Assembly (NCBI GenBank): GCA_037178625.1
Contig: CM074127.1
Span: 1,736,001 to 1,800,000 of the forward strand
Direction: 5' to 3'
Length of the DNA: 64,000 nt
Source: Skeletonema tropicum
Lineage: Eukaryota > Bacillariophyta > Thalassiosirophyceae > Thalassiosirales > Thalassiosiraceae
How positions within the stretch are numbered: the stretch's first letter is position 1; the number at the start of each line of letters is the position of its first letter. The position numbers and the translations under genes were made by a program. The notes under the pieces are model-generated. The model ran no database searches. It was given only the letters and a program-made list of their open reading frames with translations, and was not told where the DNA came from. Below, one piece after another: positions 1-64,000 of this stretch.

Positions 1-2000
1 TACAACGTCTTAGCTGTTCTGAGCGGTCCAATAGGGGCTGGCCCGCGAGCTCCACAGAACACCATATCGTATCTATTGACGTCAATATGAGCATGAGCCG
101 CTTCTAGTGGCCCTTTATACTTCGCGTTGATACTACACAAGCAAATAAGCGTTGCTCAGTCGGATAGCTTACGTTCAAGCGAAGCTACAACGTCGTAGCT
201 GATCTGAGCGGTCCAATTGGGGCTGGCCCGCGCGCATCTCACAAGATCACCATATCGTATCTATCGTCGTCAATACGAGCATGAGCCGCTTCTAGTGGCC
301 CATTACACTTCGTGGTGATACTTCACAAGCTTATTTGCGCTGCTCTTTCAGATAGCTTACGTTCAAGCAAAGCTACAACGTCGTAGCTGATCTGAGCGGT
401 CCAATAGGGGCTGGCCCGCGCGTATCTCACAAGAGCACCATATCGTATCCATCGTCGTCAATACGAGCATGAGCCGCTTCTAGTGGCCCATTATATTTCG
501 TGGTGATACTACACAAGCTTATTTGCGCTGCTCAGTCGGATAGCTTACGTTCAAGCGAAGCTACAACGTCGTAGCTGTTCTGAGCGGTCCAATTGGGGCT
601 GGCCCGCAGCTCCACAGAACACCATATCGTATCTATCGTCGTCAATACGAGCATGAGCCGCTTCTAGTGGCCCATTATACTTCGTGGTGATACTACAAAA
701 GCACATGAGCGATGCTCTTTCAGATAGCTTACGTTGAAGCGAAGCTACAACGTCGTAGCTGTTCTGAGCGGTCCAATTGGGGCTGGCCCGCGCGGAGCTC
801 CACAGAACACCATATCGTATCTATCGTCGTCAATACGAGCATGAGCCGCTTCTAGTGGCCCATTATACTTCGTGGTGATACTACACAAGCAAATGAGCGC
901 TGCTCAGTCGGATAGCTTACGTTGAAGCGAAGCTACAACGTCGTAGCTGTTCTGAGCGGTCCAATTGGGGCTGGCCCGCGCGCATCTCACAAGAACACCA
1001 TATCGTATCTATCGTCGTCAATACGAGCATGAGCCGCTTCTAGTGGCCCATTTTATTTCGTGGTGATACTACACAAGCTTATTTGCGCTGCTCAGCCGGA
1101 TAGCTTACGTTCAAGCGAAGCTACAACGTCGTAGCTGATCTGAGCGGTCCAATTGGGGCTGGCCCGCGCGCATCTCCACAGAACACCATATCGTATCTAT
1201 CGTCGTCAATACGAGCATGAGCCGCTTCTAGTGGCCCATTATACTTTGTAGTGATACTATTCAAGCACATGAGCGTTGCTCAATCTGATAGCTTACGTTC
1301 AAGCGAAGCTACAACGTCGTAGCTGATTTGAGCGGTCCAATTGGGGCTGGCCCGCAGCTCCACAGAACACCATATCGTATCTATCGTCGTCAATACGAGC
1401 ATGAGCCGCTTCTAGTGGCCCATTTTATTTCGTCTTGATACTACACAAGCTTATTTGCGCTGCTCAGTCGGATAGCTTACGTTCAAGCGAAGCTACAACG
1501 TCGTAGCTGATCTGAGCGGTCCAATTGGGGCTGGCCCGCAGCTCCACAGAACACCATATCGTATCTATCGTCGTCAATACGAGCATGAGCCGCTTCTAGT
1601 GGCCCATTATATTTCGTGGTGATACTACACAAGCACATGAACGCTGCTCAGTCGGATAGCTTACGTTCAAGCAAAGCTACATCGTCGTAGCTGATCTGAG
1701 CGGTCCAATTGGGGCTGGCCCGCATCTCCACAGAACACCATATCGTATCTATCGTCGTCAATACGAGCATGAGCCGCTTCTAGTGGCCCATTATACTTCG
1801 TGGTGATACTACACAAGCACATGAGCGATGCTCTTTCAGATAGCTTACGTTGAAGCGAAGCTACAACGTCTTAGCTGATCTGAGCGGTCCAATTGGGGCT
1901 GGCCCGCGCGGAGCTCCACAGAGCACCATATCGTATCTATCGTCGTCAATACGAGCATGAGCCGCTTCTAGTGGCCCATTATATTTCGTGGTGATACTAC
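1..2000. repeat. Tandem satellite array, 184/188-bp unit
   Basis: Eleven head-to-tail units begin at about 1, 186, 374, 562, 746, 934, 1122, 1310, 1494, 1678 and 1862. The last is partial and stops near 2000. Spacing is 184 to 188 bp. The length difference comes from a short variable block after GGCCCGC, which has two main forms (GAGCTCCACAGAAC-like and GCATCTCACAAG-like). The rest is nearly invariant. Most unit junctions carry an 18-bp near-palindrome AGCTACAACGTCGTAGCT (for example 183-200). The array continues past the left edge. There is no coding potential. A subtelomeric or heterochromatic satellite is my inference. Confidence 0.97.
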
Positions 2001-2688
2001 TCATTCACATGTTTTACAAGCTCATTAGCAATGAACTGAGGGTCGCGCTTGTTGACTTTATTTGACATGTTCGTACCTTATCTCAAGATGTGCTGTTTTT
2101 TCGTGTTGCAGTATCCTTTACATACACTTTTTTATCGTTTTTTTATCATTGTCAATGTGCGAATTAGCTGTTTCTAGTGAATTATTTTTTCAGCATAGAT
2201 ACTTTTGTTGGTTTGAATTTCCATGGGAACCTTTATTATTGCCCTGACTGATTTCGGTTGTTACTGATTATTACTACGTACGTTATTTTCCATTCATCAT
2301 CGATAGATATTCATTGCATCACACTCAATTCCATTACCAATAAGCTTTTTTTCATATTATGAGCGTCTGCTATTGTCCAGTTAGTCTTAATCTCTTCATC
2401 ACAAATACAGGAATAGAGTTTTTGACACAGTTAAAAGCTTGCATGAATGAGTGGTTCGTTTGCTTATTTTGTGGAGGTCAGTACCGAGCGGCTTATCGTT
2501 TTCTTTAGATTATTCTTGAGAGCAAGATCAGTTTTTCTGGTTCATTCCTCATTCCGCGCCGATAAAAGTTCAGCACTTCATGTCCGTCATATCTTGTCTT
2601 GCTTCATACTATTTACCTCTACAATACCTATGTCCCCGTCAAATCACTGGCATTCCTTATCATCTAACCAGCCCACGACGATGAGTGC
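2001..2688. other. Intergenic, no gene seen
   Basis: AT-rich, T-tract-rich stretch between the satellite and the first gene. Short open frames here have no start context, domain or composition suggesting coding. It probably holds the promoter of the gene starting at 2689. Confidence 0.6.
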
Positions 2689-3962
2689 ATGATTATGATT
2701 CATCGGTTGTCAAAGTGTATTCCTCTCGTCGGCTTCATCAGAATTTTCGCTTCTTCAGCTGTCGCTGGAATTTTCCTATTCCTTCTTTACACCTGGACGC
2801 CTTCCTCATCATTCCAAACCGAATCAACCCTTTTCACACTATCATCCAATCATTTCAGCAATAAAAAGATCTTATCTCTTGCGTCACAATACTTTAGCGC
2901 CATTGACAACAACATGGGTGGGGGAGCTTCGCCTAATTCCGACTCTGATGTGCGGCATGTAAATGGCGCAGTATACAAACGAGCTTCGCTGCTTCTAAAT
3001 CCAACCTATCCTGTACAACCTTCATTTTCGTTTGGAAAATCAACTGAAGAGAACTATGGCGTCGACAACATGGAGTTTTATGGTCCGTTTAAATCAATTC
3101 GCGCGAGTCTTGATTATTCTTACCATGGAAATTATAGTCAGAGTAGACAAATCTTTCAAGATAGGATAGTGGAAAAATTGCTTGACGGGACGATCATCGA
3201 GGATGCTCACGGTAGAGGGGTTTGTAAAACGCCGAATGACCCATGGATTGTTTTCACGGCTGGTGTTATGGGAGCGGGGAAGAGTCATACACTCAAACAA
3301 TTGGCATCTAGGGGACTATTCCCTCTTCAATCTTACGTTGTCATCGACCCAGACGACATTCGTCAACATTTCCCAGAGTATGTCTTATATGCTCTGCAAT
3401 CACCCGAGCGCGCGGGAGAGCTTACTCACAAGGAGGCTGGCTATGTCACTGAAATTGTGACTGCAGCTGCACTACAGAGGGGTCACAATGTGTTGGTGGA
3501 TGGGTCTTTGTGGGATGCTGATTGGTATAAGGGGTATTTTGAGCAGCTGAAGAAATGCTATGGAGACTTAAGGATAGCAATTTTACATGTCACTGCTCCA
3601 AGGGAAGCAGTGTTTGAGAGAGCGAAGGTAAGAAGCGAGGTTAATTAACTATTTATCTCCTACCACTATACTGTGATCGCAACATTCACTCAACGCTTCA
3701 CACTATTTACATCTATTTGCAGCATCGTGCTAAGGTGACTGGGAGAGTAGTACCAATTGAAACGCTTGAATTGTCTCTGAAACATGTACCTGAATCAATA
3801 AAAATTCTGGCACCATTGGTAGATTACTTTTGTGAGCTGGATAACCCTCCCGATTCGGATGAAATTGTGCTTACAACTGAGGGAGTTACTTGGGATTCAT
3901 TTAGAGACACATGGGCGCAAACGTGTCCCCTTCCACAGAAGAGAATGGATTCATTATTGTAG
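2689..3962 (+). CDS. Membrane-anchored zeta-toxin-domain P-loop kinase-like protein
   Basis: Two exons, 2689-3627 and 3723-3962, with a 95-nt GTAAGA...TTGCAG intron in phase 0, give 392 aa. The N-terminus has a hydrophobic segment at about residues 10-37, so it is a signal anchor. A Walker A motif GVMGAGKSHT lies near residue 192, followed by IDPDDIRQHFPEY, a helical stretch, and a VDGSLWD segment. This is the order seen in the zeta-toxin/UDP-GlcNAc-kinase P-loop fold, PF06414. The exon junction restores the R-A-K-x-x-R-A-K...GR-VP region typical of the C-terminal part of these kinases. Such domains occur in eukaryotes without an antitoxin partner; no epsilon-like antitoxin gene is adjacent. 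The substrate is unknown. The start is the first ATG of the frame; an ATG at 2695 is also possible. Confidence 0.85.
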
Positions 3963-4099
3963 AACAATGGTCGGCTTACTACTTAGATCTTAAGCCAACC
4001 CAGAACTGGAGCAGTGTCAACAGAGCGCATGGGCCACCTACCATGATACATAGATGCCATTTTCAAGTAGATAGTAGGGATCAATAAAGTATATTCTGC

Positions 4100-5459
4100 T
4101 TAATTTAATGTACAACAAGACAATATCATAGCTATCACCGTAGACACAGTCGCTATGTTCATGAATGACACTCGAACAACGCTACCGGAAGAGGGCTGAC
4201 TTGGAGGCGTGCTTGGAGGTGGACATTGAGATAAGTCAGATGTCAAGTCGGGGCATAAAGTCTGAGGCCTAGCCTTTGGCTCGACGCTGCAAACCATTGG
4301 GTTGAGAGCGATTGCATAGAGAGTATACCAGGCGCATTGGTCAACGTCCTCCTTCGTCATGTTGGACGCTTCAGCGATGGCATAGCCTTCTTCCTCGGAA
4401 ACACTCGAGTACACCTGAAGAACTCCAGTTCCACCTTGTCCAATGAATGGAGAAACTTCAAAAGTAAAAGTCTTTCCAATCACCGTATCTAGGCAAGGAT
4501 TGCGCCCATTCATATCTGTTAGATTAACCACGAATGAAACAGCATCGGACCAAAGCTTCATTCTCTGGGTGTAATCATTGTTACCTCCATTATTCACTTT
4601 GTCATAATAAAACGATGCAGATGCAACAGACTTTCCGCCATCCTCTGTTACAAAAGCTTTTGCTGCCTGACTTATATCTTCTCCAGAGCCGATCTGAGTT
4701 CCATTAAAACTCCTTACTCCGGGGCAAAGGACATTTGAGAACTCCAAGGTACTCCTCCTTATGTACCAGTTCTCATTATTGTCGTCAACTGCAATCATAC
4801 CCAAATCAGTATCTCCATCCATTCGGGCTTGAATGGTTGCAACTGTACCATCTATCATTTTCATTGATGGATGAAGAGGATTCGTCTTCATCCACGTTTC
4901 TGCATCAGGATTGCTAGCATAGACTTTCGGAATGGTATCTGACACAATAATATTGTTGTGGTCAGCACGACAAAAAATGATAAACGACGACAAAACCTCA
5001 CTAACACTACTCACCGTTAAATGCACGAATAACACCGCATGAGTATTCATCATCATTTGATTCATCAATTCCCTCAAAGAAGAAATGAGAAACATCAACG
5101 CCAGTTGTGTTCTGAAAAGCTTCATTTATCATTTCCGCCCTACTACTTCCCGTCTTGTCAGGTGTGTAGTTGCAAACTAGATACGGGTGATAACCCAAAG
5201 AAGTTAAGGCCTTATCTTCTGCATAGCTCATAGCAATCTTATACTCGAACAAAAGCGCCTCGTCCCAAAGTTCTTCGACGCCATCGAAGTCGGCTTCCGA
5301 TTCGCTCATCCGGATATTTTTGAAATCGGCTAGAGACATGCCATATGCGACGAGTTCATCTGTCACGGCAGCGGCCGCGAAGGATATACGTACAGATGAC
5401 AAGGAGACAAGAACCACCAACGATGCACCAATCATTTTGTTAGTAGAATATACAACCAT
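4100..5459 (-). CDS. Secreted, probably GPI-anchored protein of unknown function
   Basis: The coding sequence is complement(join(4100..4938,5015..5459)), 427 aa. The 76-nt intron runs from GTGAGT to GTCAG and restores an Asp codon. The ATG at 5459 starts a clear signal peptide (MVVYSTNKMIGASLVVLVSL...SFAAAA). The body has many N-glycosylation sequons (NTT, NGT, NLT, NMT) and paired cysteines. The C-terminus has a Pro/Ser linker, a small-residue patch (SSGS) and a hydrophobic tail ending CCTLN, matching the layout of a GPI-attachment signal. I recognise no domain. It is likely a cell-surface or secretory-pathway protein. It lies convergent to the zeta-kinase gene, with 137 bp between stop codons. 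Confidence 0.8.
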
Positions 5460-8273
5460 AATAGATTTGATTTCCGTGAGAAGCTCATCGCAATCTTTCG
5501 ATCTTGGCTTGCTCAATCTTTCGTTCATCTTTTCACACGATCGTAGAGATACTTGTGTCTGAGACACCCATCTCGACCCAGATAGATACTTATCTTGCCG
5601 ATCTTCACTCTCCCATCTTCGTACAATACCTATTGGCGCGCGGCGGAGGGGCAAGCTTCTCCCGGCTTTCGTGCTTCTATTCTTTGCTGCACGAAATATC
5701 GTACTCTTTCTGCACAAATGAAAATAAGAGCGGTATTAAGAACTTGTTTTCTGTCATATTCTGCTAAGCAGCTTCTTCTTTATTTCTCTATGAATTCTTT
5801 CTCATTACTTTCGTAGGAAAGGGGTTAGACGTCCAAAGGCAGGGGCTCTATTGGATAAAGAGGTAACATACATCAAGGAAATGACGCATAAGGCGCACGC
5901 TACTTCACCGAATGCGTACTTCTATGGCTAAGTGCAGGGTCAGCCTAGCCAGGATGCTCGTTCTCAGCGAATATTTGTGCTGTGAACAAATGGGGTACAG
6001 ATGTGAAAAGCTGAGAGCGAGAGCGAGCTGAGCTCAAATCCGCAGAGAGATAAGCTTTGTTTTGATTTGAGAAAAATAGTTTCATACGTGCGTAGGAACT
6101 CATACGAATTTGGGCGGGAGGGTTCTCATCCTCCATCATCAACAAGACCACCACATGGCCGGACATACGACTGTGGTTTAGCACTGGCCATACACAGAAT
6201 TAAAATAAAATAGATTAAATTGTCCCCGCCTAATCTACAGTGAAAAAAAATTATCCAGGATATTTCAATTTGAGGGGCGGGCCGAACAGCGAACAGCTGC
6301 TACCTTCTTGGAGTCGAAGAGCGCAAGCCCCCCTAACGCCAACCCAATTAAGACTCGGCAAACAAAATATCCTAAGGGATGTAATTATATAAACTATAGA
6401 GTGTGGAAGAGAAAGGTGTTAAAATTATGCTCAACACAAATTTCACCCCACAGTTTTTGTATTTGCCCCAGTCTATTCTCACATTATCCAAAGTTTGAAC
6501 TAACCAAAAAGCGAGAATGAGGCCTATTTGGTGGGGAACATCATAACCCTCTATGTACAAAAAATCTGGCTAGCTGATTCCTACCCATGCTAGTCTACGC
6601 GCCATTCGCCGCATGCGGCGATGCGGCGCCGCACGGATAGAAAAGCCGATATCGAACACAACAAACGTCATTTTGGATATAAACAGGTATTTTTCACCCC
6701 AACACCCAGCCAAATCTTGTTGCGTCGCAGAAAATCTGGCATACTACGCCAATATTGGCCAATAATATGCCGATGCTTTCAGTTGAAAGACCAATAACTT
6801 TCTATTTATATCGTTTGGAATGTATCTTGTACGGCTGGTGTTGGTGCTCCGTTCAATTGCTGCGATATTTGAGGTACTCCTGCACGAAAAGTAAAAAAAT
6901 CTTGAAAAAGTGCATCTGACATGACGAATCCGAAGGCAAACCATAGCATTATCGATCCCATATACCCTCCATCAACACTAAGAAGACACTCCCTAACCCA
7001 ATTTTTCACGCTGATTCCAATTATGTAAGCTGCAGCGTCTAATTCAAAGTAGTTTTGATGATAATTGCGGGTGACGCACACACACATGAAAATCTGCACA
7101 TACCAGGCATGTCATAAGATGCTCATGTTTATGTAATTTAGACAACATAATAGTAGCAGATCATTAATAACTCCTTCTATATGCTATGATACTTGTTCAC
7201 TTCACTCGGATTTATTAATTGCACGCAATATCTACGCCATCATGGAGTTTTATGTCGATCATCCGGCCTCTCATTTCATGAGACTTTGTAGGTAAGGCAC
7301 TGATAACAGTTATAATGTTGTCTCCAACCACAGCAAAAGGCGCACAATAGATGGCTGTTGATTTGATGAGGTGACAGATTTCCAATTGTACATGGAGGAG
7401 ACGTCAATATTATGCCACAACACTCGTGTAGGCGACTGCAGGTGGGCTTCTCATAACCCACAATCAGTAGTTTCCCAGGAAACCAAGAGTTGCAGTAGTC
7501 ACTGTGATGATATGGAGCAGTCCAGCTTCACAATCTTGATTATCATATAGTAGACAAGACCTCTATGATCCATGGTGTGGTTCCAGCATGTTTTGTGTCA
7601 GATATATACCCACTATTGATGGAGATACATTGTGGAAATCTTTCTAACTCGACTTCATAGATTTGATATGTTGGATAGGCGTTGCATGAGACCCACAACC
7701 GGTCATTCAGCGCATATTCCGCCCATATATATAATATTGGTCGCCCCTACAACCTTACTTGCTGTTTCATTGACCGAAACGACGCCTTGGTGCTACTGGC
7801 TACATGTGCTCTGCGGCGGAGGGGATGAAAATCACCATTGCTATTGTGGCGGTCAAACGTCTCTTTCTGCTGAATATGGCGAGCCGCCGATAGAACCATT
7901 GATTTCAGCGTCAAAAAATGGTCTACAACCTACATTGTTACTTTGGAATGTCGACATTTAGGTGTGTAATGAGGGTAGTAGGAGGGAGGCCGTCATGGTG
8001 CGGCTCTTTTTTTGTGTCGCAAATTGTGATTTTAGATTTGCGGCGAATGGCGCCGGTGCGGCGAATAGCGCGCCGACTAGCATGTACTGCCCACGTACAG
8101 AAACGTTACATACTGACGCGCCACGCGCCCACGCTATCTACGCTAGAGCTCGTCAGATTTCCGCAATAACTCTAAGCTTTGTCGAAGCTTGGATAGTTTA
8201 CTCCTGTTGGCTAGTGCTTACAACTTGAACGATATCATACTTCATTATTTGTCTCTTATTTCAATGAACAACT
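5460..8273. other. Long intergenic region, no intact gene
   Basis: About 2.8 kb between the secreted-protein gene and the 3' end of the helicase gene. Short open frames on both strands are broken by stops and lack recognisable domains. The main structure is the inverted-repeat-bounded block at 6586-8084, listed separately. The first 300 bp should hold the promoter of the gene starting at 5459. Confidence 0.6.
6586..8084. mobile_element. Candidate TIR element, about 1.5 kb, non-autonomous or decayed
   Basis: The ends are 28-bp inverted repeats (6586-6613 and 8057-8084), matching at 25 of 28 positions and beginning CATGCTAGTC. They continue inward into CG-rich GCGGCGAATGGCGC motifs. I see no clear target-site duplication. 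The interior has no intact transposase; the minus strand holds only short frames. The size resembles the two other TIR elements in this window (22227-23752 and 49177-50796). The superfamily is unknown. Confidence 0.6.
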
Positions 8274-11200
8274 TCACTTAGAACACCTGCCTCGCCCATT
8301 AGCGCAGTCAATACAACAGGCATCACTCTCGTCATCAACAGCAAGCACTTGTCTTCTCTTACGGTAGAAGTCATGCAACACAGTGTCTCTGATTAGATTG
8401 CGGAAGAGATCCTCAAACTGCTTGTCAACACTGGTATCTTCAAGGTCAAAGAGAGGCGATTGCTCCAAGCTCACAGAGTTCTCACAAAATCGAATACAAA
8501 ATCTTACCCAAGCGGATACCTTTTCAAATTCGGCCGTCGAAGAGTGCTGTCGGAATTCAAGTGTAGTCTGCCTACCTTGAATCAAATTCTGCATGTTGAG
8601 TTTGTAATATCTCTGCCCTGTCGGGTTGACAATATGTGCGAGGTCACGAAGTGAACGGCATTTCGACAAAGACACCATTACCCCCTCTTTGCTTCTACCC
8701 AGCGCTTGCTTGGCCATCTCAAGATTGCTCATAAAGTAAGAGTTGGATTCATTACTCCCGCTTCTCCTTGATCGCGGCATTATGGAATCGATTGCGGCCT
8801 CATACTTCAAAAACTGTTGGAAAATCTTCACTAAGTCGGCCACGGAGTATCTTTCTACATCGACATGTACGTGAAAGCCCATACTTTTGTTCAACCTCAC
8901 ACTCGGAAAATGTTGCAATATGTGTTGGATACTTGATATGCCCGCTTCAGATCGAAGAATAGGACTCACAAGCTCGAACACATTGCAATTAGGGACAGAC
9001 GCATTGCATACAAGGCTGTTATCTGTCACAATCTTCCACCTGCTGGAGTTTTCTTTGCCCTCCTCCCAAGTCTTTGGAACTAAGATCCGGATACCGCTTG
9101 CTTTTAGTTCGTTGGCAATCATTTGTGGAGAAAGAAACGCTGATGTACTCATTTCTAACTCTACGCCATATCTCGCTTCATCACGCAATCGTGTCATTTT
9201 GATTTGTCGACTCTTGTGCGCATTTTGCTTCAGGCGAAAAACGTAGAATTGAGCATCATCTGTATGCATGTCGTCATCATCTGACTCATGAGGCCGATAA
9301 CGTGGAAAAATAGCACAATCAAATACTTCACTCCACTTAAGAACAAAGCCTGCATTCCGAGCAGAGCTCAAGACATTCCATCTTGAAAATTCTTTACCTT
9401 TCAAAGCAATGCCAACCTCGAAATTATCGCCCACCATTTTCGACTTGAGGTATAACGCAGCACTCATGAAGAATCCACGCATAAAGCGTTCGTTCTCTTC
9501 AGCACCAGCATTGCTACTAGCCCGAGGAAAGTTTACTGCAACACGATTGATCGTCTGACTATAACGCTGCAAATAAGCATTCGTGTGAAGAGTCGTCGCA
9601 GACAATTTTAGCGTCATTGCTAGCGCAATTCGAAGGGTTTCAAGAGATTGCTGAAAGCCACAACCTTGATCAAGCAACAGCAAGCTAGATGCGTGCTGAC
9701 GATACCACATCAATGGACCGCCATTGAATTTACCGTGTACGGGCGCAACAATTGCCTCTGCTTCATTACCATTGCCTGAATCATTGCCGTGAGAATAAAG
9801 GCACCTCGAATTTGTGCATCTGTCTTGAAACCTACACGGCGGCCTTGCAGCGTCATACGAATGAGCATTTCGACAATCGTCACCGAAGCTGCAGTTGCCA
9901 TTTAGGAAGTGTATACATGCATATCTCGTATCTTTGATCTTTCGTTGAGATAATGCCTTTTGCTGAAGTCCCACTAGAGTGTATGGCACATCTCTGCCGT
10001 TCATGCCATAAATGGATGAAAAAATGTCATACATGTCGACATCAAATCTTTTGTCGCTGTTCCAAACTGGCTCAAGATCCTGGCATTTGAGCCACTCGGG
10101 TGTGAGCTCCGGGTAATAAAGTGTATTCATGGCGAGCTCTACATACTGAGCTATTTGTTTCACGCTGCTCGGATTGATAAAGTGATCACGACACCAATTG
10201 CTGTGCGCCCTATCCATCTCAACTGTCCATTTTCCAACATTGAAGTCATAACAGCTGTCATCAGAATCATCACCGAAAAAGTGGCTGGGAAAGTTAATGA
10301 ATCCATTCGATCGGTGATCGAAATGCTCCATCATCGCAGACCTTCGAATATTACCCCAGTTTACATACCAAAAAAGGTAGGCAGCGAAATGTGCCACAGT
10401 CTGAGACTGAGGATCTTTTTCATCCACTTGAGGAAAGTAGCGAGAAAGATTGAGGCGATTCGAGTCACCAGCACCAAACGCATTAACGACTGGCTTTGGT
10501 GTCAGAGTTTTAATGGCAACCAACACCAGCGCCTCATGTAACATTCCACGCTTCGCTCCATAGGTGATAGCTTCTGCTTCTTCAACACTGAACGGGAGTG
10601 CTGATATAAGCTTCCCGTGATCAGTGAGAATTGTCCTTCGCTTTCTAGAGACAATGACTTGCCGGCACACCTCGATACTAACAAGGTACTCCAACGCATT
10701 TGCGACATTGTCTGCGGGCGGAGGATCTAAACACTTTCTCAATAACGTGGATGGATTCGACATTACCTTGTTCTTAGATGAAAGAAGCGAGAGGGCTTCA
10801 TCACGACACGATGCCACTTCTATTTGTGGCCTCTCAAATTTTTCCATGGTGTTATTGTAAAAATTTTCATGCACGAGACGAAACACTCTTCCGCTGCAAG
10901 TTCTACCTGTCCTTCCTCGCCTCTGATCGCAAATGGCTTGAGATGCAAAGGTTGTCATCGACTCATACTTGGACCTTTCAGGGACCCACGTTACCTCCAA
11001 TGCCCTGCAAGTATCTATGACGCAACTAACATTTGGTATCGTGATGCTGGAGTCCGCAATAGCTGATGCAAGCAATACCTTTCTCTGTTCATTACCATTA
11101 CGTCCTTTCATTGACTGAAGGCAGTCTTCAATGTCAATTGATGCGTGTAGCACACCTAGATCAAACTCGACAATTTCTTGTAGATAAAAATAGATCTGTT

Positions 11201-12109
11201 CAAGTTGACCTGAAACACAAGAGATTAGCAAATATGATAATGATACAGTTTGCGCAAATCACAGTATATTGTTCACTTACGATATGTCGGGGTGAAGATC
11301 AAGAAAATTTTGTCCTGCGCTTCAACATTGTGCAAATATTCTGCGAGCGAACGAATCAACTCTAATAGATTCTTCGATAAAAGCTTCCCCGATTCATTTG
11401 ATGTGAGCTCTCGAATAGGGTCTAATTTCATATCTGAACAGTACTCTTTAACCTCCTCATTGTAATCACCAGATCTGGCAAGCATCTTGATAATGCTTTC
11501 CAAGTAATACGTATGCACTCTGGAATAAAACATATCAATGTTGTTCGCAGTTTGAATGGTTATCGTATCGACGTACTCGCAACCTGGCACGCCGCTGAAG
11601 AAAGAAGTATATTTGTCATGGTTGAAGGTTGCGCTCATCAATATAAGACGAAGCTTACAACGTGGGTATGCCATCATGAATTCTTTGATGATAGTCAAAC
11701 ACAAATCACTCTCTGACGAACGCTCATGACACTCATCGATGAGGACGACTTTGTACCTAGTCAGCGCCTCGAGACCATTTCCTTTCAGTTCTTCCAACAG
11801 GATTCCCGCAGTTGCAAAAAGCAACCCAGTCTGACTGCTTGCTACTCTGTCCTGCCCAACATGATAGCCAACCTCCTCACCAAGGACACCTCCCCTCTGC
11901 TCGGCAACATGAGAGGAGACAGCCACAACCGCTAATCTTCTAGGCTGTGTGCAAAGTATTGGAGAGCCAAACCCATCCAAAAGAAGTTGTGGGACAATAG
12001 AACTCTTGCCGCAACCTGTCGGCCCAACGACGATGGTGAGCTTATTGTTCCTGACTTTGTCGAGAATACGGCTCTTGAGCGTGGAAGGAAAGGAATGTAG
12101 AGTATTCAT
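8274..12109 (-). CDS. DEAH-type RNA helicase / CCCH zinc finger / BMT5-like / amidoligase fusion protein
   Basis: The coding sequence is complement(join(8274..11209,11281..12109)), 1254 aa, with a 71-nt GTAAGT...TTTCAG intron that restores an Arg codon in helicase motif IV. Helicase: Walker A GPTGCGKS (29-36), DECH box (125-128), SAT (159-161), motif V SAIADSSITIPNVSCVID (325-342) and motif VI QRRGRTGR (372-379). Two CCCH fingers follow: C708-C716-C722-H726 and C735-C741-C746-H750. Residues about 780-920 resemble DUF2431/BMT5-type Rossmann methyltransferases (NFPR 836-839, RGFFMSAALYL near 854, FPRYRP 911-916), but the usual glycine-rich SAM motif is not intact. Residues about 955-1200 fit the putative amidoligase family PF12224: GVELE (958-962), W1001...D1006-x-S1008, FELVSP (1021-1026), GFHVHV (1054-1059), YYKLN (1144-1148) and EFRQHSST (1161-1168). 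All expected acidic and His ligands are present. The helicase plus CCCH part recalls plant CCCH-helicase proteins. The substrate is unknown. Confidence 0.9.
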
Positions 12110-12371
12110 CGGAATAAGATGTTAGAACACAGAAACCTGTGCCAATGCTCATCCGCACCTTGTCGCAACAATTATTATGATGTGACGGTGGCAGTGGCAG
12201 GGGCATGCGGGCAAATAGAGAAGTAAAGAGGCAAGAGAGCGAGCGAGAGCGCGTATGTTGGTGTTTTTCAGGCGTTAGCGACACCATGAAGACAGATGTC
12301 GTAATACTCCATTTTAGCAACTCTAACAACTTCTAACAAGCACATGCATGTTCTAACGCAGACTTTATTCC

Positions 12372-14375
12372 TTAACTCAACCTTGGTCTCCTACTTGCTG
12401 TTCGACCTAGCTCTTGCTCTCCTTCAAGCCCATATCTCCTAGCAATAGCCCCCAACCAACTTAGTGTTTCAAGTTTGATCTTTCCATTTGTGGCTACAGC
12501 GAGGAGGGGTAAATGAAAATTGTCGCTGTCTGAATCACTTGTCTTCCCTTGAAATCCACTCAATGCTTGCGAGGCTGCACTATCAATATTGATTTTCCCT
12601 CTGGAGGGAGATGAACGAATATCAAACCGGCTGTCTGGCTCACCACTCCTGTTTCGAATCGTCCCTTGCTTGTATTGAAAGCAGTCACTATCGGGTATCT
12701 TTTTGCTACCATTCACGGGATCAAATGCTTCAGTTTCAATAGAGATTGATTCAGTAGTTTTTGCTGCGTTATGGGATCCACTCTCTTGTAAGCGCCTCTC
12801 AACATCGAGCAGTGCAGTCTCAACATCATCAAGGTCGTCACTAGTGAGACGATCCATATCAATCGACATCGACTCTGCTCCGCTATCAAGAGACAATAAT
12901 CTAACATCTGCCTCAACTTTGCGATCGACTGTCACACTCACGATTGCTTCGTCAGCAGCTACTTCTCCTGAATGAGATGATGTTATTGTACTGATGGAGT
13001 CGGGTGACAATGAGTCAAAATGAACACGTGTCGTTACAGGTGCTTCGTCGTGAGCTACAGGCGAAAGAACTTTCTCATCCTTGCGATCACCACCAACTTC
13101 GAGTGTGATGTCACAACTGCCATTCACTCCACCGAGATCAACAAAGGGATTGGTTTGAGGTTGCAACCTTGCTAATGATGCATTCCGTTTTGATTTGGCA
13201 TGCGCCATGACGTGTCCATGACTAGACTTTACCCGGATGAGGCCAGTGACAGAGGCCGTATCATCATCTGCGCTAAGTACCGCTTCGCATTCAGAGCTGC
13301 CTGAGATGTACAATGATCCAATATCAATTCTGAACCCGGCATCATCTTCATCAAGCTTGTTAATATCAGTATGTTCATCATTGTTTGTGCCATCCATGGC
13401 TTCTTCTTCTTCCTTTCTAGTCGCGAATGACGACGGCACCTCTACTTGCACAGAAACATCCGAACCGTTCACCATTCTAGCACGGACCCTATTGGAAGAA
13501 CGGATTCGCACTGTTTGGGCCTCGATACCCTTTTGCACATATATGAAGCCCGGAGGAGATGATGATGTAACACCGTCATCACTCCTGTTGTTCAGCGTAA
13601 CATCATGCCCACGTAACTTGGAAACTTTGATATATCCATCAGACGTTGATAGATGGGAGTCACCCTCCAACTTACTGATGACATTGATATTTCCTTTGGC
13701 AATGTTGCATGAAATATTGGATTTTTCGGGTACCGTAGCAACAAGCTTCCACCATTTTTTCGACAATGATGATATACCTTTACTATTGTCGTCTACAGTG
13801 GTGCTGACATCAACATCCACTTCAACAAGTGATCCTTCCCGTCCTAACGCTGTTGCTATTCCATCTCTATGTAATGTAAATTGAAGTCCACCGTATGAAA
13901 CAATTTGTTGTTCCTCTAACGAAGATGAATCCTCATCATATTGCACTTTTTTCACATCCAATTTGTCTTCATTCTTATTGCTATTTGATGTGTTTCCATT
14001 GCTGCTATTTTCCATGTCTTCTGACACCACTACTACGGGTATCAACTCAAGCATCGTATCATCTCTCCATTGCGGAATGATATCAACTTGGCCAATAGAT
14101 TTGCAATTACTGCGTAAGAGCAATGTTCCATTCTGACCATGTTGAGGGAGTAATATCTTCTGGTGCAACTTGTTGCGAGTAGTTGTGCTATGTTTCCTGT
14201 TGACGTAGCAGAAGAAGCGAGTGCTCACATCATCACGTGCATTATTTCTTGGATGGCAGGAGATTGTGCCCAAAGAGGCACATCGACCGAAAAGTAGATG
14301 ATGTTGTGGAGTGATATCTTTGCTCCTCAACAAGAAAGAAGCACCGACGCGTAGTGGTATTGAACAACAAGGCAT
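12372..14375 (-). CDS. DUF4097/FAM185A-like beta-solenoid protein, probably organellar
   Basis: Single exon, 667 aa, ATG at 14375. The N-terminus is rich in Arg, Ser and Cys without acidic residues, like a mitochondrial presequence; this is inference. The middle (about 230-430) carries short repeated strands of the type GNINVISKLEGDSHLSTSDG, GFIYVQKGIEAQTVRI, GSLYISGSSECEAVLSADD and GLIRVKSSHGHVMAHA. These match the right-handed beta-solenoid of DUF4097 adhesin-like domains and of FAM185A. An acidic low-complexity region follows, and a short C-terminal part ends in a basic RRPRLS tail. No enzymatic motif is visible. It lies 262 bp downstream of the divergent side of the helicase gene, on the same strand. 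Confidence 0.7.
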   Translation of the reverse strand: MPCCSIPLRVGASFLLRSKDITPQHHLLFGRCASLGTISCHPRNNARDDVSTRFFCYVNRKHSTTTRNKLHQKILLPQHGQNGTLLLRSNCKSIGQVDIIPQWRDDTMLELIPVVVVSEDMENSSNGNTSNSNKNEDKLDVKKVQYDEDSSSLEEQQIVSYGGLQFTLHRDGIATALGREGSLVEVDVDVSTTVDDNSKGISSLSKKWWKLVATVPEKSNISCNIAKGNINVISKLEGDSHLSTSDGYIKVSKLRGHDVTLNNRSDDGVTSSSPPGFIYVQKGIEAQTVRIRSSNRVRARMVNGSDVSVQVEVPSSFATRKEEEEAMDGTNNDEHTDINKLDEDDAGFRIDIGSLYISGSSECEAVLSADDDTASVTGLIRVKSSHGHVMAHAKSKRNASLARLQPQTNPFVDLGGVNGSCDITLEVGGDRKDEKVLSPVAHDEAPVTTRVHFDSLSPDSISTITSSHSGEVAADEAIVSVTVDRKVEADVRLLSLDSGAESMSIDMDRLTSDDLDDVETALLDVERRLQESGSHNAAKTTESISIETEAFDPVNGSKKIPDSDCFQYKQGTIRNRSGEPDSRFDIRSSPSRGKINIDSAASQALSGFQGKTSDSDSDNFHLPLLAVATNGKIKLETLSWLGAIARRYGLEGEQELGRTASRRPRLS

Positions 14376-14740
14376 GATGTTGTAGTCGTCATATACATAT
14401 TGTGAGCGCGAATTGATGTTAGAGATAGTATTATTGGAGGTATTTAAAACCCTTTTTCATTTTTCATAGAGATACATAAGTATCACTTCTTCGTCTCTGA
14501 CTTGATTGCTTGATGCTTGATGCGCGCTCTCTACTTTTAGCTGGACGCTTCTGACCGCATGAACGGTCACTTTTTCATGATCATCGACCGCTTCATCGAC
14601 GACATCGAACCATAATATCGATCAGCTACTTTTCCACCAAAGGAAATAGTAATAAGTGCAATTGAAATTGTACAGTAAAAGATTCTAAGTATCATATCAC
14701 GTGCGGTGGATTCCAAAGCAAAAATATAATATTATAAACG
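14376..14740. promoter_or_regulatory. Divergent intergenic promoter region
   Basis: 365 bp separate the start codons of the FAM185A-like gene (minus) and the SPRY gene (plus), so both promoters must lie here. I see no obvious TATA pair or repeated binding motif. Confidence 0.4.
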
Positions 14741-17700
14741 ATGACAGATCAACATCATGATGTTCCTCCACTGGACCCCAAACAACAAGACGACCAGCAG
14801 CAGCCGCCTCCAGAGCAGGCCATCCTCCGAAAAATTGCATCCTACCTCTCATTGGGAGATGCCGAATCAATGGCATCACTGTCTCGCCCATCACCTCGAT
14901 ATTGCTACTCTGCCGCTACTCCGCACCATCACGGCAACGCCATTGCAAGTAGTAGTAGTCATAATTCACCGGGATTGACGGGGTATCATTCGTTGGATTA
15001 CCACTTTTATCATACCATTGGGACAGCTGCTGCTGCGGAGGAGGAGGGAGAAATAATGGATGCGACCAACAGCAATAATAATTCGAGACGAGGAGGAGAT
15101 GATGATGGGAATGTATCTTTATTGGGAAGTAACAGTAGTGTCGGTGGTGCAGTGGGGCAACGACACTATCATCCACAAGTATCTCCATCATCATTCATTA
15201 GTACTAATAATACCGATGATGAAGAAGACTGGTTCGTGGGGGGAAAGGGTCAAACTCCAGGATTAGTGGCGTTGAGTCCATTAGAAGAAGAATTTGATGG
15301 GCAGCAGCAGCACCAACAACAACATTTGCAACACCCTATCAAGAGTACACCTGCGGGACAGCCTACCAGTGAATCGGAGGGAGTAGAGCCGTCCCGAATA
15401 GGTTATGTGACGAATACATCTACTTCTGGAATACTTCGGAGGAATAATAGTCGTCAAAGTCGATGGAAAATGACGGACAACAGCATTATTAATTATGAGG
15501 ATGACCATAGATGTACACAACATGACGTTACTGAAAACGGCCATGACGACGACGACCTATCGATTTACGCACGGAGGGAAAACAGCCTACGGAGGAAAAA
15601 ACTTCAACACAAACTTGCCGCTGCTGTATTCGCACATCCCTATCCATTACGGCAATACTGTCTAGACGCCTACGGCACCGCAATGAAATTAAGTATGGAA
15701 CGTCAGAGACATCAGCAACAACTGACTGCAGTGGAAGAATCCGAGCGTTACTTGGAAGAAGATCCGCCAGAAACTGCGCGGGAATCCGTTCCAACCAGTG
15801 TATCCCCATCGACGGAACTTCATGGGTTGATGATAGATAGCTCTCCGGAGTTGGGGGAACATAATCAGCAGCAATTGCGAGGGAATGGGAATGGTGGTGG
15901 TGGTGGTAATCAACTGCAGCAGCAGCATCATCGTCACCGTCATCACCAGCAGGAAATGAGGCTGCGCAAACAACGTCAAAGTCGTGCCAAGATAATACGC
16001 GTGATCATTACCAAATTGTTGAACAACGCGCCTCTATCCATCTTATTGGATATTGCCGAGTCTGTTTGCGATTTATCATTAGAAACCTTGTTTGCTGCTG
16101 GAAAAATTGGTCTCTTCACTATATCCGAGTGCATCAACATATTGAGCAACACGGTCCTCAACATTCTCGACGTGTTGACGAGTTTCAATCCATTCCACAT
16201 TTTTGAGCATGTGATTAATCTCCAAAGGAGTGCAGTGGGTAAGACGGGAGATGTAGTTGTGAGTGGGATTATGAGCGTGGCAACCGGAGTAGGATCAGTA
16301 AGTAATGCTGCGTTGAATAGATTGTCACGACAGGGATTGGCATTGGCCGGGGGAGTCGTGATTGCTGGGACAGGTAGTAGGTCGGGGCGATCGGGATCTC
16401 ATGATCATGTGAGAAAGGACGCCAGTTCAGGTGATAATCCGTTGGATTCCAAGGTGAGTGCTATCGAAAGTTTCTCTCCTGTCTATTGTCTGCTCCAATT
16501 CACAATTATTGAAGCTAACAACATTTTTCCTCCCCCCCCTACATTTTATACAACAGCTGTTTCGAAGGCTTCACAAAATGGATTCTGTATCAACGCTACT
16601 TGCTTATACAGAGAGGTCGGGGGAGGAAGCTTTCAGCAAACATTCAAAGAAACGCGCTCAACGTATGATGCACTACAGCGTGTCATTTCAACCATTCACT
16701 GCCACCATCCACCCCAAAAGTCCTGCCATTTCAAACAAAATGAGGCACAATGTTTCGTTTGAGATTTCTAGTTTTCGATCTACCGACATGAGTGAAAGAG
16801 ACGACGATGCATCCCTCTCCGAGGAGTCGTTAAACTCGTGTGGAAGCATCTTCATGCGTACACCGACGTCTTTTCCTCCCACACCAACTAGTCGATTGTA
16901 TTATTTTGAGAGAGGAAGCCGATTTACAGAGAATGTCATCTTCCTTGCGAGAGATCAACTTCGCGTTCAGCAGGGTCTCGAAAACCAAAATGAACAAACA
17001 CGAGCTATGTCATCAGCTTTGAGAGAGGGAAGTAGACTTGCCGTATTTGATGCCGCAGATAATGGAGGAGGGGGTATTGCACTCTCTTGTGGGCAGCATA
17101 TTGCGACAAAAGTTGGTAATGCTCTGTATTGCAGCACGCGTTCGATGATACCTGTAATGAGAAACTCATACGTTTACTTCGAAATTTCCGTATCCCCGCC
17201 ACATTCGACGGACGCCAGTGGGAACAACGTCAATCCTCAAGTTGATGTGGCGACATTGTCTATTGGGTTATCGACTCTAGAGATGCCATTGAACACCCTG
17301 GTTGGTGCCTGGAAGGGCTCAGTAGGTTTGTGTAGTACTGGCCAGATTTTGCAAGCTGGGCAGTGGCTTTCGTCTAATTCTCAAGAACACTCCACATATG
17401 GCTGCAACTCGACAGTCGGGTGCTTGGTTTACATCGATGATACCTCGGCTTTCGATGCATGGGACGGAAAGAATGTGGTCGCAGACGTTACGTTCAATAT
17501 TAATGGTTGCGTGATACCTCTCAATTCCGCGGATGTTGGTGCAGAATCTGCTGCATCTGAACATATTGGAGACTCTACTTTATCTTTGGTTGCACCCAAG
17601 GCGCAAGAATTGTTCCCTACTGTAACATTGCACAGTCCTGCAACATGTGTCATGTGCAGATTTAGTGCCGACGATCTCCTAGCGAATTCCCGCAAGGAAA

Positions 17701-17852
17701 TTGGTGCTCCTGATGGGGTTACAGTTTATTCTGTCGATGGCAGTGTGTTACTCGACGAAAGTACCAACTTTGTGGAGGATGTGGATGACTTTGTTGATAC
17801 TTCATCGGCTCTGGACACACCATCATTTTCCCACGAAGAGGTGGCACTGTGA
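14741..17852 (+). CDS. SPRY-domain protein with long low-complexity N-terminus
   Basis: Exons 14741-16453 and 16557-17852 with a 103-nt GTGAGT...CAACAG intron in phase 0 give 1002 aa. The first 400 residues are Gln-, His-, Ser- and Gly-rich (CAG/CAA and CAT runs). Residues about 410-540 form a predicted helical, hydrophobic segment (ILLDIAESVCDLSLETLFAAGK and onward). The C-terminal third reads as a SPRY/B30.2 fold: YVYFEISV, ATLSIGLST, GAWKGSVGLCSTGQ, VGCLVYIDD, VVADVTFNINGC and LFPTVTLHSPATCVMCRF. SPRY domains bind proteins or peptides and are common in ubiquitin-ligase adaptors and vesicle proteins. The partner here is unknown. The gene starts from a divergent promoter with the FAM185A-like gene. 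Confidence 0.85.
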
Positions 17853-18465
17853 AATACCTGAGATAGACATGCATTCTATTACTTAGTATTTGACCTTTGC
17901 GCCCATCTCCGTTCGGTGGATGCATTCTCGCATTACATGTTCATATTCCAACAGGTTCAATTGAAAGACTCTCTTATTGAAAGATGACGACGACGTAATA
18001 GTTGGGGCATAACTCTCAATGAAGCTAGATCGAAGTGCCGAAGGGGCAAACAGGCAGCCTTTTGCATTCATTGATCCTATTTTGATTGGATTCGCGCAGC
18101 TGGGCAGATGGAGAGCGAAATAACTCCGAGACGTTGCTTATTCCTGGCCTCGATCACGAGAAGGATCTAAAGTTAGGAATCGATTTCTCACGTGACATAA
18201 AAGAAGGCTAAGTTTCAAGAGACACAAACAAATAATGGGCATGATGCATTCGTGTGGAGGTATTGAAAGTACCGTCGGCAGCTATGCATTAAGTGGGCCA
18301 CTGATGACAAAATGCTGTCTGGCTAGACTGCAGACTGTAATCATTTTTTCCCGCTGACCTTATCAAAGAAGTGTGTTAACTAAAATTTTATTGTAATCAA
18401 ACAAAGTGTATTCCGACAAACTAAATGGGACGGGAAAATTTCGTTGTCGATGGTTGATGATTCAG
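17853..18465. other. Convergent intergenic region, no gene seen
   Basis: 613 bp between the stop codons of the SPRY gene and the fibrillin gene. It should contain both 3' UTRs. No open frame, repeat or RNA structure is convincing. Confidence 0.5.
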
Positions 18466-19950
18466 TTAGTCTTTCTTATCTTCTGCCTCGACCTCCTCTT
18501 CACCATCAACTTCGTCACTCTTATCACCAGAAACAGCATCCTGCAATTTATCTACAACCTCTGCCATATCTTCTGCAACCACATTTCCAACATCTGCTGG
18601 AACTTTCGCTATCGCCTTTGTTGCATTCGAAACAGCCTCAACAATGTTGTCACCTCCAGCTTGAATTTCCTCCACAACCTTTCCAACCTCTTCCAGGTCT
18701 TCTTCCACAATATCTTGCACACGCTCAACGACATCGTCCATGGCATCTCCCAACACCTCAGTTACCTTCTCACGAACATCCTCCGCAGCATCAGTGACAG
18801 TTTTCATCTGACTCTCTATACTGCTCGACGCAACCTCAATCTCCTCTTCCACACGCATTTCTGCAGTAAGAGAGTCCAACATTCCTTCCTCCTCTAGAAT
18901 ATTCGACCCAACACGAACAAACACTCGCAATTGTTCCAATATAGGACCACTCGTACTACGACTGACACGCACATCCTCATCTACAAATGGTGTATCGAAT
19001 GATCCAACACTAAGAAACTCTCCAAACAAATTATTCACACCAAATACATCAGAGCCACCCTCCTCAAAGTATTGAGATGTTCCTGCCACATTCAACACGG
19101 ACGACGTCCATGCAATTTTTGTTCGTAAAATGGGCGAAACACTCTCCACTTCCGCCTTGTGGATTAATACAACCTTACCCTTTTTCACCTGTAATGGATT
19201 CACATTGATCGAACCAAATATGTTGGAAAGCGGTGATTCCTTTGGTAGTATGTCCTCGAGAGTATCAAGCGGTGTAAACTCGATGACATTATCGACACGA
19301 TTGATTTCTCCATCTTCTGCAGTGTCATTGCGAATACGTTGTGTGACTTGGAATGACTTTTGGATACTCTTTCGGAGAGGGTTGAGCGACGATGATGAAT
19401 TGTCAGAACTTAGACCAGATCTTGCTTTGGGTAGTTTGAACCAGCTTTTCTTCTTGTCACTGTTGTTGTTGCTTTGTTTTTCAGTGATACGACGTCGAAT
19501 GTCAGATGATGGTACGTTCGATGTTGCAATGAGCTTCCAGTCACCCAATAATAATTCCTTCTCTAGATTTGCCGACGATGATGATGATGGTGACGACACC
19601 GCCTCAAGATCTGCAATGGCCTGTTGGAATTTCCTTGTGTCAGATGGACGGGTAACAAATTTTCCAGTGGGTGAATTTGTAGTCAAGGCTTTTGATAAGG
19701 CAATGAGGCGGTTGCGCGCCTGAAGGACTCCCTCTGGATCACCGCTGCTACCACTGTCGGTGGTTTCTATTGGGGCGTCTGATGGAATTTCATCAATGGT
19801 GGTAGAGGAGCATCTCGTGTTCCATCGAAGTGATGTCGATGATGTTGTTGTGGTGGGGTGTACAAAAGCAAGCCCATTCTGCTGCCTTGCCGAAGCAGCG
19901 CCCAAGATGAGGAGCAGTAGGATCGATGTGTAATGCGTTAATCTCGCCAT
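18466..19950 (-). CDS. Plastid lipid-associated protein (PAP/fibrillin family)
   Basis: Single exon, 494 aa, ATG at 19950. The N-terminus is a signal peptide (hydrophobic TSILLLLILGAASA), then GLA|FVHP. An A|F junction like this directs diatom proteins through four plastid membranes to the stroma. Residues about 75-350 resemble fibrillin: LLGDWKLIATSN near 135, then the beta-strand core with KGKVVLIHKAEVE and RVFVR. Fibrillins bind lipids and quinones in plastoglobules and thylakoids. The last 150 residues are not typical. They are a long Val/Glu/Asp-rich amphipathic helical tail with an 11-residue-like periodicity, ending in an acidic EEEVEAEDKKD stretch. It probably acts as a lipid- or membrane-surface helix. 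Confidence 0.85.
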   Translation of the reverse strand: MARLTHYTSILLLLILGAASARQQNGLAFVHPTTTTSSTSLRWNTRCSSTTIDEIPSDAPIETTDSGSSGDPEGVLQARNRLIALSKALTTNSPTGKFVTRPSDTRKFQQAIADLEAVSSPSSSSSANLEKELLLGDWKLIATSNVPSSDIRRRITEKQSNNNSDKKKSWFKLPKARSGLSSDNSSSSLNPLRKSIQKSFQVTQRIRNDTAEDGEINRVDNVIEFTPLDTLEDILPKESPLSNIFGSINVNPLQVKKGKVVLIHKAEVESVSPILRTKIAWTSSVLNVAGTSQYFEEGGSDVFGVNNLFGEFLSVGSFDTPFVDEDVRVSRSTSGPILEQLRVFVRVGSNILEEEGMLDSLTAEMRVEEEIEVASSSIESQMKTVTDAAEDVREKVTEVLGDAMDDVVERVQDIVEEDLEEVGKVVEEIQAGGDNIVEAVSNATKAIAKVPADVGNVVAEDMAEVVDKLQDAVSGDKSDEVDGEEEVEAEDKKD

Positions 19951-20562
19951 GGTTGAGCTATATGACCACTCCGGTTAATGATGCTTTTATTTGGTCAACA
20001 GCACAGAGCAACTCCAGCCAATCCAAAGAGCAATGGCAATGCTGAAGAATGCTGAGCGAGCCGCCCGCCCAGCCGCTGAGCCAGCGCACCGGCGCAGAGT
20101 TCTCAAATTCGGAGTGACCGCAGGCAAATCTTTTTACCATGTAAAGCTTCGTCTTGGATTGTGTCTAAAGATCTGTGCAATATAAAGTTAAACTTTTAAA
20201 TTCTTCATAATTACACATCGGAACGAAGCTTCGAATAATTTAAAAAAGTCGCATGATGAGAACTGAATGAGAACAACACCTGAACAAACCCATCATCATC
20301 GTCGATGCTTTCATTTTCGTTCAAGCTAACACCAGCAACAGCCTAATAGCCTATTACCCAAGGGTAACGCTTGCTGTTACCAAGACCCAACATCAGACCT
20401 CGCCATTCAATTGCCATCAGCGCATTCTAAAACGTATCTTATCTGCAGCAAGGCTGCCTCAAGAAATAATAGCATGGACGATTACCAATTATTATTAGTC
20501 GACGATACAAGAACAAGAGAACGAACGATATCATCGAACAGCAGGCAAGAATCATCATTACC
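19951..20562. promoter_or_regulatory. Divergent promoter region of fibrillin and Popeye-like genes
   Basis: 612 bp between the two start codons. Near 20345-20390 the palindrome TTACCCAAGGGTAA is followed by another GTTACC copy, a possible binding site. Nothing else stands out. Confidence 0.4.
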
Positions 20563-22175
20563 ATGCCAGCCATCATAGCTGGCAGCACTAGCAGCTTGTC
20601 ACTGCATAGAGCATCAACAATGATTGCCACATGCAGCAGTGGACGGATTGTAATGTCATTGGGTAGCAATTCTGCGGCATTGTCGAGACGACGATGCAGA
20701 AATCCATGTTCTTTTCTCAACCGAAATAATTGTTCTTGGAGTCAATACAGCAGCAGCAGCAGCAGCAGCATTATTGGTAAGCATCAACGAAGAATGATGG
20801 TTTCCACAACATCACGTCAAATCAATATGAATAATATGAAATCAACATCCAAAAAACGTCCAAAATTTCCAAACCAAACAACCAACAAAGCATCATCATC
20901 AATCAACAACAACAATACGAACCATCCTCTCCGAGGCAATCACACTCGAATCCCTCCTCCCCCGCTCACCGACACTCCGCCACCTAATCAACATCCTCAA
21001 CACCTCCCTTCTCAAACCGCGCTCTCTCCCCCTCCCACGCTACATCTCCCCACAACACTACTCCTTCACCCTCTCGGAATGCTTTGGACATGCCTCCTTC
21101 ATCCTCGTTGCGGCATCCTACGCTACCGAAGATTTTTTACAATTGCGTATCATGGCGGTGTTTGGATCTGGTGCCATGTTGTTATTTACCTACTTTCACC
21201 CTCATGGACGTGTCCTATGGCTACCTCTCAAGTGGAACTTGCTATTCATTACACTGAACTCCTACCGTATTGGACGGGTGTTGTTCAAGCGATACATGGC
21301 CGATCAACTACCCGAAGAATGGAAGAAGTTTCGTGAAGAGCATTTGAGTTCCTTGGATGCTGTCGACTTTTATAAATTATATTGTATTGCCAAAGAAGAC
21401 ACGTATGAAGAGGGTGAAGTTGTCATGATACAGGGGAGGGCGAATCCATATGTTCGGATTGTGATTGAGGGCGAATTGGAGGTGTTGAGGGATGGGACGT
21501 TGACGTATGTGTTGGAAAAAGGGAATTTTGTGTCATGAGAGTGGATTGCATTCGGGATTGTTGTTGTCGGGGTCTATGGAGGCTTGTGGGAGTATTGTGG
21601 TTGGACCACCATTTGATCCTTCCTCTGCAGGTGAGAAACAGAATAATGATGATACTACTACTACTACTACTGTACAGACAAAACAAAGGCGGAGGAATAA
21701 AGTTCGGGTGTTGACATGGGATAGAACAGACTTGGTACAGCTGTTAGAAACAGACAAGGGATTGTGCAATTCTCTCAAGGCTTGCCTAAGTTGGGATATT
21801 GTTCGCAAGCTAAAGACCCAACGTCACATGCTTGTCGAGGGACGAGTCAAGGATCCCAAATCATGGACGAAAAAGAGAGAAGATCAGGGAAACAGCCGCT
21901 ATGCGGCAATTTTGCAAAATATGTTACGTCACCCACCGGAAGAAGTACAGGCAATGTCCGAGGAATTGAATAAATACCGTTTGATTCATCATATTGATGA
22001 TTCGGATCATGAACGAGCGCTTGCCAAGTGTGGATGGACCAAAGAAGAGTTTCGGTTGGGTAGACAAGAGAGGGAGGATGAGTTCGACGAAGATGATATG
22101 GAAGAAGTTGAGAGTTTACGTTGGAGGAAAATGACACGATTATCCTCCAAAGTTGTGAGAACATTGTTGCAGTGA
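20563..22175 (+). CDS. Popeye-like cyclic-nucleotide-binding membrane protein, with two +1 frame breaks
   Basis: The protein is spread over three frames: an N-terminal frame from ATG 20563, the core to 21538, and the rest to 22175. Skipping one base twice gives 536 aa. The Ser/Arg-rich start looks like an organelle presequence. The core has membrane segments (HASFILVAASYATEDFLQLR, MAVFGSGAMLLFTYF, WNLLFITLNSYRIG), as in Popeye-domain proteins. A cyclic-nucleotide-binding fold follows (GEVVMIQGRANPYVRIVIEG, LEVLRDGTLTYVLEKGNFVS, then ESGLHSGLLLSGSMEACGS). The second break is exact: TCA-TGA-GAG at 21533-21539, where dropping T21536 joins two conserved halves without a gap. The first lies between about 20780 and 20925 in low-complexity sequence, where no GT-AG intron restores frame. 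The gene may be a pseudogene, mis-sequenced or recoded. Confidence 0.75.
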
Positions 22176-22226
22176 GATTTGTACGATAGCATAGATTGAG
22201 TCATTGCGTGGAAAACATTTTTGAGT

Positions 22227-23752
22227 TATAGCTGTCTTAAATCAACAAACCTATGAGGTAGATTTTTTTGTGTACGTAGGAATCGTCCAAGAAGCGGTAC
22301 CAAAGTGGCGCCAACGATCATCGAGCACATCGTCACCATGGGATTTCCGCCCGATCATCGTACTTTACTAGAGGCATGGTGTTATTATATAAAAGATGTA
22401 ATGCTCGGGGTATTTATATGGATATATATGAATGTATGAAGTGACTTGATATGTACCGATTTTTACATTTGATGCAAAATAAAAGCCAATCAGTGCACAT
22501 GGATGTTTATCCTCATCTCCTCCGTGATCAATGAACGATGGTGCTATAACAAATATTTCAGCACTATCGACACCAAACACTGTTAAAATAACGATTATAC
22601 AGTTATGTTATGAATGTGTATATCTTTTTGTTGCATAATAATTCGTTTTGAGGCCCACAGATCCCTGTCATTCAACACAAACACTTGTGTTTGAACACCT
22701 ATCTCCTACAAGAGAATACACTTTGTGCATTCCAACGATGTCAGCAGTGACCATATGCAGCTTTATCCGTCAACCATTACTTCATTGAAACCGGAGAATC
22801 ATAACAAGTCACTGAAGATTCCACTCCGATCTATTCAGAGCAATGTAGCGCCATAACAACAGCCTTCTTCGGAGACAATATGTGCACTTATTCCACCCTG
22901 ATTGAACTTCAAGTCACACAACTATGACCCTGTCTCTCCAATCAAATGCAAATAGTTGCTGTGCCTTTGTTGTCGGATGGTGAGGTTGGATTGAACAACG
23001 AAACCATTGCAGTTTGTTCGAGGAATGGCCATGTGTTGGGCTATGGTGATACCAAGGCTGAGTTCGCCGATGGTAGTGTAGTCAGTGAAATCGGATCTCC
23101 TTAACAGCTCCATGGCACAAAGCGATCCTTCCATATTATTGAGAGCTCTCCTGTCGTGTTTAGTTGTCTCGTCATGATCAGAGGTCGGAATAGAGCAATG
23201 AAATGGGTGACATTTGTGTGTAATCGATGATGTGATGTGCAGCAGCAACATGGTGCCTGACGGAGTGCTATGGCCATATGAAGTCACTAACAATGAATCA
23301 CACCGACACCCAATGTCTATATGTATAAGCGGCGGCGAGGGTTGATGGAGAGAGGCCGATTGTACCATTCATATTGAGTGGAATTGGACGATGATGCTAC
23401 GATGATGGTAATTTGCGCTGCTATAGCGGCATTTTGATTTGCGTCTCTTCTCTTTAATAACTAAGTTGGGTAGGCTCAGGCTTTGGATTCCTTGTGTTCT
23501 AAGCTATTCATGGACTACCATACCCAACCACCTGTAGATGTAATGGAGGAGGTGTGGTTTTTTATGTTATGGCACTTTTATGGCGGAAATGGTGCCATGG
23601 CGTGGTGGATTGTCGCGGTGGTGGAACTTTTTGGTGGTGGCCAAAAACACATTTGGGGGCTCTTCTGACCTTCTCAAGTGCCGGATGGAGCTACATACTA
23701 TTCCTACGTACATACGCTACCCCGTAGGGGTCCGTGATTTAAGACAGCTATA
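22227..23752. mobile_element. TIR element, 1526 bp, with GAGT target duplication
   Basis: Perfect 18-bp inverted repeats lie at 22227-22244 and 23735-23752 (TATAGCTGTCTTAAATCA). They extend as an imperfect match for about 60 bp, including a 13-bp TGTACGTAGGAAT block (22271-22283). GAGT lies directly outside both ends, consistent with a 4-bp target-site duplication. The interior has no intact transposase; the longest minus frame (22922-23368) has no recognisable domain. A 16-bp subterminal block (23697-23712) recurs exactly at 49205-49220 in another TIR element, suggesting a shared family. Confidence 0.75.
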
Positions 23753-23892
23753 GAGTTCAAATTTTGCTGAAAACGATAGAGAATAGAATGAGATGTTTGA
23801 CCTTTTGTTCATAGATGAGTTGAAATATTGTAACAAGTACAATAGAGAATATTAATATTACGTGTACTTATATGCTTTTATTACATGTGGTA

Positions 23893-25704
23893 TCAATCTA
23901 TGTCATGTAAGTTGATTGCGATTTCTTCTATACGAGCTTTCTTTTGTGTACAGTTGACTTCATTGATAGACTCAACCATGCACCTCACTGCACAATGCGA
24001 TCTTCCGGACGATGCAAGTAATGGAGTCTGTATCTCTTCTTGAAGCCATGTTGGGAGAGAGCTATTTGATCTTGCATACCGTTGTATAAATGCGCATTCT
24101 ATTGATTGCATCCATTGCGCCAATTCTTTGTGCCCATCCATACTACACAAGTCCGATGGGCAGTGTCCTTCAGCATCCGGTGCTATGAATATCAACCCTC
24201 GTAAATCATCCTGCATAAACGTATCAACAATCCATTTACACGCCGTGATACTTCCTCTCTGAGCCGCCTTGTGCAATGCAGTATGCCCGTTTGAGTTTAC
24301 AGTGTAAAAGTCTAAACCAGCTTGCCGTAAAAACGCAAGTGTTTCAACAGTTGCATCTCCCTGAGCAGTCCATAGCACGGCATTGCATCCAAAACTATTC
24401 TCAGCATGGATATCACATCCAGAATCTCGTAAGAACTGCATAACATCCAAATGGCCTTGCCAAGATGCCCAGCAAAATGCGGTTGTACCATCTTGAGTCG
24501 TTGCATTTAAGTTCACATCAGGGCAATTGCTCACTAAATACTTGACAACATCCAAATGACCATTTCTAGCAGCCCAATGTAAAGGAGTTCTACCACGAAA
24601 CGCTCGTTTGGCTTTTTGCGGTTGATTTGGATTGCACTTGCATGTGTCAACTAGATATTTCACGATGGATATGTTCCCAGCACCCGCTGCCCAGTGTAAG
24701 GCTGTTGCTCCATTGCGATCTATTTCGTTTGCAGGTGAGAAGGATTTGGATTCGACTACAGTTACAAATGCATCAATATTGCCTGCCTTGACCATTTCAA
24801 AAGGATCAAGCTTTGACTCTGCTGTTTCTGCTGCTGACTCTTCATTATTCTCAACAAGACTGGGCTCCAACATTATAGCAATATCATCATCAATTACCGA
24901 CTCAGTCTGCTGATCCAGCTGCTGCTCTTGAAACACAACTACCGCCAAACAATTCACCGCATCTGCAGCAGACTCCGTAGCCGAAGCATATGTAATATTA
25001 TGCGCTTTCAGCTGATGCCACCATAATCCCTTTTGTCCCTTGAACCATCGCACACAGTGAGAACAGGGCAATTTACCTGCCTCATGAAGTTCATTGGAAC
25101 GTTTTTTGGATACCATGTGAATTATGCCCGATTCGTTGGATCGAATGTCAAAAAATTGAATGTTGTATTTGTTGGAGGATGCAGATGATGATGGTTGGAG
25201 TTCCTTTTCCAATTCTAATGAAAGTAGATTGGCGAGTGATGTAGCAGAGCATACTTGGCGCTGTGTCCCCAGCTCGGATATGAGTTCAAATGAAATCTTC
25301 GAGTTACTGTTGTTGCTATCTGCAATTTGATTCTTTTTCTTTTTCCTCTTTTGCTTCTTGCCGTCCTTGCCAACATTAGTATTACTGTTGGCCTTCTTGC
25401 CTGAGCCTAATATGTTCCCTATGATGTGGAACAATGTCAAGGCAGCCCGACATTCTACGTCATGGGGTTTCCCATCCACATTGGATTCATTATTGTTTGG
25501 AAATGATATACTGCTCTTTGATATCCGTTGCAGTTGCTCCTTCCACTGTTGCAGTGACGATGACGACGATGTAGCAGTGTTGGCATCATCATTACCAGAG
25601 AGAGACGTCGATGATGATGAATGGAACCCACTGCCGGCGAGACGAATCAGTGAAGCTGATACTGCCGAAGTTAATTCGTCCTCTATGGCGATTCTATCTA
25701 TCAT
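23893..25704 (-). CDS. Ankyrin-repeat protein with one C2H2 zinc finger
   Basis: Single exon, 603 aa, ATG at 25704. A Ser/Asn-rich N-terminus and a Lys-rich patch (KKQKRKKKKNQ, a likely nuclear localisation signal) precede a C2H2 finger CSHC...H-x4-H at about residues 215-240. Five or six ankyrin repeats start near residue 325: GATALHWAAGAGNISIVKYL, GRTPLHWAARNGHLDVVKYL, GTTAFCWASWQGHLDVMQFL, GCNAVLWTAQGDATVETLAF and GHTALHKAAQRGSITACKWI. The architecture suggests a nuclear scaffold, but the partner is unknown. It shares a divergent control region with the gene at 26371. Confidence 0.9.
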   Translation of the reverse strand: MIDRIAIEDELTSAVSASLIRLAGSGFHSSSSTSLSGNDDANTATSSSSSLQQWKEQLQRISKSSISFPNNNESNVDGKPHDVECRAALTLFHIIGNILGSGKKANSNTNVGKDGKKQKRKKKKNQIADSNNSNSKISFELISELGTQRQVCSATSLANLLSLELEKELQPSSSASSNKYNIQFFDIRSNESGIIHMVSKKRSNELHEAGKLPCSHCVRWFKGQKGLWWHQLKAHNITYASATESAADAVNCLAVVVFQEQQLDQQTESVIDDDIAIMLEPSLVENNEESAAETAESKLDPFEMVKAGNIDAFVTVVESKSFSPANEIDRNGATALHWAAGAGNISIVKYLVDTCKCNPNQPQKAKRAFRGRTPLHWAARNGHLDVVKYLVSNCPDVNLNATTQDGTTAFCWASWQGHLDVMQFLRDSGCDIHAENSFGCNAVLWTAQGDATVETLAFLRQAGLDFYTVNSNGHTALHKAAQRGSITACKWIVDTFMQDDLRGLIFIAPDAEGHCPSDLCSMDGHKELAQWMQSIECAFIQRYARSNSSLPTWLQEEIQTPLLASSGRSHCAVRCMVESINEVNCTQKKARIEEIAINLHDID

Positions 25705-25907
25705 TATTTGTCATGGTACAGTGGAGACGCTGTTCATTCAGGCATATGATGTGGATGGTGGTGTGGATGGTGGTCTATTGCTACTTATCTCATGGTTGGT
25801 GGCTGGTTGGTGGTTGGTTGATGTTGTATTGTGGGTGGTGGGTGGTGGTGGTTTTTGCGGAAATTCCTGGCTTTCAGACAGTTAGTTCAGTAGGTAGTTG
25901 AAGATGA

Positions 25908-25942
25908 TGACGTCACGCACAGGATGTCATACGTTGACGTCA
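25908..25942. promoter_or_regulatory. Two CRE-type TGACGTCA palindromes
   Basis: Perfect TGACGTCA occurs at 25908-25915 and 25935-25942, 27 bp apart start to start. They lie between the divergent ankyrin (minus) and 26371 (plus) genes. In diatoms, TGACGT/ACGTCA elements bind bZIP factors and mediate CO2/cAMP responses of carbonic-anhydrase promoters; this is known from Phaeodactylum. Use here is inferred. Confidence 0.6.
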
Positions 25943-26370
25943 TTCACTCACCGCGCACTTTCTCTTTGAAACATGCCGATCCATGCCATCATCATCACCA
26001 TCCGATCAGTACTCTCGTCTAATCATAACAAGTACTGTACCATTGACATCGCCGCAACGAGTTTGGAAGAAGTCGAAGAAGAATTTTGTGAGTGTGTATT
26101 TAGCGGTGTGATATGCGGATGCACCGCTACTTATCTTGCCCGCATAGCTGCCGCATGATATCTGATGTTGCCACTCCGTCACAACATACATATATTACAG
26201 AGATGCAATGGTCAGGATAAGATTGCTCCTATCTGTGCTGCATCCTGTGCTATTTGCATGTATCGTTTTGGTCCTCTCATCCACTGGACGCCATTGAACT
26301 ATCATTTAACATTCTTGTCACCATCTATCTATCGACAGACTTTGACATCTACACGAAGCAATAGGACATC

Positions 26371-26784
26371 ATGGGAGCTCTAAAACACCTCGTCCTTCCG
26401 CTATGCACGGCAGCTCATCTCTGCGCCATTGGCGTTTTCCTCGTCGAGGGTAAAGAGCATATGGCTAACCTACTCGAATGGCCACGAAATACCGTCAGAC
26501 TAACCCCAATCGAACGGCACTTGCTCGGTGCTGGCTTTGCATTTCATGTAGTTTTAGCAATTAACAATATTGCCGCCATCATGGTCGAAAGTGCACATTA
26601 TAGGGCAATGGCAACATTCTTGGAGTTGGTGTTATACTCGTTAGATTTGGCTGATGCCATGTATGAGAATACATTGTTGGGTGATGATATGACACCGTTT
26701 ACTCTGGTACCTCTGGCAACTATGACGGTTTTGACTGTTTTGGGTTTGTTGCTTCACAGTCAGGAACCATGGGCTGTTCACTAA
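26371..26784 (+). CDS. Small four-TM membrane protein, unknown function
   Basis: Single exon, 137 aa, with ATG 26371 in the context ATCATGG. Four hydrophobic helices are visible, near residues 5-25, 50-72, 80-100 and 108-130. There is a conserved-looking loop of Arg/Thr-rich sequence between helices 1 and 2, and the protein ends SQEPWAVH. I recognise no family. Topology suggests a small integral protein of an organelle or the endomembrane system. It has CRE-type sites about 430-460 bp upstream, shared with the ankyrin gene. Confidence 0.6.
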   Translation: MGALKHLVLPLCTAAHLCAIGVFLVEGKEHMANLLEWPRNTVRLTPIERHLLGAGFAFHVVLAINNIAAIMVESAHYRAMATFLELVLYSLDLADAMYENTLLGDDMTPFTLVPLATMTVLTVLGLLLHSQEPWAVH

Positions 26785-27229
26785 AGATAAGAACAAAATG
26801 AAATGAATCGTAGGGGAGAATGAATGAATGTGGGTATGTATATATTTATAATCAGCGGGTGCGGATCTCATAGCGAAATAGAAAGAGCTTGGCGGAAGGG
26901 TATTGTACAATGGGCGCAAGAAAAGTTAAGTGCAGGACATCCCTCGTCAATAAAGTGTAATACTGAACTGAACCATTCTAAGAAAGATCGATGCAATTGT
27001 TTGATCTTGAAAATATTCGTGTAGGAGTAGGAGGCAAACCCTTGATGTTTGCCTCATTGCACATGAACATCATAGACATAAATTGGATATCCAGGGACTA
27101 TTTTCATTTGGTGATGATTTGTCGAACAGACTACTTATTGCTTGGTAAAGTCGTCGTTTCCAAGCGACGTTTCTACTTATGTTGCAGAGTCATGGCATGA
27201 CTTCTTAATGCAAGCTCTTTTTACACACA

Positions 27230-27311
27230 GTTACAGGTTACAACATCATGATGTTACGTCGTTACAAAACTGATGTTACGTGTTACGTGCAGAGTTGTTA
27301 CAAGATGTTAC
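27230..27311. promoter_or_regulatory. Cluster of eight GTTAC motifs
   Basis: GTTAC occurs at 27230, 27237, 27253, 27261, 27275, 27282, 27297 and 27307, all on the plus strand. Spacings are 7, 16, 8, 14, 7, 15 and 10 bp. Several are part of ATGTTACGT. The cluster ends 220 bp before the start codon of the WW-NELF gene and may be a multi-site protein-binding array. Confidence 0.5.
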
Positions 27312-27530
27312 CTACGGAGATAGAATGCATAATCACTAATCACCATGGCATAAATAATTATCTAGTGAAGTAAGGAAGTAGGAAGTAGGCAATAGGCAAA
27401 CAATACGCTGCATGCAATACAACCCTCCGAGTATACACATTCATCATTGCTCTATCACCGTTTGTGATACTGACGACGTAAGGCGTTATCACACCGAGTG
27501 TTTCAAGTGTTATACAATTGCAATTTACCT

Positions 27531-30234
27531 ATGGCCGACGCAGAGCAAGCAACAAGCGGACGCACCATAGGAGACTGGACTGCCTTCCTAGACGATGAGA
27601 GTGGTACAAACATACTATTACAATGAAACTACGGGGGAAAGTCGATGGGATGCCCCCCCAGGCTTTGAGGATGCGAATGACAACGATCAAGATGCAGGGG
27701 ATGCGAGTGCATTGAGTAAAGATATCGATAGTCAAGAAGCACATAGCGATGATTATGACGGAATTACAAAATCTCCACAATTTAATGTGGGGGGTGACGC
27801 GGAGGATGACGATGATGGAATCACTCGATCGCCCCCAATGTATAATGAAGATGAAGCAGCAATCGAAGGTGGAACAGAAGAAGGAGGAGGAAAAGATGCT
27901 GAACAACAAGAAGAAGAAGTAGCCGTAGCCGACGGAGAAGAAATTGGCGGTGGATGGATAGCCTATCATGATGCCGAAGGTCGAGTGTATTACGCCAACA
28001 GTGAGACTGGAGAGACGCAGTGGGAAAGACCTGCTGTTGCTGCTGACGGTGAAGTTTCAAAGCAACCAGATGGGGAGGAGGGTGCAGTGGCCCATGACGA
28101 CGACGCGCAAGGAAGCGAAGACAAGGAAGAAGAACCAACCTTGGATGCAGCAACAGTAGCAGAGCAATTCCTCCAAGGGCAAGATGCCATCATGGAAGAC
28201 TCTGTATTGGACAATATTGCAACCCTAATCAACGAGTTGGGAAATGTGGCTGGAAAGAAGGCACAGCAGTACCTTGTTCAGGGATATCAGGGGGACACTG
28301 CCATGTGTGGACTGATGGGTTTATGGCTAGCAGAACTCAAATCATCGAGAGCAGCAGCGGTAGGGAAATCGCGACCTTCGGCGGCATCAAAGAATATTGC
28401 TCACGACAATAATGTATTTGAAGAGGGAGCTGATGCAGCACGTGATGTTGTAGAATCAGTGGTAAACCGGCTGGCTAGAGAACGATTTACAACCAATGGT
28501 GGAGATGCAATTATGAAGCTGACAAAGAAGCAAGCTGCTTTTGTTGATGAAATGATCAAGTCAGATCGTTGGAGAAAAATGCTTATTGATTTGTCGGCCA
28601 GCAACAAAGATAGTAAGCTGTTCATGTACTGTTTACAAACCATGTCCAATCTTGGACATCATCGTGAGATCGCAAATCGGATTGACCAGAGCGATTATTT
28701 TGGTGTCTTCAACTCGTTGCTCCGATCGGAACTATCAGTTGTGGGGAAGTTGGCAGTCGCTGGTTATGACGGATATAAAAAGGATGGTACCTCAGAAGGA
28801 AAAAGCTCAAATGAATCACTGACAAGTGGCCAAATTGAAACATTGACAGCAGATTTACGGCGAACATGTACTGCCACTTCATACACCTACCTGTACGCAA
28901 TGATAGTATTACAAGAGCTCATCAAAGATGCCCAAGAGGGTGAAGACGATTCACTTCAAAAAGCTTGTCAGAAATGGGAACGCCTCAGGGAAGAGCTTGA
29001 GGAAGAAATGATGAAGCCAGTTTCGACTGGGACAACATTTCAGAGAAAAAGGAGGATTGATGTGGCTCTTGCAATGAGTGATTTGGTCCAACGACAAAGG
29101 CGAAGGCTTGACCCAAGTTCAGATGATGCAATAAATCACGTAGACGTACCAAGCAATGTTGCTCAAAAGAATAATCTCGCTGATGCTCTAGACTCAGCCA
29201 TCGTTGCCTTGCTGACAAAGACCAGTCTTGGCAATCAAGTTGACAAAGACATGGCAGAAAATATATTGAAGTTTGCATACGGTGGTTCCACCGAAAGAAT
29301 AGGAGATCTACTCATCAAGCATCCATTTACAATCACTACACTATTGCATAATCTGTTTGGAGCAAAGAGAATTCGACAACTTGAAACAAGGCTAAAATGT
29401 GCTAGACTGGTTGCTTTGGCTGTGACAGCATCTGAAAGAGCTGTACGATCACAACAAGATGGTATCACTGTCAGCAATGAGGACGCATTATCTCAAATTG
29501 TTTTGAAAGGAAGTCAGTTATGTGAGCAAGTCGAAAACATGGTGAGCTTCACTGCTATAGATAGTGTTGAGGAAGGGCACGAAACTAGTGCCGGGAGACA
29601 GCTAAGTGCTCTTTGTATCAAATACCCTGTCATTGCGCAAGGAGCATTAATTTGGGCCAAAGGTCTTGCAAGCAACCCAGACTTTGTCACAACGGCGGCA
29701 TATCCAACTCTAGCACCATGTATTCTGTGTCTAGTGAGGATTATTACTCTCCATCACCCTCTTACAAGACCTGCTGCGCTGGAGTTGTCTATGATTTTCA
29801 TAGGTCACTCGAATAGTGACATCTCCCATCAAAAGATGGAATCCATCAAAGAACAATGTCTGCGGCTGATGCTCCTACTATCAGCCCAGGGTTTGTGTAT
29901 CGAGGTCATTTCAGCTGTACAAGACAAACTCCGAAAGAATGGGTCGTCCGAGCTGGATTCTGCGCTGATAAGATATTTTGTGTCGGGATTACTTGATACG
30001 GTACAACCTCCATTGACAGTGCCCTTTTGCAACTCATTCTTTGGGCTGTTACTCGAGAGGCAGTGCGTAGACGCTCTCAAGTCTCAACACTTTGAAAAAA
30101 GGAGACGTGACGAAATCATCCAGCTAATCAATCAGGTCGAAGGCCAGGGAAGTGAAGCAAGGTTCTGGTCTAATGTCCAGCAAATGTTATCCAATGTTAA
30201 ATCAGTATACTCTGCTGGTGAAGTACTAAAGTAA
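27531..30234 (+). CDS. NELF-C/D (TH1)-like protein with two N-terminal WW domains, one +1 frame break
   Basis: ATG 27531 starts a frame with the first half of a WW domain (WTAFLDDESG). The second half (TYYYNETTGESRWDAPPGF) continues in the +1 frame, which otherwise starts at ATG 27595. Skipping one base between 27592 and 27629 gives 900 aa. A second, intact WW domain lies at about residues 140-175 (GWIAYHDAEGRVYYANSETG...W). The rest aligns by eye with NELF-C/D: a GYQGDTAMCGLMGLWLAEL start, a YPVIAQGALIWAKG segment, and ALIRYFVSGLLDTVQPPLT near the end, where the human protein has the equivalent LIRYFV...LD...PP. NELF-C/D acts in RNA polymerase II promoter-proximal pausing. WW domains bind Pro-rich motifs, such as the Pol II CTD or splicing factors. 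The fusion is unusual. Confidence 0.8.
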
Positions 30235-30352
30235 TGTTGTTTCGATGGCGTGAAGCTCACGAAATTCTAGCGCTTTTCAATTATTTACTGTTTATTGATA
30301 AGAGTCGCCTTGATCGCTGTCACCCCATGTTTACCATAGTTTCCATTGTTCA

Positions 30353-31513
30353 CTACAAGTTTGCAGGAATTTCTCTCAGAAGCCAGAACCCTGCTGGATC
30401 ATCGTCCTCATCTTTCTGCACACTGATGAAGTGAAGTCCGCCAAGAGCATCCTTCCCTTCCTCAAATACTGCTGCTTCCCTTCGCTGAACGTCATTGAGC
30501 TTAGCCATGAGGTATTGATTATCTATGTCTGTTTCCATAACAAGTTCTCTTTTTCTAAGATCTGCCTTCAATCCTGCCACTTCTGTTCCTGCCAACCAAC
30601 TGGCTAGTGCCTTTGCTCTGGGTGTCAGAATTACAACACCCTGCACAAAGGAGTCAGCTGGAAGAGTGCTATCTACTGGAGCCAATCTTCCTACACCAAT
30701 GTTGCTATCATCAATTCCCCCACCCTCCATAAACTCCGCAAGAGGCAATCCAACAAATGCATATTTCTCTCCACGCAAAGCATCTGGAAGTTTCACTGCT
30801 GTTCGGATATCAAGGAATGTACCTCCAATGCCTCCAACTCCTCCCATTGTGGGTCGATAGCCGTCCATTTTAGGATACACGTCACGGTTGCGTTCCTCAA
30901 TCCATTGAGCCAAAGCAAAGGTACATCTACTCGGTCTGGCAACTACATCAATTTCAGACAGAGCGATGTTGATCTGTAAAAGGCGATACATGGTTAGATG
31001 AAACAAATTTGCAAGAGATTTTCAAACTATGAAAGGATATGTTCATTACCCACCATGTTGAACATAGCCCCACGAAAGAAGCGGATTGTACTTGGTTTCA
31101 CTTCACTGTCATCAATAATTTCTTCCAACACACGACGCACTTCTCTAGAGTTGACTTTGTTCGAAGGGAGCACTCGTTGAATCCTCATATTTCCCGAGGA
31201 ATCTGTCAACAGTATCTCCCATAATTTCTTCTTTCCAGTCAACTAATACAGGTCGAGAATAGCAATCTAGCTCCCATTCATCAGTCACCTTGTCCCAATT
31301 CAGCTCGTTTACTGCAGTCTCCGGTGATGCAGATGATAGCGAGGAAGAGGCTGTGATGATCGAAGAATGAACGTTGTTGCTATGACGCACTGCCGCTGAC
31401 GGTGGCGATGTAAATGCAGAACTCGACCTGAATGCAACACAAGATAATAAAAGGGTACAGAGGAGCACTTTCAGCGAAGAACAACTCCTACTTGACCAGT
31501 TTATTGCGTTCAT
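30353..31513 (-). CDS. Plastid TAB2/ATAB2-like RNA-binding protein (DUF1092), one +1 frame break
   Basis: The coding sequence is complement(30353..30973, 31054..31513), with an 80-nt GTGGGT...TTACAG intron in phase 0. The N-terminus is a signal peptide followed by SSA|FTSP, a stromal plastid signal. The family signature WELDCYSRPVL sits in one frame and GKKKLWEILLTDSSG in the next; one base must be skipped at about 31237-31240 (GTT-G-ACT). Later motifs VNSREV, IRFFRGAMFNM, then after the intron INIALSE, PSRCTFALAQWIEERNRDVYP and GYRP follow the Tab2 order, giving 359 aa. Tab2/ATAB2 binds the psaB 5' UTR and is needed for photosystem I translation in green algae and plants. A comparable plastid role is likely. 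Confidence 0.8.
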
Positions 31514-31795
31514 CTTGAGGTAGTGTAACAAGGAGCTAGCAGGAGTACATGAATAGATATTGAAGGAGTTTGTGCGCCATGGTAGGTTGCTTGTTGTTGC
31601 TTGATCATGATCATGCAACGTGGCAGCTAGAGAGATAAGATGGGTATCTTAATTTCGTTTCGTTTCTTGCTAGCTGCGTGCATTATGCTCACGCACTCTA
31701 TCGAAGCACTGCCATGCTCATTCAGTGCAAGAAGAGGCACAAGCTGACACCAAATATAACATCTAAACCTAATAAGTTGACATCATTAGTTTCAT

Positions 31796-34700
31796 CTACA
31801 CAGATTCAGTTTCAACGATTGTCTGGGTTTGGCTCACAGCATTGAAGTTACTCCTCAAATCATCATTTTCTCTCTTCAATGATTCGATATCATTGAGAGC
31901 GTTTTGCATTTCTAGTTTCCAAGCTGAAAGTTCTACCCGTGTCTTATCATGTTGCCGCATTTGGCTTGATATCTCCACTTCATGAGCAGCAACAAGTTTT
32001 TTCTTCTCCTCCTCCAGGCGTTTGATAGACTCTTGTAGAGACTTTTCCATCGACTCAAAGCGTTTGTGCGCAGCGTTCATTTCCTTCTCAAAATTGACCT
32101 TCTTACCAAGATCCTTTCCACCATCGTCTGCCGACTCCCACAGAAGGATTTCTGTCTTGAGACCTTGATTCTCAATTTGCAAGTCATTCAACGTCTCTAC
32201 AACGTTTGCAAACTGTAGGTTTCGTTGCTCACATTCATCGCATTCAGACTCTTGGTTTTTGAGCTCACTTAACTCATTCTCCAACGTATCAACACGAGTG
32301 ATCCACTGTTTTAATTCATCTTGATGAGCATTCTCATTTTGGTCGGATATCTGTTGTTGAGTACTCTGTAACAGCTCATCTTTCTCCTTCAAGGCATTTT
32401 TGAGTTCATAGATTGTTTCCTGGTCATCAGCATGTGTCCGCGAAGCATCGATTGTCTCAGCTTGAGACTCTGCCAGGAGTGTAGATAATCGATTGATCTC
32501 TTGTTCTAGACTTCTAATCTGAGCTTTCAATGTAAGCATATCTTCAGAAGGTTGCGCCACCTCTTTGCTCTCATTAACAATAACAGTACTGGCGAGCCTA
32601 TCTTCCAAGGATGCTACTTGCTCCTTCAACTCAGCCACTTCATTCATGTATTGCTTTTCGTTGTTAGCAAGGGAGTCATGAAGCGATCTGATGACTTCTA
32701 CGTCGTCGTCGTGGATTTTGGCAGCCTTTGCGACTTCTTCCTGGGATTCTTGTAGTTGTTTTGCCAACACGTTTACCTGCTCATTCAGAGCAACCATTTC
32801 TTCTTGGATTGCATCTCTCTCCCGCTGCATTTCAACCTCATCTACGTAAGTTCTCATTTTGCTCAGCTCTTGTTCCAAATTCTTCTTCGACTCAGATAGC
32901 TCACTCACGCGAAGTTTTAATGTCTCCAGCTCGCTGCCATCGAATCCTGTTTCATCTTTGCTCTTGTCCGCATTAATTTGCCCTTCTTCCTTTGCAAGTT
33001 TTTCCGATAGCTCGAGGTTTCGTTCTTCCAAAGCGTGTACTGCAGACCTTAGAGCTGCCATTTCTTCGATAGAATCTTGAGTATCAGGTAAAATATCGGG
33101 ATAAATCTCATCTTCACTCGCCTTGCTCGTTTTTGTAGCATTTGCCCGAAGTATAGCAAGCTGGGAGTGTGCTGCGTGAAGCTCCTCCTTTAATATCCTC
33201 AACTTCTGATCCTTTTCCCAAACGACAGCATCAAAGTCCACAGTCGCACTCTCATACTTTTTTAGCCGCTCATTTTCATCCTCCAGAGCACCAATCATAT
33301 CCCGCAATGACCTCTCTAAGTTTTCACTATCTTCTACAAATTTATCAAGCTCATCTTTCAACTCATCTCTTTCATACTCCAACTCTTCCAAATCGTCAAC
33401 AGCGTCCTTGAGACGTAATTTGTGCAGATCACATCTCTCCTGAGCTTCTTCCAAATCAACATTGACTTCAAGTAAGTCTTTCGACAACTGCTTGAACTCC
33501 TGGAGTAAGTCATTGTGTTCAGCTCTTACGTCGCTGATCTCAGTCAATTCATCTTTAAGCTGCTGGTGCTTCTTTTCCAGAATATCGAGCTCGTTGACAG
33601 TGTTGGTCAAATTCCAAGCTGCGGCTTTCACTTCTTTGTTTTTTGCCTCGACTGCCGCCTCAATATTTCTCGAAATTTCGTCAAGGAGTGCATCATGGTC
33701 ATAAAGGCTCTCTTCTACTTCAACGACGTCAAGAGTCGTTGAGACCTTTTTCAGCACTTTCAAAGCAAGTATTGCTTGGTTCTTGCTCGTAGACAGCCTT
33801 GATTGGAGGTCATTCTTATCTTCTTCGAGCTCAGTGATAGTTTTTTTAGCCAGTCGCAAGCTGGATTCCATCTCGTACTTGTTCTTATCGTGCTCGGCCT
33901 GCTGCTGCGTTTGAGATTCCTCTAGCTGAGACCGAGCTGCCTCTTCTTTTTCGCAATTTGCCCTCAATAGATCAACTTCTGCTGTAGCCTTGACGAGCTC
34001 TTCAGTATTAGCTTCGAGTTCACCACGAATAACCTCAAGAACCGTCTCCATTTTTTCAAGTTCAGCTTGGAAGGCATCTCGGCTATCTTCCGCCTCTTCC
34101 AATTGAGCAAGAACGTTCTTCAGGTGCACCCGTGTGTCATCCAGCTCTTCATCCTTTGCCGCTAGTTCAGATTTCATGCGATCGACCTCTCTACTGTAGG
34201 AGCTATCGCCTCTCATCTTTCAATCTTCTTGCGTCGTCAATCTCAGACTGCAAAAGGGCCATTGCTTCCTTGGACTCTTCCTTCAAGCGATCGTGATCTT
34301 CTTGTAACTGATCTTTTTCAGCAGCAGTATCGCACGTCAATTCCACTTGTGCTTTTAAGTCAGCTTGGACTGTACCCAATGAAGCTAATGTGTTAGCAAG
34401 CTCTTTCTTGGTAAGCTCCAAGGCATAGTGATCCTTGTTGTATGCATCAGAGAGCTCATTATTCTCTTCCAACAACGAAGAGAGTTCACAGGATACTTCA
34501 AGAAAACGCCCCTTCACGCCTGATAGCTCGTTCAATACATCATCGAGTTGTACCTGCACAGATTCTTTCTCTCTTCTGGTCTCATCGAGCTCACTGCTGA
34601 GCACAGCATTCTGTTTCTCGTGCGCTTCGAGCTGTAAAACCAAATTAGGAACGTCACTCAATTTCGCTGATAACTCGTTCATTTCTTGTTCATGCGTCGC

Positions 34701-37505
34701 AGTGATATCTTTCACCATGTCTTCAAGCATTTCTTTATTTGCTCGCTCGGTTGCAAGGTCAATTTCGAGAGCTTTTAAGTTCTTATCTTGACCAACCTGC
34801 ACTGGATAACCAAATGGCATCATGGGATGATAGGCAAAACCCCCTCCACCCCCTCGATTCTCGTAGTCTTTTTCTAGAGATGCCTCCAATATCACTCTGC
34901 GTGATCGCTCTTGCTTGAGCTCATATTCTAGTTTCTTCATTTCTGCAACAGTACCATTTGATGTTCGATGCGCTTCATTCCGAAGCTTTTCAATTTCATC
35001 ATTGAGAGAATCTATCTCAGACATGGCAGCATCATTCCCAGCTTGAAGCGTACTATTAGTAGTTTTGAGTAGTGATATTTCTTCAGATGATGTCTTGTTC
35101 AGATCTTTCAAGCGGCGGATTTCTTGCCGAAGGAAAGTGTTTTCCTCCGTGATGCCATTTGTAGCGTTGTCACTCTGCTGCTGACGAAGCCTCTTGATTT
35201 CTCTTTCCAATTTCTTCTTTTCGATATCATTTGCGACTTTTGTCTCGTCTACAACTTCGAGCATACGCTGGTAAGAGGATTCAGAAGCCTCAAGTTCTTT
35301 CCGCACCGACTTCAGTTCTGCATCCAGCGTAGCTATGCGCTCAGCTGTTTGCATCTCATTCGTACCCCCTTCAGTCGTACGATGGTTGGCGTCACCATTT
35401 CGAAGTCTCAGCGACGCGTTGCCCTCCCCAGTCAATTGCAACTGCTCCAACAACTTCTCAAGTTGGCCGTGAACTGCATTCAATGTAGCACCATTACTGT
35501 GAACACCACTACTCATTTTTGAACTATAGATTGAGGAAGGAACAGTCGAATGCGTTGTCTCAGTTCGTTGTGGAGAATGTTTTGGAGTTTTCATGAAAGC
35601 ATACACTTCATCAGTCGACTCAAAATGAGAACTTGGTCCATGCTGGGCGTCAATATAGAGCTGCTTTGCTCTTGCCACTTGAGGTGAGCGATTGGACACT
35701 CCTTGGTCCGAGTAACACTTGAGGCAAGATCGAAGAACTTTCATTGCTTCCATATACTCCCCGCAACGGATATGGGCATACCCAATATCTGACAACAACA
35801 TCGGTAACTCGGAGCTATTTGCTCCCTTATCATCAGAGCGTAACTTCATCAGTGCATCCAGGAGGCTTGACTTTGCTTCAGCGGTTTTATTTTCATGCAG
35901 CAACGAAGTTCCAATCTTGTTCAGTATCATCGCCTCCTCCATTGAATTGAAATAATCATCAGCCCACGAGTTCAAACGAGCATTTCTGAATGCTTGCAGT
36001 GCTTCCTGATAAGATCTTGTAGCATCACTATACCTATCCATCGCCGCGTATGCATCACCAGCTATTTTGAAGCTTTCAATTTGCATTACCACAATTTTCT
36101 CACTGCTGTTCAAGTTTGGTGACATCTTTGCAAATTCATTGCACTTTCTGGCAGCATAGACTGCATCATCGAATTTGTTCATGATCAAATGAAGTTCTCC
36201 AATATTGTGCCACACTGTGACTGCATCCGGGCAGAATCTCCCACTTTTGCGTGCGGTAGCTGCACCATATACCTCCAGTGAGCTTTGAAATGCATTTACG
36301 GCTGACACATACGATCCTTCTTTTCCGTAGAGTCTCCCAATCCTTTGATATACGTCACCAAGTTCTATCTGTACCTTCGTTTTGTCTCCACCACTGTATT
36401 TCAGTTTTAGAGGCTCCAATGCCTCCGTATACAGCTCCAGAGCTCTTTTGATCTTAGACTTGCACTGTGGAGTTAACCCATCAAGTATTGGCTTCGGATC
36501 CGTCACTGCTGTTGAGGACATGATTGAGACAAGTTTCTCATTTACAGTCGCAGCAAACAAGCAGGATGCGCCAGCAAGAGTGTGGTTTGCTCCGAGTATA
36601 TGCTTCAATGTCTTCATTGCTGCATCAGCATCCTGCAACGAGCCCTCCAGATCATCGCCTTCATAGCGCACCTTGGCAATCTTTAGCTTGAGTTTTGCCA
36701 CAGCGTATGATTGTTCTCCTAACGAGTCGCGTTCAATCCGGAGTAGCTGTTTGATAATTCCGATGGCTTTCTTTCGAGCTGAAATCTTCTCTTCTTCAGA
36801 ACGGCATTCCTCTACTCTTTTCAAGGCTGACTCCATTTTTGATCGCTGCTTCTGCCTCTCGACTTCTACAGCCACTGCTCGTTCCATACGTTCAATATTC
36901 TTCACGCACTCTCTCATTTTTTTGTCCTTGTTCTTTTGACTGGTATGCTTCAACATGCTACGACCACTACTAAGTTCCTCTGCAGATTCTGCATAATTTC
37001 CGGCAATTTCCAATGCAAATGCCAAGTCAAAATGAACTTGAGCCAAAATTTCTTCCACCTTATTTATCTCCATCCTACCTTTTCGCTTTGCCTCTTCTCG
37101 ACCAGCACGAATGGCATTAGTGTAGGAGTCCACAGCCTCAGCAAGATGATTACATTTGAACTGCATATGACCCCGTTCGTGGTACATTTGCAGCTCGGAC
37201 GAGCTTCTGTCCTCATTTCTGACAGGTGAGTGAGGTTGACGCTTGGTGGACTTTTTGCCTTTGCCTCTATCCCCTGATGAGGTAGGTGAACGCCGCTGCA
37301 CATAAATATTGGAGCTAGAAGGCTCACTCATTTGAATAGATATTGACTCTGGGTAAGGGTGTATTTTTTCATCACTCTTCTTAATCTTCTTTTCTTTCTG
37401 TTCATCTCCAAAGGTTATAGGGCAGTCTAAGACTGCAGGATTTTGCTCACTTTTATCCTCATCGGAGGATGCCTCCTGCCAAAGCATCGAAGTTAGGAAG
37501 TCCAT
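31796..37505 (-). CDS. Giant TPR plus coiled-coil protein, one +1 frame break
   Basis: Two overlapping minus frames, 34203-37505 (1100 aa) and 31796-34216 (806 aa), join by skipping one base at about 34212-34215 (GAT-GAG-AGG). The product is 1902 aa. The overlap is only 14 nt and both sides are in mid-coiled coil, so one gene is the simplest reading. The N-terminus has a basic/Ser-rich region, then tetratricopeptide-like helical repeats (about 105-680, e.g. HNIGELHLIMNKFDDAVYAARKC). From about 730 to the end it is almost continuous heptad coiled coil, broken by one Gly-rich loop near residue 905. The family is not recognised; a cytoskeletal, centrosomal or Golgi tether role is possible. Two separate genes remain the alternative. 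Confidence 0.7.
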
Positions 37506-38259
37506 GTTTGATTAAGACGTAGGCAGCAAAATTAGTGCTCGCAACAAGCGTTCTGAAACCATAGGATGAACAGAAAGGGCTGCGAAACTGCTTGTGTTGC
37601 TCGGGAAAGGAAATTTCAGAGGAAACAAATTTTCATTTTGACATGTACTATTCCCATCGTATGTAGGATACAATATATCTTTCGCGTGGGCCCGGTGCAT
37701 GGGCTTCATATCTTCTCCCATCTTCTTCTATCTTCTCCTTTTCAATGTACATAGTTGCTATTGCCTGCAAAAGGCTGCAAAGCAAGCTACGAGCTGCAAG
37801 AAGCCTCATAAAAGCTTGCTTGCTCATATATAAATGGTGTATATAGGCGATAAGCAGGCAGTCATGTTGCCAGTTGCCAGGAAGACTGAAAAGTGGTATC
37901 CCTTGACAATGCTCTAAGCTTCCTCAGGCTGTTGTCCTCAAATTCGTGAAAACGGTGCCCATGAACAAACTTGTAGCTCAATAATCCTCTACTTCTCTAG
38001 AGAGATGTATGTACGGACTTCAGTAAATAAAACTATTTAATCTTTGTAAGTATCGAACTAGCTTTTGTTCGAAATCTATCCATATTAGGGTCGAGTCTTG
38101 TTAGTAGTGCATCCGGCAAGGAATTAGATGCCATCCTTACACGTTCCGATCTTATTCTAACGTCGTTCATATGAAATGTTATATTGCTCCATTAACAAAT
38201 TTATTCAGTCATGTTGTATAGTTCAAGAGAATCATTCCGAGCAACCAGCAGGTACCTAT
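37506..38259. other. Intergenic, no gene seen
   Basis: 754 bp between the start of the TPR/coiled-coil gene and the 3' end of THOC7, both on the minus strand. It contains the TPR-gene promoter. There are short direct repeats of GCTGCAA/GCAAGC near 37760-37810, and no open frame worth calling. Confidence 0.5.
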
Positions 38260-38991
38260 CTATTCATCACGTCTTCTCTTCTTTGACGGTGGTACCACTT
38301 CCTCTATCTCCTCCACAACACCCTCCTCATCTTCATTATTAGTTGTCTCCTTTCTAATCTCCTCCTCATTCAGCGAAGCCTTCAAATCCCCCAAACAACT
38401 CATCAAGACCCTCAATTGCTTCTCCCTTACACTCAACTTCTCCGTAATCTCCCCCACTTCCCTCTCCACAACTTCAATTTGTTCCGTCACCTCTTGCAAT
38501 TCCGCTCTAGTCTTGTGTATCGGTGGATGCTTCTCATTGGCAATTTTCGCTAAAGCATTGTATTCCTTGCGCCGGGAGTGGATTTGTCGTTGTTCGATTA
38601 ATGTGGATGTGAGTGTTTCGATATCGTTTTGAATAGAGGAGAGGGAACTTTGCATTTGGGAGAGGGTGGCGCTGTAGGTGGAAGAGTTGCCACTGTAGGC
38701 TTGCGAGGAGAGGATTGATTTACGGATTTCGAGGTCGTGGAGTTGCAGTTCTGTCTTGAGGGTAGTGGCTGCAGCTGCTAATATTGATTTTTTTCCATTG
38801 TCATTATCTTCTGTACCATCATTATCATTATTTTTTGCATGCATCAATTGATGGATGAATTCTCGATATTGAGAAGCCACTTTGGTAAGCGATCCACGAG
38901 CATTTCCTGCACCGGAAGTGAGGATGCGCTCTCGAAGAGTGGCGTTGTCGAGTTGGGCGCTAGTGGTGGTGGTATTCGTCGCGGATGTCAT
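38260..38991 (-). CDS. THOC7: THO complex subunit 7 homologue
   Basis: Single exon, 243 aa from ATG 38991 (MTSATNT). The frame is open further upstream to 39159, but that stretch is not THOC7-like. The core helix SRRKEYNALAKIANEKHPP is the THOC7 signature (human RQEYDALAKVIQ). A long coiled coil around it and an acidic tail ending in KKRRRDE also fit. THOC7 is part of the THO/TREX complex that couples transcription to mRNA export in the nucleus. It is divergent from VPS18, with 325 bp between starts. Confidence 0.9.
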   Translation of the reverse strand: MTSATNTTTTSAQLDNATLRERILTSGAGNARGSLTKVASQYREFIHQLMHAKNNDNDGTEDNDNGKKSILAAAATTLKTELQLHDLEIRKSILSSQAYSGNSSTYSATLSQMQSSLSSIQNDIETLTSTLIEQRQIHSRRKEYNALAKIANEKHPPIHKTRAELQEVTEQIEVVEREVGEITEKLSVREKQLRVLMSCLGDLKASLNEEEIRKETTNNEDEEGVVEEIEEVVPPSKKRRRDE

Positions 38992-39316
38992 CGTTGTTTT
39001 GTACCAGAGATATGGGAAAGATGAAAATGAAGCGAATATGATGGCCAAACTGTGCGATGTGATTATTCGGGCATGCGCACTTTCATGAAGAACCATTTCT
39101 ACCTTGGAAGGTGAGCGGGGGGATGGGTAGAAATTTCGTGAGAGGAAAATAAAGGGCAAAGCCCTCTAAACGATAAATCTTGCCCGAAAAAGTCACAATG
39201 ACATGCAAGAAAAAGGGGCTAGTTTTGAGTTTTGACCATGGTGAAAGGTGAAAATCACGTTCATATGTTGTGTATCTTCGCCCTGAACACGCCGTACCAA
39301 CAATAGCATCATCATC
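38992..39316. promoter_or_regulatory. Divergent THOC7/VPS18 promoter region
   Basis: 325 bp between opposite start codons must hold both promoters. The minus frame stays open to 39159 but looks non-coding. No clear motif array is seen. Confidence 0.4.
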
Positions 39317-42300
39317 ATGACTAGTCATTATCACCACCATCGTCATCTAGTCCCACCCTCCTCCAAATCACACCAACAACCTCACCAACCACCCTCAGGT
39401 CGTTTCTCCTTTTCACAACAACTCGACGATTTCACCACCGACAAGAAATGGACGCAGCAGCAGCAACAACCACAAGCACAAGCACCGCCCATATGGTCGG
39501 CAAGAGGAGTCGAGTGGCCCCTCCCTGCTGCAGTGAATCATGGGACGTATCGGAAGTGGAGGAAGGAGTCAAAGAGTTTGGGTTTTGCATTGGGTATCAA
39601 AGGGAGTGGTATTCGGTTCTTGGATAATGGCAATGATATTATGAACAACAATAACGGTAATAATGGTGGTGGCACACAACAACAACAACAGCAGCAACAA
39701 TATCACCAATATCCAAGTGGCAGTAGTGGAGCAGATGCAGCCGCAGGATCCAGAAATGACAATAGTAGTGGTGGAGGATATGCTGGCCTTTCCGGTATCA
39801 TGGGCAGAGTATTGGGTGCATCGTCTCAAAGCGCATCTAATAATACCCCCGGCAGTGGTGGTGCTGGGACCTTGGCATCGTTAATCAATGATATTGAAGA
39901 TGAAGATATTACGTTACCAGTTACACGGCAAGTATTGCCACCTAAACCAAAGTGTGTCGCATCAGGGAATGGATGGATTGTGGCCGTGGTGGAATGTTGT
40001 CCTCCTCCTCCTCCTTCCTCCTCTTCATCGCATCACAATCCACAGCAACAACAGTATGCAAACAGAGGTACTACTACTTCAAACTCATCCAGTACAAATA
40101 CTACACCACTGGTTGCCAAGAATGGAATGCCTTTGACATCACTTATACCACCATTACGATTGATTAGTCGGTGGAATGTACGACGGAATACCACTGCGAT
40201 GGGTACCGAGGGGAGTCAGTTGGTACCATTACCTCCACCTGTCCGTCCAAATGATAGTAACAATACAGATCCAAACTTTGGTCAAATCGTACACATATTT
40301 GTAGATCCAACTGGTAATCATGTCCTCTTATCCGCCAAGAACGGTGAGGCCTACTACCTCCATTCCACATCCAAAAAGGTTCGTAAATTGTCAGGATTTG
40401 GACCCAATGCCGATGGAACGTATACCGTCGGATATAACCCCGGTGTCGCCATCAAGGATGCAAGTGGTACCAGTGGATCTGATGCCATGTCAAAAGTACA
40501 AACGGGAATAACTCCCGGTAGTTACGTTACCGCTGTGGGATGGGATCGTGGTCGTGGTACGGAAGGTTCAACGAAGCGGATTGTACTGGGTACGTCGATT
40601 GGTGAATTGTATGAGTATGCATTGGTGAGTCCCAATGCTTCGTCCAAGGGTGGGAGTGGTGTTGCCTCATCGTCATCGGGAGGAGGAGGAGGAGCAGGAG
40701 GAGGAGACGAATCATCCAAATTGAAATTGTCAGCTTTTGATGCTAGAGCTGGAGAGCTTGGTATTGATACTGATGAGGAACCGATTGATAGTCCTTTGTT
40801 GTTACGACGATTGAATCCCATGGCAAGTAGTCCGGTAAGTGGAGGAGGAGGAGGACGTGGGAGTAATGTCATTGTGGCGGATGGAGGTGGTGGTGGTAGT
40901 GGCGGTGCGGTGGGAGGGATATTATTTCAACGAATGATAGGTGGCGTGGGTGGTATTGCAGGACGGCAAGATAATGTTGGCAAGGAGGGAGGTGGGTATG
41001 TCGTTGTTCTAGCTTCTTTTGGGGGGATACACAAACATACCCGGCTTTTTTCATTTCGAAGTGAGCCGTCGAGTAGTAACAAGGATCTGACACTACGGTC
41101 TGCGTTCCTGAGGACTGCGCAGGGTGCTGGCAAGGGATCCTTCGTGGAACTTCCTGGTTCAGTGGAGTTTCCAGATCTTCACAACTGTGACAGTGCGTTT
41201 GCAATGAGGACAGAGACAGGAATTTATTACGGTACTATCGAACGTATGGCATCGGCGGTGTCTGTTGGAGGAGGCGTTGTTGACGCAGGAATGTTAGTGT
41301 ATGATAGCATTCTAGGAAATGGTGGACGGGGAGGATCTAGTGCCCCATCATCAATCGGTGTAACTCCTCATCATTTCATCACGCTTAACTCGGGGAATGA
41401 AGTTCGGTTTGTCAACAGGGAGGCCCGAAAGGTCATTCAGAAGGAGCGCGTAGACTGGATGTCGGTGTCCCAGTCTGCGTCAGTGAGCGACATTCATGGA
41501 GGTGAAGCAGCTGAACTTATTATGGATACACGGCGTCCAGATCAAATATGGTTGCGGAAGGGTCGATCACTTGTTCACATTTCATCGTCTTGTGAGGGAC
41601 GTGACATTTGGAAGTACACTCTTGCTCGATGCATTGACGATACAGCACCTCATCACCGTGCACATTTGCATAGTGCCGAGGATAGCACGTCTCAAAAGAG
41701 CGAAGAAAAATACATTGAAAGTCAATTTGAGCACGCTAAATTGCTGTGTACCAACCCGTCACAGAAGGCTACTGTGAATGTTGCCCGTGCAGAATATCAT
41801 CTGTCGAAGGGCAGGACAGAGTTAGCAGCCAAGTACCTTGCACTGTGTCCTTCCTCGATAATGCCATTTGCTGACACCTCTGCCCGTCTTGCCTTGCCAA
41901 TGCTCGGTATGGAGGAAGGAAATTCCATCAAGGCAAATGAATCCCTTGCAAGCAGCAACATGGCTTTGATCACATTTCTCACTGATAAGATGAAAAATGC
42001 CAAACTGAAAAATGACACTGTAGTTTGTACAATGCTTGGATCATGGTTAGCTGAGCTACATCTACATGAAAGAGAACGAGATGGCGCTGGAAAACCTACT
42101 TATTTACGCCAAAGCCACCGTCATGTCCCTCCAGTGAGCCAAGTTCTTTTGCACCAATTCTTGTCTTCGTTTGTGAAGGACATGGATCCAAAAGTAATTG
42201 TCAACATCTTGGCCTCACATGACATTAGTGCAGGAGAGTGTGCTGGTTTTTCGGCTGCAGCCGGGGATATTAATGCAGCCGTTAATGCTGCTCTCTTTGG

Positions 42301-43627
42301 AGAGGATGAAAAGGCAGGTGCGCTCGATGCTCTACGTGTTTTGAATGATTCTGCCATTGAAAAAGCGGAGCCGTATTATTACAAACATGCAACAGTGTTG
42401 CTGTCACGCGCTCCCATGGCTGCGGCGAGAAGCTTTTTGTCCCGTTACTCAGAAGGACTGAGCGAGACGAAACTCCTTCCAGCATTTATGCAATACGAAC
42501 GAAAGAGATCATCGAATACTTTTGCTGAAGAGAAAGACGATAGTGCGTTTGTTGACGATGAGAATGCTTCTATAAAGTATCTTGAAGGGGTGATTGCGCA
42601 AGGCAGCAGGAGCCGTGCTGTCTTTAATTACTTGACTTCACTATATTCTGCAATGCATGACGAGGGCCCTCTGTTTCGTTTCCTTTCGACTCATGTTCCG
42701 CCATCTGCATCATCGTTATCATCAAATTCTGGTGGTATCAGCGAGCTGATGCTAAAACAAGCTCAAGAGGAAATGTCGTCTCCGTTAGACAAATCTCATG
42801 CACTTCGGACCATATTACGAACTGGAAGGCACTTTCGATCAGCAGTCAAACTATACATGGGCTTTGGGATGAGACAGCAAGCTGTTGAGCTTGCGCTAAA
42901 AGTAGACCCTTCTCTAGCGAGAGAGCTAGCGCGAAAAAGCGATGACAAAGATGAGAAGAAGCGGCTTTGGCTTATGATTGCAAGAAACGCAGCAGCACAG
43001 GGAACCTCACGAGACGGGAAAGATATTGTCGCTAGAGTAGTTGCTGTTTTGAAAGATTGTGGGCCGGACGTCTTATCAATAGAAGATGTCTTGCCATTTT
43101 TGCCTGATTTTGCGCAAATAGACCAATTCAAGGACGAAATATGCGACGCGCTGGCATCATACTCATCCAAAATTGAGCATTATATCAAAGAAATGAACGA
43201 GTGCGACCAAACATGTGATACCCTCCGAGATGAGCTCAGTCGTTTGAGATCTGTGGGAGTCCAAGTTCGGACTAATGCACGCTGTGCATTTACAAACAAG
43301 AATGTGATGGAGTCTGGTGAGCCTTTTTATGCATTCCCGTCTGGTTACGTCGTATTGGAGAAAGCTTTGAAACGTGAGGTCTTGCCTCATTTAAATGAAA
43401 AGCAACGCGACAGAGTTGAATATATTGACGAAGAATTGTCAAGATTGAGAAGACTGCGTACTACTAGCCGAGCGCCTATTGAGAAAGCGAAGGACGACTT
43501 CGAGATGGATGAACTCCAGCACGAACTCGATGGGCTTATCGCTGCCGAGTGTCCTCTAACGGGTTCTGTGATGATTGAAAGCATCATGCAAGGTTTTGAT
43601 GACGACTTCGTTGAGGATGAATTCTAG
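39317..43627 (+). CDS. VPS18: Vacuolar sorting protein 18 (CORVET/HOPS subunit) with degenerate RING
   Basis: Single exon, 1436 aa. Poly-Gln, Gly and Ser tracts are inserted in the N-terminal beta-propeller. Propeller strands such as GNHVLLSAKNGEAYYLHS, VTAVGWDRG and KRIVLGTSIGELYEYAL match Vps18/Pep3. The alpha-solenoid follows (HYIKEMNECDQTCDTLRDEL). The C-terminus aligns with the Vps18 RING region but key ligands are changed: RCAFT for CxxC (about 1323), FPSGYVV for the C-G-H stretch, and ECPLTG for ECPxCG (about 1412). Zinc binding by a classical RING is therefore unlikely. Vps18 tethers endosomes and vacuoles in CORVET and HOPS. It is convergent with the CDC48 gene, 47 bp apart. Confidence 0.9.
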   Translation: MTSHYHHHRHLVPPSSKSHQQPHQPPSGRFSFSQQLDDFTTDKKWTQQQQQPQAQAPPIWSARGVEWPLPAAVNHGTYRKWRKESKSLGFALGIKGSGIRFLDNGNDIMNNNNGNNGGGTQQQQQQQQYHQYPSGSSGADAAAGSRNDNSSGGGYAGLSGIMGRVLGASSQSASNNTPGSGGAGTLASLINDIEDEDITLPVTRQVLPPKPKCVASGNGWIVAVVECCPPPPPSSSSSHHNPQQQQYANRGTTTSNSSSTNTTPLVAKNGMPLTSLIPPLRLISRWNVRRNTTAMGTEGSQLVPLPPPVRPNDSNNTDPNFGQIVHIFVDPTGNHVLLSAKNGEAYYLHSTSKKVRKLSGFGPNADGTYTVGYNPGVAIKDASGTSGSDAMSKVQTGITPGSYVTAVGWDRGRGTEGSTKRIVLGTSIGELYEYALVSPNASSKGGSGVASSSSGGGGGAGGGDESSKLKLSAFDARAGELGIDTDEEPIDSPLLLRRLNPMASSPVSGGGGGRGSNVIVADGGGGGSGGAVGGILFQRMIGGVGGIAGRQDNVGKEGGGYVVVLASFGGIHKHTRLFSFRSEPSSSNKDLTLRSAFLRTAQGAGKGSFVELPGSVEFPDLHNCDSAFAMRTETGIYYGTIERMASAVSVGGGVVDAGMLVYDSILGNGGRGGSSAPSSIGVTPHHFITLNSGNEVRFVNREARKVIQKERVDWMSVSQSASVSDIHGGEAAELIMDTRRPDQIWLRKGRSLVHISSSCEGRDIWKYTLARCIDDTAPHHRAHLHSAEDSTSQKSEEKYIESQFEHAKLLCTNPSQKATVNVARAEYHLSKGRTELAAKYLALCPSSIMPFADTSARLALPMLGMEEGNSIKANESLASSNMALITFLTDKMKNAKLKNDTVVCTMLGSWLAELHLHERERDGAGKPTYLRQSHRHVPPVSQVLLHQFLSSFVKDMDPKVIVNILASHDISAGECAGFSAAAGDINAAVNAALFGEDEKAGALDALRVLNDSAIEKAEPYYYKHATVLLSRAPMAAARSFLSRYSEGLSETKLLPAFMQYERKRSSNTFAEEKDDSAFVDDENASIKYLEGVIAQGSRSRAVFNYLTSLYSAMHDEGPLFRFLSTHVPPSASSLSSNSGGISELMLKQAQEEMSSPLDKSHALRTILRTGRHFRSAVKLYMGFGMRQQAVELALKVDPSLARELARKSDDKDEKKRLWLMIARNAAAQGTSRDGKDIVARVVAVLKDCGPDVLSIEDVLPFLPDFAQIDQFKDEICDALASYSSKIEHYIKEMNECDQTCDTLRDELSRLRSVGVQVRTNARCAFTNKNVMESGEPFYAFPSGYVVLEKALKREVLPHLNEKQRDRVEYIDEELSRLRRLRTTSRAPIEKAKDDFEMDELQHELDGLIAAECPLTGSVMIESIMQGFDDDFVEDEF

Positions 43628-43674
43628 GTTTAAAATTAAGATTGTAGCGCTGTAATCTAATTATTTATTGTTAT

Positions 43675-46592
<2,918 letters not shown>

Positions 46593-46940
46593 TGTCGTCG
46601 TATTTCTCTCCTCACTATTGTGGTTGAATCGAAGGCTACAGCTGTAGTGAATCTCATCTGCTGGTTGCTGCAGGTGTTGGTTGCGGTTGCTTGACAGCAA
46701 CTTGCAAACTCGTGCGTCGATGTGCTTTCACGTGGAAATGCGAGTGGCCCGAGTAGTCCCTATTGGTCGAAATCCCAACTAATCAACTTACTACTGAAAC
46801 AAGAAAACCGTTACAGCTGCCGTTTGGAATTTGGACCATGGACCAGGACGGGACAAGATCGGACACTTCCCTTCCATTTAGCAATTAGCAAGCGCTCAAG
46901 CCTATAATCACCCGTGTTGTTTATCACTGTTCATCGCACC
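46593..46940. promoter_or_regulatory. Divergent CDC48 / DUF4239 promoter region
   Basis: 348 bp between the start codons of the periplastidal CDC48 (minus) and the DUF4239 gene (plus). No motif is called. Confidence 0.4.
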
Positions 46941-48603
46941 ATGAAGGCATTACATTATCTACTGCATTTTGCATTTTCCCAGACGCTGACAGCACTAACA
47001 ACATGTCCTTGGGCATCGCATGGCGGTAGGACAGTCGCTGGCCAATTTTCGTGTCACAAAGCCCAGTTTTCATCGCGAACATCACAAACATTAAATAATT
47101 CGGTATTATTTGCAACACGTGCTGATAAAGCGGATGACCTTTTTCCTTCGGATGATTCTGACTATAAATATTCGAATCTCTCGGATGGCGCAGCTAATAA
47201 CGAAAAACAACGGAAAAATAAGGATGTATCTCCAGAAACATCTTCAACCACATCGATAGGCTTCGCCGGACTTCGCCATATCGGATCCGATTGATATTAT
47301 TGCCGACTGGATCTCGGAACGATTTGTGGAGCAGTCTTTGCAGCAACAACAAATATCAGAGAGTGGTGTTGACAACACTGATATGAATTCAAGTAACGAT
47401 GGGGGAAAGGCGTCAAATTATATATTGGAATCATACTCGCCTGGTTCAACATTGGATGCTCTTGCCCAGGCGAGCAATACCTACACGCCTTTGTCCTATC
47501 AAGTTCGTACAATCGTTCGTGTTACCCTCCCAAGTATCTTGATCGCTGCTACAGCAACATTGGTGTACCCATCAATGGCACAATGGCTGGTGCAACTCCC
47601 TTCATCGACATATGAGGGCAGCAACTTACTCTACAATGATCAAGTTCTCACGGTGCTATCAAACGATCTTTCTCAATACGTTCAAAATATCCTTACAACA
47701 TGTGCCTTGCTATTCGGAATACTCGTAGGTCAAACGTACTATTTTATGTATCAGCAGCAAGAAAACATCTTCTTTGCATTATTTAATGAAGTCACGGAAG
47801 CCAAATCTCTGTTGGAGCAAATATCTCTCATGACATATGGTCGTCCGGGTTTGTATCCATCGCTATTATCCCGAATGAATGATTATGTGCAAGATGATTT
47901 GAAGATGTTATCCGTGAAGGATCCAACATTGCTTACGTCTCGTTTGCCGAGAGATGATCCTTTGGAATCTATTTTATATGCAACATCAGTGGGTCTTCCG
48001 GGTGTGGTCTATGAAACAGTGAAATCGTTACGGCAAGCACGAGCAGAGCGGTGTTCCGCATTGCAAAACAAGCTTCCTTTGCTGCATATATATTTACTAC
48101 GTCTTTTGATAGTGATCGTACTGGCGACATTTCCTGTGTGTGGCTCTGGAAGTCAAGCTATTGCACCAAATGTATTGGTGCTTCAATCGTACATGTTCGG
48201 GGTGCTTGCTTTTGGACTGACATTGGTCGTTAACGTGGTGGAGGAACTGCGCAATTTCAGAAACAAGGGTGCGTATAATGTAGATGGAGTTTTGGAAGTA
48301 ATGGTTGGGGGACTCGAAAAGGAATTGGAAGAGAGGCTCGATGGAAGATTTTGGGGTATTGGTGTGAGCCCAAGTCCTCCTATTAGAGACATTTCAGATC
48401 GTTCGAATATCAAAATTGACGCAAGCAACTTTGATGGTGCGAAAGAAGAGATTGCCAAAATCTCAGAGATTGTGGAAGAGCAAAGCAGTGGTAGGGTAGA
48501 GGTAGACGGATCAGTTGCTGACAAAGGATCGACGACAACACAACGAAGAAAAAGACTTGCTAGTTGGTTACAAAGAAAGATACTTCGTAATGCTAATGCC
48601 TGA
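46941..48603 (+). CDS. DUF4239 (bestrophin-like) membrane protein, probably plastid, one +1 frame break
   Basis: ATG 46941 opens a frame with a hydrophobic N-terminus (YLLHFAFSQTLTAL) and a Ser/Thr/basic stretch. It ends at TGA 47292-47294. Skipping T47292 (GAT-T-GAT) continues into a long frame to 48603, giving 553 aa. The long frame has four hydrophobic segments (near TLPSILIAATATLVYP, ILTTCALLFGILVGQTYYFMY, HIYLLRLLIVIVLATFP and YMFGVLAFGLTLVVNV) with the conserved cytosolic helix of DUF4239 (SLRQARAERCSALQNKLP) between them. DUF4239 proteins are distant relatives of bestrophin channels and are often plastid-encoded-like or plastid-targeted in algae. Ion transport is only an inference. The N-terminal part could instead be an unrelated upstream frame. 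Confidence 0.7.
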
Positions 48604-49006
48604 GCCTTGTTGTCAGCGAAAGCAAACCGTCTACTTATCTAGAAATTACAATAACGAATACGGCCTTAAACCAGCCCTCCAACACTTCTACCACACCAGC
48701 TGAGGCCCCGAGGGCCAGCGTTGCAGCACACTCCTGATGTCCCACATGCTCCAGCACATTCTGCATGGCACCCCCTGTTTGTAAAGACAAGAATGAAAAG
48801 TTCAAGCTACATCTAATATCTCTAGTGAGGATTGATAGGATAGACATTGATTGCAAACTATGCATGATATTCTTTAAAGATGTCTTGTACGTAAACTCCT
48901 ATAATCATCCATATTTATTGTTCTTCTTGTCTTTAGTTTTCATGAAAGATAACGTAGCGAAAATTATTGTGTCATGATCCGTGTCATCAGGAATCTTCCT
49001 GGCGAT

Positions 49007-49058
49007 GGATGAGATTGAATATCAATCTCATCCTGGATGAGATTGAATACTCAATCTC
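49007..49058. repeat. Two tandem hairpins 3' of the DUF4239 gene
   Basis: Perfect 12-bp arms GGATGAGATTGA / TCAATCTCATCC (49007-49018 and 49022-49033) enclose a 3-nt loop. They are followed directly by GAGATTGA-ATAC-TCAATCTC (49039-49058). A third small hairpin CAGGA..TCCTG lies just upstream (about 48989-49002). They sit 400 bp past the stop codon. Function unknown: possible RNA 3'-end structure or transposon debris. Confidence 0.7.
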
Positions 49059-49176
49059 AAAACTCACTCTAGAGGGATATGAAGAAACCAGCCGCCTCCA
49101 AAAAAAGTATGATATGGATAAATACTTGTAACAACATCATAAACACCCTGGATAAGCACGCTAATCGAACTAACAA

Positions 49177-50796
49177 TTAAGGTCGAACACAAGTAATTCT
49201 TACTACTATTCCTACGTACAAATCGCTGTTTTGGCCGTAGCTAGAGGGACGATTCCTATCGTAACCTCAAATTCGCTAATCGGTACCACTCAAATCCACC
49301 CTCCGAATATCATCTTTCACACCCTCACCATGATGTCCTCCACTCCTATGGCCACAGTTATGCACATCTGACAAATACACCTATGATACTCAGCTTATCC
49401 AATCTTATACATCATAATCTAAGTGGAAACGACAGCAATACTCAGTTGGTTGATCGAAAATGAAGAAATTAACGTCGCCATCGACGGCATAAAATCCACA
49501 ACTTTTACCTCCCTTCACCCCTCCCACGGACGTTTACGTGGTGATACACAGCAAAGGAGAGGGTTTCCTCGCATTCAATTGATATATATTACTTGGGGGA
49601 CGTCTTTTGCTACCTGAACTGTTCACAAACATCAACTTGTACATGATCAAGCACATTTCATCAGTGAGAGGCAATCTATTTTTCTACCCAGAGTGTATGC
49701 AATAATCAACTTTGTAAAGAACCAATAATAACAAATGAGTGGTTATCCTTGTACCATACGATCATATAACCACAACAGAAGACTTCAATGTGTTGGTGGT
49801 GCATCATGGTAGAGTTTAATATCGGATATACTGTGTTATTATTTGTGGTATTTTATGTAAATTATTAAATAAGTAATACTTGATAAATATGCTGTTCCCC
49901 TCAACAAACATTATTAATGTTGCTCCCATGGATGTATACTATCATAATAGTGATATATCAATGCTTCTTTAATCGATATCCACGCCGTTTTCATTAAATT
50001 GTCAGTTGATTGTTGTTTTCGACGGAAACGACAATTTGTGTATATTTTTGCACCGCGTAGGCAACGTTGTACAGCCTTTCCTTCCGCTCCAGAGTGCCAA
50101 TCCGTCGTCTATAATGATATTGGAGTCGAGGGATCGGGATGGTTGCCTTTGGAAATGGTCTATTGCCCCTCTTTACTGCGCAGTAGCGTTGATATAAAAA
50201 AATATTTGAAATTTGTTGACATCAAGTAACCGACGTTCCGGACGACGTAATCGGGCGAAGCAGCAGCTACCAAGACACTGATGCCTCCCTATGGATATAT
50301 AGTATCGATTGTTGCGTCGTGGTGGCATCGTGAATGGTGGTAATGATGATTACCTAAGGCAGTAGTCCACAGCATCAGTTGCATCAACCAATTTCCGTTA
50401 CGTCGCGGGGCAAAAATTGTTTCTCCTACAGATCAAGTTATTCCCTTGTACAGATCGTCCGTTCATGCGCACCTTTTTTGCATGCGATCTAAAAATTGGC
50501 TTTTCCGTCTAATATATCAAAAGGTGCGCATGGCACAGTGTCGATTTTGTACTACTAGGCAGTCCACAATGGCATCATGGTGGTTGTGCTGTGGTTGTGT
50601 ATTTGGCCGTTTATCGCGGTGAAAAAGTGTGAGACAGTGCAGTCCGAAGTCGTTGGGCGAAGTGGTGCGTGACTTGAAACGGCCGTTTTTGAGTTCGCAT
50701 GAGGATATACCAATTCCTATCGTAGATCTACCAGCCCATTTTGCCTAACAAACGGCCAACTTTTATTAGCGTTTTTTTTCTTGTGTTCGACCTTAA
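49177..50796. mobile_element. TIR element, 1620 bp, possibly TTAA-specific
   Basis: A perfect 17-bp inverted repeat TTAAGGTCGAACACAAG lies at 49177-49193 and 50780-50796. The outermost TTAA may be a TTAA target duplication, as in piggyBac elements, leaving 13-bp TIRs. The expected C-rich piggyBac termini are absent, so the family is uncertain. A 16-bp block (49205-49220) is identical to the subterminal block of the 22227-23752 element. No transposase frame is present, so it is non-autonomous. Confidence 0.7.
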
Positions 50797-51042
50797 ACGA
50801 GCCAAAGGTGAGTCACGAATATACGGGACTAGAGCCGCTCCCCGAGGACGGGTATAACTCAAGAGCCTTCTGAAGAAGCTTGGATATCAGTACAACTCCT
50901 ACTTGCATTGAGGGAGAGGGGGAGTAGGGGGAGAGAGGTTGTAGCTGCTGTCCTCTAGAGCGTAGAAGTTGCTCTCTTATATTGAATAGAGTCAGATTAA
51001 AGAAGGAGTTGCCCGCCTCTTGAATCGCTGGCGCCTGTGAAG

Positions 51043-52240
51043 ATGGATCCATCAAACACACGATCAAATAATAGGACCGTTAACTTCCGGTATATCATTG
51101 TTTCGGGCATATCTTTCTTCCTTGGGCTTCAGTTCAGTAATCTGACAGGCACTATTTCAAATCGACTTGATCAACAGTGATGCAACTGCATGGGCCCCAG
51201 ATGAAATTTTTGAGAAACCACAGAGGGAAATAAGCGATCATGATAATCAGCTAACCCCCAAAAAGAAAAGGGGGAAAAGAAACAAAGGGCCACTTCCAAG
51301 GTACCATGACTCGAACTATACAAAAGAAAGCTTCGAGCCGTTGCCCTGGTCACTTCCAGAGCCATCGGCTACCAGAAATCAGACGAGTGAGGAGTTCATG
51401 GCAGACTACATAGCGATGAAAAGAAAACACAAGATTTCGTTGCCATGGGAGCAAGCCAAATATAGAGAAGATAAAGTCACCTTGCCTCGCCCAATCATAG
51501 GGCTCAACTTTCCCAAATCTGCAACGTTGACCATGAGCGAGTATTTCAAATGTGCAGGCATTGTTTCTCAGCATACCTCCACGCAAGATGGTCGTATAGG
51601 CATATGCATGATGGAGAATCACTTGGCAGACAAACCTCCAATGGAAGGGTGTAATACTGAACGAACACAGACAGGAGATATCGAGCCAATCGAAGTCATC
51701 TTTGATATAGGGCTACAAGGTCCGCCATGTTACTATGCTAGTGTACATGATGGAGGACTCGAGAACATTGCAAAGTACTATCCTGAAGGAACAATCATGC
51801 TGGTGACACGTAATGCAACGAAGTGGGCTCGTAGTATCATTGGATGGAACGGCAGAATTATGAAGTTATGGGCTGACGAGTCGTGCCATTTCGATGGTAG
51901 TTTGGAGGGAGAAGGGATGGAGTATTGGGCTGATCAGTTCGAGTCTGCTAGTGGGGCCAATTCTAGGCAGAAAGTGCAGTACTGGATTGATTTCTATGAA
52001 GCTAACACACAAAAGATTCGAGAGTTTGCGTTGAAGCATTTATCTCTGACATATGTGGAGGTGGAACTAGAGAATGAAAAGATGGCAGAGCAGTTACAGC
52101 ATTATACCGGCGTGGAACGGTCGTGTGTTCAGGTCTGTCATCCTGGACCTTTTTGGATTAGAAAACATGACACAACGAGCAAATGCCATCCTCCGGGCGA
52201 GGAACCTCCTGAAATTGAAGACGATGATGTTACTTCATAG
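51043..52240 (+). CDS. Type II membrane sulfotransferase-like protein, one +1 frame break
   Basis: ATG 51043 starts a short cytosolic tail and a single TM helix (YIIVSGISFFLGLQF), then meets TGA at 51178-51180. Skipping T51178 (CAG-T-GAT) continues into the long frame to 52240, giving 398 aa. The result is the type II topology expected of Golgi carbohydrate sulfotransferases. The lumenal domain has IIGLNFPKSATLTMSEYF near residue 152, like the PAPS 5'-phosphosulfate-binding loop, and later MLVTRNATKWARSIIGW, like the 3'-phosphate-binding R...S motif. Likely role: sulfation of a polysaccharide or glycoprotein. It is tail-to-tail with LAS1, with only 5 bp between stop codons, so the 3' UTRs must overlap. 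Confidence 0.75.
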
Positions 52241-52245
52241 CGTAG

Positions 52246-54573
52246 CTACGCTGGGTAACCGGGCATGCTACCGATGGCGCAGGAATCCCAAGATTTACAG
52301 AGTGTCCATGGTTTGATTTCTGCATCAACACCTCTGCTTGATGGTGTTAGTGTCTCCTTTTGTACATTATCAAGGTCATTCAATCCTTCCTCAGTGCATT
52401 TGTCTTCAGTTGCTGCACTGCTTAAAAATGCTTCCATATCTTCCAACGACATGTCTCTCGAGACAGACGTTGCGTCTGCAGATGCTCCAGCTGCTGCACT
52501 CTTGTCAGCGCATGGCACTGTCTCTACTTCAACTTTAACAGCGGCTACGCAAACGGCATCATTGAAATTGGCATTAGAAACATCCGTGCTGTTTTCCTCA
52601 GCTAGGCCCATAAATGCAACACGATTTTCTTTCAGTATGCCCTCGAACAAGTGGAGCAACTTTCCCACTACGCTGCCGCTATCACATGAGTACTTCTCTC
52701 CGTGTGAAAGGAGTCTATCACAAATAGAATTCATCGGGATTCCTAGGCTCTGAAAGGTTGTATACTGTAGATGGCTCTGCATAAAATTAAGCTGTTGTTG
52801 TGTCCAATTCTTCCTTCCTTTCTTCTTCAAATCGATCGGATGTGACTGGAATTCGCGTTTCTCGCCTGTTTGCGATGATGTTACCAGCACAGATTTCGCT
52901 TCTTCGACGTACATTGCTGTTGATCGATTGAAATGCATATGAAACTCTCTGGAGAAGATGTAATGTATCCACATTGACATATATTGAATATTGCATATAA
53001 TCTGTTGTAAGTAAAGTTCACTTTCGTCTGGGATGTGATTTTCGTCACCGCTTGGGCTTTCACCTCGACTTCCTCTCTCGCAGTCTAAACAAAGAATGGA
53101 GTCAATCAAATGCACAACTAGCGCCGCCACGAAACCTGGATAGGCGTTCGTTAGTGATATAATCAGAGGATCATATATTGCTCGCAGATTGTCGAACGTG
53201 TCATCTACATCTTGTGTCGTCGATAGTACAGCTTTTCCTATAAGAATTGCTGGCCCTTGATGAATCTTCAAATCATCTTGCCCAATACCCCACACTAAGA
53301 ATTTCAAGACTTCTGATATCGCAATATCCATAGGAATTTCCCTCACAAATTCTGCAGCACAATCTCTTGAAGAAGCTTGTACTTTTTTAGTATTACTGTT
53401 GGATAATGCAGGCTCATTCTCGATTGTTGCAGCTCCTGGATCGCTCTTCTGCTCGGGGTTCTTCTTTGACTTCTTCTTTTTCGGTTTATCGTCATCAAAA
53501 ATTGCGAAAGGGTTGTTACTGCATGTTGTTTTGGCATCGTTTTTCTGTCTTGCTGCGGCTCTTTCAGGTTCGTCTGGAAGGAGGAGAAGGTCTTCCGTTT
53601 CATTATCAGCTTTGTCAGATACATGTTCCTCCTTCATTTGCTGCTGCGTACCCTTTTTAGCCTTTGGCTTCGAAGACTTCTTCTCTTTGGCCTCTAAAAG
53701 CGCTGCTTGTTGATACCGCACAAGGCAATCCAATGCATACGAACAAATTCCCACATCATCGTTCTCCGCCGGAGAAGCTAGCGTTCCTATTTCACTCTTC
53801 TTTCCCCAAACCTTCTTTTCTAGAGTATCCCAGTACCTTGCCTTCCAGAAACGTAGACTCTCAATGGCACCAATTCTGCACAAGCCCAAACTGGGCAAAT
53901 CATTGTGGCTTGCATCATGACGTATATCAACAATCCACAATGGCAATCCTGCCAAGGCACAGCAGTGAGATACAGATAACAGGGAGGACTTCCTTTGATG
54001 TCGATAAGTATCTGCAAGTCCGTTGACTGATCGAAGAAGTAGGGTGGAGTATGAATTGCGCAGCTGATATGGATTATTGCCAGTAGCATTACTTTGACAA
54101 ATACGTTCCGCATCACTTAGCAGCAAACCAGCCAATCCAGCTGTAATGTCAACAGCATGAGAAAGACGCCCTCTTGCCGAGTGGCCTCTCCAAACTGCGA
54201 CGCGTCGAAATGCCAAATGAAGTTGAGTATGCTCATCTGGTGTCAGTCCTTCCGGTGCAGTTGTGTCTTTATGATAATGTTGTTGATGAGTCGGGAACAG
54301 TTTTAGTGCCAATAGCAATGCACTGCCAGTTTCGATGAGCTCATTTGTATCATACCATGGTGTTTGCTTGCAAGTATTTTTCAGGCTGAGTTGTTTCTTT
54401 AAAGAAAGCTTGGACTGTAGAATAGTACCACCATCACCATCATCTGACGAATAATTTGCAAGGGCACTGGCACTCTTCTTTCTCTTCTTTTTCCGCTTAT
54501 TGCTTGATACCGAAGGTTGAGGATGAGGCAATGATGTTGTTGCCTCAGCTTCTGACTGCATAGACATAGACAT
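52246..54573 (-). CDS. LAS1: Las1-family HEPN endoribonuclease (pre-rRNA ITS2 processing)
   Basis: Single exon, 775 aa, ATG 54573. A Lys/Ser-rich nuclear-type N-terminus is followed by the Las1 HEPN core: RRVAVWRGHSARGRLSHAV, then LPLWIVDIRHDASHNDLPSL with the catalytic R-H-x3-H signature at R218-H219...H223. Las1 with Grc3 cleaves ITS2 of pre-rRNA. The long middle and C-terminal parts are low complexity (KKKKSKKNPEQKSD) and poorly conserved, as in other Las1 proteins. It is convergent with the sulfotransferase gene. A MULE transposon sits 219 bp upstream of its start. Confidence 0.9.
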   Translation of the reverse strand: MSMSMQSEAEATTSLPHPQPSVSSNKRKKKRKKSASALANYSSDDGDGGTILQSKLSLKKQLSLKNTCKQTPWYDTNELIETGSALLLALKLFPTHQQHYHKDTTAPEGLTPDEHTQLHLAFRRVAVWRGHSARGRLSHAVDITAGLAGLLLSDAERICQSNATGNNPYQLRNSYSTLLLRSVNGLADTYRHQRKSSLLSVSHCCALAGLPLWIVDIRHDASHNDLPSLGLCRIGAIESLRFWKARYWDTLEKKVWGKKSEIGTLASPAENDDVGICSYALDCLVRYQQAALLEAKEKKSSKPKAKKGTQQQMKEEHVSDKADNETEDLLLLPDEPERAAARQKNDAKTTCSNNPFAIFDDDKPKKKKSKKNPEQKSDPGAATIENEPALSNSNTKKVQASSRDCAAEFVREIPMDIAISEVLKFLVWGIGQDDLKIHQGPAILIGKAVLSTTQDVDDTFDNLRAIYDPLIISLTNAYPGFVAALVVHLIDSILCLDCERGSRGESPSGDENHIPDESELYLQQIICNIQYMSMWIHYIFSREFHMHFNRSTAMYVEEAKSVLVTSSQTGEKREFQSHPIDLKKKGRKNWTQQQLNFMQSHLQYTTFQSLGIPMNSICDRLLSHGEKYSCDSGSVVGKLLHLFEGILKENRVAFMGLAEENSTDVSNANFNDAVCVAAVKVEVETVPCADKSAAAGASADATSVSRDMSLEDMEAFLSSAATEDKCTEEGLNDLDNVQKETLTPSSRGVDAEIKPWTLCKSWDSCAIGSMPGYPA

Positions 54574-54593
54574 CTTTACTATATAATATTTCT

Positions 54594-54792
54594 ATGTGTT
54601 CTAATAACGCCGCCGTTTCGAATCTCTCCGCGATTTTACTACGTGATGATGATACCGTTGCCACCAATATAGCAGCTCTACGTGAATGCTACCAACATCA
54701 GCAACAGCACAACGACGACCAACCACCAACAACTTATGCTCCATCCATCAACTTCCAACTTTCACTCTTCTTGTTATTGAGAGGAGAAGAAG
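54594..54792 (+). pseudogene. Short open frame apparently interrupted by the MULE
   Basis: From ATG 54594 an open frame runs into the MULE target site GAGAAGAAG. After removal of the element and one target copy, the same frame would continue from 58088 for about 19 codons to a stop near 58145. The frame starts only 20 bp from the divergent LAS1 start, so it could be LAS1 promoter sequence rather than a gene. No domain is recognised. Confidence 0.3.
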
Positions 54793-54938
54793 CGAACCGG
54801 ATTCTCAGGCCCGCGGGCCTGGCTGGGTTTCTGGGCCCGCAAACACGTTTTCACCAAAGAGGCATGTTTTCATGGGAACTCCGACACTACTCACAGAGAT
54901 CAGAAGTCACAAGACAAAAGATAACAGCAGCCAGATCA
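54793..54938 (+). repeat. MULE left terminal repeat, outer copy
   Basis: Outer copy of a 146-bp repeat. Its first 91 bp are the TIR shared with the right end. The remainder (to about 54938) is shared only with the inner copy. Confidence 0.9.
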
Positions 54939-54956
54939 TATCCCAGGTAAATTTAA

Positions 54957-55104
54957 CGAACCGGATTCTCAGGCCCGCGGGCCTGGCTGGGTTTCTGGGC
55001 CCGCAAACACGTTTTCACCAAAGAGGCATGTTTTCATGGGAACTCCGACACCTGTACTCACAGAGATCAGAAGTCACAAGACAAAAGATAACAGCAGCCA
55101 GATC
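54957..55104 (+). repeat. MULE left terminal repeat, inner direct copy
   Basis: Nearly identical to 54793-54938, offset by 164 bp, with a few inserted bases after CGACACC. It is separated from the outer copy by about 18 bp. Confidence 0.9.
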
Positions 55105-55200
55105 AATAATCACTACTATGATGGTGACAATAATTGCTCATACGAAACAACTTTAAGTATTAAGTATTGATACGAATATTCCCCAACCCCTGATGGATGA

Positions 55201-57759
55201 CTAAATGGCTTTAGTTTCGCCTTTGATATCTGCTGTTCCTGACTTGAGGAAATGCTTCGTGAAGAGATCATCATGTGGACAAGCTCCAATCAGATGGTCA
55301 GTTGAAAGAGGAAAATTCATATGTTCCTTCATCATAACACACTGAGAACAAATGGGTGTGTTTTTGTTCGTCTGGGTTGATTTCTTCGTCGACTTCTTCT
55401 TACCGACACCAGCATTAGCAGATGATGATGCACTAATCCTTGAGTTGTTAGTGCCGTCAGCCTTACGGCGCTCAAACCTGTTTGATGCACGGTGTTGTGG
55501 AGGAAGCGGGATGTCGTCTTCGATACTTAAGATCCCGCCAGTACGTTCTTTAATCATGTCCCTTAATTCTTTCTCGACTTGTAGCAAACGTGCATAGCAA
55601 TGGTCAAAGGTTTGTTCATCGCCTTTGTTCACGGCAAGTTCTTGAACTTTCTTGGACTGTTCACTCAGTTTCGTGAAGCGAGCTTTATGCGTGCTAGGGG
55701 CCTTTTTGTTTCCCTTACTATAGACATAAAACTTCTCAGGGCACGGTGCACCATGAGAACTGGCAACATTAGACGTTGATTGCTGTGAAGAAGCCACAAC
55801 ACCACACCCCAATACCTGACCAATCGCTTCCAAATCCGAATAATCCTCCCTATTAGTCTTTCTCAACTGCTTGCGGCCAGAGTGGATGGAGCTGAACCAA
55901 ATGGAATGGATGGATATTTTGAGGAACGAGCAAGTCTTCCAGTGACACTTGTGACGACGAGACATCCACTAGAGCTGTGACAATGTCCCGACAAAGTCGG
56001 AAACACGAGAGGTAGTAACCACAGTCACACTTTGGAATTACAAATATTACTCCTCGATGCACGATCTTCTCCTTCAAATCCACATTGAACTGATGCCCAG
56101 TACTCCTGGTAATAATGAACTTAGACTCTGAGCCATCAACCTTTTCACAAGATGTCACAGTTAAAGCAGATAGTTGCAGAGACTGCGACACTTCCTCCTT
56201 GTATGCTGGAGTCACCCGCTCGTTGTTGATCCTGACTATTGCAAGGGTATCAATTGATTTATGATCCTGTCGATGAGAGTGGGCAATGAGGCATCACTTA
56301 GTGCACTCTTCAAAGTACCATGGCCCTTGAGACGGTCATTGTAACCTTCTCCCCTCTGCGTAGTTGTGTGATTATAACTGAAGCATGCCTGAGTGTGTGC
56401 ACGGCACAACAGGTCTTTGTTCTTTTGGAGGGATTCCAAATACTTCAAAGATGGAGCGTTGCATCCATACTTCAGTTTGAACTGCTCGAACTTCTCATCA
56501 AGTTCATCAATAGAGGTACACTTGAAGATCAAAGAGTTGATATCAGACATCGCCTGTTGCTGATCACTACCTAAACCTGCAGTAGCTGCAGGGATGCTTG
56601 TTCGTTCGTGCTGAGTGCATAGACAGTGGTCTTTGCCGCTTGCTTTGGCGGTTTTAAAGCTGAAGGGTCCGGCGTCAGTGAACATGGAGCCCCGGTAACT
56701 ATTCATTGCGACGTGGTTATTAACAGTAACACCATCTACACTATCGTTAAACTGTAATAACACATGGTATTGCGCATAAAAGATCAATGAGTCTCACAAA
56801 TAACCAAAGGAGCAAAGAACGTTGGCAGCAAAATAATACACTCACGTTAAGTTGTCACACTCTTCCAACAATGATGACAGTTTGAATGCTTTCAATGCTT
56901 TGATGGCATCTTTTGAGTTCTCAGATAAACCAATACTTGCACTTGAGGTATGCTGCAATGAACCTGAGCGGCATTATGAATGAATTCGATCTCAGCGAGT
57001 TCCAAATCATCTCTGAAGCTGACAATGAAGCAATTGTCAATCCCCCTGCAAATGTTCTCTACTGAGTGATTGTGCTCAAGACAAAAGTTTGTAGGATACC
57101 CTGGTGTCTTTTCTCGTCCAGAATCACGAAGCACCTCTCGCTTTTGAAATAAAAGAAGGCGACATTGTATTGAAATTTGTGTCCATCCGTCTTGCGTGTA
57201 CAATAGAACCTCCCCCTCTTGTTGATTGCAACCTCCTCGTGCTTAAACGATACCGATTTAGCAACCCCCCATGGAGCATTATCCTTTGTCGTAAACGATT
57301 GACCCTTCGTTTTTCTTGCCAAACTAGCAGCATTCATACCACCTGCCAAGAACTTCTGCATAATGCTGTCGTGCATAATTTGAGGGAAGTAGAATTTCCC
57401 CCCTGGTACGACATTATCCGGTTGTGGTTCTGGACTTGCAATAGCCGCAATTGTCTCTTCCATTGTTATAGAAGGGGGCGCTTTGAGGGTGGCACATCCG
57501 GCAGAATTATTTTCCGCATCTACAGTCATTATTTCATTGGCACCGTCTACGGTTCCGCCATCGCATCAACTGGAGCTGTATCATGCATAATGCCACGCAT
57601 CAAGTCCGCTGTGGATTTATTATTATCATCTGTGCTGTTGTCCAAATCCATGTCAATTGCCGCAACCGGATAAATATTTTTTCCTGCACATGCCTGCACA
57701 TGAAGATCCATTGTGCTTCGGTGTTTTACTCCGACGGTGTTGCGGCGTAGGGGAGCCAT
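55201..57759 (-). pseudogene. Decayed MULE transposase
   Basis: Coding fragments lie in several minus frames. The N-terminal part has a zinc-binding region like FAR1/WRKY-GCM1 (GRFYCTRKTDGHKFQ ... FCLEHNHSVE). A later segment has MULE features (TTQRGEGYNDRLKGHGTL). Next is a SWIM-like finger (KCDCGYYL...LCRDI) whose His is replaced by Asp. The C-terminal part is Lys-rich and Cys-containing (CSQC). At least two frame breaks of the -1 type occur, at about 57075 and 56965. One plausible intron (GTGAGT...TTACAG, near 56757-56845) remains. The catalytic DDE core is not recognisable. It is probably inactive. Confidence 0.8.
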
Positions 57760-57987
57760 CGGGGCAAGGTGTCTTTAGTGAATCCTTTGTTGGAGTTGGT
57801 GGCTGCAGCTGAGAGAAAAGTTCTTTTACCTCCTCTACTACTGGCGGCGTCGACTGCATCATTGCTGTGGAGGAGAGCCGCAGCGGTGACTAGTATCCAT
57901 TGTCAATACTACATACTCCTACTTACTACTACGCACAATAACAACACCACTGCACAAGTCAAAAAAAATAGAGTCTTGTACAACCAA

Positions 57988-58078
57988 CGGAGTTCCCTTG
58001 AAAACATGCCTCTTTGGTGAAAACGTGTTCGCGGGCCCAGAAACCCAGCCAGGCCCGCGGGCCTGAGAATCCGATTCG
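57988..58078 (-). repeat. MULE right terminal inverted repeat
   Basis: Inverted copy of the left 91-bp TIR, ending CCGATTCG next to the GAGAAGAAG duplication. Confidence 0.9.
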
Positions 58079-58340
58079 GAGAAGAAGTTGTTGACTTTCT
58101 TGTTTCTGGCTTCCCTCTGCCACTCAAATTCTGCACTCTGCACTGAGTTGCTGGAGAAGAGAGAAAAGCTTCAGAGATAGGTACCTACCTACATCTGAAT
58201 TTGGAAGGCTGCAAATGCAGTGTGTAAGAAGGTCTACAATACTTGCATAGTGATGCTATGTTATCGTAGCATCACAATTATTTAAATCGTTATTTACAGT
58301 GTGGCATGAGTTGCTTTGTGCACAAACCTTGACCAGCATC

Positions 58341-59513
58341 TCATAGGAAGTGGGACATAAATCCTTCAATGGGAGGTTTGCACCTCTCCAGTGCCCAAGA
58401 AATAGCATCATTAAACACCGTTTCGATCTCTTCATCAGTATTACCATGAGTGAGGGCATGATGCATTCCTTTGTACAATTTGATTTGCTTGTCCTTGGAG
58501 CATGATTCATTGTAGAAGTCTTCAGACATTTTTGGACAGGTTACAAAATCAGCAAGTCCGTGCAATATGATGAATGGAGCGTCAAATTGGCTGACTGTTT
58601 TGGAAATGCGTTCGGTAGTCTCCAGAATTTCCCTTGCCGTGCCCAACCTAGGCTTCCTCCCAAATGCAGAGGGAGCACTGATGGCCAATTTCATCTTTTC
58701 CTTATCCTTGAAACTCAAATCAGAAATGTTCCCCTTTGATGGTGACACTGGTAGCATACTGAATGCATTCGCTGATCCTGGTTCGCCCAATAGAGCTCGT
58801 AGGGTATTCACAACAATTTTCGGAGGCGTGACTGAAACCTTGACCATTGGACAAACAAAGATAACTCCATCATATTCTGCTCGGTTCCTTGACATGACGT
58901 CAAATGCCACAGCACCTCCCATGGACTCACCCATGAGGAACTTCTTTTTGTTTGGAAACTTGGCCGCGGTGACCTCGCGAAAATACTGTTCTACATCTCC
59001 AATGAGAGTATTCCAGCAGGGAATGAATGTGTTGACTCCATCAGAACGACCGTGACCTTCATATTCAATCATTACAACGGCAAAGCCCTTCTTTACCCAT
59101 CGTTGGTATTCCACACGCTTGAGGAACGATACGTTGTCCATGTATCCGTGGCAATAGCAGATGACACCTCTCACCTGCTGATTGTTCTTGGGTGACATGA
59201 CAGCTGTTAATAGACACATGCCGCGATTGTTCGTCCAATACTTCTCTTCTAAATCGACATCCTTGCACTTCAACTTTTCTGGAAGATCTGGTCTCTTGGC
59301 AAACTGCACCCAGAGGCGTCGTCGCGATTCACCATCATCGTTTTCACGGAAGGCGTAGGGAATTGTTACGGAAAGAATCGCGGTTACGATGAGCAAAAGA
59401 TATGGTGATGAGAAGGCGAGTGCAGTGGAGATCACGCCAATGGATAAAATGGTGCTGCTAGTAATGCGAGGTCGAGGGTGTGTTGATGGGGCTGCGGATT
59501 GTGCTTGCTTCAT
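58341..59513 (-). CDS. Monoglyceride-lipase-like alpha/beta hydrolase, membrane-anchored
   Basis: Single exon, 390 aa, ATG 59513. Two hydrophobic stretches at about residues 18-53 form an N-terminal anchor. The hydrolase fold shows CHGYMDN (oxyanion region, 121-127), YEGHGRSDG (151-159), the nucleophile elbow GESMGG with Ser197, Asp322 in HGLADFVTCP, and His351/352 in GMHHALTHG. This set matches monoacylglycerol lipases and plant lysophospholipase/caffeoylshikimate-esterase relatives. Likely substrate: a monoacylglycerol or lysophospholipid at a membrane surface. Confidence 0.9.
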   Translation of the reverse strand: MKQAQSAAPSTHPRPRITSSTILSIGVISTALAFSSPYLLLIVTAILSVTIPYAFRENDDGESRRRLWVQFAKRPDLPEKLKCKDVDLEEKYWTNNRGMCLLTAVMSPKNNQQVRGVICYCHGYMDNVSFLKRVEYQRWVKKGFAVVMIEYEGHGRSDGVNTFIPCWNTLIGDVEQYFREVTAAKFPNKKKFLMGESMGGAVAFDVMSRNRAEYDGVIFVCPMVKVSVTPPKIVVNTLRALLGEPGSANAFSMLPVSPSKGNISDLSFKDKEKMKLAISAPSAFGRKPRLGTAREILETTERISKTVSQFDAPFIILHGLADFVTCPKMSEDFYNESCSKDKQIKLYKGMHHALTHGNTDEEIETVFNDAISWALERCKPPIEGFMSHFL

Positions 59514-59968
59514 TGTCGTTGCGAGCTTGTTGTTTTATGCGAACAGTTTGTCGTGTAGTGTGTCGTGGTGTTGTGTTGTTCTGCGAACGAGGGGGAACGT
59601 CATTGTGCGTGGCTGGGAAAAGAAACTCAGCAGCTTTTTGAAAGATGCGGTTGTGATGTGAAAAGTCGAATAAGCCCAGACAGACCTCAAATCCGTCGGC
59701 CGGGCCCATTTTTTTTAGACCTCCAAACGCGGCGATCGAACACGAACACGTACTCATGTGACTTGAGAACCGCACCCATTCGCCTTACACACTCTCACAC
59801 GACAAACGAACGACCGATCATGCATGCGCAAGATCCAAGATGACGATGACAGAAGGAACCACATAATTTTTGTCGTGTAACGCATCGGTAGCCGGCCGTT
59901 ACTTATGTGATCAGTTCCTAATAATATAGAGTAAAAGCAAACAACCTTGTACAAAACATATATCAGCA
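59514..59968. promoter_or_regulatory. Divergent lipase / cystatin-like promoter region
   Basis: 455 bp between opposite start codons. No clear motif. Confidence 0.35.
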
Positions 59969-60370
59969 ATGGGTGGTATCGCAAGCAAAGCAAAAGCCTT
60001 CGATGCCGACTTGCATCAACGAGAGGAGCATGCACTCGGTCCTCCTTCAAAAACAATGGACGCATCCGAATTCGCTCAAGAACTAGTCTATCTTGTGTCC
60101 AGAACGGTTGAAGCCCACCTCAATCTACTACCTGTGCCTGGCAAACGAAGAACGCTAGAGGCAAAGCAGATGATCATTCGCGTTTTGAGAAATAGGGGCG
60201 ATGGCGGGAATGATGGAAAGATGTACTACATCAAGTGCAAAACAGAGGTAGCTGAATGGCCGTGGATATTTGTGAAACTATATGAACCTGCACTTGTGAC
60301 AGATGTAGCTCGTGTTCAATTTAGGGCTATGAAAAAGATGAAGGAGGAATACAAGTTGGTGACGTTTTGA
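59969..60370 (+). CDS. Cystatin/stefin-like small protein with N-myristoylation signal
   Basis: Single exon, 133 aa. MGGIASK fits the N-myristoylation consensus (Gly2, Ser6). The C-terminal half follows the cystatin order: a strand KMYYIKCKTE, a strand WPWIFVKLYEP like the second hairpin, and an ending YKLVTF that parallels stefin DELTYF. The usual QVVAG first hairpin is not obvious, so inhibition of cysteine proteases cannot be assumed. No other domain. Confidence 0.55.
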   Translation: MGGIASKAKAFDADLHQREEHALGPPSKTMDASEFAQELVYLVSRTVEAHLNLLPVPGKRRTLEAKQMIIRVLRNRGDGGNDGKMYYIKCKTEVAEWPWIFVKLYEPALVTDVARVQFRAMKKMKEEYKLVTF

Positions 60371-61095
60371 ACAAAAAAGTGTGTGAGATACCTCCTTATC
60401 TGGCTTGATTATTAACGAAATGAAGTTGGTGGCGATACGTCAAATTCACGTGATTTTGAGCTCTTGCAAGTGAAACAATCACCTCAAATCTCGTACTGTT
60501 GTATGATACATCAACGCTTTGATGCTTTGTGCTGATACCATAGTGTAAGAGAGACATAAATGCATATTATTTGTCAAGGAAGTTGGCACAAAGTTGTCTT
60601 CCATCCGCCAGCTAAGACGTGGTCATGAGCAAGCCCTTCAATCAAATAGACCAGTGCAGAACAACAAGGTATCGCTACTGTCATCATGATGCATAGGCAC
60701 TAATAGACATCTCAATCTACCTCAATCACCACTTTCAAACACAAGGAAGAGTGTTTTCAGATAAGTATTTTCCCAGCCCAGTTTCTCTTTACTGCAAGCT
60801 GCGACAGTTGAATACCTCACACGATGCAAAGCGGTACTAAGCATAACGCATCAACAGAACAAAAAATCCTTCGCTTTGCGCTTTGATTCTGGAATTCTGT
60901 GAGTAATCTGTAAAGGAGATCTGGCTCAAATCAATCACCAGCAGTTGCATGCAGTTGGCGTTGCAGTTGGCTGGGAAGAAGAAGCCTCTCCTGATATTCA
61001 CGTTGCAGTTGCCTTACATCTTATTTGTGTCCACTAAGTACGTCTTCTAGTACGTCTTCCGACTTATTTGATTTCACCAACAAAACACAGACATC
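60371..61095. other. Intergenic, no gene seen
   Basis: 725 bp upstream of the PH-domain gene. It holds its promoter, with a duplicated GTACGTCTTC / GTACGTCTTCC motif near 61040-61060. No coding frame. Confidence 0.5.
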
Positions 61096-63501
61096 ATGGT
61101 GTCCGAAGATATCGTCATGCAGGGCATGATGATGAAGAAAAAGTCAAAAGCTGGCCTCCTTGGAAGTAAGTGGGTGATGCGATATTTTATTCTTCACCAA
61201 GGTGGAAAATTAGTGTATTATCATGAGAAACCAGCGGCAGGTAACAAGAAGAAGAGTGAAGTCCTGTGCAATAACGTCGGGGAGTGCACGATAGATGTTG
61301 TGAAGGCGTCAGATCTCGCAGGCAGAATGGACTCGGTTGCAAATAGTTTCTATATTACAGGGAAGGGGCGGAGTAAGCGGACATTGCTTGTGACTAATGG
61401 GCCGAAGGATTTTAAGCAATGGATGAAGGCCTTCAATAACATGAAAGCAGAAATGTTAAATGGCGTTGGCTCTGGTGTCGATGATACTCCTAATAAAAAT
61501 GATAGTCCTAAGAGAGATGAAGAGAATAAAAGAGATGAAGAGAATGATAAAAGGGATAAGGAGGTTGTCCCTCTTCAGATTTCCTTCACGTCGAATGAAA
61601 ATAACACACCGCAAGTTGCTTCTCATGATGGTAAACCGCCAGTTGCGTCGCAAAACAGTGTGCGCTTTGCGGCGGACGTAGATATTACCAGGGAATCGAA
61701 GGACGATCAAGATACAAAATCAGTCACGTTCAGTTTTCAAGATGCAGAAGCTATTCGCGAGGCTGTTGCGGGTGATGAAAAATCGGTTACCTTTAGTGAT
61801 AGGTCTGTTACCTTTAGTGATCGCGATGACGTCATTTCGGGGGATAGATCGGTTACATTCAGTGATTATGATGATGAAATCATTCTAAATGCTGTCACAG
61901 GTGACGATAGAGATGACGTAATTTCAGGAGATAGATCGGTTACGTTTAGTGACTGTGATAATGAAATCATTCTAGTAGATGCTTGTACAGGTGATGACAG
62001 ATCAGTTACCTTTAGTGATCGAGACGACATTATTTCAAGAGGATCGGTTACATTCAGTGATTGTGATGATCAAATTATTCTCGGTGCTGGTATACCTGGT
62101 CATGAGATTGTTACAAATGGGGTTAGCTGGAAGGATGAAGTAATAGACATCAGCGCTGTCCAAGAAGCAGACAAAAAAGAAGCGAAGGAGGCAGCTCCCA
62201 CTGAGTTAAATGAGAAAGACAAAGAGGTAATCGCCGCGAACAAAGCAAGTGCAACGCAGGTTAAAGAACAGGAAAGGGGAGATGGAGATGCTGATAAGAT
62301 GAAAGTTTTTGCATATGGTGATTTTTACGATGAGATGATCGACGCGTTGGTTGAGGACAGAGCGTTGTTTGGTATCATAACTACATCAGTCGAAGAGTTA
62401 TTGGATGATGAAGCTTACGTGAGAACTGAATCGAATCATCAACATTCGGAACTCGCACCCATATCGATACAATACGTTGGTCCCAACGCCAACTCCAATG
62501 AGGTGGACAATTACAAAAATCGTTTGCATGAAATCGAATCATTCTGTGAGAGGTTTTGCAGCGATGACAAACTCATTCCTGTTGTTTACAGTGACAAGAA
62601 CAATACAAGAAATCGTATTCTCACTCTTTTGGGACAAACTCATCAAGACGAAGTTGATCCAGTCATGACGCCAGTTTCTCCGAGCAGAGTGTCGCAAAAA
62701 GCAGCAGAAGTACGAACGATGAGAGTTTCAGATACTGGTGGCTTGACTGCATACAAGCATGCTTTGAACGTGCAAGGCGCTGATGGTGTCCCCGATGGAG
62801 ATGCCCTTCTTAAAATTGTGCGTGAACCTATGGGCACCCCTTACAATTGGGTTCTCTTCAAACCTTCCATGGATGAGCTCATTATTGAAGATGGTGGGTC
62901 TGGCGGCATTATGGAACTTGCAAATGTTGTACATCGCGACTACAATGATCGAGTTCTATTTGGATTGGCTCGTCTGTCATTCGCTGGTGAATTGGGTTTA
63001 CGCCATTTCTACTGTGCACTCGAGTGGAAAGGAGAGAATGTTTCGGGGGTAAAGACTTTAAAGAGTTACAATGATTCACTCGCTCCCATGGCGGACCGGA
63101 TTGGGGATCGCACTTTCACTTTGTCGAACTCGTCGGCCACGGATCTTTCTCCACAAATCGTGGTTGACTTTGTAAAGAAATCATGCAACGTGGAATTTAC
63201 TGTGCAGGCACTGGAGCATGCTCATGAAACGGAGCAAAAGGCAATCGAGGAGTATTGGGACAAACTGGAGGCTAAGGAGAAAGCAAAGCAGGATGCAATA
63301 AATGCAGAAAAGATGAAAAGAGAAGAAGAGGAAAGGGAAGCTCGTTTAAAGATAAGGACAAGCAAGCTGGCAGACACAAAAGATGTGCGAAAAGAGAGGA
63401 AAAACAAATGGTCGAAGCTGAATGCACCTGAGCTTCTTGAGGATTTAGGGAATCATCATTTATCTGGCTGGGTTTTATTGCAAGCTGACCTTGAGAAGTA
63501 G
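61096..63501 (+). CDS. PH-domain and ADF-H (coactosin-like) protein with SVTFSD repeats
   Basis: Single exon, 801 aa. A PH domain occupies about residues 6-118 (MKKKSKAGLLGSKWVMRYFILH ... FKQWMKAFNNM). Between about 215 and 335 the motif SVTFSD(R/Y/C)DD recurs six to seven times, each followed by an I-I/V-I-S stretch. An ADF-H fold at about 545-705 reads GTPYNWVLFKPS, RVLFGLARLSF and FYCALEWKGENVSG, as in coactosin/Abp1. A charged coiled coil (about 715-775) and a short tail end the protein. Likely an actin-binding, phosphoinositide-directed adaptor. Confidence 0.85.
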   Translation: MVSEDIVMQGMMMKKKSKAGLLGSKWVMRYFILHQGGKLVYYHEKPAAGNKKKSEVLCNNVGECTIDVVKASDLAGRMDSVANSFYITGKGRSKRTLLVTNGPKDFKQWMKAFNNMKAEMLNGVGSGVDDTPNKNDSPKRDEENKRDEENDKRDKEVVPLQISFTSNENNTPQVASHDGKPPVASQNSVRFAADVDITRESKDDQDTKSVTFSFQDAEAIREAVAGDEKSVTFSDRSVTFSDRDDVISGDRSVTFSDYDDEIILNAVTGDDRDDVISGDRSVTFSDCDNEIILVDACTGDDRSVTFSDRDDIISRGSVTFSDCDDQIILGAGIPGHEIVTNGVSWKDEVIDISAVQEADKKEAKEAAPTELNEKDKEVIAANKASATQVKEQERGDGDADKMKVFAYGDFYDEMIDALVEDRALFGIITTSVEELLDDEAYVRTESNHQHSELAPISIQYVGPNANSNEVDNYKNRLHEIESFCERFCSDDKLIPVVYSDKNNTRNRILTLLGQTHQDEVDPVMTPVSPSRVSQKAAEVRTMRVSDTGGLTAYKHALNVQGADGVPDGDALLKIVREPMGTPYNWVLFKPSMDELIIEDGGSGGIMELANVVHRDYNDRVLFGLARLSFAGELGLRHFYCALEWKGENVSGVKTLKSYNDSLAPMADRIGDRTFTLSNSSATDLSPQIVVDFVKKSCNVEFTVQALEHAHETEQKAIEEYWDKLEAKEKAKQDAINAEKMKREEEEREARLKIRTSKLADTKDVRKERKNKWSKLNAPELLEDLGNHHLSGWVLLQADLEK

Positions 63502-63969
63502 TAGTTAAAGAGGATGCGAACGTGCGGCTGCGCAAGAGTGAACGCAGCTCAGGTGTGAAGCTTAAAATACTTAGTTGCTGTCCATTCTGTTTGCAGATAC
63601 TTGTCAGTCTCTGCTCACTCAGTTTCTTCGGTAATATTATAAGTATCTGCAGTCTGTTGGAAACCTTTCGTAGGCTGTGTGTAATGGAAGCAGGGGTATC
63701 ACATAAGCTTCTTGCGTGTGCAGACAGTACAATACAGGGCGACAGTATTGTATTGTACTTATCTTAGAGAAGTAACAGGTGAGCTGTTACATAGAAGCAA
63801 GGCGTCTGCCCCCCATCCGTCCGGAAGCCCCCTTTTTTGAAGGAGAACACGCACGAACCTCCGCCACCACCAAAAAAACAGCACCAACAAGCGCTGAAAA
63901 TACCGAATCTGTGCGTATCTCATGTTGTTCTCATAAACCATTCTGCTGCTCATACTATCGATCTGAACC
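63502..63969. other. Intergenic, no gene seen
   Basis: 468 bp downstream of the PH/ADF-H gene. It contains a short palindromic GACAGTATTGTATTGTAC region near 63740. No coding frame. Confidence 0.45.
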
Positions 63970-64000
63970 ATGGCATCCATCAGTGCCTCTACCACTCACA
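63970..64000 (+). CDS. Possible 5' start of a gene cut by the window edge
   Basis: ATG 63970 in good context (AACCATGG) opens a frame still open at the edge (MASISASTTH). Ten codons are too few to judge. Confidence 0.2.
   Translation, partial: MASISASTTH

What the first reader, a model, noticed from the sequence alone, without database searches (positions are those of the whole stretch)
8274..12109. Single protein joining DEAH helicase, CCCH fingers, BMT5-like domain and an amidoligase
Seen: all helicase motifs, two CCCH fingers, a Rossmann/DUF2431-like region with degenerate SAM loop, and a C-terminal domain with the PF12224 amidoligase motifs (ExE, WxxxxDxS, ExxSP, HxH, ExR). Known: amidoligases of this fold make amide bonds, and in bacteria they sit in peptide-modification and tagging clusters; plant helicases with CCCH fingers exist. 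Inference: an RNA-bound enzyme that attaches an amino compound to a protein or nucleotide, perhaps a stalled nascent chain or viral RNP. I know of no described protein with this order.
Basis: partly seen in the sequence, partly recalled or inferred. Interest (0 to 1): 0.93.

Follow-up and report, generated by a model that had tools for sequence, protein, structure and literature searches.

The report
RNA helicase fused to an amidoligase
A diatom RNA helicase carries at its tail an intact-looking enzyme domain of the kind that makes amide bonds, a combination also found in related diatoms and possibly a way to tag proteins held on RNA.

Summary

The helicase-CCCH-BMT5 part is of the plant DExH8 type. 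Two trees fit one gain of the amidoligase, among diatoms, and at least one loss. Its nearest relatives are YEATS-like-amidoligase proteins. Seven putative metal/ATP residues are kept in 27 of 27 fused-type sequences, whereas four are changed in the only other amidoligase found in this genome. RING fingers have joined the same helicase at three positions in other lineages, and one YEATS-like amidoligase also has one. My best reading is an RNP-directed writer that forms an amide or isopeptide bond on an RNP protein. Chemistry is inferred; substrate unknown. The paper searches showed no described counterpart.

The parts
11281..12109 (-). exon 1 (residues 1-276 and first base of codon 277): helicase lobe 1
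11210..11280 (-). predicted 71-nt spliceosomal intron, GTAAGT...TTTCAG
   Evidence: junction read through in P0002 and P0003
8274..11209 (-). exon 2 (rest of codon 277, residues 278-1254 and stop), within one open frame
11615..12070 (-). DEAD/DEAH lobe, residues 14-165: GPTGCGKS 29, TQPRR 54, DECH 125, SAT 159
10899..11183 (-). Helicase_C, residues 286-380, QRRGRTGR 372
9861..9917 (-). CCCH finger 1, residues 708-726 (CX7CX5CX3H)
9789..9836 (-). CCCH finger 2, residues 735-750 (CX5CX4CX3H)
9222..9710 (-). BMT5-like Rossmann domain, residues 777-939; SAM loop replaced (LLLLDQGCGF where GEGDFSF is usual)
8487..9179 (-). Amidoligase_2 domain, residues 954-1184
8277..8483 (-). helical extension and Cys-rich tail (CCIDCANGRGRC), residues 1186-1254, shared with many diatom YEATS-like amidoligases

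Best explanation
It is a DExH8-type DEAH-box RNA helicase that, in an ancestor among the diatoms, gained the catalytic end of a YEATS-like amidoligase. Shown by sequence and predicted fold: one protein, intact helicase motifs, RNA-type zinc fingers, a methyltransferase-fold domain that has lost its SAM loop, and an amidoligase with every residue that is conserved family-wide. Inferred: the helicase and fingers dock on an RNP; the amidoligase, like other GS/GCL-fold ligases, uses ATP to activate a carboxylate as acyl-phosphate and joins it to an amine, making an amide or isopeptide bond on a protein of that RNP; the SAM-less methyltransferase fold serves as a binding or spacing module. It would do by amidation what other lineages may do with a RING finger on the same helicase.
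Against: No substrate or product is known; the solved proteins of nearest fold are mostly small-molecule ligases. The fusion appears lost in a clade with Cyclotella atomus (P0045, P0046, P0072), so it is dispensable there. RING co-occurrence rests on few proteins: in a motif scan of 107 amidoligase sequences only P0020 and P0147 had one. Eight of ten other amidoligases scanned show no partner domain by Pfam. Prokaryote/phage neighbours gave no clue. The residue roles are recalled from glutamine synthetase; no coordinates were superposed.
Confidence: 0.45

Rival explanations
1. The amidoligase acts on RNA, not protein: the helicase and fingers present a nucleotide with a carboxylate side chain (such as acp3U or carboxymethyl-uridine types, recalled) and the enzyme amidates it or joins an amino acid.
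Against: The nearest amidoligases carry a YEATS-like domain and, in P0147, RING, which point to proteins; the fusion was seen only in some diatoms, while such RNA modifications are widespread (recalled).
Confidence: 0.18
2. The amidoligase makes a small amide metabolite and the fusion only fixes its location or regulates it by RNA binding.
For: GCL, YbdK and glutamine synthetase, its closest folds, are small-molecule ligases (recalled).
Against: Where eukaryotic relatives have a recognisable partner it is YEATS-like, RING or, below cut-off, a RanBP-type zinc ribbon (P0176), not a metabolic domain; but most have none recognisable.
Confidence: 0.15
3. The amidoligase part is a binding module without catalysis, like the neighbouring SAM-less BMT5-like domain.
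For: The BMT5-like domain lacks the SAM loop in 16 of 17 fused rows (P0021 keeps a partial one), and the other amidoligase found in the genome is degenerate.
Against: The seven putative catalytic residues are kept in 27 of 27 fused-type rows.
Confidence: 0.15
4. Annotation artefact: two neighbouring genes read as one.
For: None found.
Against: One 994-codon open frame spans the junction; helicase and amidoligase together in 9 of 33 homologues, two of them transcripts.
Confidence: 0.01

Closest known systems
Plant DExH8-type helicase (Cynara DExH8 P0127, Ceratodon P0120, Ceratopteris P0124; Arabidopsis At2g47680 recalled as its member)
   Same: DEAH helicase, CCCH fingers and, in P0120 and P0124, a BMT5-like domain in the same order
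   Different: no amidoligase by Pfam in P0120 and P0124 or in the precomputed domains of P0127; SAM loop present in P0120 and P0124, not in P0127; 31-32% identity of these plant rows to the query P0023
YEATS-like amidoligases (P0147, P0143, P0168 and others)
   Same: amidoligase and helical extension; Cys tail in 9 of 14 listed; nearest rows in the amidoligase tree
   Different: YEATS-like N-terminus instead of a helicase; P0147 adds RING-H2
Amidoligase_2 (PF12224) of bacteria and phages, phrog_2443
   Same: same domain, 24-36% identity, same conserved residues
   Different: shorter proteins without the helicase part; none of 11 neighbouring proteins scanned matched a helicase family
PafA/Dop pupylation enzymes
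   Different: not the nearest fold; no Pup-like partner was looked for
Spindle-E, DHX29 and DHX36
   Same: nearest helicases of solved structure by profile
   Different: the profile matched only their helicase region; their other domains were not compared

Membership tests
Amidoligase_2 (PF12224) | profile score above the curated cut-off over the full domain | tested here: met
   97 bits against 22, profile 2-244 of 245
Amidoligase_2 (PF12224) | conserved ExE, E..SP, HxH, ExR residues | tested here: met
   all present in the window protein and kept in 27 of 27 fused-type rows
Amidoligase_2 (PF12224) | GS/GCL carboxylate-amine ligase fold | tested here: met
Amidoligase_2 (PF12224) | ATP-dependent amide bond formation | not testable with these tools
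   needs an enzyme assay
BMT5-like (PF10354) methyltransferase | profile score above cut-off | tested here: met
   38.2 bits against 24.7, but only profile 58-166 of 168
BMT5-like (PF10354) methyltransferase | SAM-binding loop of the GEGDFSF type | tested here: not met
   LLLLDQGCGF in the window; loop found in 1 of 17 fused rows (P0019) against 43 of 47 rows without amidoligase
DExH8-type helicase | DEAH helicase motifs | tested here: met
   GPTGCGKS, DECH, SAT, QRRGRTGR
DExH8-type helicase | CCCH pair followed by BMT5-like domain | tested here: met
   same order in P0120 and P0124
DExH8-type helicase | orthology to the plant protein | tested here: inconclusive
   only such gene found in its genome, searched with exon 2; the tree is midpoint-rooted with long plant branches
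PafA/Dop | nearest match among solved folds, and a Pup-like substrate | tested here: inconclusive
RING E3 ubiquitin ligase | RING finger | tested here: not met
   none in the window protein by Pfam or by motif scan

The most novel reading that the evidence does not exclude
A eukaryotic, ubiquitin-independent tagging system on RNA: the helicase finds a faulty or foreign RNP and its amidoligase conjugates an amino compound or peptide to a protein of that RNP, a function that other lineages may serve by a RING finger fused to the same helicase. In effect a pupylation-like ligase aimed by an RNA helicase.
Probability: 0.25. Interest if true: 0.88.

Novelty: new variant of a known kind. Interest (0 to 1): 0.62.

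Why it matters
Amidoligases of the GS/GCL fold are best known from bacteria and small-molecule metabolism (recalled). One fused to an RNA helicase in eukaryotes, with its putative catalytic residues kept while the adjoining methyltransferase lost its SAM loop, makes a testable case for protein (or RNA) amidation at RNPs. RING fingers on the same helicase in other lineages hint at what the DExH8 family does; in the library searched DExH8 is named in 1 paper and At2g47680 in 3, seen here as listings only.

Tried and rejected
Gene-fusion artefact: rejected by the 994-codon frame and by full-length homologues. Chance motif match: rejected by 97 bits and fold. A second copy in the genome: not found with exon 2 as query; the other 17 of 18 matches are one amidoligase paralogue and 16 places of 24-41% identity that cover only the helicase lobe (query 14-244); such searches score only the best candidates. 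Sequence search of the PDB with the amidoligase: the window domain gave one unconvincing row, Eps1p E 0.24; the profile gave none. Prokaryote/phage neighbourhood: 10 neighbours by Pfam gave one clear match (HEAT_2) and two below cut-off (Arm-DNA-bind_5, RES); 7 by PHROGs, 1 of them new, gave two families of unknown function; none explains the enzyme. A single-sequence fold of P0147 was too poor to use (pLDDT 36), so the YEATS-like assignment rests on profiles. Literature: listings (30 of 81 papers listed; 15 of 8,887; 20 of 22; none); passages seen in PMC4431377 and, in its reference list only, PMC7824862; the 2009 amidoligase survey by Iyer and colleagues is not held and was seen only as a reference.

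Full report
Observation. The gene lies on the minus strand. Splicing a predicted 71-nt GTAAGT...TTTCAG intron (11280-11210) joins exon 1 (12109-11281) to exon 2 (11209-8274) into 1254 aa. The intron sits between the two helicase lobes. Helicase_C, CCCH fingers, BMT5-like domain, amidoligase and tail are all in one uninterrupted frame of 994 codons. Pfam finds DEAD 36.3, Helicase_C 31.9, BMT5-like 38.2 and Amidoligase_2 97.0 bits, all above cut-off; the CCCH fingers are below theirs but have correct Cys/His spacing. In the genome, searched without regard to introns, it is the stronger of two amidoligase matches and eighth of nine BMT5-like matches. No second helicase-CCCH-BMT5 gene was found with exon 2 as query.

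Conservation. Of 33 homologues of residues 700-1254, 22 (P0001-P0022, P0001 being the window's own frame) join the amidoligase to parts of this backbone. Nine of these also have the helicase N-lobe by Pfam: P0002, P0003, P0008, P0010, P0013, P0019-P0022. Both CCCH fingers are present by spacing in 9 of 9; BMT5-like is called by Pfam in 7 of 9, while in P0021 and P0022 that region aligns but is not called. P0010 and P0022 are MMETSP transcripts; P0013 is Thalassiosira sp., P0015 T. exigua. The other 11 of 33 are 5 backbone proteins without amidoligase and 6 amidoligases without helicase. A Chaetoceros tenuissimus protein, P0057, is a near-copy of P0020 whose gene model lacks most of the amidoligase. 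In 27 fused-type rows (some are fragments that show only CCCH/BMT5 plus amidoligase), E960, E962, E1022, H1056, H1058, E1161 and R1163 are all kept. In 32 prokaryote/phage and 46 other eukaryote rows they are kept except for two gaps each at 960 and 962 and one D at 960. The paralogue L002 has D, T, S and R at 960, 962, 1022 and 1058. Three partial domains were left out of this count, among them P0171, which lacks several of these motifs. The roles of the residues as metal and ATP ligands are recalled from glutamine synthetase. The SAM loop is found in 1 of 17 amidoligase-bearing tree rows (P0019) and in 43 of 47 rows without amidoligase; the four exceptions are P0045, P0046, P0072 and P0127.

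History. In a helicase-region tree of 64 rows, the 17 amidoligase rows all lie in one 23-row clade (100/100) that also holds two clades without it (P0023/P0040/P0044 and P0045/P0046/P0072); at least two changes are forced. In the amidoligase-domain tree, 12 helicase-linked domains form one clade (100/99) nested among YEATS-like amidoligases (98/92), apart from 10 prokaryote/phage rows. Together these fit one fusion, then at least one loss. Loss in the clade with Cyclotella atomus (P0046) looks real: its three members end shortly after the BMT5 domain in similar tails, and they share the lost SAM loop. The roots are midpoints only, and P0127 and P0130 have long branches. The members of the 23-row clade that bear names (P0013, P0015, P0046) are diatoms; most rows are unnamed. 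Pennate rows named in the searches (Seminavis P0079, Nitzschia P0098 and P0100, Thalassionema P0099) lack the amidoligase.

Donor family. Of 14 YEATS-like amidoligases printed, 10 N-termini were aligned; at E up to 0.1, 8 of 10 match PF03366 (best 0.0011) and 7 of 10 pYEATS (best 7.3e-6). The PDB gives AF-9/ENL weakly (E 0.04-0.5), below an unrelated PQQ protein at E 0.013. Nine of the 14 share the CCxxC...C tail with the window protein. P0147, an MMETSP transcript, adds RING-H2 (E 1.8e-12). Eight of ten amidoligases scanned show no partner domain in Pfam, so the family's context is mostly unread.

RING on the same helicase. P0020 has RING after the amidoligase (28.7 bits, cut-off 27.3); P0100 (Nitzschia inconspicua) and P0117 have it at the C-terminus after BMT5; P0122 and P0126 have it between helicase and CCCH. 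The placements suggest separate acquisitions. In a motif scan of 107 amidoligase sequences only P0020 and P0147 showed RING. Whether any of these fingers ubiquitinates is not known.

Mechanism. Shown: anatomy, predicted fold, conservation, transcript-level fusion in relatives. Inferred from the superfamily: ATP activates a carboxylate, an amine attacks, an amide forms. Inferred from the RING and YEATS-like associations: the target is a protein. Inferred from the helicase and fingers (nearest solved helicases Spindle-E, DHX29, DHX36): the target sits on an RNP. RNA amidation, a metabolite and a non-catalytic role remain open.

Novelty. The paper listings seen (several capped) showed no paper on this protein. 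PF12224 is named in two papers, both on phages, and no paper holds both 'amidoligase' and 'YEATS'. Only the open-licence library was searched. Each domain is of a known family and the backbone is DExH8-type, so this is a new variant of a known kind.

Noticed in passing
L002 (G000:C14:1118677-1119237): Second amidoligase found in the genome: YEATS-like N-terminus and an amidoligase with four of seven putative catalytic residues changed, a likely pseudoenzyme; P0171 (Cyclotella cryptica) looks alike.
   Followed up: partly
P0147 (MMETSP transcript, 524 aa): YEATS-like domain, intact-looking amidoligase, Cys tail and RING-H2 in one protein, worth its own study.
   Followed up: partly
P0139 (626 aa): YEATS-like amidoligase whose C-terminus, by eye, resembles the N-terminus of stand-alone amidoligases such as P0140.
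   Followed up: no
P0057 (Chaetoceros tenuissimus CTEN210_01777): Public gene model lacks most of the amidoligase present in its near-copy P0020, probably a wrong gene model.
   Followed up: partly
window 2668-3648 (+): Frame with a Zeta_toxin-type P-loop kinase domain (71 bits).
   Followed up: no
window 27592-30234 (+): TH1 (NELF-C/D type) protein that also carries WW domains.
   Followed up: no
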